A stretch of DNA of 38,123 nt from a virus. The stretch is taken from the IMG/VR virus record IMGVR_UViG_3300025154_000241, positions 1-38,123 of that record. One strand, 5' to 3'. The notes beneath the pieces are model-generated. The model ran no database searches and was not told the DNA's origin. It saw only the letters and a list, made by a program, of their open reading frames with translations. Below, piece by piece: positions 1 through 38,123 of the stretch (position 1 is its first letter; each line of letters begins with the position of its first letter). The position numbers and the translations under genes are program-made.

Positions 1-337
1 TGTACTTCACGCCGCACAGCTCCAGCTTGTCAGGTATCGGCGGGGCGGGGGTGAGTACAGGGGAGTCAAGCATATATCCATCTATTCTGCCATCTGCAGA
101 AACAACCCGGATAGGAAACCGCTTATTATTGTCTATTTCTGTTATCCGGCATGCCCCTTGAGGACTTAACATGATATCCCCGACCTTAAGCCCTGACACC
201 TCGCGGAACCAGGCGGGATTTGATAAATCCGCCCTGGTGATAAAAAAATAAACCAACCAATCAATTTCTTCTTTCACCGTTCCTTTTTCGATAACAACCC
301 GTGGCCCGTTTACTTTCTGTAAAATTTCGTACTTCAT
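1..337 (-). CDS. Hypothetical phage protein, cut by the left window edge
   Basis: At least 112 codons are open, starting at ATG 337-335, with GGAGGG five bases upstream (in TAGGAGGGATAGAATG). The middle (WFREVSGLKVGDIMLSP) reads like a small beta-barrel or SH3-type fold. I do not recognise the family. It is the last gene of the DnaB operon in this window and follows the 37-residue gene, whose stop lies in its ribosome-binding region. If the window is circular, joining the ends adds one isoleucine codon and then TAA, so the protein would be about 113 residues. Function unknown. Confidence 0.75.
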   Translation of the reverse strand, partial: MKYEILQKVNGPRVVIEKGTVKEEIDWLVYFFITRADLSNPAWFREVSGLKVGDIMLSPQGACRITEIDNNKRFPIRVVSADGRIDGYMLDSPVLTPAPPIPDKLELCGVKY

Positions 338-347
338 TCTATCCCTC

Positions 348-461
348 CTATATTTTCGCAAGGTCGCAGAATGTCCGACAAGCCTCGGCGTACTGCTCCG
401 GCGTAAGGTTCAGTCCTGCAATCTGCTTTTTAAACTCTTCGTATGCGGCGTAAGGATTCAT
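348..461 (-). CDS. 37-residue hypothetical protein coupled to the helicase gene
   Basis: This small ORF starts at ATG 461-459, which overlaps the TGA of the helicase gene as ATGA. It ends in TAG inside the ribosome-binding region of the next gene. The product begins MNPYAAYEEFKKQIAGL and contains LTPEQYAEACRTFCDL, so it should form two short amphipathic helices. The family is not recognised. The overlaps on both sides argue that it is translated by coupling. Confidence 0.6.
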   Translation of the reverse strand: MNPYAAYEEFKKQIAGLNLTPEQYAEACRTFCDLAKI

Positions 462-1723
462 ATTTCGTATATCCCTGAATAGGTATCAGTAAATTTATAA
501 TTCATTTGATATTTGCCTCCAAACCTGTTTTTCATAATTGCAAGGTTAAGATAATGTTTTTCGTTGTCAATGTTCCTTTTGCTGTCCGGGGTTAGCATAA
601 GGGCCACATCGCAGGCCGCCGCCAATTCGCCGCCCCCCTTAAAGGCAATAAGTTTGCCGTGCTGATCTTCCCTCTGTGTCTGGTTATCAATCTGGCTGGC
701 CGAGATAATGCTTAAATTATAATCCTTGCACATCTCCCGCAGGTTATCGGCTATATCCACCATTTTCTCAAATAGTTTATTGCCGCCCTGAAGCCCTTGT
801 AAATAATCCACAAATACTATGTCAAGTCTTTGAGATTTTTTAATCTGTTCAATTTTAATCCTGATTTTATCCAGCTTCTTGTAATTATCATAAACAATAA
901 ACCCGGCCTTTTTTATTTCGGCATTGACCGCCGCCGTTTCGCTTGCCGTGGCCCGGCCCATATAAATATCCTTAACGCTGTGATGTAATATATTTGCCGT
1001 CAGTTTAATATATAAATCCTCGGCGGCCTCGTCCGTTGAAAAATAAGCGCACCTGACCCCGGATGTCATAAGAGAATTTAGCATCGTCATAAACATCGTG
1101 GTTTTGCCCGTGTTCGTGTACGCCCCCAGGATAATATTAGTCTTGGGTATTATCCCTCCGATATGACCGTCAAGTTTCGTATAACCCGTTGAATAGCCGA
1201 TATAGTCTTTACCGTCAGCCCCTCGTATGTTTTTAAGCTCCTCTATTTTTCCCTCTGCCCGGTCGGATACAATCTCGATACTGTCCTCGTTCTCTTTGTC
1301 GTTTATTTTAAGTACTCCATCAACGGCGGTAATAAAATTATCGGTCGTTTCGATCAGCTCCCCCTTGATCTCCATATCCTCCCGGTATTTAAAGGCAAGC
1401 CGGATCATCTCCCGCCGCTTAAAATCATAAACAAGCTCTTTAATATAATTCTGCCCGATAAAAAGAGAACTGCCGTCCGTGGCGATGTCCGTGGCTATCG
1501 TATATTTCCCGGCAAGCGAGGTATAAAAGGGGCCATCAAGATTAATCCCCTTATCCATCCGTTCCATAATCTCAATATATATCGCCTTTATCTCCGAATC
1601 AAATAAATACTCCGGCTTGAATATATGTTTGGCATATAACGGCAGGTCTTTATCAAATATCAAGGCATTTATAAAGGCAATTTCAAGCTGCTTGTTATAG
1701 GGCAAATATTTATTGTCAATCAT
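458..1723 (-). CDS. dnaB: DnaB-like replicative helicase
   Basis: This 421-residue protein is a RecA-fold helicase of the DnaB family, which unwinds the fork 5' to 3' as a hexamer. The N-terminal part (about 1-140) is helical, as in DnaB N domains. The motor domain has Walker A GAYTNTGKTT (200-209), Walker B DIVFVDYLQ (301-309), the sensor-like SASQ (341-344), the segment FKGGGELAAACDVALML that matches the DnaB adenine/DNA-contact region, and KNRFGG (398-403), which corresponds to the arginine-finger KNR motif. Its ATG overlaps the stop of the DUF1376 gene (ATGA), so organiser and helicase are probably co-translated. The length is close to the usual 430-460 residues. Identification of the family is firm; the symbol follows the family and not a demonstrated ortholog. 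Confidence 0.93.
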   Translation of the reverse strand: MIDNKYLPYNKQLEIAFINALIFDKDLPLYAKHIFKPEYLFDSEIKAIYIEIMERMDKGINLDGPFYTSLAGKYTIATDIATDGSSLFIGQNYIKELVYDFKRREMIRLAFKYREDMEIKGELIETTDNFITAVDGVLKINDKENEDSIEIVSDRAEGKIEELKNIRGADGKDYIGYSTGYTKLDGHIGGIIPKTNIILGAYTNTGKTTMFMTMLNSLMTSGVRCAYFSTDEAAEDLYIKLTANILHHSVKDIYMGRATASETAAVNAEIKKAGFIVYDNYKKLDKIRIKIEQIKKSQRLDIVFVDYLQGLQGGNKLFEKMVDIADNLREMCKDYNLSIISASQIDNQTQREDQHGKLIAFKGGGELAAACDVALMLTPDSKRNIDNEKHYLNLAIMKNRFGGKYQMNYKFTDTYSGIYEI

Positions 1724-2421
1724 TTATTCGCCGCCTCTTTAGCATAGGATGGATCAAGAGGAATGTCCGGGAAAGGGTTCCATTCCTTCTTGCCACCCCC
1801 CTGCCCCGGCTTCGGGTCGGGTGCGGTGTAATTTATGTAATCCTTCCAGTCCTCATTACAAAATGTCGAAAAATGCTTCATATACCTTGCCTCGGTTCCT
1901 AACTTATTACATTCATCGGCATAGTTTTTAACCGCCTTTTCAAAATTGCCCATATCTTCAGGGGTCTTTATTTCCTTAGTTATCTTTTCAATTCCCTTAA
2001 CTTTCCCCTTTTTAAGCGGATATAATAAATAAATTTCTTCAATCTTAATTCTATAATCAATTACATCTTCTCTTTCACTTACACTTTGCAATGCTTTTGC
2101 AATGCTTTTGCATTTCTTCTGCTTCTTCTTGTCCCACCTTACATTTGCATTGGCAGACAATATAAGGGATTTTTGTTTTCTTTTTTCCATTTCATCATTA
2201 AGTCGGGGATTGTAAAAACCCCTATCAGTTTCAATAAACTTGCTTCTTAAAAGCGCATTTTCTCCTACAAGAGAATTAAATGCCGTTTTATCAATTATAC
2301 CTCCGTGCTGATGTTGAGCACATAATAATTTAATATATATTCCCACTTGCTCATTTGTCATAAATATAGTTCCTGTTAAAAAATCGGAAGTGTAAAAAAG
2401 GAAGGCCGGGTCTTTGCTCAT
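1720..2421 (-). CDS. DUF1376-family replisome organiser / helicase loader
   Basis: The 233-residue product opens with MSKDPAFLFYTSDFLTGT and MTNEQVGIYIKLLCAQH, the hallmark of the DUF1376 domain found in phage replication-initiation proteins (about residues 3-85). The C-terminal part (about 130-195) has a YPLKKGKVKGIEK segment and a YMKHFSTFCNEDWKDY segment. These match the C-terminal helicase-loader-like module seen in phage replisome organisers. By family and position it should bind the origin and deliver the DnaB-like helicase encoded directly downstream. A basic Lys-rich stretch near 94-106 follows the first domain and could contact DNA. The DNA of the linker carries a short tandem duplication (two copies of an 11-mer around 2095-2115). 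Confidence 0.88.
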   Translation of the reverse strand: MSKDPAFLFYTSDFLTGTIFMTNEQVGIYIKLLCAQHQHGGIIDKTAFNSLVGENALLRSKFIETDRGFYNPRLNDEMEKRKQKSLILSANANVRWDKKKQKKCKSIAKALQSVSEREDVIDYRIKIEEIYLLYPLKKGKVKGIEKITKEIKTPEDMGNFEKAVKNYADECNKLGTEARYMKHFSTFCNEDWKDYINYTAPDPKPGQGGGKKEWNPFPDIPLDPSYAKEAANK

Positions 2422-2422
2422 A

Positions 2423-2551
2423 TCACTTAACCCCTTTTAAAAACAATAAGGGGGATAACAAGCAGACTTTATGCGTGGTGGGTAGTTTTGCGAGGACTTC
2501 CCGCCTGCCTTGGTTATCGCCCCTTATTCTTTTCAAAATTGATTCACGCAT
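2423..2551 (-). CDS. Small basic protein at the head of the DnaB operon
   Basis: I place the start at ATG 2551-2549, giving 42 residues (MRESILKRIRGDNQGRREVL at the N-terminus), with GAGG about 10 bases upstream. A longer reading of 62 residues would run back into the promoter at 2583-2611, so it is unlikely. The protein is Arg/Lys-rich in its first half and hydrophobic near the end (VCLLSPLLFLKG). It ends two bases before the start of the DUF1376 gene and its TGA is in that gene's leader. It may be a leader peptide or a small regulator; the function is unknown. Confidence 0.5.
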   Translation of the reverse strand: MRESILKRIRGDNQGRREVLAKLPTTHKVCLLSPLLFLKGVK

Positions 2552-2582
2552 AAAATACCGTCCTCGCTTAATCCTGATATAA

Positions 2583-2611
2583 ATTCTACCACCGCACGGA
2601 AAAAAAGTCAA
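2583..2611 (-). promoter_or_regulatory. Sigma-70-like promoter for the DnaB/DUF1376 operon
   Basis: On the minus strand TTGACT (2611-2606) is followed after 17 bases by TAGAAT (2588-2583). The predicted transcript start is near 2576, about 25 bases before the 42-residue ORF. The site lies in the short gap after the methyltransferase gene and would transcribe the small ORF, the replisome organiser, the helicase and the genes beyond. Confidence 0.75.
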
Positions 2612-2620
2612 GCCCTTTCG

Positions 2621-3412
2621 CTAAAATAATTTCTGCAGCTCATGCGCCTTTTTTCTCGGCTCGCAAAACAATTTCTGTTGAACCCTGCATAATATCTGCT
2701 CTTTTGCCAGCTTGACAAATTCCTTTTTAATTTCAAAGCCGTATGCTACCCGCCCACAATTCGCCGCCGCTAAAAGCGTGGTGCCGCTTCCGGCTACCGG
2801 GTCGATTACAACCTCTCCGGGATCGGTGAATAGCTCAATCAAATGTTCAAGCAGCGGAACCGATTTTTGCGTAGGGTGAATTTTCGGGGTCTTGGTATCT
2901 CTGGGAACCTCAAAACAGTTGAATACCATATTGCCGCCATTATTAAATTTAGGCAGCTTGTCACGGTAAAACAATAATCCATATTCGCAGTTTCCTACAA
3001 TGCGCATATTCGCCTTTAAAACCTGCGCCGAAAAGTTTTTCCTGAATACCAAATTAATATATTTTTTTAGGCCGTGTTCTTTGGCAAGTTGTATCAAGGC
3101 GAATTGCTGTTCAAAACTGCAAAACATTAACATCGCCGGAGCCTTGCCTTTCTCTTTCGGCTCTTTCCTTAATAAACGATTGCAGAACCACATATAATCT
3201 ATAACGCTAAAACTATTGTCGGTATCGAAAAACTCCTTCTTCGCAAATTCGCTTTCTCCGTTTTCATTGTCACCGTCAATGTACCATTTCGGATTAGAGC
3301 CATAAGCATTTTTGCCTATATTATAGGGGATGTCCGCTATAATTAATTGTGCTCTCGGTATATTGTAGCTTTTGAAATTCTGGAAATGGTCGTTAAACAA
3401 TTCTATCTTCAC
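2621..3412 (-). CDS. DNA methyltransferase (N6-adenine/N4-cytosine, beta-class order)
   Basis: I choose GTG 3412-3410 as the start (263 residues) because AAGGGGGG lies just upstream and because GTGA overlaps the stop of the 51-residue gene before it. The catalytic motif IV appears first as ADIPYNIG (D27-Y30, with Ile in place of the usual first Pro or Ser of DPPY/SPPY). The HPTQKS motif (179-184) and the AdoMet-binding motif DPVAGSGTT (204-212) follow. This order is that of beta-class amino-methyltransferases. It probably modifies phage DNA to evade host restriction. No restriction enzyme is next to it, so it looks like an orphan enzyme. Target sequence unknown. Confidence 0.9.
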   Translation of the reverse strand: MKIELFNDHFQNFKSYNIPRAQLIIADIPYNIGKNAYGSNPKWYIDGDNENGESEFAKKEFFDTDNSFSVIDYMWFCNRLLRKEPKEKGKAPAMLMFCSFEQQFALIQLAKEHGLKKYINLVFRKNFSAQVLKANMRIVGNCEYGLLFYRDKLPKFNNGGNMVFNCFEVPRDTKTPKIHPTQKSVPLLEHLIELFTDPGEVVIDPVAGSGTTLLAAANCGRVAYGFEIKKEFVKLAKEQILCRVQQKLFCEPRKKAHELQKLF

Positions 3413-3564
3413 CTTTCCCCCCTTAATTTGATCGCGGCGATAAACAGCCAGAGCACGCCCCAGGATGATAACGCAACGGCGATAATGCACGCCGCCTCTT
3501 TCGCCGCCGCAAGGATGTCCGATACCTTGAAACTCTGCTTGTAGTAACGCTCGTAGCCTCTCAT
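3409..3564 (-). CDS. 51-residue single-span membrane protein
   Basis: Starts at ATG 3564-3562 with AAAGGAG eight bases upstream and ends with a TGA that overlaps the methyltransferase GTG. The N-terminus is basic and aromatic (MRGYERYYKQSFKVSDILAA). It is followed by a hydrophobic span of about 20 residues (IIAVALSSWGVLWLFIAAI) and a short positive tail (KLRGER). One transmembrane helix is therefore likely. Family and role unknown. It is too short for most ORF callers, but its ribosome site and overlap support it. Confidence 0.65.
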   Translation of the reverse strand: MRGYERYYKQSFKVSDILAAAKEAACIIAVALSSWGVLWLFIAAIKLRGER

Positions 3565-3589
3565 ATTAACGCTCCTTTAATGCTTTATA

Positions 3590-4042
3590 TTACAAATTCA
3601 CCATGATAATTTCAATGCTTTTCAACGCTTCATTCATCGCATCTCTAACCCGCTCGACCTCCGCTACATTGTGAAATTTGCCTATAAAATATAGCATTTC
3701 ATCCCTTACCTGTTCAAGCCATATTTTTTTCAACATTTTATCCGGCAGGGCGTCGCTTGACAAAGTAAACCCGCCGCCTCGTTTATGGTTAGTTAAATTG
3801 ACATAAAGGCGTACATCCCGGCCTTTTACTTTTTCAACCTGAACCAGTATGAGAATTGTAGCCTCGTGCTCTCTCCATTTATCGGAAGCTATTTTATTAT
3901 CCCAAGTGAAACATGAATGGAGTTTGGTTATCGGATTTTTGGCATATCTGACAACATCTCTCGGCTGTAATACGCCTCCATTAATATTTCTAACCACTTC
4001 TAATTCTTTCCTAATCTCTGTTTTTTTGGTAATCTTTTTCAT
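3590..4042 (-). CDS. Hypothetical phage protein, 150 residues
   Basis: I prefer ATG 4042-4040 over a GTG two codons upstream, because AAGGAG sits at a good distance from it. The product starts with a basic helix (KKITKKTEIRKELEVVRNIN), then GGVLQPRDVVRYAKNP and LHSCFTWDNKIASDKWREHEA. I recall this pattern from small phage proteins next to recombination genes, without a known function. The C-terminal third is helical. It follows the pentamer array region and precedes the membrane protein and methyltransferase. Confidence 0.75.
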   Translation of the reverse strand: MKKITKKTEIRKELEVVRNINGGVLQPRDVVRYAKNPITKLHSCFTWDNKIASDKWREHEATILILVQVEKVKGRDVRLYVNLTNHKRGGGFTLSSDALPDKMLKKIWLEQVRDEMLYFIGKFHNVAEVERVRDAMNEALKSIEIIMVNL

Positions 4043-4075
4043 AAACACTCCTTATTTTAAATTGAGGGTAGTTTA

Positions 4076-4249
4076 ACGCCTTGCCCCCAGAGGGCCCCAG
4101 CAACGCCATGCTTCGCTCCGCTCCGCCACGCATTGCCCTGAATAGCATAGCCAGAAATTAAATATTTAAAGTGCGTTATATTTAATTCCTTGCCTCGAAT
4201 AGCCACGCAAAGCCGTGCTCCGCCGTGTATAGCCACGCTTCGCCTTGCC
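4076..4249 (-). repeat. Degenerate pentanucleotide-phased array (NGCNN)
   Basis: On the minus strand the sequence parses into consecutive 5-base units of the form NGCNN. Block A (4249-4190) holds 12 units, for example GGCAA GGCGA AGCGT. Block B (4152-4098) holds 11, for example GGCAA TGCGT GGCGG. Only three units lack the central G (one TACAC and two of the TTC type). Two further units (GGCAA GGCGT) lie at 4085-4076. Exact units are rarely identical, so the period is conserved and the sequence is not. A 37-bp AT-rich spacer (4189-4153) separates A and B. The array starts 10 bases after the stop of the 217-residue gene. I see no credible coding frame with a start in it. Function unknown. Confidence 0.85.
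4154..4189 (-). repeat. AT-rich inverted repeat between the two pentamer blocks
   Basis: The spacer between the pentamer blocks is a near-perfect palindrome on the minus strand: GGAATTAAATAT (4189-4178), a 12-base loop (4177-4166), and ATATTTAATTTC (4165-4154). Ten base pairs are perfect, one is a G-U type and the last is G-C. It could be an RNA hairpin or a protein-binding site. There is no U-tract, so I do not call it a terminator. Confidence 0.8.
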
Positions 4250-4259
4250 AGAAAATTTA

Positions 4260-4913
4260 TTATTGATTAACAATTTTAAACCTGCCCCATCCGCAACCAC
4301 GGCTTTTTTGTGAAAAAGGCCGCCCGGCACCAAAACCAATCCGCATACAGCAGTTAGCCATAAGATTTACTGCTGTCTGTACATCATCTACCATGTCGGC
4401 ATCATAACAAAGTCTAACCAAGGCCTGTGCTCCGGGCATAAAGCGACCTCGCGCTCTTATGTCCGTGCTTCCATTTGCGTTAGCCGCCGGGCATGTGAAC
4501 ATTTCCGGCTCTCCTTTGATTATTTTTACAAGGGGCTGTCCGGTATTCATATCAAAGCCATCTGCCTCCACAAAAAAAGCCAACTGCATAAATCTCATTT
4601 TTAAATTTAATACTCGGCAAGCGTCAATTAACCCGGTTCTTATTCCAGCGGCGGGGATTCCATACCATCCCTGCTTTGTGATATGAAGTGATTGCCGATA
4701 ATATAGATTGAAATCTTTAGGCGCTCTTTTCTTTCTACCCTCACCATCAACATCCCCCTTTTTCATTTTGTCCATCATCTCATTAATGGATATTTCTGGA
4801 AATCTATTCTGGACATAAGGCTCAATGTTTTCAATGAGTATCGGAATCCGCTTAAAATTAGGAGCATTTATCTTAACTATTAATTTCTCTGATAATTCCT
4901 TTGTCTTTTTCAT
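4260..4913 (-). CDS. Phage protein with glycine-rich C-terminal loop, next to the pentamer array
   Basis: I set the start at ATG 4913-4911 (217 residues), because AAAAGGTGG lies eight bases upstream and overlaps an alternative GTG four codons earlier. The N-terminal strand RIPILIENIEPYVQNRF is followed by a charged linker (MMDKMKKGD...GRKKRAPKD). The core has GWYGIPAAGIRTGLIDACR and GSTDIRARGRFMPGAQALVR. The end carries IGFGAGRPFSQKSRGCGWGRF, a glycine-rich loop with conserved-looking Arg and Phe. I recall related proteins of unknown function in many tailed phages near Erf/RecT genes. The G-rich end is reminiscent of RAMP/RRM-type RNA-binding proteins, but that is only inference. The pentamer array begins 10 bases after its stop. 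Confidence 0.8.
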   Translation of the reverse strand: MKKTKELSEKLIVKINAPNFKRIPILIENIEPYVQNRFPEISINEMMDKMKKGDVDGEGRKKRAPKDFNLYYRQSLHITKQGWYGIPAAGIRTGLIDACRVLNLKMRFMQLAFFVEADGFDMNTGQPLVKIIKGEPEMFTCPAANANGSTDIRARGRFMPGAQALVRLCYDADMVDDVQTAVNLMANCCMRIGFGAGRPFSQKSRGCGWGRFKIVNQ

Positions 4914-4941
4914 CTTGTATACCACCTTTTAAATATTTTGT

Positions 4942-5181
4942 TCATATTGCTTTCCAGGTACACTGTTTGTCTTTCTGCGGCGTTCCCTCGATGTAGCCCT
5001 TCTCCTGCAAAAAACGGAGGTATCTGTCGCCGTTGCATATTTTCCCAAACGCAAGCAGGTTGAAATATGCCTGTATCTCCCATGTCAGCTTGCCGGGGTT
5101 CTGCCGGACATACGCATACACCCACTTCTCCCGGTCGGTCAGTTTCTGCCGTGTGTCGGTCGGTAGCTTAAGCTGGGTCAT
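4942..5181 (-). CDS. Small winged-helix-like protein, 79 residues
   Basis: The ATG overlaps the stop of the next gene upstream as ATGA, which fixes the start. The sequence LTDREKWVYAYVRQNPGKLTWEIQAYF, then ICNGDRYLRFLQEKGYIEG, has the pattern of a winged helix: helix, turn, recognition helix, then a wing starting at GYIEG. It may bind DNA as a small regulator, but the family is not recognised. A competing frame in the same place (4910-5125) lacks these supports and is left out. Confidence 0.75.
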   Translation of the reverse strand: MTQLKLPTDTRQKLTDREKWVYAYVRQNPGKLTWEIQAYFNLLAFGKICNGDRYLRFLQEKGYIEGTPQKDKQCTWKAI

Positions 5182-5462
5182 GGCTTGGCCTCCAGTTTGG
5201 CGAGGAGTGTTCTAATATGGCTCACGGTAGGATATACAACGGGAACGCCGCTTTCATCATATTCAAGTGATTTCAACGCCTCTTTCATCTCCTCGAAGTT
5301 GTTCACGGCGGCAATCATATATTTGGTGTCAGCCTCTAATATTTGAGTCTCGCCGTTATATCCCCCACTTATTATTATTGTGTCGTCTGCCCCTCTTATT
5401 AATGGTGCATCCGGGCCATAATAATCTTCATATTCTGCCGTCCACGGTGTTTTAGTGTGCAT
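5178..5462 (-). CDS. Small phage protein of the AAAPELLEAL-like type
   Basis: The 94-residue product begins MHTKTPWTAEYEDYYGPDAP, continues with a short beta region (IISGGYNGETQI), and then has ADTKYMIAAVNNFEEMKEAL. This layout matches a very common small phage protein whose typical C-terminal motif is a run like LIAAAPELLEALK; its function is unknown. GGAGGG lies five bases before the ATG. The gene at 8445-8711 is of the same general type. It overlaps the end of the 36-residue gene upstream. Confidence 0.75.
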   Translation of the reverse strand: MHTKTPWTAEYEDYYGPDAPLIRGADDTIIISGGYNGETQILEADTKYMIAAVNNFEEMKEALKSLEYDESGVPVVYPTVSHIRTLLAKLEAKP

Positions 5463-5562
5463 AGATTCCCTCCATTTCTTTCAGTACTGATTTAAGGCTG
5501 CGGAATTTCAGCGTCCAGTAATAACGGGCGCGGACTATGTAGATTCTGCCAGATACTAACAT
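5452..5562 (-). CDS. 36-residue basic protein
   Basis: ATG 5562-5560 overlaps the TAA of the upstream ORF (TAATG), with GAAGGAGG upstream. Its own stop lies inside the following gene, an 11-base overlap. The product is basic and aromatic (IYIVRARYYWTLKFRSLK). The family is not recognised. The ribosome site and the overlaps at both ends are the evidence. Confidence 0.5.
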   Translation of the reverse strand: MLVSGRIYIVRARYYWTLKFRSLKSVLKEMEGIYAH

Positions 5563-5690
5563 TATTCATCCTCCTTCATTTGTTCAATCGGTATCGGTTT
5601 CGGGAAATATTCGTTGCCCTTCCATCCCTGTTTCACGGCGTTGCTGTCGTTCGCGGGACATAAATTAATGTACCATGCGGGGAGCGTCAT
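5562..5690 (-). CDS. 42-residue hypothetical protein
   Basis: ATG 5690-5688 has AAAGGAG seven bases upstream, and it overlaps the stop of the 32-residue frame before it as ATGA. The product runs from MTLPAWYINLCPANDSN to an acidic end (IEQMKEDE). The last codons form the GGAGG used by the next gene. Family unknown. Confidence 0.5.
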   Translation of the reverse strand: MTLPAWYINLCPANDSNAVKQGWKGNEYFPKPIPIEQMKEDE

Positions 5691-5785
5691 TTCACATTCT
5701 CCTTTGTATCAAATTTTATGGGGCAATCGTCGTGAATGCCGTCAACTATCGCTTTTACAAAACATACAGTAGCGGCATGTTTCAT
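5687..5785 (-). CDS. 32-residue ORF overlapping the Cys-rich miniprotein in another frame
   Basis: The ORF starts at ATG 5785-5783, with GGAGGG very close upstream (about 2-3 bases, shorter than ideal), and ends in an ATGA overlap with the next gene. It contains HAATVCFVKAIVDGIHDDCP. The GIHDDCP segment looks like the end of a longer zinc-binding phage protein. It may be a gene of its own, or the second half of the 5742-5861 gene after a frameshift. Confidence 0.4.
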   Translation of the reverse strand: MKHAATVCFVKAIVDGIHDDCPIKFDTKENVK

Positions 5786-5861
5786 TACCCTCCGGGAAAT
5801 ATACGGGGACGGTTAAAATCCCGGTGGTGTAGCGGGTTATTCCGCGCTCAACGGCAGTCAT
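5742..5861 (-). CDS. Cys-rich miniprotein, possibly the front half of a frameshifted gene
   Basis: The 39-residue product has RYTTGILTVPVYFPEGNETC followed by CRYCMFC, a zinc-knuckle pattern. The start overlaps the preceding stop (TAATG) and AAAGGAG is upstream. I recall longer phage relatives in which this N-terminus continues through more Cys residues to a final CPL-type motif. Here the frame stops after CKSDS, and a suitable continuation ending in GIHDDCP lies in the +1 frame. Confidence 0.55.
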   Translation of the reverse strand: MTAVERGITRYTTGILTVPVYFPEGNETCRYCMFCKSDS

Positions 5862-6166
5862 TAGAACATCTCCTTTATCCCCATGCTTTTGCCTATTAAT
5901 TTTTCATACAAACCCTCAACGCCATACAGCGCGGCCTTTTCATCAATAAAATTTTCCGCGTTGTTGACTATCAACTCGATCGTCGCGGCGTTTAAACTCA
6001 GCAGATTTAACGCCTCAAGCATTCTGTCCCCGTCCCCGTCCAACGCGCTTCCCAATTTCTCTTTCGCCGCCGCGTATGTATCAACGATCACATCAAAACA
6101 GGGGCCCTCGTCCCGTGGCGTGGGCGGCCATTCTCGCGGTTCGCAGTTATGATTCGTTATTCTCAT
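5861..6166 (-). CDS. Hypothetical helical protein, 101 residues
   Basis: The ATG overlaps the stop of the 81-residue gene (ATGA), and GAGG lies eight bases upstream. The N-terminus MRITNHNCEPREWPPTPRDE is Pro-rich. From about residue 25 the protein is an acidic helical bundle (YAAAKEKLGSALDGDGDRM, LNAATIELIVNNAENF). The family is not recognised. Confidence 0.65.
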   Translation of the reverse strand: MRITNHNCEPREWPPTPRDEGPCFDVIVDTYAAAKEKLGSALDGDGDRMLEALNLLSLNAATIELIVNNAENFIDEKAALYGVEGLYEKLIGKSMGIKEMF

Positions 6167-6408
6167 TTTATTCGCCTCATTATTACATGCTTGCTTCCGT
6201 CCGGATTAAGGTAATACCATTCATCCTTGGAGTGAATAATATTGTGCCCCGGACAATTCTGCTCCAAACAAACAGGGCAAATATACCATCCGGCAATTCC
6301 CGTGTCCCGCCCGTACCATTCCGGGTGACGGTCTGCGCTCTCAATGCAGTCATCCTCACAACCGGCGCAATCACCGCCGCCGATTGTGCAGGTTTGAGGG
6401 TTACGCAT
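6163..6408 (-). CDS. Small zinc-binding protein, 81 residues
   Basis: The product starts MRNPQTCTIGGGDCAGCEDDC and later has YICPVCLEQNCPGH, giving eight cysteines in CxxC-type groups, so it probably binds one or two zinc ions. It overlaps the exonuclease gene by 8 bases and the next gene by 4. The ribosome site is weak (GGGAAAATGT), so translation may depend on coupling. Function unknown. Confidence 0.7.
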   Translation of the reverse strand: MRNPQTCTIGGGDCAGCEDDCIESADRHPEWYGRDTGIAGWYICPVCLEQNCPGHNIIHSKDEWYYLNPDGSKHVIMRRIK

Positions 6409-6973
6409 ACATTTTCCCGATCAATGTTTCGAATAATTTCCTTGTCGCCCGGATGTCCTCAATGCTTTTATGAGCATCGAATTTTATCGAAAAGTGTTCG
6501 CATATATCGGACAACTTGAGGGATTTTATCAGACTTGTGCTTCCCTCTCTTGTACTGACAAAACGATATATTTTTGTCATCTCGTAAACATCTAACTGAT
6601 CTCCGAGATATGAAAATAAATAATCGTTTTTGTTTTGCTTGAAAAAAGCGTGTAGGAAACTGACATCAAACCGAACATTATACCCCACTACCGTGAATTT
6701 GTCAGACCTATCAAATTTATTAATATGCCTGTCAAACAATTTTATCAGTTTATAATATACGATTGCCGGGCCTTCAAATGTTTTTATCTCTTCTTTTGTC
6801 AGCCCGGTTATTCCAAGTATTTCCGGCTTAATGTCTTCAACGCATTGCGGGCACATCATGAAATCGAACTCCTCTATTCTGCCAGTATTTTCTATGATGC
6901 CCGAAATGCTTATTAACTCATCTGTTTCGGCATTAAGCCCGGTGGTTTCCGTGTCGAGATATAGCATTTTCAT
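6401..6973 (-). CDS. DnaQ-like DEDDh 3'-5' exonuclease
   Basis: This 190-residue protein has all the DEDDh exonuclease motifs: Exo I DTETTG (D7, E9), Exo II GYNVRFD (D103) and Exo III with HKSIEDI (H168, D173). It should remove nucleotides from 3' ends with two metal ions. It resembles the DNA polymerase III epsilon/RNase T group and lacks polymerase or extra domains. Its ATG overlaps the end of the ERF gene, so it is likely co-expressed with that recombinase and could process ends for annealing or proofread a host polymerase. Two extra cysteines (CPQC, 41-44) are of unknown use. Confidence 0.92.
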   Translation of the reverse strand: MKMLYLDTETTGLNAETDELISISGIIENTGRIEEFDFMMCPQCVEDIKPEILGITGLTKEEIKTFEGPAIVYYKLIKLFDRHINKFDRSDKFTVVGYNVRFDVSFLHAFFKQNKNDYLFSYLGDQLDVYEMTKIYRFVSTREGSTSLIKSLKLSDICEHFSIKFDAHKSIEDIRATRKLFETLIGKMYA

Positions 6974-8115
6974 TTTTGCCCCTCCCTTGCCTTAATCTCG
7001 GCCTCTAATCTGTGCCGGGATACATCGGCGGCATTATCCGACATGTCGCCGACATGCCAGTATCCCTCAAATAATTTGCCGTTCCTCCCGACGAAGCTGG
7101 TCAGGCGGATCAACTCTCTGGCGAATTCATCCTGATTCGCCACCGTCTGCATCAGCAGGTCGGAAAATTTCTGCTGTGCCTCGCTTAATTTCGGTTCGGG
7201 ATCAGGGAGCGGGTCGACGCCGTTCTCTCCGGGGAGCCGCTCCTGTTTCAGATCCGGCGTATTGTTTGCGGGGGGTTCGCCTGATTTATTTATGGCGTCA
7301 TTAACCGCCTTATCCCGCGCTATATTTTTCGCTTTCTGCTCTTTCGCCTGCCTAACCAATTCAACAATCCCCTTATATGCCGCTTCCCGCGTGGCCCTAT
7401 CCGTTATTTCATCCGCATATTTATACCCTATCCCGGCAAGCATGTTTTTATATGTCTGCGTCCCCGCAGTTTCGCCGAGAATATAAATCAGTTTATCAAG
7501 CTCTTTTTTAATCGCGGTCATAAAATTGATATCTGCCGGATTATTCGCTGGCGGGGGTTCGGGTTTCCCGTTTCCGTTCTGCCCGGCCCCGTCCGTGTCC
7601 TCGTCCCCGGTCATAATCCCGAATACCTGGCAAAACGCATACCGCTTTGCAAAGGTCATTGCCGCGCCGTGTTTTTGCACCTCTGACATATAAGCGTCTT
7701 TATCAACGGGGGCGCGGAAAGTGGCCGTTTCGGAGTGCCCTCCGATATGCCGGGCCGAGCATGTTATGGTCTGCGCGTTATCGGCAAATGTCGCATCAAA
7801 GGAATAAGAGAAGCCGTGCTTTTTTAAAAGCCCCTTAACCTGTTCTACAATATCGTCAAGGGGAGCGTAGGAGTATCGCTTTTTATTGTTGTTTCCGATA
7901 ACATCCTTGCCCTTTATTATGCGCGGGCACTCGGCCTGAAATTCCGAGAGCGCAATATTATACGCTTCTTTCGCGGCCTCCGCTTTCATTAAATTCCGCA
8001 TCTGTAGAAGTTTTTCCATAACTTCAACGCCCGTGCCAGCCGCAATCGCCTGTTCCATAATTTTCTGAACATTAAAAACAAACGGCGTCACCGTAGTCAA
8101 TTCTTTCCCGTCCAT
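6970..8115 (-). CDS. erf: ERF-family single-strand annealing protein
   Basis: I set the start at ATG 8115-8113 (381 residues), because AGGGGG sits five bases upstream; a longer reading would add 43 residues overlapping the preceding gene. The ERF core spans about 40-172: FQAECPRIIKGKDV, YSYAPLDDIVEQVKGLLKKHG, a strand pair with HIGGHSE, and the hallmark AAMTFAKRYAFCQVFGIMTG followed by DEDTDG. ERF proteins anneal complementary single strands in phage recombination and genome circularisation. The region after 180 is a Pro-rich linker and helical domains, about twice as long as in P22 Erf. It is followed by the exonuclease, a natural partner. Confidence 0.93.
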   Translation of the reverse strand: MDGKELTTVTPFVFNVQKIMEQAIAAGTGVEVMEKLLQMRNLMKAEAAKEAYNIALSEFQAECPRIIKGKDVIGNNNKKRYSYAPLDDIVEQVKGLLKKHGFSYSFDATFADNAQTITCSARHIGGHSETATFRAPVDKDAYMSEVQKHGAAMTFAKRYAFCQVFGIMTGDEDTDGAGQNGNGKPEPPPANNPADINFMTAIKKELDKLIYILGETAGTQTYKNMLAGIGYKYADEITDRATREAAYKGIVELVRQAKEQKAKNIARDKAVNDAINKSGEPPANNTPDLKQERLPGENGVDPLPDPEPKLSEAQQKFSDLLMQTVANQDEFARELIRLTSFVGRNGKLFEGYWHVGDMSDNAADVSRHRLEAEIKAREGQK

Positions 8116-8273
8116 TGTTCCCCCTTCGCGGGGTAGATTAATATTTCCACTCCCGCAATGTTTAATTTTTTGAGGTTCGCGGTGATGGTATTCGCCGCGC
8201 CCGTTAACGATTCCCGGATATGCGTTTCGGTTTCCGGGGAGCATTTGCCCCGGATGATAATCCCCAGTTCCAT
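8097..8273 (-). CDS. 58-residue hypothetical protein
   Basis: Start chosen at ATG 8273-8271, with AGGAGG nine bases upstream. It follows one base after the stop of the HTH gene and overlaps the ERF gene by 19 bases. The product (MELGIIIRGKCSPETETHIR, then IAGVEILIYPAKGEQW) has strand-helix-strand character, like a small ferredoxin-like fold. The family is not recognised. Confidence 0.65.
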   Translation of the reverse strand: MELGIIIRGKCSPETETHIRESLTGAANTITANLKKLNIAGVEILIYPAKGEQWTGKN

Positions 8274-8274
8274 A

Positions 8275-8448
8275 TTAGTTTCCCTCCTGGTTATGCTCGT
8301 TCCAAACATTACTAACCGTGCGCCGCGTCACGCCCAACATCGACGCTATTTTTTCATCTGTCAAACATTTTTCCTTCAATGTTTTTAGGTCGATAATTCT
8401 CTCCCTCAATTCCGCGTCCAGTTTCGGTCTGCCTCGTTTCCGTTTCAT
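8275..8448 (-). CDS. Small helix-turn-helix DNA-binding protein
   Basis: The 57-residue product starts with an AT-hook-like KRKRGRPK. It then has a helix (AELRERIIDLKTLK) and LTDEKIASMLGVTRRTVSNV, a clear helix-turn-helix of the homeodomain-like type used by resolvases and small regulators. ATG 8448 overlaps the preceding stop (ATGA). It lies close to the early promoter and is the best candidate for a phage transcription regulator in this window. Confidence 0.82.
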   Translation of the reverse strand: MKRKRGRPKLDAELRERIIDLKTLKEKCLTDEKIASMLGVTRRTVSNVWNEHNQEGN

Positions 8449-8711
8449 TTTTCCACCCCCTCCGCCTTTGCTATTGCCTGCCGTGCCTCGATGATTCTGG
8501 GCTCGCTGGAGTGCATGCCGTTTGCCAGCGCATCGTCAACCAGGTTTTTCAGCGCCGCCAGCATTTCATGCGCCGCGGTCTCCCGATCAATTATCGCCGC
8601 CAGGTCCGAGCCATCCGGCAGCCAATGCGGGGTCTGATGGCAGACGAGCGCCTCGCTCCCGTTAATTATTTTTGCCGCTCTCAATGCCCCCCTCGTGTGT
8701 TTTGTGTTCAT
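8445..8711 (-). CDS. Small phage protein, 88 residues
   Basis: GGAGG lies about eight bases before ATG 8711. The product (MNTKHTRGALRAAKIINGSE at the N-terminus; HEMLAALKNLVDDAL and ARQAIAKAEG near the end) has the layout of a common small phage family with a terminal ELLEALK-like helix of unknown role. The leader CCCCGCTGGAGGAAACGA is almost identical to that of the next gene upstream (8757-8906), which suggests a duplicated initiation region. Confidence 0.75.
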   Translation of the reverse strand: MNTKHTRGALRAAKIINGSEALVCHQTPHWLPDGSDLAAIIDRETAAHEMLAALKNLVDDALANGMHSSEPRIIEARQAIAKAEGVEK

Positions 8712-8756
8712 CTTCGTTTCCTCCAGCGGGGTTACCGCTGTTATTTTGTGGCCGGG

Positions 8757-8906
8757 CTACGCGTATATCGTTTTTCTGCCGTTTTTGCGTGCTATTAGAT
8801 TGTTCTGGACTGACGGGCCCCCGGTGATATAGGTAATCCCGTTTTTTGTGTAATGTTCGCCGTAATAGATTTTTCCGTTTCTCAATTCGATTGATTTCTG
8901 TTTCAT
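8757..8906 (-). CDS. 49-residue protein, first gene of the early operon
   Basis: ATG 8906-8904 has GGAGG seven bases upstream and lies about 48 bases after the predicted start of the early promoter. The product is a small basic, beta-rich protein (ELRNGKIYYGEHYTKNGITY, ending RKNGRKTIYA). The family is not recognised. Its ribosome site is part of a 16-base sequence that is repeated in inverted orientation at 9200-9215, so translation may be affected by pairing. Confidence 0.65.
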   Translation of the reverse strand: MKQKSIELRNGKIYYGEHYTKNGITYITGGPSVQNNLIARKNGRKTIYA

Positions 8907-8960
8907 CTCGTTTCCTCCAGCGGGGGCCGCTCTGCTGCCCTACCCTCCGCTCATGATTAT

Positions 8961-8989
8961 ATTATCGGATAGTTTGCCTGATTTGTCAA
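8961..8989 (-). promoter_or_regulatory. Near-consensus sigma-70 promoter for the early operon
   Basis: On the minus strand TTGACA (8989-8984) is separated by 17 bases from GATAAT (8966-8961). The expected start is near 8954. It is the only strong minus-strand promoter I see in the 380-bp gap and is placed to transcribe the HTH, ERF, exonuclease and following genes. Nearby A/T-rich repeats at 9011-9082 could be operators. Confidence 0.85.
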
Positions 8990-9288
8990 GTATTATTTTC
9001 GCATTTTGGGAAAATAATTAAAGGCAGTCCCCCATTAAAGCGTTAAGTTTAATGATTTCAAGCAGTTAAGTATAATTAAAGCGAGTTGACGGTATTCGCC
9101 GGTGGCGTAGATTTACCCGCCTGAGGGTAGTTCGTGCCCTGGCGGGGCTGTAATGCAGCCACAATTGGTTATACGAGGGTATTGTTTGGGCATAATTAAG
9201 GCCCCCGCTGGAGGACGGGGGCCGGGATGCGGAAATATAGGGAGGTGGTGGTTTGTTAAATTTGATAATGTTATGCCATTTTTAATAA
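8990..9288. other. Non-coding region with repeats and hairpins
   Basis: I find no convincing gene here. It holds three copies of ATAATTAA(A)G on the plus strand (near 9014, 9073 and 9192), a direct repeat ATTAAAGCG (9033-9041 and 9075-9083), an imperfect repeat GTTAAGTNTAAT, a hairpin with arms CCCGCC...GGG and CCC...GGCGGG (9116-9146), a 5-bp hairpin GGCTG/CAGCC (9146-9160), and the strong hairpin listed separately at 9200-9223. A 26-codon frame without a ribosome site exists on the minus strand and is not supported. The region may hold operators or a replication origin. Confidence 0.6.
9200..9223 (-). terminator. Strong GC hairpin after the endolysin gene
   Basis: Perfect 8-bp stem GGCCCCCG/CGGGGGCC with an 8-base loop. 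On the minus strand it is followed by TTAATTAT, a weak U-tract, so it is a plausible but not ideal intrinsic terminator for the late operon. The plus strand has no T-run after it. Half of the hairpin is complementary to the leader of the gene at 8757-8906. Confidence 0.55.
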
Positions 9289-9744
9289 TCATATTTCATA
9301 ATGGCAAAAGTCCCAACCCCATAACAAGCCGCCGTTTTGCAGTCCGGCTTTAACGCCGAGATCAGCGGCCTCCTTGTAGTCGGGTATATCGTTATCGTTA
9401 ACCGATATTTTTAAATTGTAATAAACGGTTTCCTTATCCCCGCCGATATGTTTCATAAGGGCAATATCAAACGCTTTGCCCTCGCCGTGTTTGCCGATTG
9501 TTTTTAATTTCGTTACGATAATATTATCCTCGGCCCGTATCGGAATAAGCCCGATTTTAATCCTCTCGCCGTTTACCCGTTCAATGGGCCCCCGGCCCTG
9601 CATAAATAAAACGGACTGCTCAGCCTGTGTCCGTAGAGTGCAAGTCAACTTGTGTTTCAGTCCGGCCCGGCTCATTAACTCGGCCCACGCATAATATTTT
9701 TCCTGTAATTCTGGAACGCAGTCTAATATTATTCGACTTGCCAT
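9289..9744 (-). CDS. M15-type peptidase endolysin
   Basis: Start placed at ATG 9744-9742 (151 residues) with AAGGGGG upstream. The motifs are those of L-alanyl-D-glutamate / VanY-like peptidases: LRTQAEQ (37-43), HGEGKAFD (86-93, the HxxGxAxD zinc site) and WDFCHYE (144-150, with Asp145 and His148). The enzyme should cut peptide cross-bridges of host peptidoglycan during lysis. There is no signal peptide, so it would need a holin. Membrane proteins upstream at 10619-10741 and 11093-11623 are candidates. It is the last gene before the non-coding region. Confidence 0.88.
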   Translation of the reverse strand: MASRIILDCVPELQEKYYAWAELMSRAGLKHKLTCTLRTQAEQSVLFMQGRGPIERVNGERIKIGLIPIRAEDNIIVTKLKTIGKHGEGKAFDIALMKHIGGDKETVYYNLKISVNDNDIPDYKEAADLGVKAGLQNGGLLWGWDFCHYEI

Positions 9745-9757
9745 TAACAGCACCCCC

Positions 9758-10501
9758 TTATACCTGTTTTCTCCGTTTATAATCTGGGCGTTTTACACCT
9801 ATTTTCTTTAACGACATTTTTTTTCTTGTTTCCTCACTAACGCTATGCCCCATTAATGATTGTGATATTTTTTCCCTCATTTCGCTTGTCCTTAAGTAAG
9901 GCACCCTTGTTTTTTTAGGTAATGCTTTTTTAGCTTCACTTCTACAATGTTTACAAGTGCTTCTCACTCCGCCCTGACCACGACTTTTATGAAACTCGTT
10001 CAATGGTTTTGTTTCTAAGCAAGTATTACATTTTTTTTCAGTGATAACGGCAGGGATCCGAGTCCCTGCATGACCCTTGTTACTTTCGCTAATCTTTTTA
10101 TTCCATTCATCAGAATGTTTCCTTCCGATATTTGCTATCCTCGTTTTTTCTATTGATTCTTTTGATTGTTTTCTCCCGGTATTAAACAGTCTAAGTTTTT
10201 CTCTTACTTCTTGAGATGGACTTACCACTCCCTCTCCACCAATCGTAAGGTTGTAACCATTTGGGGATTGGGAATTATAAAACTTAATCCAATATCTCTC
10301 TTTTTCGGATAGAATTTTGTTAGACTCTGCGGTATCAGTTATGGATATATCGAAAGAGTTTATCCCGTATTTATTCAGGGCTCTTTGAACGGGGTATGTG
10401 TTTTCACGAATATGTTTGGCAAGTCTCCGGCTCAGTTTTTGTATGGTTTGCCCAATATAAATTTTGCCATTTATTTTATTAAAAATCTTATAAATAATCA
10501 T
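9758..10501 (-). CDS. GIY-YIG homing endonuclease with NUMOD3 repeats and zinc finger
   Basis: The 247-residue product starts with the GIY-YIG nuclease core: YKIFNKINGKIYIGQT (4-19), basic helix with R26 and H30, YGINSFDISI (45-54) and the catalytic-type Glu in KERYW (67-71). NUMOD3-like DNA-binding repeats (SKESIEKTRIANIGRKHS, about 113-130; SEETRKKMSLKKIG, 222-235) and a CNTC...CKHC zinc finger (158-186) follow. It is a free-standing mobile endonuclease gene. It has its own promoter with the -10 box six bases before the ATG and no ribosome site, so the mRNA may be leaderless. Its base composition is more AT-rich than its neighbours, which fits recent arrival. Confidence 0.93.
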   Translation of the reverse strand: MIIYKIFNKINGKIYIGQTIQKLSRRLAKHIRENTYPVQRALNKYGINSFDISITDTAESNKILSEKERYWIKFYNSQSPNGYNLTIGGEGVVSPSQEVREKLRLFNTGRKQSKESIEKTRIANIGRKHSDEWNKKISESNKGHAGTRIPAVITEKKCNTCLETKPLNEFHKSRGQGGVRSTCKHCRSEAKKALPKKTRVPYLRTSEMREKISQSLMGHSVSEETRKKMSLKKIGVKRPDYKRRKQV

Positions 10502-10507
10502 ATTAAT

Positions 10508-10535
10508 ATTATACCATATATGTGTTATAATTCAA
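10508..10535 (-). promoter_or_regulatory. Promoter of the homing endonuclease gene (extended -10)
   Basis: TTGAAT (10535-10530), a 16-base spacer and TATAAT (10513-10508) preceded by TGG, an extended -10 motif. The -10 box ends seven bases from the end of the ATG at 10501, so transcription would begin at or next to the start codon. Confidence 0.65.
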
Positions 10536-10572
10536 CAAGTTCCTGCAAAATAAAATGTTTGGGAAAATACAT
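10525..10572 (-). pseudogene. 15-residue remnant of a truncated gene beside the homing endonuclease
   Basis: ATG 10572-10570 overlaps the preceding stop as TAATG. The frame reads MYFPKHFILQELVEL and then meets TAA inside the endonuclease promoter. This opening resembles the N-terminus of phage peptidase-M15A-like proteins (HFxLxELV). I infer that the rest was lost when the endonuclease gene was inserted. It could also be a chance mini-ORF. Confidence 0.4.
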
Positions 10573-10622
10573 TATTCCCACTCTCCCCTGTATTCGTATT
10601 CGCCGGAGATGTACGGGGTCAT
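10572..10622 (-). CDS. 16-residue mini-ORF in the overlap chain
   Basis: The ORF (MTPYISGEYEYRGEWE) starts in an ATGA overlap with the 40-residue membrane protein and ends in a TAATG overlap with the remnant downstream. It is acidic and aromatic. The only support is its place in the stop-start chain, and its last codons include the AGGGGAG that would serve the next start. Confidence 0.3.
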   Translation of the reverse strand: MTPYISGEYEYRGEWE

Positions 10623-10741
10623 CTGTTCCACCATTCGTAAAAATCCTCAACAAACATAAGCACGGGATAAAGAATAATAGCGGAAATATAAAAGAACCAT
10701 CCCTTTAATTTGTGCATCGGTCTAAAGCGTTTAATCATCAT
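10619..10741 (-). CDS. 40-residue single-span membrane protein, lysis region
   Basis: The start is one of two adjacent ATGs (10741 or 10738), overlapping the end of the Cys-rich gene. A basic N-terminus (MMIKRFRPMHKLKG) is followed by a hydrophobic span (WFFYISAIILYPVLMFV) and an acidic end (EDFYEWWNR). It lies between a holin-like gene and the endolysin, so a role in lysis is possible, but no family is recognised. Confidence 0.55.
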   Translation of the reverse strand: MMIKRFRPMHKLKGWFFYISAIILYPVLMFVEDFYEWWNR

Positions 10742-11096
10742 GCCAGCACTCCTTCCGATCATCCGGCCCGTCCGTGTGTCCGTTATCAACGCACATGCCG
10801 TATATTTTGCAGGTCGAGCAGGTATGTCCCGCCGTGTACGGTTCGAAAAACGGGCACGGGCAGAGGCCGAACTTTTCCATCAATTTACAGGTAAATAAAT
10901 ATCGGCAGGCATAGCAGTATCGCTGACATCCCGCAACATGCCGCTTGCCGCTCCTGGTATTTTTGGTTATAACCGGCATCGCATATCGCTTATCACAGGG
11001 GCCCATTTTCGTGCGGTTAAAATAGCATCCCTTACACGCTCGATACCCCGCCTTAAATTTCGCCGGGGTTCGCAGGGCCAATTTATATCCGCTCAA
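10731..11096 (-). CDS. Cys-rich protein of unknown function, 121 residues
   Basis: The start is TTG 11096-11094 (TTGA overlap with the previous stop), with AAAGGGG seven bases upstream. The protein contains 14 cysteines in clusters such as CKGCYF, CQRYCYACRY, CPCPFFEPYTAGHTC and CKIYGMC, plus several His and Asp. Binding of zinc or iron-sulfur clusters is likely. It sits in the lysis region between a holin-like protein and a small membrane protein. I do not recognise the family. Confidence 0.75.
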   Translation of the reverse strand: MSGYKLALRTPAKFKAGYRACKGCYFNRTKMGPCDKRYAMPVITKNTRSGKRHVAGCQRYCYACRYLFTCKLMEKFGLCPCPFFEPYTAGHTCSTCKIYGMCVDNGHTDGPDDRKECWHDD

Positions 11097-11623
11097 AATA
11101 TCCCCTTTATACCGGCAATTAATTTTTTTACCGCCTCGACATCTGATTTGATGGCCATGTATGTTAGTACCATAAACGCCATTCCGTAACCCATTAAATA
11201 TTTAACGCCCCTTAAATTCCAGAAAAATATAATCATGGCCTTAATCCCGCCGTAAAGTTCGGCCCGTGCGTTAATAAAAAAATCCCGCTTCCGCTTCTCA
11301 TACTCCCCGTTAGTCGTCATTACAGCACCGCTCTGCCCCTTACTTCCATTAGGCAGACACTTGCTCTTATTCTCCTGTATCATCGTGCAACGGGTTTCCA
11401 TTATTGTCAGGCGACCTCCGAGTGCGGTTTCCCTGTCATTGCGGGAGTGCCTGTCTTTTTGAAAGTCCGCGACTAATGTATCAATGGATTTTTCGAGAGG
11501 GTCAATCTTCAGGTCGAGGATTAAATATAAATCCTTTTTAAACCCCGCCTGGAATGAGGAGAAAATGTCTACTAACTCTGATTGCAGTTCCGCTTTCAAT
11601 TCCTGTTTTTCTTCCGTTGTCAT
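11093..11623 (-). CDS. Membrane-anchored coiled-coil protein, holin-like
   Basis: The 176-residue product begins with a charged helical region (EEKQELKAELQSELVDIFSS; about 1-85) suited to a coiled coil. One hydrophobic segment follows near the C-terminus (GVKYLMGYGMAFMVLTYMAI, about 138-157), then an amphipathic tail (VEAVKKLIAGIKGIF). Similar layouts occur in phage holin or holin-associated proteins, and the endolysin is downstream in the same operon. The assignment is from layout and position, not from a recognised domain. AAAGGGG lies seven bases before the ATG. Confidence 0.65.
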   Translation of the reverse strand: MTTEEKQELKAELQSELVDIFSSFQAGFKKDLYLILDLKIDPLEKSIDTLVADFQKDRHSRNDRETALGGRLTIMETRCTMIQENKSKCLPNGSKGQSGAVMTTNGEYEKRKRDFFINARAELYGGIKAMIIFFWNLRGVKYLMGYGMAFMVLTYMAIKSDVEAVKKLIAGIKGIF

Positions 11624-11641
11624 ACACTGCCCCTTTCCCGT

Positions 11642-12058
11642 TTATATCGGTGCTGTTAATGTCGGATACGGTTCATAGCCTTTTTTAGATGCGTTTTTTC
11701 CCAAAGGTACAAACAGCCTGTAATACCACGCTCTAAATCTATTCATCCCGCAACGGCGGCACCGCTCTACAAACTGGTCATCAAACCACGCCCTTAACCA
11801 CTCCGGCAGTAATCCGAGGCGCATGGACTGACACCCTGCATCGTGGAATAATGACGGGCCGATATTCGTTTGATCGTCATAAGTAGGTCCCGAAACTCCG
11901 TCCCAGGCGTAGCCTTTCTTTATCGTCATTAACCCGTTTACATCAAGCACGATATAATCCGTTTCAAATGCAAAACCTTTTAGTCCGATGTCGATGGCTA
12001 CATCTTCCTTTAATACATTTTTATACCCGTGCGCATATTTAATATATTGAGTTGTCAC
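11642..12058 (-). CDS. DUF1353-family phage protein
   Basis: The start is GTG 12058-12056, which overlaps the stop of the 31-residue gene as GTGA. The 138-residue product has the DUF1353 pattern: strand-rich N-terminus, KKGYAWDGVSGPTY (48-61), then SLFHDAGCQS (69-79) and a helical C-terminus. This family is common near lysis and tail genes in tailed phages and its role is unknown. The conserved Asp and His look like a catalytic or metal site, but nothing has been shown. Confidence 0.8.
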   Translation of the reverse strand: MTTQYIKYAHGYKNVLKEDVAIDIGLKGFAFETDYIVLDVNGLMTIKKGYAWDGVSGPTYDDQTNIGPSLFHDAGCQSMRLGLLPEWLRAWFDDQFVERCRRCGMNRFRAWYYRLFVPLGKNASKKGYEPYPTLTAPI

Positions 12059-12150
12059 TTCTTCACCGCCAATTTAAAATCCGCACATACATACACGCCG
12101 TCAATTCGTTTGCCGCAATTCTTAACCGCGCATACCGGGCAGAGCTTCAT
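12055..12150 (-). CDS. 31-residue Cys-rich miniprotein
   Basis: ATG 12150 lies one base after the preceding TAA and the stop overlaps the DUF1353 start (GTGA). The product (CPVCAVKNCGKRIDGVYVC region) has four cysteines in a zinc-ribbon-like arrangement. AAAGGA is upstream. Role unknown. Confidence 0.5.
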   Translation of the reverse strand: MKLCPVCAVKNCGKRIDGVYVCADFKLAVKK

Positions 12151-12151
12151 A

Positions 12152-12712
12152 TTATACCGTTCCTTTGTTTACTGTAGTTAGTAATGATGATGCCGATGAT
12201 GACAAATACATCCGCTTAATTCTCGTGCGCTGATTAAAACCGTAGTCACCTGCGGCAATGCGAAATTCAACGGTGTTTATGCCTGCCGTACTATATGCGT
12301 CCAGGTCCGGAATGTAGGCACTCCCCTGCCAATAATAGGTAGTGGTATCATCGGAATCTATGCCGCCCGTCAATAGGTCGGTAGTTTCTCTCCATCTGAT
12401 TCTTACCGCACCCGCCGATGTCGGAACGCTCGATACTACAAAATTATAATACTCAAAATAATAATTCAAATATGGATTAATATTAATGTCGTAAAAATAT
12501 TTGATGTAACGCACGGTCTCAATTGATGCAGATGGAGATTGCTGTTCGTCTTCCGACCAGTAAACATATTTAATATATTCGTAATTAGTTATAAGATTTT
12601 TAGTGTACTTGGTATTGTTAGCAAGCCTGCCGCCATATAAAGCCCCGGCCACATCGCCCTTTTCTAAAACCACCCGTTCATTGAAATTAGGATTAGCCGT
12701 TACGCTTTTCAT
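12152..12712 (-). CDS. Distal tail/fibre-type protein, paralog 2
   Basis: Start placed at ATG 12712-12710 (186 residues), because AGGTGG is upstream and because the N-terminus then aligns with that of the preceding gene: MKSVTANPNFNERVVLEKGD against MKSVSTNGAWTDAVVPEHGD, and LANNTKYTK against IAENTKYNK. The rest is a Ser/Thr/Tyr-rich, beta-sandwich-like sequence typical of receptor-contact or fibre proteins. Its position after the tail-tip gene supports this. The two genes probably arose by duplication and diverged after the first 50 residues. Confidence 0.7.
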   Translation of the reverse strand: MKSVTANPNFNERVVLEKGDVAGALYGGRLANNTKYTKNLITNYEYIKYVYWSEDEQQSPSASIETVRYIKYFYDININPYLNYYFEYYNFVVSSVPTSAGAVRIRWRETTDLLTGGIDSDDTTTYYWQGSAYIPDLDAYSTAGINTVEFRIAAGDYGFNQRTRIKRMYLSSSASSLLTTVNKGTV

Positions 12713-12719
12713 ACACCAC

Positions 12720-13235
12720 CTAAAACAATTGAACCTTATGGCATAGTGCCAAAAGCATACGATATATTTGTGCATTGTTTCCCGCTCCGGTGCCTTTTTT
12801 CAGTTGTATTTCAATCGTTACCAACTGCCCGATGTAAACGGAAAGGTCTATGTATCTGGTAATGTAGCCGGTGCCCGTTCCCTGGGTGCTTTCAAATGCG
12901 TCAACTGCGGTGGAATTAACAAGTACTTGGCAAAATGCCGTTTTGGGTGCGACATCTCCAACGCTCCCGACTATGCTGTGAAAATGCAAGTGCGGTTTTG
13001 ACTGTGGGACATATGCTTTAATAACCCGCACGGTTGTATATGTTTCATCTGCATCGGTGTAAGCCGTTTCATCGTAATACAGCGTAAGCATTTCATCGTC
13101 GATTAAATTCGATATTTGTACCTTGTTATATTTAGTGTTTTCGGCTATGTCCTCGCCCCATGCCGCCGTTAATGCGTCACCGTGTTCTGGTACTACCGCA
13201 TCCGTCCACGCTCCATTAGTGCTAACGCTTTTCAT
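12720..13235 (-). CDS. Distal tail/fibre-type protein, paralog 1
   Basis: This 171-residue protein starts at ATG 13235 with TAGGAG eight bases upstream and follows the tail-tip gene by 12 bases. It shares its N-terminal module with the next gene. The C-terminal part (about 75-165) is a beta-rich domain (YITRYIDLSVYIGQLVTIEI) like carbohydrate-binding jelly rolls. A role in host binding is inferred from position and composition. Confidence 0.7.
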   Translation of the reverse strand: MKSVSTNGAWTDAVVPEHGDALTAAWGEDIAENTKYNKVQISNLIDDEMLTLYYDETAYTDADETYTTVRVIKAYVPQSKPHLHFHSIVGSVGDVAPKTAFCQVLVNSTAVDAFESTQGTGTGYITRYIDLSVYIGQLVTIEIQLKKGTGAGNNAQIYRMLLALCHKVQLF

Positions 13236-13247
13236 ATATTTACGCTC

Positions 13248-15593
13248 CTAAAAGAAATTATATTGAACGCCGGAATCTCTGAATACGCCATATCCCTGCG
13301 CCTCCGTTGTCGTTTCATCCCCGCAAATTGCGTAATTCGTAGCGTCGAAAAAATCCACTACCGCCACGCCCGATATTGTATTATTAATTATATCGTAAGT
13401 CAATTCTGAAATCTCGCAGTTTACGGAGGTCGAAGTCCCGGCTTTATCATAAATTATTTTAACTCTGTCCTTGACATACAACGGCATTAAAGACAGTGTA
13501 CCTTGAAAAGTATATACGGGGTATGCGTCTTTAAGCCTGTCCTTTATCTGGTCTGCCAATACCTGTATCGTGGCATCATCATTAATCACGCCTAATTCAA
13601 CGGAATATTCCCCGGCTCTCTTATAGGTTGCTATGCTTGCGGTGTCAACGGCTATATAATTTTTTAACATTTTGTCATTGTAAAAATCTCTATTATACGA
13701 TAGTTTTATTATGTTCTTTATGTTCTCACATGATACGGAATAATTAATTGATATGATATTCTTGTCGTCCTTGAAGGTCGGGATATAATCGGTGTTTATC
13801 CGAGGGCAATATAAACGGAAATATATTTTGCCGTCACCCCTTGAGTAAAGCGTCCCCGATATGCCCTTTAATATGATATTAATTTTATCGAATGCATTCT
13901 CTTCCTCGTTAATCCAGTCCGTTATATACAGCCCCAGGCTGTCGCAGTCGGAGTAAAACAAATTATAACTGGTTTCGTTTACATAGTGCCAGATGCTTTG
14001 TGCGTCCGTGCTTGCCCCGGTTAATGCGGCTTCCGTTAATACTGACAGTCCCGCATTTTTAGCGAATACATATTTAAGCCGCGCAAGGATCACGGCGGCA
14101 GGGTTCGTATTATCGTAAAATTGAGGAGCTATTGCGTATGTGTCGAAATCTACCTTGCTGAAAGTATAACCTTCTAATGCCCGTTTCGGTATGCCGTCCG
14201 TATAGAACTGAATATATATCTTCCTTGCCGTTGCCGCCCCGTTCGCCGTAGTGTACCGCAGGGAAAAATAAACAAACCGCTTCGCCGTGCCGCTATCCGC
14301 AAAGGTGAAAGTGCCTATATCGGTAGGCCACGACGATGGCAGGTATTCCGCTGAGCCGTATGTTATGGCGGCATCCTGAACCCATAACCCATAATTATCC
14401 GTGTTGTCGGATGTCTCTTTTATTATCTCAAATTTATACTGCTGGCCGGGATTATCAATTAACATATACCCGCTGATTTCTACGGCGTAGGCGTTCACGC
14501 TGTCGATGTCGGGATGCGGCTTATTAGCTCCCCATAAAAACTGTTGGGTGTCCATTGTCTTCCCGTCCTCAGTAGCAATGGGTGATGTTCCCGACCAGTC
14601 GGCATCTACTGCGGCAAAAGCCCCGCTGTCGGAATTATAATATTTTACCGTTAAACCCTTCAATAAATTATTGCCTATCGGCTGATTAACGGCGTGTTCA
14701 ATGCGGTCAAGGCAATGGATACTAACGGTTCTCGCCGTGTTGTCAAACTCCGCTTCTCCCGCTATGGTTCCCGTAAACCGGGGGATATACTCAATTACTC
14801 CGCTTGAATACCTCACTCCCGTCCATACCTGTATGTCTTTGCCAATCCAGGTAGGGTTAGCCGGCGGTGATACAATTTGCAGATAATCGAAGTAAACATC
14901 GTAGGCCGCCGTTTCGTTTGACAGCGTTATGGTTGTATCGCTTGCCGTGGTTTTGCCCGTTTCAAAATCCGTCTTAACATTAATCTGCCCGATGCTTAAT
15001 ACGGCGTCAATGCCTGCCGTAGTAGCGTAGGGGTCTGTTAGGTCAACGCAGCCCGTATCTGTCGAAGGGTCATCAATCCAAAGCGAACGATTAACGAATA
15101 CTTTATGCCGGGGCCGTATGCCGATGCGCTTACCCTGCCCTGTATCACCGAGATAATAACCTATCTCCTTTAAATAATCATCCGAGGGAGTGAGGTTATA
15201 TATTTCGCTTGTTATGGTTTCGTCAATTCGTTGAACCGAAAAGGTTATCGTTAAATTATAGTGTTGGTTCTCCAACTCCGTGCAGTCAAAGTTACCCGTT
15301 ATAAACCCGGTATACGATACGCCGGAATTATTAACAGGCTCCGGGTATAAAACAAGCGCGTTTCCCTGATTGCAGGAATAATCATATAATCCCCATAAAT
15401 ATTGTTCTAAATTATATGAAAGGCCGAACCATGTTATGGTTAATTCCGATGTATCATATTTGTAGTAGGTTGTAAACCTGCCCGACCTATCCCGCTGAAC
15501 CTGGACATTCTGCTGCAAATCAGGCAGGCCCGATATTTCGTACGCCGGGTGGTCAATTAAATTAGCACCAAACTTAAGATAATCCTGGGCCAT
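13248..15593 (-). CDS. Tail-tip / baseplate-hub-like protein
   Basis: The 781-residue protein is the largest of the tail genes. The first 130 residues resemble a distal-tail-type beta domain (TTYYKYDTSELTITWFGLSY). The middle has Ser/Thr-rich beta modules that could bind sugars (around 330-480). The end (about 640-770) has NIIKLSYNRDFYNDKML, YTFQGTLSLMPLYVKDRVKI and ISELTYDIINNTISG. That pattern is seen in siphophage tail-tip and Gp27-like hub proteins. It starts in a TAATG overlap with the preceding tail gene. Assignment rests on size, order and this C-terminal pattern. Confidence 0.68.
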   Translation of the reverse strand: MAQDYLKFGANLIDHPAYEISGLPDLQQNVQVQRDRSGRFTTYYKYDTSELTITWFGLSYNLEQYLWGLYDYSCNQGNALVLYPEPVNNSGVSYTGFITGNFDCTELENQHYNLTITFSVQRIDETITSEIYNLTPSDDYLKEIGYYLGDTGQGKRIGIRPRHKVFVNRSLWIDDPSTDTGCVDLTDPYATTAGIDAVLSIGQINVKTDFETGKTTASDTTITLSNETAAYDVYFDYLQIVSPPANPTWIGKDIQVWTGVRYSSGVIEYIPRFTGTIAGEAEFDNTARTVSIHCLDRIEHAVNQPIGNNLLKGLTVKYYNSDSGAFAAVDADWSGTSPIATEDGKTMDTQQFLWGANKPHPDIDSVNAYAVEISGYMLIDNPGQQYKFEIIKETSDNTDNYGLWVQDAAITYGSAEYLPSSWPTDIGTFTFADSGTAKRFVYFSLRYTTANGAATARKIYIQFYTDGIPKRALEGYTFSKVDFDTYAIAPQFYDNTNPAAVILARLKYVFAKNAGLSVLTEAALTGASTDAQSIWHYVNETSYNLFYSDCDSLGLYITDWINEEENAFDKINIILKGISGTLYSRGDGKIYFRLYCPRINTDYIPTFKDDKNIISINYSVSCENIKNIIKLSYNRDFYNDKMLKNYIAVDTASIATYKRAGEYSVELGVINDDATIQVLADQIKDRLKDAYPVYTFQGTLSLMPLYVKDRVKIIYDKAGTSTSVNCEISELTYDIINNTISGVAVVDFFDATNYAICGDETTTEAQGYGVFRDSGVQYNFF

Positions 15594-16024
15594 TAGTAGC
15601 CGACCTCCTGAAGCTGAAACGAAATATTATAATAGGGGCCGATGCGTTGCGCGTTAAACCCGCCCATCCAGAATGTGTTAGCGTAGTCCGTGAGGGAATG
15701 CCGCCCCATATAATAAAAGCGCATCATAGCGTGGTAGCCGTATATGGTTTCGAGTGCCGTCTTTTGCGCTGTCGGTATATTTGTAAAGTTTAAATCGAAT
15801 GTCCGTAAAGAATTAATATTATCGTATTTAAGCGTGCCCCAGAGCGTCCGGGTATTAACCGCAGGGTTTCCATTATATTTAAACTCACTGAATAAAAGGG
15901 GGTTCTCGCTTGCTTCGTAGGTGTACAAACTGCCGCCGTTAATTTCGTCAATGACCTGAAATTTAACGGGATAAACGGCGTTGTCTGTCCCTTGCTTGCC
16001 GGAGATGAAATCTGATACTAACAT
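15593..16024 (-). CDS. Minor tail protein, 143 residues
   Basis: Starts directly after the preceding stop (TAAATG) with TAAGGA upstream, and overlaps the hub gene (TAATG). The sequence is beta-rich (VYPVKFQVIDEINGGSLYTY, FDLNFTNIPTAQKTALETIY, YYNISFQLQEVGY). The small LETIYGYHAMMRFYY segment is like those in distal tail and minor tail proteins, which read as an alternating strand/helix fold. It lies between the tape-measure region and the hub. The exact family is not recognised. Confidence 0.65.
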   Translation of the reverse strand: MLVSDFISGKQGTDNAVYPVKFQVIDEINGGSLYTYEASENPLLFSEFKYNGNPAVNTRTLWGTLKYDNINSLRTFDLNFTNIPTAQKTALETIYGYHAMMRFYYMGRHSLTDYANTFWMGGFNAQRIGPYYNISFQLQEVGY

Positions 16025-16726
16025 TTAATCCTTACGGCCTATCGCCCACCAAACTACATAATAATATTCGTTTAGATAAAAAGTACCGTCCGCCCAATAT
16101 GCCTTGTATTGGAACCCAGTAGCCGAGGCGTTGTATATATGGTTAACCGTCATGGCGGCATATGAGCCTCCGCTGGGCCACGCGTCGCTTCCGCTTGTCG
16201 GATTACTTCCGGCAAACATGGCAAAAGGAACCACTATCGCAGATGTATCGTATGGGGTTGGAAAGATTACCGTTCTTATCATCGTTTGTGTGCTGTCTCC
16301 GATAAATATATCATATCCCCATTGTATTCTCGCATTTTGAAAGGCGGTCGTATCAACGGTCGGGCTGTCGTATTGCAGGTCTCGTGCATACGGCATTAAA
16401 GGATTTCTCTCCACTTTCCCGTAGTCGATTGCCGCTGTGTCCGCAATATGCCTATCGAGTATCGAGGCGTTTTTATATTTACTTGTTATTATTGCGCTGT
16501 CCTCAATCCCCGTGCTGTCAATATCTGCCGTAGTGTCACTGAAATTCGCGCGTAGCATCTGTTCGGTTCGATTTAACGGCCCGATGAATTGATTAATTAA
16601 CGCCGGGCTCCACGGCGTTGTATCATACACCGTTGTAAATGCCGTTGTATCATACGCCCACGCCTCATTACAGCCCATTACAGCCACGATAACCGCCAAT
16701 ATGATTAGTACTGCCCTGCTTTTCAT
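16025..16726 (-). CDS. Sec-signal-bearing protein inside the tail operon
   Basis: The 233-residue product starts with a clear export signal: MKSRAVLIILAVIVAVMGCN, with EAWA-Y as a likely signal peptidase I site near residue 24. The VMGC segment could alternatively serve as a poor lipobox. The mature part is Asp/Ser/Thr-rich (YDTTAFTTVYDTTPWSPALI; ADTAAIDYGKVERNPLMPYA) and ends in beta-strands. It lies between the tape measure and a minor tail protein, adjacent to both. A signal peptide on a virion gene product is unusual. It may be displayed on the host cell, or be a captured host-like gene used as a fibre. Confidence 0.7.
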   Translation of the reverse strand: MKSRAVLIILAVIVAVMGCNEAWAYDTTAFTTVYDTTPWSPALINQFIGPLNRTEQMLRANFSDTTADIDSTGIEDSAIITSKYKNASILDRHIADTAAIDYGKVERNPLMPYARDLQYDSPTVDTTAFQNARIQWGYDIFIGDSTQTMIRTVIFPTPYDTSAIVVPFAMFAGSNPTSGSDAWPSGGSYAAMTVNHIYNASATGFQYKAYWADGTFYLNEYYYVVWWAIGRKD

Positions 16727-18364
16727 TTATGCACCCCTTAACGCTTCTTGACGAAACGCTTTTGATAAACTCGTCCGGGTTATTATGCGCCAGACTTCAT
16801 CTGTTACTATGCCGTTTATCGTTACATAGTTTGTTTCTCCGCCGCCGGCGCCGCCGGAATACCCGGAATATGCGGGAGTTGACGGCATTGATATTGAGCC
16901 GCCACCGCCACCGCTTGTATTTTTCATCCCGCCGTAAATGTTTTTCATCTGATTAATTATTGTGGCCCCTGCCGCCACTACCGCCGCCACTTCGATGAAA
17001 CCTATGAGTCCTTTTGACAATCCTTTTGTAGCCCCGAGGGTGATATATAATTGAGCTACGCTTAAAACCTGTTCGCCTATAACGGCAAGCGAAGCTAATT
17101 CTTTACTTTCCCACTGTTGGCCTAATATGGCAAATGAATTAGTTAGTGACGAATATGCCATTAACCGGGCCGACTGTAACGCCTGCCGTTCGCTTGCCCT
17201 TCTCTGTTCATTATCCGCTAACCACTGATTAATCCTGTCCATACGCTTTGCGGCTTCTTCTTCGTTTTTAATCATCTCTTCATTTTTGCTTATGCGAATT
17301 TCGGCGAAATATCTAATCATCCCCGTCCGTTGATTAAGTAATTTCTGTTCTCTGTCGGCGGCTTCTTTTGCGAGCCTTTCCTGTTCTTCTTTATTCCCCG
17401 TTCCGGCCCCCGGCAATGTCGGCCCTGCCGCCCTAATTTTAGGAGCCTCTTTTATGCCGAGTAATATTAAACGCTGTTCGTCATATTTTCTTACGAGTGC
17501 GGCGTATGCCTCAAATTTTGCCGTTTCTTTTGCTACATCAAAACCAAAAACAGGTTTTTTCTCATTCGCCTTTATAGCGTTTATTATGCGTTTCTGTGCA
17601 TCTTCTAACCCGGATATTTGTGCGTCTAATTCCCTCACTTTCATTATATCCCCGATAGCCTTGAAATTAGCGGCCCATGTTGTCAACTCTTTTGTAAGCA
17701 GCCCCCCGACAGGTTCGGCAACTATATCTTCAAGTGTCTGTTTGAACTTATCCCATTGCCCCTGTCCGCTTAATAACCGTTGAGCGTTAAGCTCTAACCC
17801 CTCTGCCATTTTCTGCTGAACAAGAGCCATTTTCTCGGCTTCGGTTTTAGCGTTCATTATGGCCGGGATATACTGCCGCCCCAGAGTTTCATAATTTCCT
17901 TGAAATGCCTTAGCGGTAACTGCAAGAGCCTGCTCCATATCACCGCCCATAATTTCAGATAACCCGATAGCCCCCTTGACATAATCATCAATTTTATCGG
18001 CGGCTATCCCGTATGCAATTCCCTGGGCTTCGGCGGCGTATATCTGGTCATCGGAATAAGTTGAAGATTTTTTCAATTCATCGGCAAGTTTAAGGAAACT
18101 CTCATACATCCCATTGCTATTTTGATTAGTTACTTTTAGGGCAGTCGATAATCTTATTAACGCCTTTTCTTCTTCCTGAAACGCTTTAATGGAATACTCG
18201 GCAAACTGTTTAACTTTTTGCACCGAAAAGTATGCAACAATGGCCGGGCCGAGTCCGGATGTAATGCTGGTAGTTAACTTGTCGACGGATCCACCGACCT
18301 TGTTTAATACACCGCTTGCCCTGTCCTCTGCCGATATTACAATCTTTTCGTTAAGTATTGCCAT
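16727..18364 (-). CDS. Tail tape measure protein
   Basis: The 545-residue protein has the tape-measure layout: N-terminal VISAEDRASGVLNKVGGSVDKL, long amphipathic helices with few breaks, a hydrophobic Ala/Gly/Val segment (about 445-485, SKGLIGFIEVAAVVAAGATI) and a glycine-rich stretch (GGGGGSISMPSTP). It directly follows the G/GT chaperone genes (TAATG overlap), as in lambda-like phages. At about 1.5 angstrom per residue its length predicts a tail near 80 nm. It contains no obvious lytic domain. Confidence 0.9.
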   Translation of the reverse strand: MAILNEKIVISAEDRASGVLNKVGGSVDKLTTSITSGLGPAIVAYFSVQKVKQFAEYSIKAFQEEEKALIRLSTALKVTNQNSNGMYESFLKLADELKKSSTYSDDQIYAAEAQGIAYGIAADKIDDYVKGAIGLSEIMGGDMEQALAVTAKAFQGNYETLGRQYIPAIMNAKTEAEKMALVQQKMAEGLELNAQRLLSGQGQWDKFKQTLEDIVAEPVGGLLTKELTTWAANFKAIGDIMKVRELDAQISGLEDAQKRIINAIKANEKKPVFGFDVAKETAKFEAYAALVRKYDEQRLILLGIKEAPKIRAAGPTLPGAGTGNKEEQERLAKEAADREQKLLNQRTGMIRYFAEIRISKNEEMIKNEEEAAKRMDRINQWLADNEQRRASERQALQSARLMAYSSLTNSFAILGQQWESKELASLAVIGEQVLSVAQLYITLGATKGLSKGLIGFIEVAAVVAAGATIINQMKNIYGGMKNTSGGGGGSISMPSTPAYSGYSGGAGGGETNYVTINGIVTDEVWRIITRTSLSKAFRQEALRGA

Positions 18365-19061
18365 TACCTTCTCCTGCCGTGTTCGTTAATCTGCTGTTTG
18401 GAGTGCTGGTCTTTTTTCTGCTTTTCGATTTCCTTTTTCTGCCTGTATGCGTAGTAATGTTCGGTTAACATAATGGCCTCAATATCAATAATGCGCTGCT
18501 TCCCGATTTCCGAGGGGAGGCAGTTAAGCGTTTTGCGTACTGCGTTAAGCCAGAGCCAGTAAGACACGGCGGGGTCGGTGTTGTGTTTGTTCCCTGAACA
18601 ATTCCGGCAATACCGCGTAATGTTCTTATCGTGCGTGTATTGTTCCCAAAATTGAATACAGTCATAACAGCACTTGCCCTCCCCCGCTAATTCCTTGACT
18701 AATTTTTTTTTTCGCTTTCCTTTAAACCAATAACGCTGTCCTGAAAGAACCTCACCGCTTCGGGTAGAATATCCCCCGGCAAGCGTATCAGGTTCTCGTA
18801 TGTTATCGGTTCGGGTGCGCCGTTCTCGTTTAATATCCCTTCCCATGCCGCAATACATTTAAGCATATACGCTGTGATATAATCCTTGCTGTCGCTGTCC
18901 GTCATAAACTCCCGGCGCGCGTCAATGAATTGTTTCCCGTAAGGCTCGATGAATATAATCTTAATAATCTCTACCGCCTTATCAGCCGCCACCTTCTTAC
19001 ACTCCGCATTAATCGGCAGCTCAAAAGTTAGCCGCTTCTCCTCTTTAACCAATCTCGCCAT
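18364..19061 (-). CDS. Tail assembly chaperone GT fusion by -1 frameshift
   Basis: The upstream frame encodes a 120-residue G-like protein (19061-18699) and ends KESEKKN-stop. A run of ten A residues (minus strand, 18712-18703) lies just before that stop. Slipping back one base joins G to a second frame that is open from 18858 and ends at 18364, giving a fusion of about 232 residues. The T part begins KLVKELAGEGKCCYDC, has a second CRNC pair and ends in a basic helix. The arrangement, position before the tape measure and -1 direction match the lambda G/GT system, which folds the tape measure and recruits tube protein. Confidence 0.88.
18699..19061 (-). CDS. Tail assembly chaperone G (unshifted product)
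   Basis: This 120-residue acidic, helical protein begins MARLVKEEKRLTFELPINAE and has the length expected for G-like chaperones. GGAGG lies five to six bases before the ATG. It ends three codons into the A10 slippery run, so most ribosomes should stop here while a fraction continue into the T frame. It follows the tail tube gene, as in other siphophages. Confidence 0.85.
   Translation of the reverse strand: MARLVKEEKRLTFELPINAECKKVAADKAVEIIKIIFIEPYGKQFIDARREFMTDSDSKDYITAYMLKCIAAWEGILNENGAPEPITYENLIRLPGDILPEAVRFFQDSVIGLKESEKKN
18703..18712 (-). promoter_or_regulatory. A10 slippery site for -1 frameshifting
   Basis: Ten consecutive A residues on the minus strand contain the heptamer A AAA AAA in the G reading frame, two codons before the TAG. 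The same run allows the -1 shift required to enter the T frame. Confidence 0.85.
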
Positions 19062-19079
19062 AAATGCCTCCAGAATTAA

Positions 19080-20909
19080 TTATATGAATAAACGACACTC
19101 AATATTTGAATAGTACGCCGTGCCGCTGCCCGCAGAATTTGCCCCGCATAAATCTACTGTTGGGGCTGTTGCCGCTATACCTATAAGATGATACCCGGCA
19201 AGCGTAGTGAATCCAGTCGTTACGGATGCGACTGTAATAACGGTATCTCCGGTAAATGGAATATCATTGTCAAACATTATAAGCGCATCGTGATTAGTTG
19301 CGCCCTTAACATATCCGCTAATATATACCTCGCAGTTTCTCATATTGGCAGCCGTTATATTAGCGTTATTAGAGGATATAGTCTGATATACACCCTCATT
19401 GGCCGCGCCGCTATCATCTATTGCCGCTATCGATGTAGCGTTGCCAGTGTAATAATTCACCGTATTCCGGGAATATTCACCAACCGCCTGCCCGGATTTT
19501 GTCCAGTCCTGTGCGTTAAGGGAGTCGGTCGTATAATATCCGCTTCCGTTCTTAACAAGTGGGATTGAACCATACGAGAACCAAGTCCCCGCAACGAATG
19601 TAAGCCGGGCCGTGTATGCCGCCGTTGTGTTATACCGTGCGAAGTAGGTTGTGGTTATCGTCTGCTGCCCCATTGTCGTCGTTGAAAGCGGTTCACCTTC
19701 GACCTTTAACTCCGGGAGGTCGATTGTCATTGTGCGGTCGTACCCGGTCTTAATGTTTCCCCCGGTTACTACTATCTGCGCCGCCCTCGTAGTATGAGCA
19801 TTGAGATAATCAATGTTTCCCTGTGAGGTCGAATTTAATACACGGGTTACGGTTAATGCGACATCCACGATGTTAGGATTAATTGACGAAACATATTGAG
19901 AACCCGGCGAATAGTGCCCGCTGTCAAGTGCCCTTGTTATCGTAAGTTTCGCATCCATTACTTCGTCATCCGTTGCTACCGTAGCAAGCGTTGACCCGAA
20001 CTTAATATTCGTATTCGCCCATCCGAGCTTATCCTGCGTGGTATAAGCCGCCGTGTCCTCTGCCGTTAATTCCGTGACCTTCCGGCCCGTGCCGTTAACC
20101 GACATTGTTATATGATTGTCCGGTGTGAAATTGTATTCAAGCGATGATACCATAATATCGTCAACCCGTTTTACTTCGGCCCCTGCCGTGTTGTCTTCAA
20201 AGCCGAGACAAAACGCATCATCGGCAAGCGTGACCTGATGCTGTACGACATCGACGGAATACAACGCTATCGTCGGGGCCGTAGTCCATCCCGATACAAC
20301 CGTGAAATTAGTCGTAGTCAACGCCGTTAATATTGAAAAGGTCTTGCCAAGATAATAAGTTCCGTCCGCCGATATATCTTCATAATCCTCGGAGCTTGCC
20401 GCCGCGCCTCTCCAGGTACCAGTTACCGTTATCGTTCCCGCCGTGCCCGTTCCTATATCTCCACCCGATACAACGGCGTATATTTTCTTGCTTGATAATG
20501 CCGTAGCCGCCGCATTAAGCGAACTGGTCATTGTACCCGTTGCGGTAGTAGCTGGCATTAATTCCGTGCTTGCCGCCGTTGTTATCGTTTTGGTTGCCAG
20601 TGCATCACTCCAGCACGCTAAATTCAACGACTGACAGGCCCCGTCATCAAGCAACAGCGGGGTCTGGAAACTCCCCTCGACCGGGTTAAAGGTTAATATT
20701 TTGCTGTCCGTGATAAATGCCGTGCCCCGGTGCGTCCGCTTTTTATCAATGTTTGGGGTCTGCTTGAAACTCTGCTGCCCCTCTTCGGTCGGCAGGAACC
20801 CCGCTAAATTGCGCTGAAATTCGCCGCCGTTAAACCGGGACGAAGTCGCGCCACCCTGAATTGTCAACCCCAAGGTACTATCGAAACCATTGAGAATATC
20901 CGAAGCCAT
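19080..20909 (-). CDS. Major tail tube protein with inserted and appended beta domains
   Basis: The 609-residue protein is much longer than a usual tube protein (150-400 residues). The tube-like parts are the N-terminus (MASDILNGFDSTLGLTIQGG) and 260-430 (VDDIMVSSLEYNFTPDNHIT; NGTGRKVTELTAED; TYFARYNTTAAYTARLTF). Residues about 105-230 form an inserted Thr/Gly-rich domain (VVSGGDIGTGTAGTITVTGT, then TALTTTNF). A similar segment is present in the connector protein at 22283-23056. The last 150 residues look like a carbohydrate-binding jelly roll (ANMRNCEVYISGYVKGATN). The position just before G/GT supports the tube assignment. Confidence 0.8.
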   Translation of the reverse strand: MASDILNGFDSTLGLTIQGGATSSRFNGGEFQRNLAGFLPTEEGQQSFKQTPNIDKKRTHRGTAFITDSKILTFNPVEGSFQTPLLLDDGACQSLNLACWSDALATKTITTAASTELMPATTATGTMTSSLNAAATALSSKKIYAVVSGGDIGTGTAGTITVTGTWRGAAASSEDYEDISADGTYYLGKTFSILTALTTTNFTVVSGWTTAPTIALYSVDVVQHQVTLADDAFCLGFEDNTAGAEVKRVDDIMVSSLEYNFTPDNHITMSVNGTGRKVTELTAEDTAAYTTQDKLGWANTNIKFGSTLATVATDDEVMDAKLTITRALDSGHYSPGSQYVSSINPNIVDVALTVTRVLNSTSQGNIDYLNAHTTRAAQIVVTGGNIKTGYDRTMTIDLPELKVEGEPLSTTTMGQQTITTTYFARYNTTAAYTARLTFVAGTWFSYGSIPLVKNGSGYYTTDSLNAQDWTKSGQAVGEYSRNTVNYYTGNATSIAAIDDSGAANEGVYQTISSNNANITAANMRNCEVYISGYVKGATNHDALIMFDNDIPFTGDTVITVASVTTGFTTLAGYHLIGIAATAPTVDLCGANSAGSGTAYYSNIECRLFI

Positions 20910-20911
20910 GA

Positions 20912-21094
20912 TTATTTACCCCCTTCAATTATTTCGTTTACCGTTACATTTTCGCCGTTCGCCTGTGATCCGATGGACGCCTTCACATCCTCGGGCATTG
21001 CCGTTATGTCCTGCCCCGGTTCAATTACGCCGGGAACGCCGTATATAACCACCGTGCCGTTTACCTTTTCCGCTGTAATTTTAATGTCGCTCAT
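20912..21094 (-). CDS. 60-residue small virion-region protein
   Basis: AGAGGTG lies upstream of ATG 21094 and the stop is two bases before the tube gene start. The product (KITAEKVNGTVVIYGVPGVI; GQDITAMPEDVKASIG) has beta character with a short acidic end. It resembles small proteins found between tail completion and tube genes, but I do not recognise the family. Confidence 0.7.
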   Translation of the reverse strand: MSDIKITAEKVNGTVVIYGVPGVIEPGQDITAMPEDVKASIGSQANGENVTVNEIIEGGK

Positions 21095-21103
21095 TTTGCA
21101 CCT

Positions 21104-21583
21104 CTACGCATAATTTAAAGTGTTCTCAAATAAATAGCTGAACTCGGCCCGCCAACAATACATATTCGTGTCTTCTTCCGCACCGGGTTCTATGATTTTA
21201 ACGGGTATCTCGTTTTGCTTCGGGCACGCAAGCCCGGCGGCGCACCAATACCCGGTCTGTATAAAATTAGCAGCGGCGTTTAAAAAGGTTAGCATCCGCT
21301 GAACCACATCCATTAAATTATTCTCCGCATCGGGTATCGAACCAAACCGAACATTAACCCGTATTGTCATTTCGGTGTATTCCGTGTATATCCCCGTTGA
21401 ACTTCGTTCCTGTAATACCTGGACGGGTTTCATGTCTATCCATACATTACAGCGGTCGGCGGCTTCAAGCCAATAATCAAATACCCTGTCAATTTTGGTA
21501 TCAGTACCGGCAGCCATAAGCGTAGCATCGGCCTCAATTAATGTTTTTAACTGCGTCTTAATGCTTTGGAACCTGCTACCCAT
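21104..21583 (-). CDS. Tail terminator/completion-like protein
   Basis: The 159-residue product has an N-terminal helix (RFQSIKTQLKTLIEADATLM) and then beta-strands (YTEMTIRVNVRFGSIPDAEN, MYCWRAEFSYLFEN). This is the pattern of gpU-like tail terminators, which cap the tube and join it to the head. It lies between a gpG/Z-like tail completion gene (TAATG overlap) and the tube gene, which is the usual place for this protein. The family match is by layout only. Confidence 0.68.
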   Translation of the reverse strand: MGSRFQSIKTQLKTLIEADATLMAAGTDTKIDRVFDYWLEAADRCNVWIDMKPVQVLQERSSTGIYTEYTEMTIRVNVRFGSIPDAENNLMDVVQRMLTFLNAAANFIQTGYWCAAGLACPKQNEIPVKIIEPGAEEDTNMYCWRAEFSYLFENTLNYA

Positions 21584-22290
21584 TACAGCCCCCTATAACT
21601 ATTCCAAAACGATACAAACATGCCGTCAATTTTCTGCCTTAACGCTTGAGTCATATAAATAAAATCACGCTTCGGAACCTTGAAAGATTTGCCGATCCAT
21701 GATTTTGACATTGCATTTTTCATCTGGAAATAAAAAGCGTTATATCTCTTAGTTGCCCGTTTAACCCAACGGAAACCAACGCCCGGAATATTAACCCGTA
21801 CTTTCGTACCGTCCGCAGAATATGTTTTTCCTTCGCTTGACGGCTTGCCAGGTAATATAGCGGAAACATTACGCCTTAATCTGTCCGCTTTCTCTGCCGA
21901 GTTCTGCCATATTACGGTATGATTATTCTGGTTCTCATACCCCGGCTGATTAGTGCCGATTTCAACATAATTATTTGCCGCATTAAAGGTCATGCTCCGG
22001 CGTAGGTTACCGGTGTCCATTAAGGGATTCATTGCCGCCGCCCTTGATTTAGCCTCTTCCATTGTGCGTATTTTGCCGCCCTTTCCCCTAACCCGTAGCA
22101 TCGCCGTAGTTGCACTAATCGGCGTCCATGCTTTATGACCGTCTATTGCACCCTTGACGGCGAAACCCCGCTGATAATAATCTCGCACCTGGACGCCGAC
22201 CTGCTTCATATACGGTTTCATATTCTTAACTCTGGCAGACATAGCTCTTAATCCTGCCGCTGCCTGCCCTTCAAGTTTTACACTAATCAA
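21583..22290 (-). CDS. Virion morphogenesis / tail completion protein (Mu gpG-like)
   Basis: The start is TTG 22290 (AAGGTG seven bases upstream), overlapping the connector gene by 8 bases. The 235-residue protein has the GpG/phage_tail_S pattern: N-terminal helix (AAAGLRAMSARVKNMKPYMK), WTPISATTAMLRVRGKGG, then LMDTGNLRRSMTF, and a late RDFIYMTQALRQKI. Such proteins help join heads and tails. Assignment is good at family level. Confidence 0.8.
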   Translation of the reverse strand: MISVKLEGQAAAGLRAMSARVKNMKPYMKQVGVQVRDYYQRGFAVKGAIDGHKAWTPISATTAMLRVRGKGGKIRTMEEAKSRAAAMNPLMDTGNLRRSMTFNAANNYVEIGTNQPGYENQNNHTVIWQNSAEKADRLRRNVSAILPGKPSSEGKTYSADGTKVRVNIPGVGFRWVKRATKRYNAFYFQMKNAMSKSWIGKSFKVPKRDFIYMTQALRQKIDGMFVSFWNSYRGL

Positions 22291-23056
22291 GTTCGCTCAC
22301 CTTCTGCCCTGCCGGGCCGTCTAATATATCCCTCGATTTGGAGAAATCAGCGGTAATGTCGGCCCCCGTTTCGTCCGTTGTCGTAGCACCATACATGCCG
22401 GTACGGCTGTCTAACAGTATCTCAACGCCGTCTTGCCCTATTATCGCAATATCTCCGCTCTTAATGCCATCTAATAGCGCTTTGACATCATCGTATATGC
22501 TTCCCCCGGTCTTGCTCCCGCGCGTGCCAGCGTCAAGGGTCTGGAATATCAACATTGCCGCGTACATCGTGGCCAATTCGATTATAATATTAGGCACCGC
22601 CAATCTGTAAATTGACACCTTCGAAATCGCCGCTTCTTCCGCTAACCCGGTTGTGGTTAATGCTGTTAGCGTGTGAATCGATCCGAGCGTAAATTCAAGG
22701 CTGTTGCCGCCGTATGTTATCGTTTCCGATAATCCGGCAAGGTCGTCAAGCGTGCCCGTTAAAACGACCGTTCCGCTGCCCGTCGTGCCCGCCGATACCA
22801 ATACGCCCAATCTCCGGGCCGTTGCCGGGTTCGATGTTACGCTGCCAAACATATTACTTGCCGCCGTTGTAGCCGCCATTATCGGCGTAGTATCGTAAAC
22901 GGTAAAGCTCTGCCCCAGTGCCGCCTCGATTAAATGACACGCTCTGCGGATATGCTTCTCAAAATCGACGATGGCCCAATCGGTCGTAAGAAAATTATTC
23001 CCGGTGTATCCGGTTATATAATCATTAACTAAATTGCGTGTCGTATAAATTGCCAT
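22283..23056 (-). CDS. Head-tail connector (head completion) protein with inserted beta domain
   Basis: The 257-residue protein begins YTTRNLVNDYITGYTGNNFL and has helices (IVDFEKHIRRACHLIEAAL; IIIELATMYAAMLIFQTLDA) like gp6/gp15-type connectors. A Thr/Gly-rich segment (about 65-150, LVSAGTTGSGTVVLTGTLDD, then HTLTALTTTGLA) is inserted between the helices. It resembles the insert of the tail tube protein. The ATG overlaps the preceding TAA (TAATG). Assignment is from position and helix pattern. Confidence 0.7.
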   Translation of the reverse strand: MAIYTTRNLVNDYITGYTGNNFLTTDWAIVDFEKHIRRACHLIEAALGQSFTVYDTTPIMAATTAASNMFGSVTSNPATARRLGVLVSAGTTGSGTVVLTGTLDDLAGLSETITYGGNSLEFTLGSIHTLTALTTTGLAEEAAISKVSIYRLAVPNIIIELATMYAAMLIFQTLDAGTRGSKTGGSIYDDVKALLDGIKSGDIAIIGQDGVEILLDSRTGMYGATTTDETGADITADFSKSRDILDGPAGQKVSELD

Positions 23057-23196
23057 TACGCACTCAATTTAAGCGACATCCCCGTGAGCAGCTCAATCAT
23101 TTTCGTTGTCGGGCAAACGCCGCCCGCATCCTGCGCGGGCTTGCAGCTCTGTAATATGCACGGTCTCATGCTGTTGTAGGGACAGAGTGTTTCCAT
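23056..23196 (-). CDS. 46-residue Cys-containing miniprotein
   Basis: ATG 23196 has AGGAGG eight bases upstream and the stop overlaps the connector start (TAATG). The product contains LCPYNSMRPCILQSCKPAQD and GGVCP, giving four cysteines. It is one of two Cys-rich miniproteins in the section of the virion operon that carries Sec-signal genes. Function unknown. Confidence 0.65.
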   Translation of the reverse strand: METLCPYNSMRPCILQSCKPAQDAGGVCPTTKMIELLTGMSLKLSA

Positions 23197-23208
23197 TATT
23201 CGATCCTC

Positions 23209-25050
23209 CTATAGTTCATAAAACTCAATCGAAATTCCGTAAAAGGTCGGGTTCGTCCCGCTGTTTTCCAGGTGTATCCCGTAGTAATGATTCGCATCCA
23301 GCCTGACCCACGGCAGGGTTTCCTTCGCCCATGCATTTGCCTGTCCGACAATTTTCTGCGCCTTTACCGTGCCAAAGCTCGCGAACGCATCTTTGGTACG
23401 GAACACTGATAGAGGCAGAGTCGCGTTGCCGAAATCAGTACTGCACGGCGCGAAGGTATCTCCCGCTGAATCGTAGGTCGGGCTATCAGAGACTATCCAG
23501 CGCGAAGCTCCTGCGGATATAAGGGTGATCCTCGCCATGACCTCGCGCGCGCCCGTGATAAACGAGCACGCCCATGTGTCCGCCGCCTGAATCGGAATAT
23601 AAGTTATCGTATCGGCCAAAAACATTAGTCCCTGCTTACCAAACGATGTCTCCAGCGGCATCGTCAATATCGCATCGCTGTCGGAATTGATGTCGTCCAG
23701 ACCTACATTTCCTATTTTGTTTTCACCGGCGGGAAGCGGACTTAAGCCGATATCAACGGCGTAGGTATTGCCGGGGGTTTGTGCCGCCGATACATTCGGT
23801 ATGCCCATGATTTCAAAAAAACCGCTGTCGACTTTATCCACACTCGAAATATTATTAACCTGATCGATGTTAAAGGTATCGGGCATGTCTGGGAAATTGA
23901 CTATTTTCGCTTCCGTGCGGTATGTATCGGCGGCGTCCTGTTTCGCCAGTACCGGCGGGGTGTCGGTTATACTGGCTCCAAATGAAGACGGGAAATTACC
24001 GATGTCTAAGGTGTCGGGCATGTCGTCGAAATTAACCACCATAACATCCGTGTTCTCAATATTTACATCCATGGGGCCGGCAATGGTTATGGGACTGTCT
24101 ATCGTAACCGTGGGCATCGTGAGGATGTTAACATCCATTGTCCCGCTCTCGACGATAACATTACTGTCGCCGAGATTGGCGGTAATGGGCTCCGGTATAT
24201 TCACGGCGGAATCCTGCTGTATCACCGTAACCGGGTCGGGAATGTTTACTGCGGTATCAGAGAGGGTTGTTACAATCGGGGAATCAACCGTAACGGGCAC
24301 TGTGCCTATTATAACCACGCTGGTATCGTTCGGGATAGCGGACGGCTCGTATGCCAGCGATACCCGTTGAGTATATATTTTAAAAACGAGATCGATGACT
24401 CCGACGCCGGTAGTATACAACGCCCGATTTAAATAAGCTTCGCCTCGGGAATATTCCGAACCCGACACCTGTGAATTGCTCGCCAATATTCGAAACCCCG
24501 TGTCCGTGGTATCAGAATAAATGTTCATAAAATAACCGTGGTATGTAAATATCGGGAAGCCAAGCGGGATACTAAACCATGCCTCGGCGTTTAATGCCAG
24601 CGCGACATTAAATGATTTCGTAAATAACGGAGTGCTTGATTTTGTGTCCTCGAATATGGATAGATAATATGTACCGTTGATGATGTTCGTATTGCCGCTG
24701 TTCTTCGCATATATCCGCGCTTCGGTTAATAAATTATTTCCGCGCGTGGTCTGAAAGGTCTGCCCCACCTGATGCGTAGAATCTACCTGAGCGTATGTAT
24801 TCCATGTGCCGGTATCAACGGAATATTCGGTTAACTGTATTTCTCCATCGTTTAGTCTGCTTTTTTGTGATCCGTCAATATTAAGCGTGAACGGTAACCA
24901 CTTGCCGGATACCCCCTCAACATCGGTATCGGTGCGCCCATAAGTCGCCGTCTGATTGTAAAACGGCCTGGTATCGCCGTATAACGCCCACGCGCTATTA
25001 GGTATGGCAAGGCACAATGCCACAAACAATACGATTAATAGTTTTTTCAT
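23209..25050 (-). CDS. Large exported fibre-like protein with Sec signal peptide
   Basis: The 613-residue product starts MKKLLIVLFVALCLAIPNSA with the likely cleavage after AWA (residue 22). After an N-terminal beta domain (about 30-225), residues 230-400 hold imperfect short repeats around D-S-P-I/V and NI-P, such as VNIPDPVTV, VNIPEPITA and TVDSPIVTT, plus VNFDDMPDTLDI and VNFPDMPDTFNI. Such strand repeats are typical of shafts. The C-terminus (about 470-613) is a beta domain (WACSFITGAREVMARITLIS). AGGAG precedes the ATG. A Sec-exported fibre-like protein between capsid and connector genes is unexpected. Confidence 0.7.
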   Translation of the reverse strand: MKKLLIVLFVALCLAIPNSAWALYGDTRPFYNQTATYGRTDTDVEGVSGKWLPFTLNIDGSQKSRLNDGEIQLTEYSVDTGTWNTYAQVDSTHQVGQTFQTTRGNNLLTEARIYAKNSGNTNIINGTYYLSIFEDTKSSTPLFTKSFNVALALNAEAWFSIPLGFPIFTYHGYFMNIYSDTTDTGFRILASNSQVSGSEYSRGEAYLNRALYTTGVGVIDLVFKIYTQRVSLAYEPSAIPNDTSVVIIGTVPVTVDSPIVTTLSDTAVNIPDPVTVIQQDSAVNIPEPITANLGDSNVIVESGTMDVNILTMPTVTIDSPITIAGPMDVNIENTDVMVVNFDDMPDTLDIGNFPSSFGASITDTPPVLAKQDAADTYRTEAKIVNFPDMPDTFNIDQVNNISSVDKVDSGFFEIMGIPNVSAAQTPGNTYAVDIGLSPLPAGENKIGNVGLDDINSDSDAILTMPLETSFGKQGLMFLADTITYIPIQAADTWACSFITGAREVMARITLISAGASRWIVSDSPTYDSAGDTFAPCSTDFGNATLPLSVFRTKDAFASFGTVKAQKIVGQANAWAKETLPWVRLDANHYYGIHLENSGTNPTFYGISIEFYEL

Positions 25051-25054
25051 TTCA

Positions 25055-25234
25055 TTAACTCCTTACACATTTATTAAGTTCTATGGTTCCTGATATAATT
25101 TTGCATCCGAGATAATATTTACCTTCGCTCTTTGCCACTATCGCAAGTGGACATAAATCATTTAAACATTTATCAATGCTTACTCCGTCACATTTTACCG
25201 CTTCGGCTGTATTATTTTCTTTTTTATGTTTCAT
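25055..25234 (-). CDS. 59-residue Cys-containing protein
   Basis: Start placed at ATG 25234-25232, with AAAGGAG six bases upstream; the open frame runs further but would overlap the previous gene and the hairpin. The product has VKCDGVSIDKCLNDLCPLA and YYLGCKI and one more Cys near the end. It may bind a metal. It ends just before the exported fibre-like gene. Confidence 0.65.
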   Translation of the reverse strand: MKHKKENNTAEAVKCDGVSIDKCLNDLCPLAIVAKSEGKYYLGCKIISGTIELNKCVRS

Positions 25235-25260
25235 CGTTTCTCCTTTAATAAACGGGGTTG

Positions 25261-25288
25261 ACCGGGAGAGCGTCGACACTCTCCCGGT
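25261..25288 (-). terminator. Perfect 10-bp hairpin between capsid-side and exported-protein genes
   Basis: ACCGGGAGAG and CTCTCCCGGT are perfectly complementary around an 8-base loop. On the minus strand the stem is followed by CAACCCCGTTTATT, so there is no immediate U-run. It could reduce downstream transcription, protect the 3' end of the upstream mRNA, or act as a partial terminator. Confidence 0.5.
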
Positions 25289-25304
25289 TGGTTGCCCGTT
25301 AAAA

Positions 25305-25886
25305 TTATTTACCGTACTTGTTGGTCTGATAATCGTCAGATTTCCGATACCAAACAGCAACGGAATATGCGCAATCGGTAGCACCGGCAGCGGCGGAGTA
25401 ATAATCTCCTCCGGCAGCCTGAACGCCAAATATTAGCGCATCGCTGGCGGTCATCCTGAACCCGCCCTCTTTCAGGTCGGAAAAATCTATCTCCCGATAT
25501 ACGATCTGCGAGCTGTCGGCAGAATTACCAACGCTTGATCCCACCACAACGGGCCATGACATAACAACCTTAGCGCCACTGCCGTAGGTTGCCGCGCTGT
25601 CCGCTCCGCTCGTATGGGTATGCCCGTATTTAAGGCCGAAAAGAACGATCTCATAATTAGCGGTAGACTTACTCCATCCGTCAACTACTATCTTTTCGAT
25701 TATAAACGCATCCCCGTAGCTATTGGCTATAACAGCGTCACTGTCGGAAGCTGCTCTGTCAACCGTATCGGCTTCGGTTACTGCCTGCCATTCAAAACGC
25801 ACGGGAAGTATCTGGTCTGCCGATGCCATACCGCAAAACACAAAGAGGGATACAACAGCGAGTAAAGAGATAAATATTTTATTCAT
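25305..25886 (-). CDS. Sec-signal-bearing protein directly after the capsid gene
   Basis: The 193-residue product has a signal peptide (MNKIFISLLAVVSLFVFCGM, cleavage likely after ASA near residue 23). The mature part is Ser/Ala/Asp-rich (VTEADTVDRAASDSDAVIAN; KYGHTHTSGADSAATYGSG) and beta-rich, and it ends YSVAVWYRKSDDY. It could be a surface-exposed or decoration-like protein. AGGAGG lies nine bases before the ATG and 16 bases separate it from the capsid gene. No family is recognised. Confidence 0.7.
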   Translation of the reverse strand: MNKIFISLLAVVSLFVFCGMASADQILPVRFEWQAVTEADTVDRAASDSDAVIANSYGDAFIIEKIVVDGWSKSTANYEIVLFGLKYGHTHTSGADSAATYGSGAKVVMSWPVVVGSSVGNSADSSQIVYREIDFSDLKEGGFRMTASDALIFGVQAAGGDYYSAAAGATDCAYSVAVWYRKSDDYQTNKYGK

Positions 25887-25902
25887 TGTTTTTGTCCTCC
25901 TC

Positions 25903-26874
25903 TTAGTATTTCGCCGGGTCGATTATGTTGACAAGCAACTGACCCGCATCGGCGTTTGATATAACCTGCTTGTAATAAGCGCGGTACTTGTGGCTCCTTA
26001 CTTCTCCGTCCTCGGAATCGGTAACGCGTATATTCGCCCCTTCGCCCTTTTTAGCCCAGAAAAATCTTGAACCAAGACCGTAGCTTTCCGTTGAGCCAGG
26101 CTCTACATAAGCAAGCAGCATGTAGTTGCCCATAAGGTCGGCCATGGTCGAGGTCGTAGTCGTAATGGGTGATTTGGAATCATACGCACCTTTCGGGAGT
26201 ACTACTCTCATCCCCTTTAATTTAAGCGGGATGATAGTTCCCTCAATAAGTCCCTGCCCGTTCTGGTTTTTGGCAAGGTCTTTTATTTCGGAGTTGGCCT
26301 CCATAAAGGATTTTGAGCGCGGCCCAAAAACGCATATATTAGGCTCCATGCCTATTCTCTTCCTGACTTTCTCCGCTTCTACGGCGAGAATGTCGAGTAT
26401 GGAGACATTGACACCATCAAGATAAGGGAAATCATTGGCGGCACCACCCGTCACATAATTGGTTATGACCGATGTGCTGGTAACCTGCGCAAGTCCATAT
26501 TTCTCCTTATTAATCAGATACTGGAGCGTTAATTCGCGGACATGCCGCTCACTGGATTTCATAAGCCGATCGGCATCGTCTTCAATGTCCATGTCGATAG
26601 GGTCTGTTTCAACTCCGTGCTTGTCGAGAGTAAACGCCGTGCCCGTTCCCTTTTTCGTCCGAATCTGATTATATGCGGTTCCGGCCATTATATCGCCGTT
26701 GCCATATATTCTCTCGGAAACGCGGTCGAATTTCAGATACTTATCGGACAGATTGGGAACGCCAAAAGGAGGAAGAATCTGATCTATAATAAAATTCTCG
26801 GCCTTCTGCGTAATCTCAACAGCATAATTCTGGAGATATTGCTGAATGTGAACTAAATCTTTAGGTTGTGACAT
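25903..26874 (-). CDS. Major capsid protein (HK97 fold)
   Basis: The 323-residue protein has the layout of a major capsid protein: N-terminal helix, an E-loop-like region (MAGTAYNQIRTKKGTGTAFT), a spine helix (SSERHVRELTLQYLINKEKY), VNVSILDILAVEAEKVRKRI, CVFGPRSKSFMEANSEIKDL (the domain with a typical helix after a strand) and a C-terminal RAYYKQVISNADAG. The gene order protease/scaffold, decoration, capsid supports this. AGGAGG precedes the start. No long N-terminal delta domain is seen, consistent with a separate scaffold. Confidence 0.9.
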   Translation of the reverse strand: MSQPKDLVHIQQYLQNYAVEITQKAENFIIDQILPPFGVPNLSDKYLKFDRVSERIYGNGDIMAGTAYNQIRTKKGTGTAFTLDKHGVETDPIDMDIEDDADRLMKSSERHVRELTLQYLINKEKYGLAQVTSTSVITNYVTGGAANDFPYLDGVNVSILDILAVEAEKVRKRIGMEPNICVFGPRSKSFMEANSEIKDLAKNQNGQGLIEGTIIPLKLKGMRVVLPKGAYDSKSPITTTTSTMADLMGNYMLLAYVEPGSTESYGLGSRFFWAKKGEGANIRVTDSEDGEVRSHKYRAYYKQVISNADAGQLLVNIIDPAKY

Positions 26875-26890
26875 TGTTTATATCCTCCTT

Positions 26891-27301
26891 TTAGGATATG
26901 CAGGGCATAAGCATTACTCTTGCTTTCCCTGCGGCGGATGTGGTTTCGACATATATCCCGATTGAATAATCCCCTGCCGATCCGGTTCCGGCTCCGGCTT
27001 TTTTAGCCGTAGTGGAAGATCCCGCCAGTGTGTTTATCGTAACGGCTGCTGCGGTATTGACAAGTGCAATCGGCCCTGCTGAATAAAACTCATAATATTT
27101 ACCAGCATTTTCTCCCGCAGTAGCTGACCCGCCGTTTTCTTTGGCAAACCAAAACGCGCCGAGGTCAACCGTACCAGTCGAGGTGAGCGTTTCGCCTGTG
27201 GGGTCGGATGTATCAAGGATAAAAATATCATCCTCTAACATCGTTATAGTATCGGCCAGCTTCATTGATACAGTAGGCAGATACTTATAATTCGTGTTCA
27301 T
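26891..27301 (-). CDS. Capsid decoration-like protein
   Basis: The 136-residue product lies between scaffold and capsid genes, the usual place for decoration proteins. It is Gly/Ala/Thr-rich, with LADTITMLEDDIFILDTSDP near the start and YSIGIYVETTSAAGKARVML at the end, resembling the small beta-barrel decoration proteins (DUF2190 or gpD-like). AGGAG lies seven bases before the ATG. Assignment is from position and composition. Confidence 0.7.
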   Translation of the reverse strand: MNTNYKYLPTVSMKLADTITMLEDDIFILDTSDPTGETLTSTGTVDLGAFWFAKENGGSATAGENAGKYYEFYSAGPIALVNTAAAVTINTLAGSSTTAKKAGAGTGSAGDYSIGIYVETTSAAGKARVMLMPCIS

Positions 27302-27306
27302 GCTTT

Positions 27307-27852
27307 TTACTCCTTTTCGTTTTCGTTAGTTTTTCTTTCGATCTGCGATTCAGCAATCATTATCGGCCTTGTTAAATCGTTCAGCCCGTCGGCATCCAAT
27401 TTTTCAAGGTCGATATTTCTGTCTTTCGCAAGCTGGACAACGCGCGGGTCGCGCTTTGTATACTTGTCTTCCAGCTTTACTTCAACGGGTTTTTCAAGTC
27501 CGCCCTTTCCCTTTTCTTCTCCGAGATTGACAATCGGCTCAAACGCTGACAGCTTCGCGATAAGACCGTTAACCTTATCTTCAGGTAGTCCTTCGCAAAG
27601 GCTGATAAAACCTTCAACATCGGCAGGTTTCAGCTTGCCATCCTCGGAAAGTTTGGTAATCTTCGCCGCGTAGTCCTTCTTAAATTCAGCCGTCTTTAAC
27701 TCGGCTAATTTAAGATTTGCCGCTTCTGCATCGGCTTTCAGTTGGGTTATCTCTGTTTCTTTCAACTGGAGAGCCGTTGCGTTCGCTTCGGATAATTTTG
27801 TTATCTCGGCGGCGTGAGCATCGTTAATCTCTTTTAATTTCAGTTCGTCCAT
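27307..27852 (-). CDS. Nested scaffold protein from an internal start
   Basis: ATG 27852-27850 lies in frame inside the protease gene, with AGGAGG at 27866-27861 eight bases upstream. The product of 181 residues would start MDELKLKEINDAHAAEITKL and contain only the coiled-coil scaffold region. The strength of the ribosome site in the middle of a gene is good evidence for use. Confidence 0.75.
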   Translation of the reverse strand: MDELKLKEINDAHAAEITKLSEANATALQLKETEITQLKADAEAANLKLAELKTAEFKKDYAAKITKLSEDGKLKPADVEGFISLCEGLPEDKVNGLIAKLSAFEPIVNLGEEKGKGGLEKPVEVKLEDKYTKRDPRVVQLAKDRNIDLEKLDADGLNDLTRPIMIAESQIERKTNENEKE

Positions 27853-28293
27853 TTCGGTATCCTCCTCGTTAAGTTTTATTGACACATTCTCTTCGGTATC
27901 AGAAAAGTTATAAGACATCCCCTTTGCGGCGGGTGTCATTACGGAGCCAAAAGCAACGGCCTTTAACTGCGCAAAATTCTTGCTTAATACGGCTTCAATG
28001 CTCCGCTTGGGCATTGACTTAATCATATTCATAAACTCGCCTGTTTCGTCAAGGAATTTGGCCCATAACGACTTGCCCTCTTTTTTCAGTTCGCTTATCC
28101 ACGCCATGCCGGGCTTTTCGTCATTGTCATCTTTCGTATGCCCCGGAATTGCAGGTATCATATAATCAGGGTCACCCTTATGTTCGCTGTAATGTTCGAG
28201 CATTAACTCGAGATGTTTCTCCGTTATTTCGCCCTGCGGATATTTCGCCGCGCGCGTTATCTCAATCCAGTCGGTCTGTTTATTCTCTGGCAT
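27307..28293 (-). CDS. Prohead protease with C-terminal scaffold (Mu I-like)
   Basis: The 328-residue protein begins with a protease domain (1-125). PAIPGHTKDDNDEKPGMAWI (residues 48-67) has the candidate catalytic His52, and MPKRSIEAVLS (94-104) has the candidate Ser98. The rest is a long coiled coil (MDELKLKEINDAHAAEITKL to about 215) and an acidic/basic tail, which fits a scaffold. An internal ATG with a strong AGGAGG would give a scaffold-only product in the same frame, as in Mu I/Z and lambda C/Nu3. It ends six bases before the decoration gene. Confidence 0.85.
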   Translation of the reverse strand: MPENKQTDWIEITRAAKYPQGEITEKHLELMLEHYSEHKGDPDYMIPAIPGHTKDDNDEKPGMAWISELKKEGKSLWAKFLDETGEFMNMIKSMPKRSIEAVLSKNFAQLKAVAFGSVMTPAAKGMSYNFSDTEENVSIKLNEEDTEMDELKLKEINDAHAAEITKLSEANATALQLKETEITQLKADAEAANLKLAELKTAEFKKDYAAKITKLSEDGKLKPADVEGFISLCEGLPEDKVNGLIAKLSAFEPIVNLGEEKGKGGLEKPVEVKLEDKYTKRDPRVVQLAKDRNIDLEKLDADGLNDLTRPIMIAESQIERKTNENEKE

Positions 28294-28294
28294 A

Positions 28295-31018
28295 TTATTG
28301 CCCTCCCGCTAATGTAGTAAAACCCTTCGCCGGAATTGCCGTGCCCGCCGTTTCGCTCCCCGGCCTCCACTGCTTTTCTGCCGTTTCGCCGTTGTAAATT
28401 GCGATCAGAATACTGCGGCACTGATGATGGGCCGGGGGTGTCATTTCCTTTAACCGGGGGTTATCCTTATCGAGATACTCCCCGTTATGAAACTCGCAAA
28501 ACGCAGATGTTCTATCGTCAAGCACGGCTTCAAATGTATAGCCCGTCAATGTTTCAAGAATTTCAGGCTCGTTATATTGCTCCATTCTGCCCTGATTGTA
28601 TGCGTCCGAGTAGTTAGTCCGTATAATCGTATTAATATGCCATTGACTACCGATTGATTTGCCTAAATCTTCGGGAGCCAGGTATTCATCGTATAGCTTT
28701 TTAAGCGCGAACTTAGTACCCTCTACATTGCCCGTGCTAATCCCCGTAGATATAATATTCTGTGCCTTTTTAATTACATCCTTTTCAAAGTTCCCGGCGA
28801 TTGTAAAGCTCTGTTTGTCAATGGCCTTAATCTGGTCTTTCGGCATCGCCACTTTTTTCTTAAAATATTTTAACGCTTCTTCGTGAGGCAGCGGCTTAAC
28901 CGGGATTGTTATCTCGGCAAGTTTTAATTCCTGTTTCGCCGTATCCGCCTCGTCCTTTACATTAACTTTCCCGATTAGATACCCGTTGTAATATATATCC
29001 TTCATCCAGTTCTGATAATTAAACATGTTTAATTTAATCTTGATTTCCCCTGCGGTATTAAACATGTCGTATGTTAATCCGTACTTGCCGACTAAACTGT
29101 CGTACTGCCGGAGCATACTATCCCGGATACCGAGTACGACCTCGGAGCCATCCCGGACATATTCGCCCTCGTAATCATCCATCTGCTCGGCAAGTCGTAT
29201 AAAATTAACGCGTGGATGCTTCTCCTGCAATTTAAGCAGTTTATTAATATACTCGGCCCCATTAAATGCCATATAATCGGCGTTCTCGGCTTCGGGCATA
29301 TCATCCCATGGCTTTTTGGGTTTCGTGCTCTCCGTGGGCTTGTTTGCGTCCTCGGCGGGTGTAACATCGGGGTTCCCCTCGCCACCCTGAACCGGGTTCG
29401 CCGTTGTCGGGGTCGTGGTTCCCGCCGCACCCATTAATTTCTCCGCGACTTCTGGTTTAATGTTAAAAAAGTTTATTAACATTTGTACGCCCGTTGCCCT
29501 CGGTATAGTTCCATTTGCCACGCTTTGAATTATATCAACTGCCGCCGTAATTTGTGCGCCATTAAGCACATTCTCCGTCGTAGTGCTTATCACCTGTGCG
29601 CCGCCCTTCTCTCCACTGGCTATCGGCGTAGCCGTGATGTCGCCAGGTGCCTCCGTTCCATCCTCGGCAATAGTGGCTTCGTTAATTTTATCGCCTATCG
29701 CCGGGTATCCTAACTGCTCACGGCAAAACTCCATATCGGTATAATTCTTCCGTGGGTCTAATATTCCGCTTTCAACATCAATTTTGAACCTGTCCGATTT
29801 GTCTTTCGGCTTTTCATCCGTCACTAAATTTAATTCAAATAGCGGTAGGCGGCGAAGATTTAAAAAGTTATATCCTAATATCGGGGCGATTATATGCGTG
29901 TTAACTTTACCTTCAAGGCTGGTTTTATCCCCGGTCATCGTAACCATTAACTGATCCGACCGCTTATCCGCTAAATTAAATGTGCCATTGTCCGCATCCA
30001 AAATATGGGAGAGGAAGCCCATCGCCTTGGCAATCTGTTTATCAATCGCAATTTCCCACGCATCCCAAAACCCGCTATCCGTAGGAATAGGCACGGAGAA
30101 TATATCTTCCTTGCTGGCGATATTATCTTTGGCAAGCGTTGTTATCGCTCCAGCAAGAGCCTTTCTAATATTATTTAAAACCTTGTCTGTTTCGGCGGTT
30201 CCCTCTTTCTGCACCAACGCTATTATGCGCTGTATCGCCATCTTCTCGCCGTAGGACGCTCTCCAAGTTTGCATCTTTTTCTTTACAATCCAGTACGGGT
30301 ATGCCGCCGCATAATCCCCGGTGCCATAGTAATTCTGCCGCATTACATACGGGTATGTCCATAATACAAATTTGCTTATCGGCTCTAATTTGTACCCGCT
30401 TAATGTCTGGCTGTTTTGGTTCTGGTATATCGTTGTTAATCTGCCATAATCATCCCGCCTGAACCCGATCATACGCTGGTCTATATCTTTAAATCCCTTG
30501 TAATACCAAAGTCCGCCATACTCCTGCTTCTTGCATACATCCATAATTTTTTCGATTAAACTAAACCCGATATACGGAGCGTCAAGCATTTTGCGGAGAG
30601 TGTCGGTAAACTTTTCGTCAAGCCCGTATTCAAGGTTCCAGTATAAAAATTCAATAGCACGCTTTTGTTCATCGCTTATCTGCCCTTTTATCGGCTCGCC
30701 GTTGTCATCGAAAACATCCGGCTGCTCTTTAATCTTCCAGCCGCCGCTAAGCAGAATATTGTCCCTGGTCTTGCGGCAGAGCCTAACCTGCGGGTCAAAC
30801 TCCATATCGAAATAGGTTTCAATGCCCTGTTTACTCGCAACGGTATCAAAGTTTAAATCATCACTGTCGTATTTTCGCATCGCATAGGCCATCTCGCCAT
30901 ACATCGGCATTTCGGTTATCGGTTTTATGTCTCCCTCGGCAAGTTTGACCTGCTTCGCTTCCGTTGTTAATTTGTTTATGCCGGGAGCGCTGGCCCTGAA
31001 TAAATCCCGTATGCTCAT
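28295..31018 (-). CDS. Portal protein fused to a MuF minor head domain
   Basis: The 907-residue protein starts with a portal domain (about 1-460: FDMEFDPQVRLCRKTRDNIL, MIGFRRDDYGRLTTIYQNQN, KQIAKAMGFLSHILDADNGT) like the Mu gp29/DUF935 portals. A low-complexity linker (about 540-590, Pro/Thr/Glu-rich) leads to a C-terminal MuF domain with IIRTNYSDAYNQGRMEQYNE and the motif LDDRTSAFCEFHNG, then PAHHQCRSILIAI. Portal and MuF are separate genes in Mu and SPP1. The fusion keeps them one to one in the capsid. The start overlaps the terminase stop (TAATG). Confidence 0.9.
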   Translation of the reverse strand: MSIRDLFRASAPGINKLTTEAKQVKLAEGDIKPITEMPMYGEMAYAMRKYDSDDLNFDTVASKQGIETYFDMEFDPQVRLCRKTRDNILLSGGWKIKEQPDVFDDNGEPIKGQISDEQKRAIEFLYWNLEYGLDEKFTDTLRKMLDAPYIGFSLIEKIMDVCKKQEYGGLWYYKGFKDIDQRMIGFRRDDYGRLTTIYQNQNSQTLSGYKLEPISKFVLWTYPYVMRQNYYGTGDYAAAYPYWIVKKKMQTWRASYGEKMAIQRIIALVQKEGTAETDKVLNNIRKALAGAITTLAKDNIASKEDIFSVPIPTDSGFWDAWEIAIDKQIAKAMGFLSHILDADNGTFNLADKRSDQLMVTMTGDKTSLEGKVNTHIIAPILGYNFLNLRRLPLFELNLVTDEKPKDKSDRFKIDVESGILDPRKNYTDMEFCREQLGYPAIGDKINEATIAEDGTEAPGDITATPIASGEKGGAQVISTTTENVLNGAQITAAVDIIQSVANGTIPRATGVQMLINFFNIKPEVAEKLMGAAGTTTPTTANPVQGGEGNPDVTPAEDANKPTESTKPKKPWDDMPEAENADYMAFNGAEYINKLLKLQEKHPRVNFIRLAEQMDDYEGEYVRDGSEVVLGIRDSMLRQYDSLVGKYGLTYDMFNTAGEIKIKLNMFNYQNWMKDIYYNGYLIGKVNVKDEADTAKQELKLAEITIPVKPLPHEEALKYFKKKVAMPKDQIKAIDKQSFTIAGNFEKDVIKKAQNIISTGISTGNVEGTKFALKKLYDEYLAPEDLGKSIGSQWHINTIIRTNYSDAYNQGRMEQYNEPEILETLTGYTFEAVLDDRTSAFCEFHNGEYLDKDNPRLKEMTPPAHHQCRSILIAIYNGETAEKQWRPGSETAGTAIPAKGFTTLAGGQ

Positions 31019-32511
31019 TAAACAAATACCCCCTCGATCTCGGCCATGTCGTTAATCGGGGCATCATCCTCGGCCCGGTCCCGGTTCGTGCCGTAGAACG
31101 CCTCTAATTCGCTTGCCGTGAAGCGTGGACGGATACCAAACCGGGACTGTAATGCTATTCCGGTGGAGATTATACAATCATCGTTATAAGAGGTGGCGGC
31201 GTTAGTGCTACCCTTGTCATCGTAGTTATATACAAACAGCTCGTTATACAGCGTTTCGGAGTGTATAATTAGCTTCCCTTTACGGATTAGCTCTTCCATA
31301 TCGTTAATCATCCTGGGCTTTGTTATACTGTCGGTTTCCCAGTATTTGCCCTTGTCGGTTTTCCACACCTTTATTCCGTGTATCTTCTCAAGCTCAAATA
31401 TCGCGGTCGCTCCGTACTTTTCATACTCAATTGATGGGTTATTAACCGTGCATCCGCAAGTCTTTAAATACTCGTATAACTCTTTAATCTTTAAAGCGAA
31501 TATATCCGGGGGGAATTGACCTCTCAATTCTGCGACCTGCTCAATGCTGTCGGTGGTGTATGCGTACGCCTGTTTAACGGAGTAATCGGCCCCGCTTCCG
31601 CTTGCCGTGTCGCCGCCTAACAGAATTGCTTCCCCGGCTTTCGGTTGCCTGTATATCTTAATCTCATTCATTGCATGTATGGGTTCGCAAATATTCCCGG
31701 CTTGTTTACGGACATCCTCGGCGGCGAATACCGGGCGGCCCGTCTGAATGAATCCTTCATCTGGATTAGAGGGGAACTCCTGCGCGAATATTGCCGGGCT
31801 GTAATTCTGCCGCTCCCGTTCAATCCACGCCTGATCCCTGTCCGGTCTGTCCTTCCAGGAAAAAAACAGCTTTTTAAAATTATTAGTTCCCGTCCATAGT
31901 TTATGAAATTTATTACCCTGCCCCTTGGCTGTCGATATAATTATTATTTTGCGCGCCTGCGGCATAATAGCGGAAAATATTTCTTCGTCATACTGGGCCG
32001 ATGCGAATTCGTCAAGTATTGTCAAGGCGGATGTCCTTCCCCTACCAGCGTCCTTTCCCGCCGGAAGGGATATAAACTCGCTTCCGTTGGCATATTTGCG
32101 GTGCCGGGTATTATCGGGATCGCTTACTTTCGGTCTTAACCAGTCCGGCAATTCATCTTCTCCGATGCGTAGCCGAGATAGTATGTCTACGCTGTATTCC
32201 TGATTTTGGCTTATTGCAAGCACCGTTTTGTTCCCCTGCCTCATTAACCAAGAGGCGTAAGCCACGGCACACCATGTAATGCCCTCCTGCCGAGCCTTGT
32301 ATATAATGGTGGCGTCATTTTCGTGGACGGTCGTCAAAAACAACCTTTGCATTTTCCAAAGCGCAAACGGGATTATGCCTAATTTTTCATCCTTAATCTT
32401 CCAGAAATTGTTAATATAAAATATCGGGTCGTAGCCGATTTGTATCTTAATCCCTTCAAGTGGGTACTGTTGTAGGTATGCCGCGTAGTTAGTGGCCGTT
32501 GATGCTTGCAT
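31018..32511 (-). CDS. terL: Terminase large subunit
   Basis: The 497-residue protein has the ATPase motifs of TerL: the modified Walker A KARQEGIT (72-79), Walker B LTILDEFA (163-170; D167, E168) and the coupling-type STAKG (193-197). The nuclease domain has GGDTASGSGADYS (299-311; D301), IEYEKYG (361-367) and YNDDC (442-446), the three acidic positions of the RNase H-like fold. It packages DNA through the portal and cuts concatemers. The KARQxGIT form is common in phages related to Mu-type or headful packaging. Confidence 0.94.
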   Translation of the reverse strand: MQASTATNYAAYLQQYPLEGIKIQIGYDPIFYINNFWKIKDEKLGIIPFALWKMQRLFLTTVHENDATIIYKARQEGITWCAVAYASWLMRQGNKTVLAISQNQEYSVDILSRLRIGEDELPDWLRPKVSDPDNTRHRKYANGSEFISLPAGKDAGRGRTSALTILDEFASAQYDEEIFSAIMPQARKIIIISTAKGQGNKFHKLWTGTNNFKKLFFSWKDRPDRDQAWIERERQNYSPAIFAQEFPSNPDEGFIQTGRPVFAAEDVRKQAGNICEPIHAMNEIKIYRQPKAGEAILLGGDTASGSGADYSVKQAYAYTTDSIEQVAELRGQFPPDIFALKIKELYEYLKTCGCTVNNPSIEYEKYGATAIFELEKIHGIKVWKTDKGKYWETDSITKPRMINDMEELIRKGKLIIHSETLYNELFVYNYDDKGSTNAATSYNDDCIISTGIALQSRFGIRPRFTASELEAFYGTNRDRAEDDAPINDMAEIEGVFV

Positions 32512-32939
32512 TATTTCAGATGCCCGATTATGCGGTTATTAAACGATTCGAGCGCGGCCTTGGCTTCGGGGTCAAGCTGGATTTGCGCCCGAATATCAAT
32601 ATTGATTTTCGTTTCGGTGGATTGAATATTAGCGTCAAGCTCAATGCGCTGTGCCGCCTTGCCTTCCGTGCGGTCGATTAATTCTTTAATCGCGGTCACA
32701 TCCCCGTTATAAGCCATTTGAACCAAACGCTTAGCAACGGCCTCGGCTTTCTTAATCGTTTCGCCGGTGCCGTCTATTTTAACTTTCTTTTTTAATTCGC
32801 GGTTAATAAAATTGATAATTGAGATGGGCCTGCCGCTGGGATTCCCTGACTGGCCGGGCCTAAAGCGCGTTGATACTGGCGGCCTGCCATATCCGGGCTT
32901 CGGATCCTGATTTTTCCCTGTTTCCAGCGTATCGCTCAT
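32511..32939 (-). CDS. Small terminase-type protein (DUF5681)
   Basis: I choose ATG 32939-32937 (142 residues), which has GAGGGGG upstream. The N-terminus KPGYGRPPVSTRFRPGQSGN followed by PSGRP is the signature of DUF5681, often found directly before large terminases. The rest has helices (AEAVAKRLVQMAYNGDVTAI) and an acidic region. The gene overlaps terL by TAATG. The role as the DNA-recognising small subunit is inferred from position. Confidence 0.82.
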   Translation of the reverse strand: MSDTLETGKNQDPKPGYGRPPVSTRFRPGQSGNPSGRPISIINFINRELKKKVKIDGTGETIKKAEAVAKRLVQMAYNGDVTAIKELIDRTEGKAAQRIELDANIQSTETKINIDIRAQIQLDPEAKAALESFNNRIIGHLK

Positions 32940-32949
32940 TATCCCCCTC

Positions 32950-32985
32950 AAAATAAAAGCGGAAGCTCCAAATGGAACCTCCGCT
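32950..32985 (-). terminator. Intrinsic terminator at the entrance of the late operon
   Basis: On the minus strand AGCGGAGGTTCC (32985-32974) and GGAGCTTCCGCT (32969-32958) pair over 12 bp, two of them G-U, with the loop ATTT and a following TTTATTTT. This is a textbook Rho-independent terminator. It lies after the promoter at 33038-33066 and before the small terminase gene. Confidence 0.88.
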
Positions 32986-33037
32986 CAATAGTCGCGAGTA
33001 AATATTAAATTATGGGCCGCTGCCCGGTTACAAAAGA

Positions 33038-33066
33038 ATTATAACCCCTGCCGGGTCAAAAGTCAA
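33038..33066 (-). promoter_or_regulatory. Strong promoter before the late genes
   Basis: TTGACT (33066-33061), 17-base spacer, TATAAT (33043-33038) on the minus strand. Transcription should begin near 33031. The RNA would meet the terminator at 32985-32950 after about 50 bases. Confidence 0.88.
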
Positions 33067-33074
33067 ATATTATT

Positions 33075-33338
33075 TTAACCGTTGATTTTGCGCGTGTCAA
33101 AATTATAATCAGCCCCGTTCTTTGCCACCCTCACACTTTCTGGTTTTATGCCCTTCCCCACTATCTCGATGCGCCCTTCATCAAACCAATCGGTATCGGG
33201 CCGTTTTCCGTCCTTTCCCATTTTAGGAGCGATGCCATAGGTGTTACATCCAAATACATGTTCGCACCTGCCTACAAGCACCCCCTTAATGCCAGTGATT
33301 TTGTCCTTCGCTTCTTTTCCAAGTTCAAATAAAAACAT
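33075..33338 (-). CDS. Conserved small phage protein, 87 residues
   Basis: The product (FELGKEAKDKITGIKGVLVG, CEHVFGCNTYGIAP, DTDWFDEGRIEIV) has a pattern I recall from small phage proteins near methylases or terminases: LGxxxKDxITGxKG, then GCxxY and WFDE. The fold is probably an SH3-like barrel. AGGAGG lies eight bases before the ATG. Function unknown. Confidence 0.8.
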   Translation of the reverse strand: MFLFELGKEAKDKITGIKGVLVGRCEHVFGCNTYGIAPKMGKDGKRPDTDWFDEGRIEIVGKGIKPESVRVAKNGADYNFDTRKING

Positions 33339-33353
33339 AATAGATACCTCCTG

Positions 33354-33509
33354 TTATTTTGTTAATTTCTTCTTAAAACTGATCAATATTTTTTCCGTAT
33401 CGCCCTCGCCGCGAACCTCGTACCAGATTCGCTTATCCCGGCAGGCTTGCTGAATCTCCGGCAGGCTTGCCCGGTTCAATGTTTCAATGGCCTCGTCAAC
33501 GCTAATCAT
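33354..33509 (-). CDS. 51-residue hypothetical protein
   Basis: The start ATG 33509-33507 overlaps the stop of the zinc-ribbon gene (ATGA); a longer reading would overlap more. The product (ISVDEAIETLNRASLPEIQQ; WYEVRGEGDTEKILISF) has a helix then a beta-hairpin. Family not recognised. Confidence 0.65.
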   Translation of the reverse strand: MISVDEAIETLNRASLPEIQQACRDKRIWYEVRGEGDTEKILISFKKKLTK

Positions 33510-33658
33510 ATTTCCACATACCCGGCCCATTCCGCTTTCGTCCACCACCTGCCGTGATAGTAATGCCGCTTGCAATCGGGGCAGTAATAATTGCGCTCCG
33601 CGCCGAGTCCCCCGGTAATATCCGTTAATTTACGGCTTCCGCATTGGCAGGGGTTCAT
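33506..33658 (-). CDS. Small zinc-ribbon protein, 50 residues
   Basis: ATG 33658-33656 overlaps the methyltransferase stop (ATGA). The product has CQCGS near the start and YYCPDCKRHYYHGRWW later, a two-knuckle zinc ribbon. It probably folds around one zinc ion. The role is unknown. It could assist the methyltransferase upstream, but there is no direct evidence. Confidence 0.75.
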   Translation of the reverse strand: MNPCQCGSRKLTDITGGLGAERNYYCPDCKRHYYHGRWWTKAEWAGYVEI

Positions 33659-34929
33659 AATTTTACCCGCTGCTTTCCGGTATAATCTTCCCACCGCTTA
33701 CAAATAACCTCGCAATAATGCGGGTCAATCTCCATGCCGTAACATTTTCGGCTTGTTTTTTCGCAGGCTATAAGCGTGCTGCCGGAGCCGAGAAATAAAT
33801 CCATTATCATGTTTTCTTTTATGCTTGAGTTTAAAATAGCGTTTTCAATCAATTCAACGGGCTTCATGGTCGGATGTAATTCTGATTTTGACGGTTTCGG
33901 GATTTCCCAGATAGATTTTAAATATTTGCCTTTGCCATAGAAATTATGCTTTTTTTTCCAGCCATATAATATAGGCTCGTGTTGGTAATCGTAGTCAAGC
34001 CGCCCCATTGAAAATACAGGTGATGATTTTACCCATATAAGCTCGTGTTTAATCTGCCAATTTTCGCTCATCATCATCATCATCATCTGGTCGCCGCCCT
34101 GACACATGGTCATGTAAAAACTGCAATCATCTTTTGCCGATTCATACATGTTTTTAAAGGCTGGCCTCCATAATTTTTCTGAACATTCTTTTGCCGACAT
34201 ATTGTCCCCTTTGATGGGGCGACAAGTCTGGCGGAATTTCCCGCCAGACTTTTTATTCAATAAATCTTGGTCGGCACCATAATTAACCCCATACGGAGGG
34301 TCGGTAAATATCATGTCAGCCAATTCGCCATTCATTAATTTTGCCACATCTACATTGCTTGTGCTGTCCCCGCATAGCAGGCGGTGTTCTCCGAGCCGAA
34401 ACATATCCCCCGTCTTAATGTCTGTTTCAATTACTTCCGGCACTTCGTCTGCTTTCGGGTCTGGTTCGCTATAATAATTATCATTAAAATCTTTAAAATC
34501 TATCGCGTCAAATGAAAAATTCTCCTCGATGAACTCGGCGGGGATATGTGCCGCTTCCGAAAATTCGTATAAACCTTGCTCCGTTATCGTGTTAAATTGA
34601 GAGCTTGCCGATAATATTAACATTTTCGCTTCCGTAGCATTAGCCGCTTCAATCGGGCAGACCGGGAACTCGGCGGGGAGTTCAATGCCTTCCTGCTTCA
34701 TCTGCAAGAGCGTCAGCCGCCGCCCATGCCCGTCAAGTATAAAATTTTTATTAGTTTCCGTTTCGTGCCAGTAGAAAAAGGGGAAGGAAAATCCCTGCTT
34801 GAGTATCATCTTCTTAAGTTTATTATAATTCTTTTTCGACATCTCTTTCAGTGTGCCCTGGAACTCGGTTAATTTTTCCAGCGGCAGGTTATGCGCACCC
34901 TTGCATTTGATTGTTACTGTTTCGCTCAC
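33655..34929 (-). CDS. ParB-like domain fused to DNA methyltransferase
   Basis: The start is GTG 34929-34927, with GAGGTG upstream. Residues 12-110 are ParB/sulfiredoxin-like: YNKLKKMILKQGFSFPFFYW and ILDGHGRRLTLLQMKQEG with the typical GHGR box (67-70). After a linker the methyltransferase has GDMFRLGEHRLLCGDS (174-189), DPPYGVNY (210-217), HPTMKP (352-357) and DLFLGSGST (377-385). This is an N6A/N4C amino-methyltransferase of beta-class order. The ParB part may aid DNA binding. A run of six Met codons (282-287) comes from (ATG)6, an odd microsatellite. This is the second methyltransferase of the window. Confidence 0.92.
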   Translation of the reverse strand: MSETVTIKCKGAHNLPLEKLTEFQGTLKEMSKKNYNKLKKMILKQGFSFPFFYWHETETNKNFILDGHGRRLTLLQMKQEGIELPAEFPVCPIEAANATEAKMLILSASSQFNTITEQGLYEFSEAAHIPAEFIEENFSFDAIDFKDFNDNYYSEPDPKADEVPEVIETDIKTGDMFRLGEHRLLCGDSTSNVDVAKLMNGELADMIFTDPPYGVNYGADQDLLNKKSGGKFRQTCRPIKGDNMSAKECSEKLWRPAFKNMYESAKDDCSFYMTMCQGGDQMMMMMMSENWQIKHELIWVKSSPVFSMGRLDYDYQHEPILYGWKKKHNFYGKGKYLKSIWEIPKPSKSELHPTMKPVELIENAILNSSIKENMIMDLFLGSGSTLIACEKTSRKCYGMEIDPHYCEVICKRWEDYTGKQRVKL

Positions 34930-34932
34930 ATT

Positions 34933-35052
34933 TCACCTCGGATTAATTTTAGCACTTTCGACGGCGATGTCAATATTTTTTCTCGTCGGGTCGCGATGCA
35001 AATGGTGCCCCTTCGCAAAGTGCCGGATCAGGAACCGGATTAGCTTAAGCAT
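34933..35052 (-). CDS. 39-residue basic protein
   Basis: ATG 35052 has GGAGG six bases upstream and overlaps the end of the 57-residue gene. The product (MLKLIRFLIRHFAKGHHLHR, then DPTRKNIDIAVESA) has a hydrophobic, basic helix. Its last third contains the promoter of the methyltransferase gene. No family is recognised. Confidence 0.5.
   Translation of the reverse strand: MLKLIRFLIRHFAKGHHLHRDPTRKNIDIAVESAKINPR
34946..34973 (-). promoter_or_regulatory. Promoter inside the 39-residue ORF, for the ParB-methyltransferase
   Basis: TTGACA (34973-34968), 16-base spacer, TAAAAT (34951-34946) on the minus strand. Transcription would start near 34939, about ten bases before the GTG start, leaving the GAGGTG ribosome site near the very 5' end. 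Confidence 0.65.
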
Positions 35053-35218
35053 GGTTCGCCTCCGTTAATTTATTAACTGCAAATATAATCTCATTGATTT
35101 TGTCGTATATCCGCTGCCGCTCGGCATAAGTCATTTCCGCTTTAATCGGCTGCATGATATATTTGCCGTCTTCGGATGTGATATTCGGCCTTGCTATGCT
35201 TTCGAGAATGTCTATCAT
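35045..35218 (-). CDS. 57-residue hypothetical protein
   Basis: ATG 35218 lies just after the preceding TAA, with GGAGGAG upstream. The product (MIDILESIARPNITSEDGKY, MTYAERQRIYDKINEIIFAV) is helical, with an acidic first half. The family is not recognised. It overlaps the next ORF by eight bases. Confidence 0.6.
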   Translation of the reverse strand: MIDILESIARPNITSEDGKYIMQPIKAEMTYAERQRIYDKINEIIFAVNKLTEANHA

Positions 35219-35220
35219 TT

Positions 35221-35652
35221 TTAATATATCTCCTCCACGAAAATCAAATCAGGATATCTGTCCTTAAACAGCTTTACCTTATCCCTGTAATGTTGCTTCT
35301 TTTGTGTTGCAACACTTTTCACATCCAAAACCACAACCCGCCCCTGCTCGACATACTCAAAGTCTGCGGAGTAGGTCAAGGCGCGTTGCCCGGGCTTCTT
35401 ATCAAGTAGGATATACTTCGGATGCACTCGCAGGTTTTTAATCTCTTTCCGTGCCTGTCGGAACTTAAGAAGGATATAATGGTTCGCCTCAACCTTGCTC
35501 TGAAAAACATACCCCTCCAGGCGGGTGATAATATTATTGAACTTATTTCTCCGCTTCGGGGCCAGATATTCACAGCGGAGACATATCAGAATAGGACTCC
35601 CGTTCTCCACCGCCGGGCGCATGGGCAATTGACATTTCGGGCAGAGGGTCAT
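35221..35652 (-). CDS. DUF1064-family nuclease-like protein with zinc ribbon
   Basis: The 143-residue product starts with a CPKCQ...CLRC zinc ribbon (4-27). The DUF1064 core follows: FQSKVEANHYILLKFRQAR, IKNLRVHPKYILL, RALTYSADFEYVEQG and VVVLDVKSVATQKKQHYRDK. The Glu of KVEA, the Asp in ADF and the DVK motif match the active site of the VRR/Holliday-junction-resolvase type PD-(D/E)XK fold. It may cut branched DNA during replication or packaging. The start overlaps the preceding stop (ATGA). Confidence 0.88.
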   Translation of the reverse strand: MTLCPKCQLPMRPAVENGSPILICLRCEYLAPKRRNKFNNIITRLEGYVFQSKVEANHYILLKFRQARKEIKNLRVHPKYILLDKKPGQRALTYSADFEYVEQGRVVVLDVKSVATQKKQHYRDKVKLFKDRYPDLIFVEEIY

Positions 35653-35858
35653 TTCCTCACCCTCTCAATTTCCTTAATGTTGAAATACCCCCAGTCGTCG
35701 GGAAACTGAACGATGTAAAATATAAACTTTATCGGGCCTGCCGCCATTTTCATTATCGCATACGCACGAGCTATTACAACCCCGACCTTTCCACGGAACA
35801 ACACTTTGGGAGAATATTCATTCACCCTAACCGGTGTGCCGATTTTTAACTGTTTCAT
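35649..35858 (-). CDS. SH3-like small protein, 69 residues
   Basis: The product begins KQLKIGTPVRVNEYSPKVLF, then KVGVVIARAYAIM and FIFYIVQFPDDWGYFNIKEI. This KIGTPVRV...GKVGVV pattern suggests a small SH3-like beta barrel. The start overlaps the stop of a 14-codon ORF (ATGA). AGGAGG lies about 11 bases before. Role unknown. Confidence 0.7.
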   Translation of the reverse strand: MKQLKIGTPVRVNEYSPKVLFRGKVGVVIARAYAIMKMAAGPIKFIFYIVQFPDDWGYFNIKEIERVRK

Positions 35859-35899
35859 TTCCGTTTCATCCTCCTTTTATTCGCCGTGCTTCGGGTCAT
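35855..35899 (-). CDS. 14-residue basic mini-ORF with strong ribosome site
   Basis: ATG 35899-35897 follows AAAGGGGGAGAG, and the stop overlaps the next start (ATGA). The product (MTRSTANKRRMKRK) is highly basic. It may be a leader that couples translation to the SH3-like gene, or a chance ORF. Confidence 0.35.
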   Translation of the reverse strand: MTRSTANKRRMKRK

Positions 35900-35930
35900 C
35901 TCTCCCCCTTTTCGTTGTCAACGGAATGGT

Positions 35931-36104
35931 TCATTCGCCGTTCTCGGTGATACATATTTCGGGACGGATGTTGTTTCCATACTTTTTATGATTTTCAGGT
36001 AGTATGTCAGTATATGGATAATATTTACAGGCGCAGTCGGCCTCTAATAGCATCGGGCACCCGTCGCAATATTTCGGGTTATCGAGCTTCCCTTCAATCT
36101 TCAT
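35931..36104 (-). CDS. 57-residue Cys-containing protein
   Basis: ATG 36104 has AAGGAGG five bases upstream. The product has NPKYCDGCPMLLEADCACKY and one later Cys (PEICITENGE). The CxxC-x7-CxC spacing suggests metal binding. Such small CDGCP proteins are frequent in phage genomes. Function unknown. Confidence 0.7.
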   Translation of the reverse strand: MKIEGKLDNPKYCDGCPMLLEADCACKYYPYTDILPENHKKYGNNIRPEICITENGE

Positions 36105-36117
36105 CGTACCTCCTTAA

Positions 36118-36149
36118 AAGCCGGGGGTTCGGCGTCCTCGCCCCGGCTT
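36118..36149 (-). terminator. Intrinsic terminator-like hairpin in the accessory operon
   Basis: AAGCCGGGG (36149-36141) and CCCCGGCTT (36126-36118) pair perfectly with a 14-base loop, and the 3' side runs into TTTT. It lies after the 38-residue gene and before the 57-residue gene, so it may attenuate transcription within the accessory region. Confidence 0.65.
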
Positions 36150-36165
36150 GGTTGTTTTACTTGTC

Positions 36166-36282
36166 TTATTTGTCTTTCGAGGCCAAGCAAACGGTTCGCA
36201 AAGTATTTGCCCAGACCTGCGCCTCGTTGGCGTCTTTCGCATCTTCAACTTTTTTCTGAAGATACAATTTAAGGCTGTCCAT
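36166..36282 (-). CDS. 38-residue hypothetical protein
   Basis: ATG 36282 follows AAAGGAGGTGACGAACAA. The product (MDSLKLYLQKKVEDAKDANE, AQVWANTLRTVCLAS) is helical. The family is not recognised. The strong ribosome site supports it. Confidence 0.55.
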   Translation of the reverse strand: MDSLKLYLQKKVEDAKDANEAQVWANTLRTVCLASKDK

Positions 36283-36289
36283 TTGTTCG

Positions 36290-36448
36290 TCACCTCCTTT
36301 TATTTGGAACTCTCAATCTTACTAATACCAATCTCGCATCTGCGTCATCGCTGTTTCCGCAGATGCTTCTTATCCACCGCTTATTTGATACCCGCAGATA
36401 CAGAAAACCGCAGAGGGAGCAGCGGTATTTTCGCCTCCGCTTTAGCAT
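36290..36448 (-). CDS. 52-residue basic protein with CxxC motif
   Basis: ATG 36448 follows AGGAGG and the stop lies within the ribosome site of the next gene. The product (MLKRRRKYRCSLCGFLYLRV, then SICGNSDDADARLVLVRLRV) has three cysteines and many Arg residues. A nucleic-acid-binding knuckle is possible. The family is not recognised. Confidence 0.55.
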   Translation of the reverse strand: MLKRRRKYRCSLCGFLYLRVSNKRWIRSICGNSDDADARLVLVRLRVPNKRR

Positions 36449-36458
36449 GGTTCACCTC

Positions 36459-36815
36459 CTACTTGTACTCGGTTTTTAATATTTGTTTTTCTTTACCGCA
36501 GTTTTCGCATATCAAATGAACATACGGACATTTACAATTCATATCATGTGTCATCTTCCACGCATGGGCCAGCCCTAACTTTTCGCAGGCGCCGCGCTGT
36601 ATCGCCAATTTCCCGTTATCCCATACGGCAAGGGTTTCGGTATCTCTTGAGATTTCCGCATTGTATGACGGGGTAAGAACAAGGGTGCAACTCGAAATAA
36701 TTACATGCGGCGTGACGGGATTATACATCACATCACCGCCCATAAACGGGAAGTCACCCGCCCACCCCGCCGCAGGGATGAGAAGCAGGGAAAGAAAGAG
36801 AATAAGCGTTTTCAT
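36459..36815 (-). CDS. Exported Cys-containing protein, 118 residues
   Basis: The product begins with a Sec signal peptide (MKTLILFLSLLLIPAAGWAG; cleavage likely after AGWA). The mature part has ISSCTLVLTPSYNAEISRDT and a C-terminal set of cysteines: CEKLGL, MNCKCPYVHLICENCGKE. It overlaps the lipoprotein gene (ATGA), so the two exported proteins are co-translated. Spanin, superinfection-exclusion or moron functions are possible; none is shown by the sequence. Confidence 0.7.
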   Translation of the reverse strand: MKTLILFLSLLLIPAAGWAGDFPFMGGDVMYNPVTPHVIISSCTLVLTPSYNAEISRDTETLAVWDNGKLAIQRGACEKLGLAHAWKMTHDMNCKCPYVHLICENCGKEKQILKTEYK

Positions 36816-37105
36816 TTCGTCACCTCTTTGTTTTCCTGATATAAAAAAGGCAATGCTTTCTTCTGTTTTTCAAGGTTATGCTGCCAAACATAATCAACAA
36901 GGTCTTTTATTTTAGTAAACTTTTCCGCTTCCTCGTCCGGTATTTCGATTTCGTACTCTTTCTCGATAAGCATAATAATCTCGATGTAGGTTATAGGTTC
37001 TCCATTTCTTTCGACATCATTCTCCCACCATTCAGAGGCGGTCTGTTTGTGAGCACACGCCCCCAACATCACGCACAGGGAAAGGGCAATAATTAGTTTG
37101 CGCAT
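36812..37105 (-). CDS. Lipoprotein with a degenerate acyl-carrier-like domain
   Basis: The N-terminus MRKLIIALSLCVMLGACAHK has a canonical lipobox (LGAC), so Cys17 should be lipidated in the periplasm or outer membrane. Residues about 38-80 resemble helices II-III of acyl carrier proteins: ITYIEIIMLIEKEYEIEI followed by PDEEAEKFTKIKDLVDYV, compared with the ACP pattern of VELVMALEEEF, then EIPDEEAEKITTV. The serine of the DSL motif, which carries phosphopantetheine, is not present (EPIT at the site). It therefore should not carry acyl chains. It overlaps the exported protein downstream. Family match is by eye. Confidence 0.72.
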   Translation of the reverse strand: MRKLIIALSLCVMLGACAHKQTASEWWENDVERNGEPITYIEIIMLIEKEYEIEIPDEEAEKFTKIKDLVDYVWQHNLEKQKKALPFLYQENKEVTK

Positions 37106-37113
37106 TTAACACC

Positions 37114-37239
37114 TCAATCTTTAAAAACATTTGTGTTAACATTTAACTGAACCGTAATTCCGAAGATAAACATCTTTATCAGTATCCAACCGAGTAGTAC
37201 CAGGTCTATCGTCACAACGGCGTAGAGCAGTTTAATCAT
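37114..37239 (-). CDS. 41-residue membrane protein
   Basis: ATG 37239 follows AAAGGAGG and overlaps the end of the zinc/coiled-coil gene by 8 bases. The product has one hydrophobic span (LLYAVVTIDLVLLGWILIKM) and a short polar tail. The following lipoprotein uses the GAGGTG that overlaps its stop. Role unknown. Confidence 0.6.
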   Translation of the reverse strand: MIKLLYAVVTIDLVLLGWILIKMFIFGITVQLNVNTNVFKD

Positions 37240-37384
37240 GGGTGGCCTCCTTTAAACTTTCTATTTCTTCCTTTAATTCTTCGATGGTTGCTTTTGCATC
37301 TTTTAACTCTGCAAGAGCATCACAAACGGGACATACGCTATCTTCATAACAGACTTCTTCGTGACCGCTTGAACATAAATTCAT
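37232..37384 (-). CDS. 50-residue zinc-knuckle and coiled-coil protein
   Basis: ATG 37384 directly follows the preceding TAA (TAAATG) and AGGAGAGG is upstream. The first half has CSSGHEEVCYEDSVCPVCDA, four Cys and one His. The second half is a charged helix (ELKDAKATIEELKEEIESLK) with heptads. This layout is common in phage miniproteins. Function unknown. Confidence 0.65.
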   Translation of the reverse strand: MNLCSSGHEEVCYEDSVCPVCDALAELKDAKATIEELKEEIESLKEATHD

Positions 37385-37996
37385 TTACCTCTCCTCCTTT
37401 TCGGGGCCGGGGGCCTCCAGCTTGGCGAGAACCTCGGCTACCGTTTTACACTCCCTTACGAGAGCGAGAACGGCGGCGGCACATTTCTCTGGCCAGTGAA
37501 AGGTGAGTATGTGCTCGATATCACTTTCCGTTATCCCCTTCACCCGTTTTTCAAAGGCGGCAAGGCGGGCGTTCGCAACTCCCATGTCCTCTAATTTCTG
37601 TTTATCCAGTGAGGCATTTAGGCTGTTAAGGCATTCGTGTAAATGATTGATTTCCCTTTTCGCCTCGGCGAGTTCGGCGATAAGTTTTGCTTCTGAATAT
37701 TTCAAGGCTCCGTTTTCCTCGGATATTTCATCTCTTTCTTTTTCCAGTTCCTTATACTCGGACTGCAACAGGGCGAAGGCGGGGAGCGCATCCTCTGTTG
37801 CATCGTTATATCCGTCAACATATTCGTCTTTAAGCCCTTTTAATTTGCTTAGCTTCCCCCTACTCTCCACCGCAGCCTCTGCGAGGGTGATTAAAGTAGA
37901 AAATGCTTCGTCATATTTTGTCATCCACTCGGCATTAGCATAATCAGTATCTTTCTCATTTAGTATTTTAAGGGCACTCTTCAACTTTTCAATCAC
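37385..37996 (-). CDS. Coiled-coil protein, 203 residues
   Basis: The start is GTG 37996-37994 with GGAGG upstream. Most of the sequence is predicted coiled coil (ALLQSEYKELEKERDEISEE; KLIAELAEAKREINHLHECL), ending in a Pro/Glu-rich tail. The N-terminal 30 residues form an amphipathic helix. It overlaps the preceding partial gene by 8 bases. It could be a small-phage structural or regulatory protein; the family is not recognised. Confidence 0.7.
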   Translation of the reverse strand: MIEKLKSALKILNEKDTDYANAEWMTKYDEAFSTLITLAEAAVESRGKLSKLKGLKDEYVDGYNDATEDALPAFALLQSEYKELEKERDEISEENGALKYSEAKLIAELAEAKREINHLHECLNSLNASLDKQKLEDMGVANARLAAFEKRVKGITESDIEHILTFHWPEKCAAAVLALVRECKTVAEVLAKLEAPGPEKEER

Positions 37997-38123
37997 GGGG
38001 CACCTCCGGTTCGGAATTTATTATTTCCACAAGATATGCGTCGTGTCCGGTGATACATGATACCATCACGGCCCTTATTTTACTGCTTTCCGTTGCTCCA
38101 TTTTCCATACACCATTTTTTAAA
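37989..38123 (-). CDS. Hypothetical protein at the right window edge (start uncertain)
   Basis: The frame is open from the edge to TGA 37991-37989. An internal ATG at 38108 would give 39 residues (MENGATESSKIRAVMVSCIT...), but its ribosome site is weak. If the ends of the window join, the frame is closed upstream by nothing obvious, and this ATG becomes the likely start. The gene overlaps the next by 8 bases. Family unknown. Confidence 0.5.
   Translation of the reverse strand, partial: FKKWCMENGATESSKIRAVMVSCITGHDAYLVEIINSEPEVPRD

Follow-up and report, generated by a model that had tools for sequence, protein, structure and literature searches.

Two pentamer-phased arrays in a phage genome are very likely the guide-RNA repeats of a distant VIPR system

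Why should two neighbouring tracts of a phage genome keep a five-base period while several bases within each period vary? The window analysed here, the whole 38,123-base stretch of an IMG/VR virus record (IMGVR_UViG_3300025154_000241), carries a tailed-phage gene set (terminase, portal, Erf annealing protein, DnaB-type helicase and methyltransferases), and no host assignment was reached for the phage, the nearest terminases being 26% identical. On the minus strand, 60 bases (4249-4190; array 1) read GGCAA GGCGA AGCGT GGCTA TACAC GGCGG AGCAC GGCTT TGCGT GGCTA TTCGA GGCAA and 55 bases (4152-4098; array 2) read GGCTA TGCTA TTCAG GGCAA TGCGT GGCGG AGCGG AGCGA AGCAT GGCGT TGCTG. The claim of a first-pass annotation, made from the sequence alone, that these tracts divide into NGCNN units of which three break the G was confirmed by unit count, and its placement of the array start 10 bases past the stop of a 217-residue gene (4260-4925, minus strand) also held, the gene having 221 codons from a GTG and 217 from the ATG four codons further on. 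The features of the locus, with the vrRNA tracts and tails being putative, are:

4260..4925, minus strand: vipr gene, encoding a RAMP protein of the PHROG_4652 family
4250..4255, minus strand: leader TTTTCT before array 1, resembling the AATTTCT before array 2
4190..4249, minus strand: vrRNA 1 repeat tract, 12 NGCNN units
4153..4190, minus strand: hairpin 3' of array 1, 13-bp stem and 12-nt loop, candidate vrRNA tail
4098..4152, minus strand: vrRNA 2 repeat tract, 11 NGCNN units
4050..4097, minus strand: region 3' of array 2, sequence GGGGCCCTCTGGGGGCAAGG..., candidate tail
3590..4048, minus strand: vap (accessory protein) gene, 152 aa, a phrog_15946 relative (E 9e-9)

Across the 23 units of both arrays, the second position is G in 20 (3/23 break it), the third is C in 23/23 and C never occurs at the first, with the strict GGY form accounting for 11/23 units and NGC for 20/23. 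Positions 4 and 5 have entropies of 1.75 and 1.92 bits, respectively. The arrays are the strongest period-5 signal of the window (GC in 9/10 units, vs ≤5/10 elsewhere in the 38 kb). Tandem Repeats Finder reported no array at 4098-4249, and neither a blastn search of INPHARED with the array nor an Rfam scan of the array region returned a match. Elsewhere in the window there are a GIY-YIG endonuclease with a NUMOD3 motif (homing endonuclease; 9758-10501) and two DNA methyltransferases (2621-3490 and 33655-34929; N6_N4_Mtase and ParB-like plus methyltransferase).

As has been described in a preprint (PMC13142463, 2026), VIPR is a relative of CRISPR that consists of a Vipr RAMP protein, an accessory protein and vrRNAs, the last being 9-16 repeats of YNNGG (GGY/NN pentamers) that recognise DNA through their NN pairs, a single base being skipped per unit. 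The published repeat definition allows GGY or “a related consensus”, and the systems are classified into seven types, I-VII (PMC13142463). With 12 and 11 units, the arrays meet the description of 9-16 pentamers with two hypervariable bases beside vipr, and it is very likely that each represents the repeat tract of one guide RNA, the two guides belonging to a phage VIPR system that comprises vipr, both arrays 3' of it and vap. The anatomy, family, fold, co-occurrence and codon-aligned decoding to a recombinase motif are shown below; RNA, RNP, binding and repression have been demonstrated for SUSP1 and P. fulva but not for the window phage (PMC13142463), for which RNA expression, RNP formation, DNA binding and repression are inferred by analogy with SUSP1.

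The window Vipr sequence alone had no sequence match in the PDB, only the family profile giving one, and a Pfam scan gave no family matches. The family profile (A1) matched PDB 36pp (“SUSP1 Vipr protein”) with an E of 7e-42, followed only by insignificant matches, Csm5 among them. Relatives of the window Vipr belong to phrog_4652, of unknown function in PHROGs. The AlphaFold2 (AF2) model (pLDDT 91.7, pTM 0.85) predicts a Csm3/Cas7 RAMP fold, with the listed structural neighbours being type III or type VII CRISPR RAMP proteins and with Csm3/Cmr/Cas7-11 filling the structure matches (VIA Z 12.4). The Vipr RAMP homologue of a VIPR system is thus present, by the match of profile A1 to PDB 36pp and by the RAMP fold. 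PADLOC returned nothing for either vipr or vap. The earlier suggestion of a “protein that reads every fifth base” was close to right, because the adjacent gene is a Vipr RAMP and such published pentameric vrRNAs bind Vipr.

When IMG/VR was scanned for stretches with GC eight times at period 5, at least 120 were returned, most of which are GGCNN runs with near-random NN, often several per locus. When nearby ORFs were compared all-vs-all, there was a single dominant cluster, which includes the window vipr gene, and homologues of this gene were found at 67 of about 120 array stretches by blastp and at 79/120 by profile. The distance from a gene of this cluster to the array has a median of 46 bases, and the array lies mostly 3' of the gene. 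Two scanned loci, L073 and L091, lack any gene of the vipr blastp cluster; their near-perfect GCTGT and GCTCT tandem repeats represent ordinary microsatellites. As a reverse test that avoids circularity, IMG/VR was searched with the protein family alone, providing 82 Vipr-defined loci (80 fetched loci, the cyanophage Cy-LDV1 and the window), and an array was counted if it lay within 900 bases 3' or 600 bases 5' of vipr. Arrays were present in 70/82 of these loci. After dinucleotide shuffling, sequence downstream of vipr reached 7/10 units in 17/405 trials (4%), and control chunks held arrays in 7/343 cases (2%). Counts of ≥7/10 numbered 64 for period 5, 3 for period 6 and 2 for period 8, and the enrichment beside vipr is specific to period 5. 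The arrays track vipr across unrelated phages. Both of the checks that had been proposed with the first-pass annotation, an excess of runs over shuffled sequence and co-occurrence with the 217-residue gene in related phages, were therefore passed.

The second window-containing cluster of the all-vs-all comparison is the gene on the other side of the array (3590-4048, minus strand), with a homologue in 73/82 Vipr-defined loci, 71 of them within 1.5 kb and all on the same strand. This conserved neighbour meets the published arrangement of a vap next to vipr, though identity with any of vap1-6 is not established. Its AF2 model (pLDDT 94.5) had no significant fold match in the PDB, the top VIA rows reaching a Z of about 6 over the C-terminal half only. 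The window vap is not homologous to gene 94, which adjoins vipr in the Felix O1-like phage wV8, and its function is therefore left open; a DNA-binding role is possible, as a guess by analogy with the description of vap genes in PMC13142463. In Escherichia phage wV8 itself, repeats annotated DR_4 (2262-2319 and 3655-3712) flank the vipr homologue (gene 95) and look like vrRNA tails, because a GGTNN array lies directly before one of them.

The NN pairs of vrRNA 1 (AA GA GT TA AC GG AC TT GT TA GA (AA)), decoded with a 1-nt skip, read N/K-E-V-Y-T-G-T-F/L-V-Y-E, which is a motif conserved among large serine recombinases. With the first nine units and a 1-nt skip, viral contigs gave three matches in unrelated phage contigs, all of which fall on the NEVYTGT(F/L)V peptide of a large serine recombinase and place the skipped base at the codon wobble position. 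In the same contigs, one control with shuffled unit order gave 0 matches and one with a 2-nt skip gave 1, the chance expectation for viral contigs being our own estimate. A search of the genome_contigs (84,980 species genomes, 257 Gb) with the nine units gave 19 matches, where chance at random positions would give about 7; 17/19 have the recombinase motif, 16 of those in the wobble frame of open ORFs. Overall, the motif is carried by 20/22 nine-unit matches, and in nearly all of them the skipped base is the codon wobble base. A Recombinase domain was identified by Pfam in 3/3 viral ORFs and in 8/8 scanned genome ORFs (8 of the 17 motif-bearing were scanned), while a match in the Thermoplasmata had no such domain by Pfam.

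When all twelve units were used and ≤3 mismatches allowed, there were 8 matches in 391 genomes of a single class, vs 2 for a backward control. These include NEMYIGTFVYGK and NEKYTGTFVYNK, and because several carry FVYGK/FVYNK-type variants, units 10-12 fit recombinases as well. An exact full-length target of guide 1 was not found, the best recombinase sites matching 22/24 guide positions, so that the collections searched did not yield the true target strain. The ten-unit pattern had 0 matches in the genomes, blastn of the contiguous decoded sequences against phages and plasmids gave short matches but no full-length match, and self-targeting of the window reached at best 16/22, equal to shuffled guides. 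No skip length stood out in a target search inside 1.65 Mb of fetched loci, with the sole exception of unmasked self arrays at skip 3. The published 1-nt skip on the codon wobble is thus met for array 1 only, by sequence decoding. It is likely that vrRNA 1 is aimed at a large serine recombinase, though this is inferred from sequence alone, with no RNA or binding data.

For guide 2 (NN pairs TA TA AG AA GT GG GG GA AT GT TG), matches were not above control (6 vs 9 in controls) and there is no convincing target. The best partial sites (20/22; L217, L240 and copies) lie in different genes and frames and were rejected as targets, as an 8-unit seed is expected to yield sites of this sort.

The sequence AATTT(T)CT precedes both arrays, and the hairpin 3' of array 1 extends into the AATTTCT leader of array 2. 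This hairpin has a fold z of -5.2, with equal stability in 0/200 shuffles, and the whole RNA of array 1 plus its 3' flank is also more stable than its shuffled versions (z -2.9). Array 2 RNA shows no such advantage (z +1.3), and its 3' flank (4050..4097) has no stable hairpin and a stability that does not exceed shuffles. Of the conserved structured 3' tail described for vrRNAs, there is a strong hairpin after array 1 and none after array 2. The two arrays may form separate vrRNAs or be parts of a single processed transcript, and RNA expression itself is inferred by analogy with the SUSP1 system.

By the proposed mechanism, a vrRNA would be transcribed in the sense of vipr and Vipr subunits would line up along it, one per pentamer, with the GC-centred constant part of each unit held by the protein. 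The NN pair of each unit would base-pair with double-stranded DNA, one target base being skipped per unit, and Vipr, once bound, would keep the target from being transcribed. For the putative vrRNA 1, the target would be the stretch of a large serine recombinase gene that encodes the recombinase domain, each skipped base falling on a codon wobble position; rival prophages or mobile elements would rely on this recombinase for integration.

Among the alternatives, the one that survives best accepts the VIPR system and holds that vrRNA 1 is not aimed at recombinases, the NEVYTGT match being a coincidence with a common conserved motif. In its favor, a perfect full-length site was not found, and a common motif would yield near matches in many genomes. 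Against it, a random guide of nine pairs would give scattered frames and families, whereas 20/22 matches share one motif and nearly all the wobble frame, and units 10-12 also fit recombinase variants; we regard it as unlikely. A second alternative, which appears very unlikely, is that the array is a structural repeat of the DNA or RNA (packing, recombination or terminator) that lies beside vipr by chance, its phase arising from helical or stem geometry. The folding of array 1 RNA with its 3' flank would support this. However, that signal comes from the AT-rich hairpin separating the two arrays and is not seen in array 2; moreover, the association of arrays with vipr extends over unrelated phages, and the guide of array 1 spells out a recombinase motif in register with the codons. 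The last, a degenerate GGCNN-like microsatellite grown by slippage and now decaying, has in its favor the low-complexity framework and the simple tandem repeats at some scanned loci (L073, L091), but is all but excluded by near-maximal entropy at the variable positions while G2 and C3 are kept, by the absence of a Tandem Repeats Finder call and by the protein-motif information in the variable bases of array 1. The polymerase-driven expansion suggested by the first-pass annotation is likewise not supported, as the variable positions are near random and a protein motif can be read from array 1. CRISPR-Cas (class 1) was rejected, as the tandem-repeat scan gave no array of long identical repeats with unique spacers, and no known Cas protein was found among the proteins scanned.

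Compared with VIPR type II (Escherichia phage SUSP1 and a Pseudomonas fulva prophage; PMC13142463), the window shares the phage genome, a single small RAMP gene, an accessory gene, arrays of pentamers with a variable NN next to vipr, a skipped base that falls on the codon wobble and a predicted aim at rival mobile elements. It differs in that the first constant base is variable (NGC, not GGY), the vap comes from another family (unlike the gene next to vipr in wV8), two arrays lie between vipr and vap and the decoded target is a serine recombinase, which the main text of PMC13142463 does not mention. With the type III CRISPR backbone (Csm3/Cmr4, Cas7-11) there is a common RAMP/RRM fold over almost the whole Vipr (152 residues, rmsd 3.5 at the VIA Z of 12.4), whereas identity is about 12%, the guide is in pentamers without a spacer/repeat structure and no adjacent cas genes or CRISPR array were found. 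Cyanophage Cy-LDV1 (BK059895), the only INPHARED record matched by the window Vipr (42%, E 2e-42), has a VIPR-like locus with vipr, arrays and the same vap family, but its arrays keep the GGC motif.

The window adds a distant natural VIPR with a loosened repeat motif and a guide decodable to the integration recombinase of a putative rival, and suggests a function for two PHROGs families of unknown function, 4652 and, in the accessory role, 15946. The first description of VIPR dates from 2026, and where its guides come from is unknown. The making of a guide from its target is unresolved for VIPR and also bears on how CRISPR arose; a wobble base stored in the guide, if true, would show how this occurs.

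That possibility rests on the relaxed motif. The consensus over 144 loci is GGCnn in 111, GGYnn in 11, nGCnn in 7 (window included), CGCnn in 5, nGCAn in 4 and nGYnn in 2. In the Vipr tree, the nearest relative of the window Vipr is L147 (support 0.71), with nGYnn arrays, so the relaxation may be common to the two. When each NN is read with the following base as a codon, array 1 gives AAG GAA GTG TAT ACG GGA ACG TTT GTG TAT GAG AAG, or KEVYTGTFVYEK, and array 2 gives TAT TAT AGG AAT GTG GGA GGA GAA ATG GTT TGG, or YYRNVGGEMVW. Both window arrays consist of sense codons throughout, with 0 stops vs 2.9 on permuting the variable first base (P 0.004), and this base depends on NN (P 0.004). A bolder reading is that the unit is NNN-GC rather than NN-GGY, with the base after NN being the wobble base of the target codon and each unit storing a whole codon; if true, the phage would have either a form of VIPR in which every unit reads three bases or a trace of how guides are copied from their targets. 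The permutation test was post hoc, the pattern having been noticed before testing, is limited to 23 units and is unreplicated, and the relaxed arrays of L147, L069, L039, L114, L112 and L151 showed no significant stop avoidance, so that wobble retention is not a general rule. For these reasons we regard the NNN-GC reading as possible but less likely than not.

Several other forms of the repeat occur among the scanned loci. Five loci (L026, L058, L068, L109, L121) have CGCNN arrays in place of GGCNN. At L011, L040, L066, L076 and L116, beside vipr, the constant part is GCA (or GCC) and the variable pair occupies positions 5 and 1, and these nGCAn and nGYCn arrays could represent a shifted or opposite-strand version of the code. 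A four-base step, GGCAGGC, joins arrays at L128-L145, L201, L206 and many others, shifting the phase between runs of about 9-10 units, and may correspond to the published staggered arrays or to unit boundaries.
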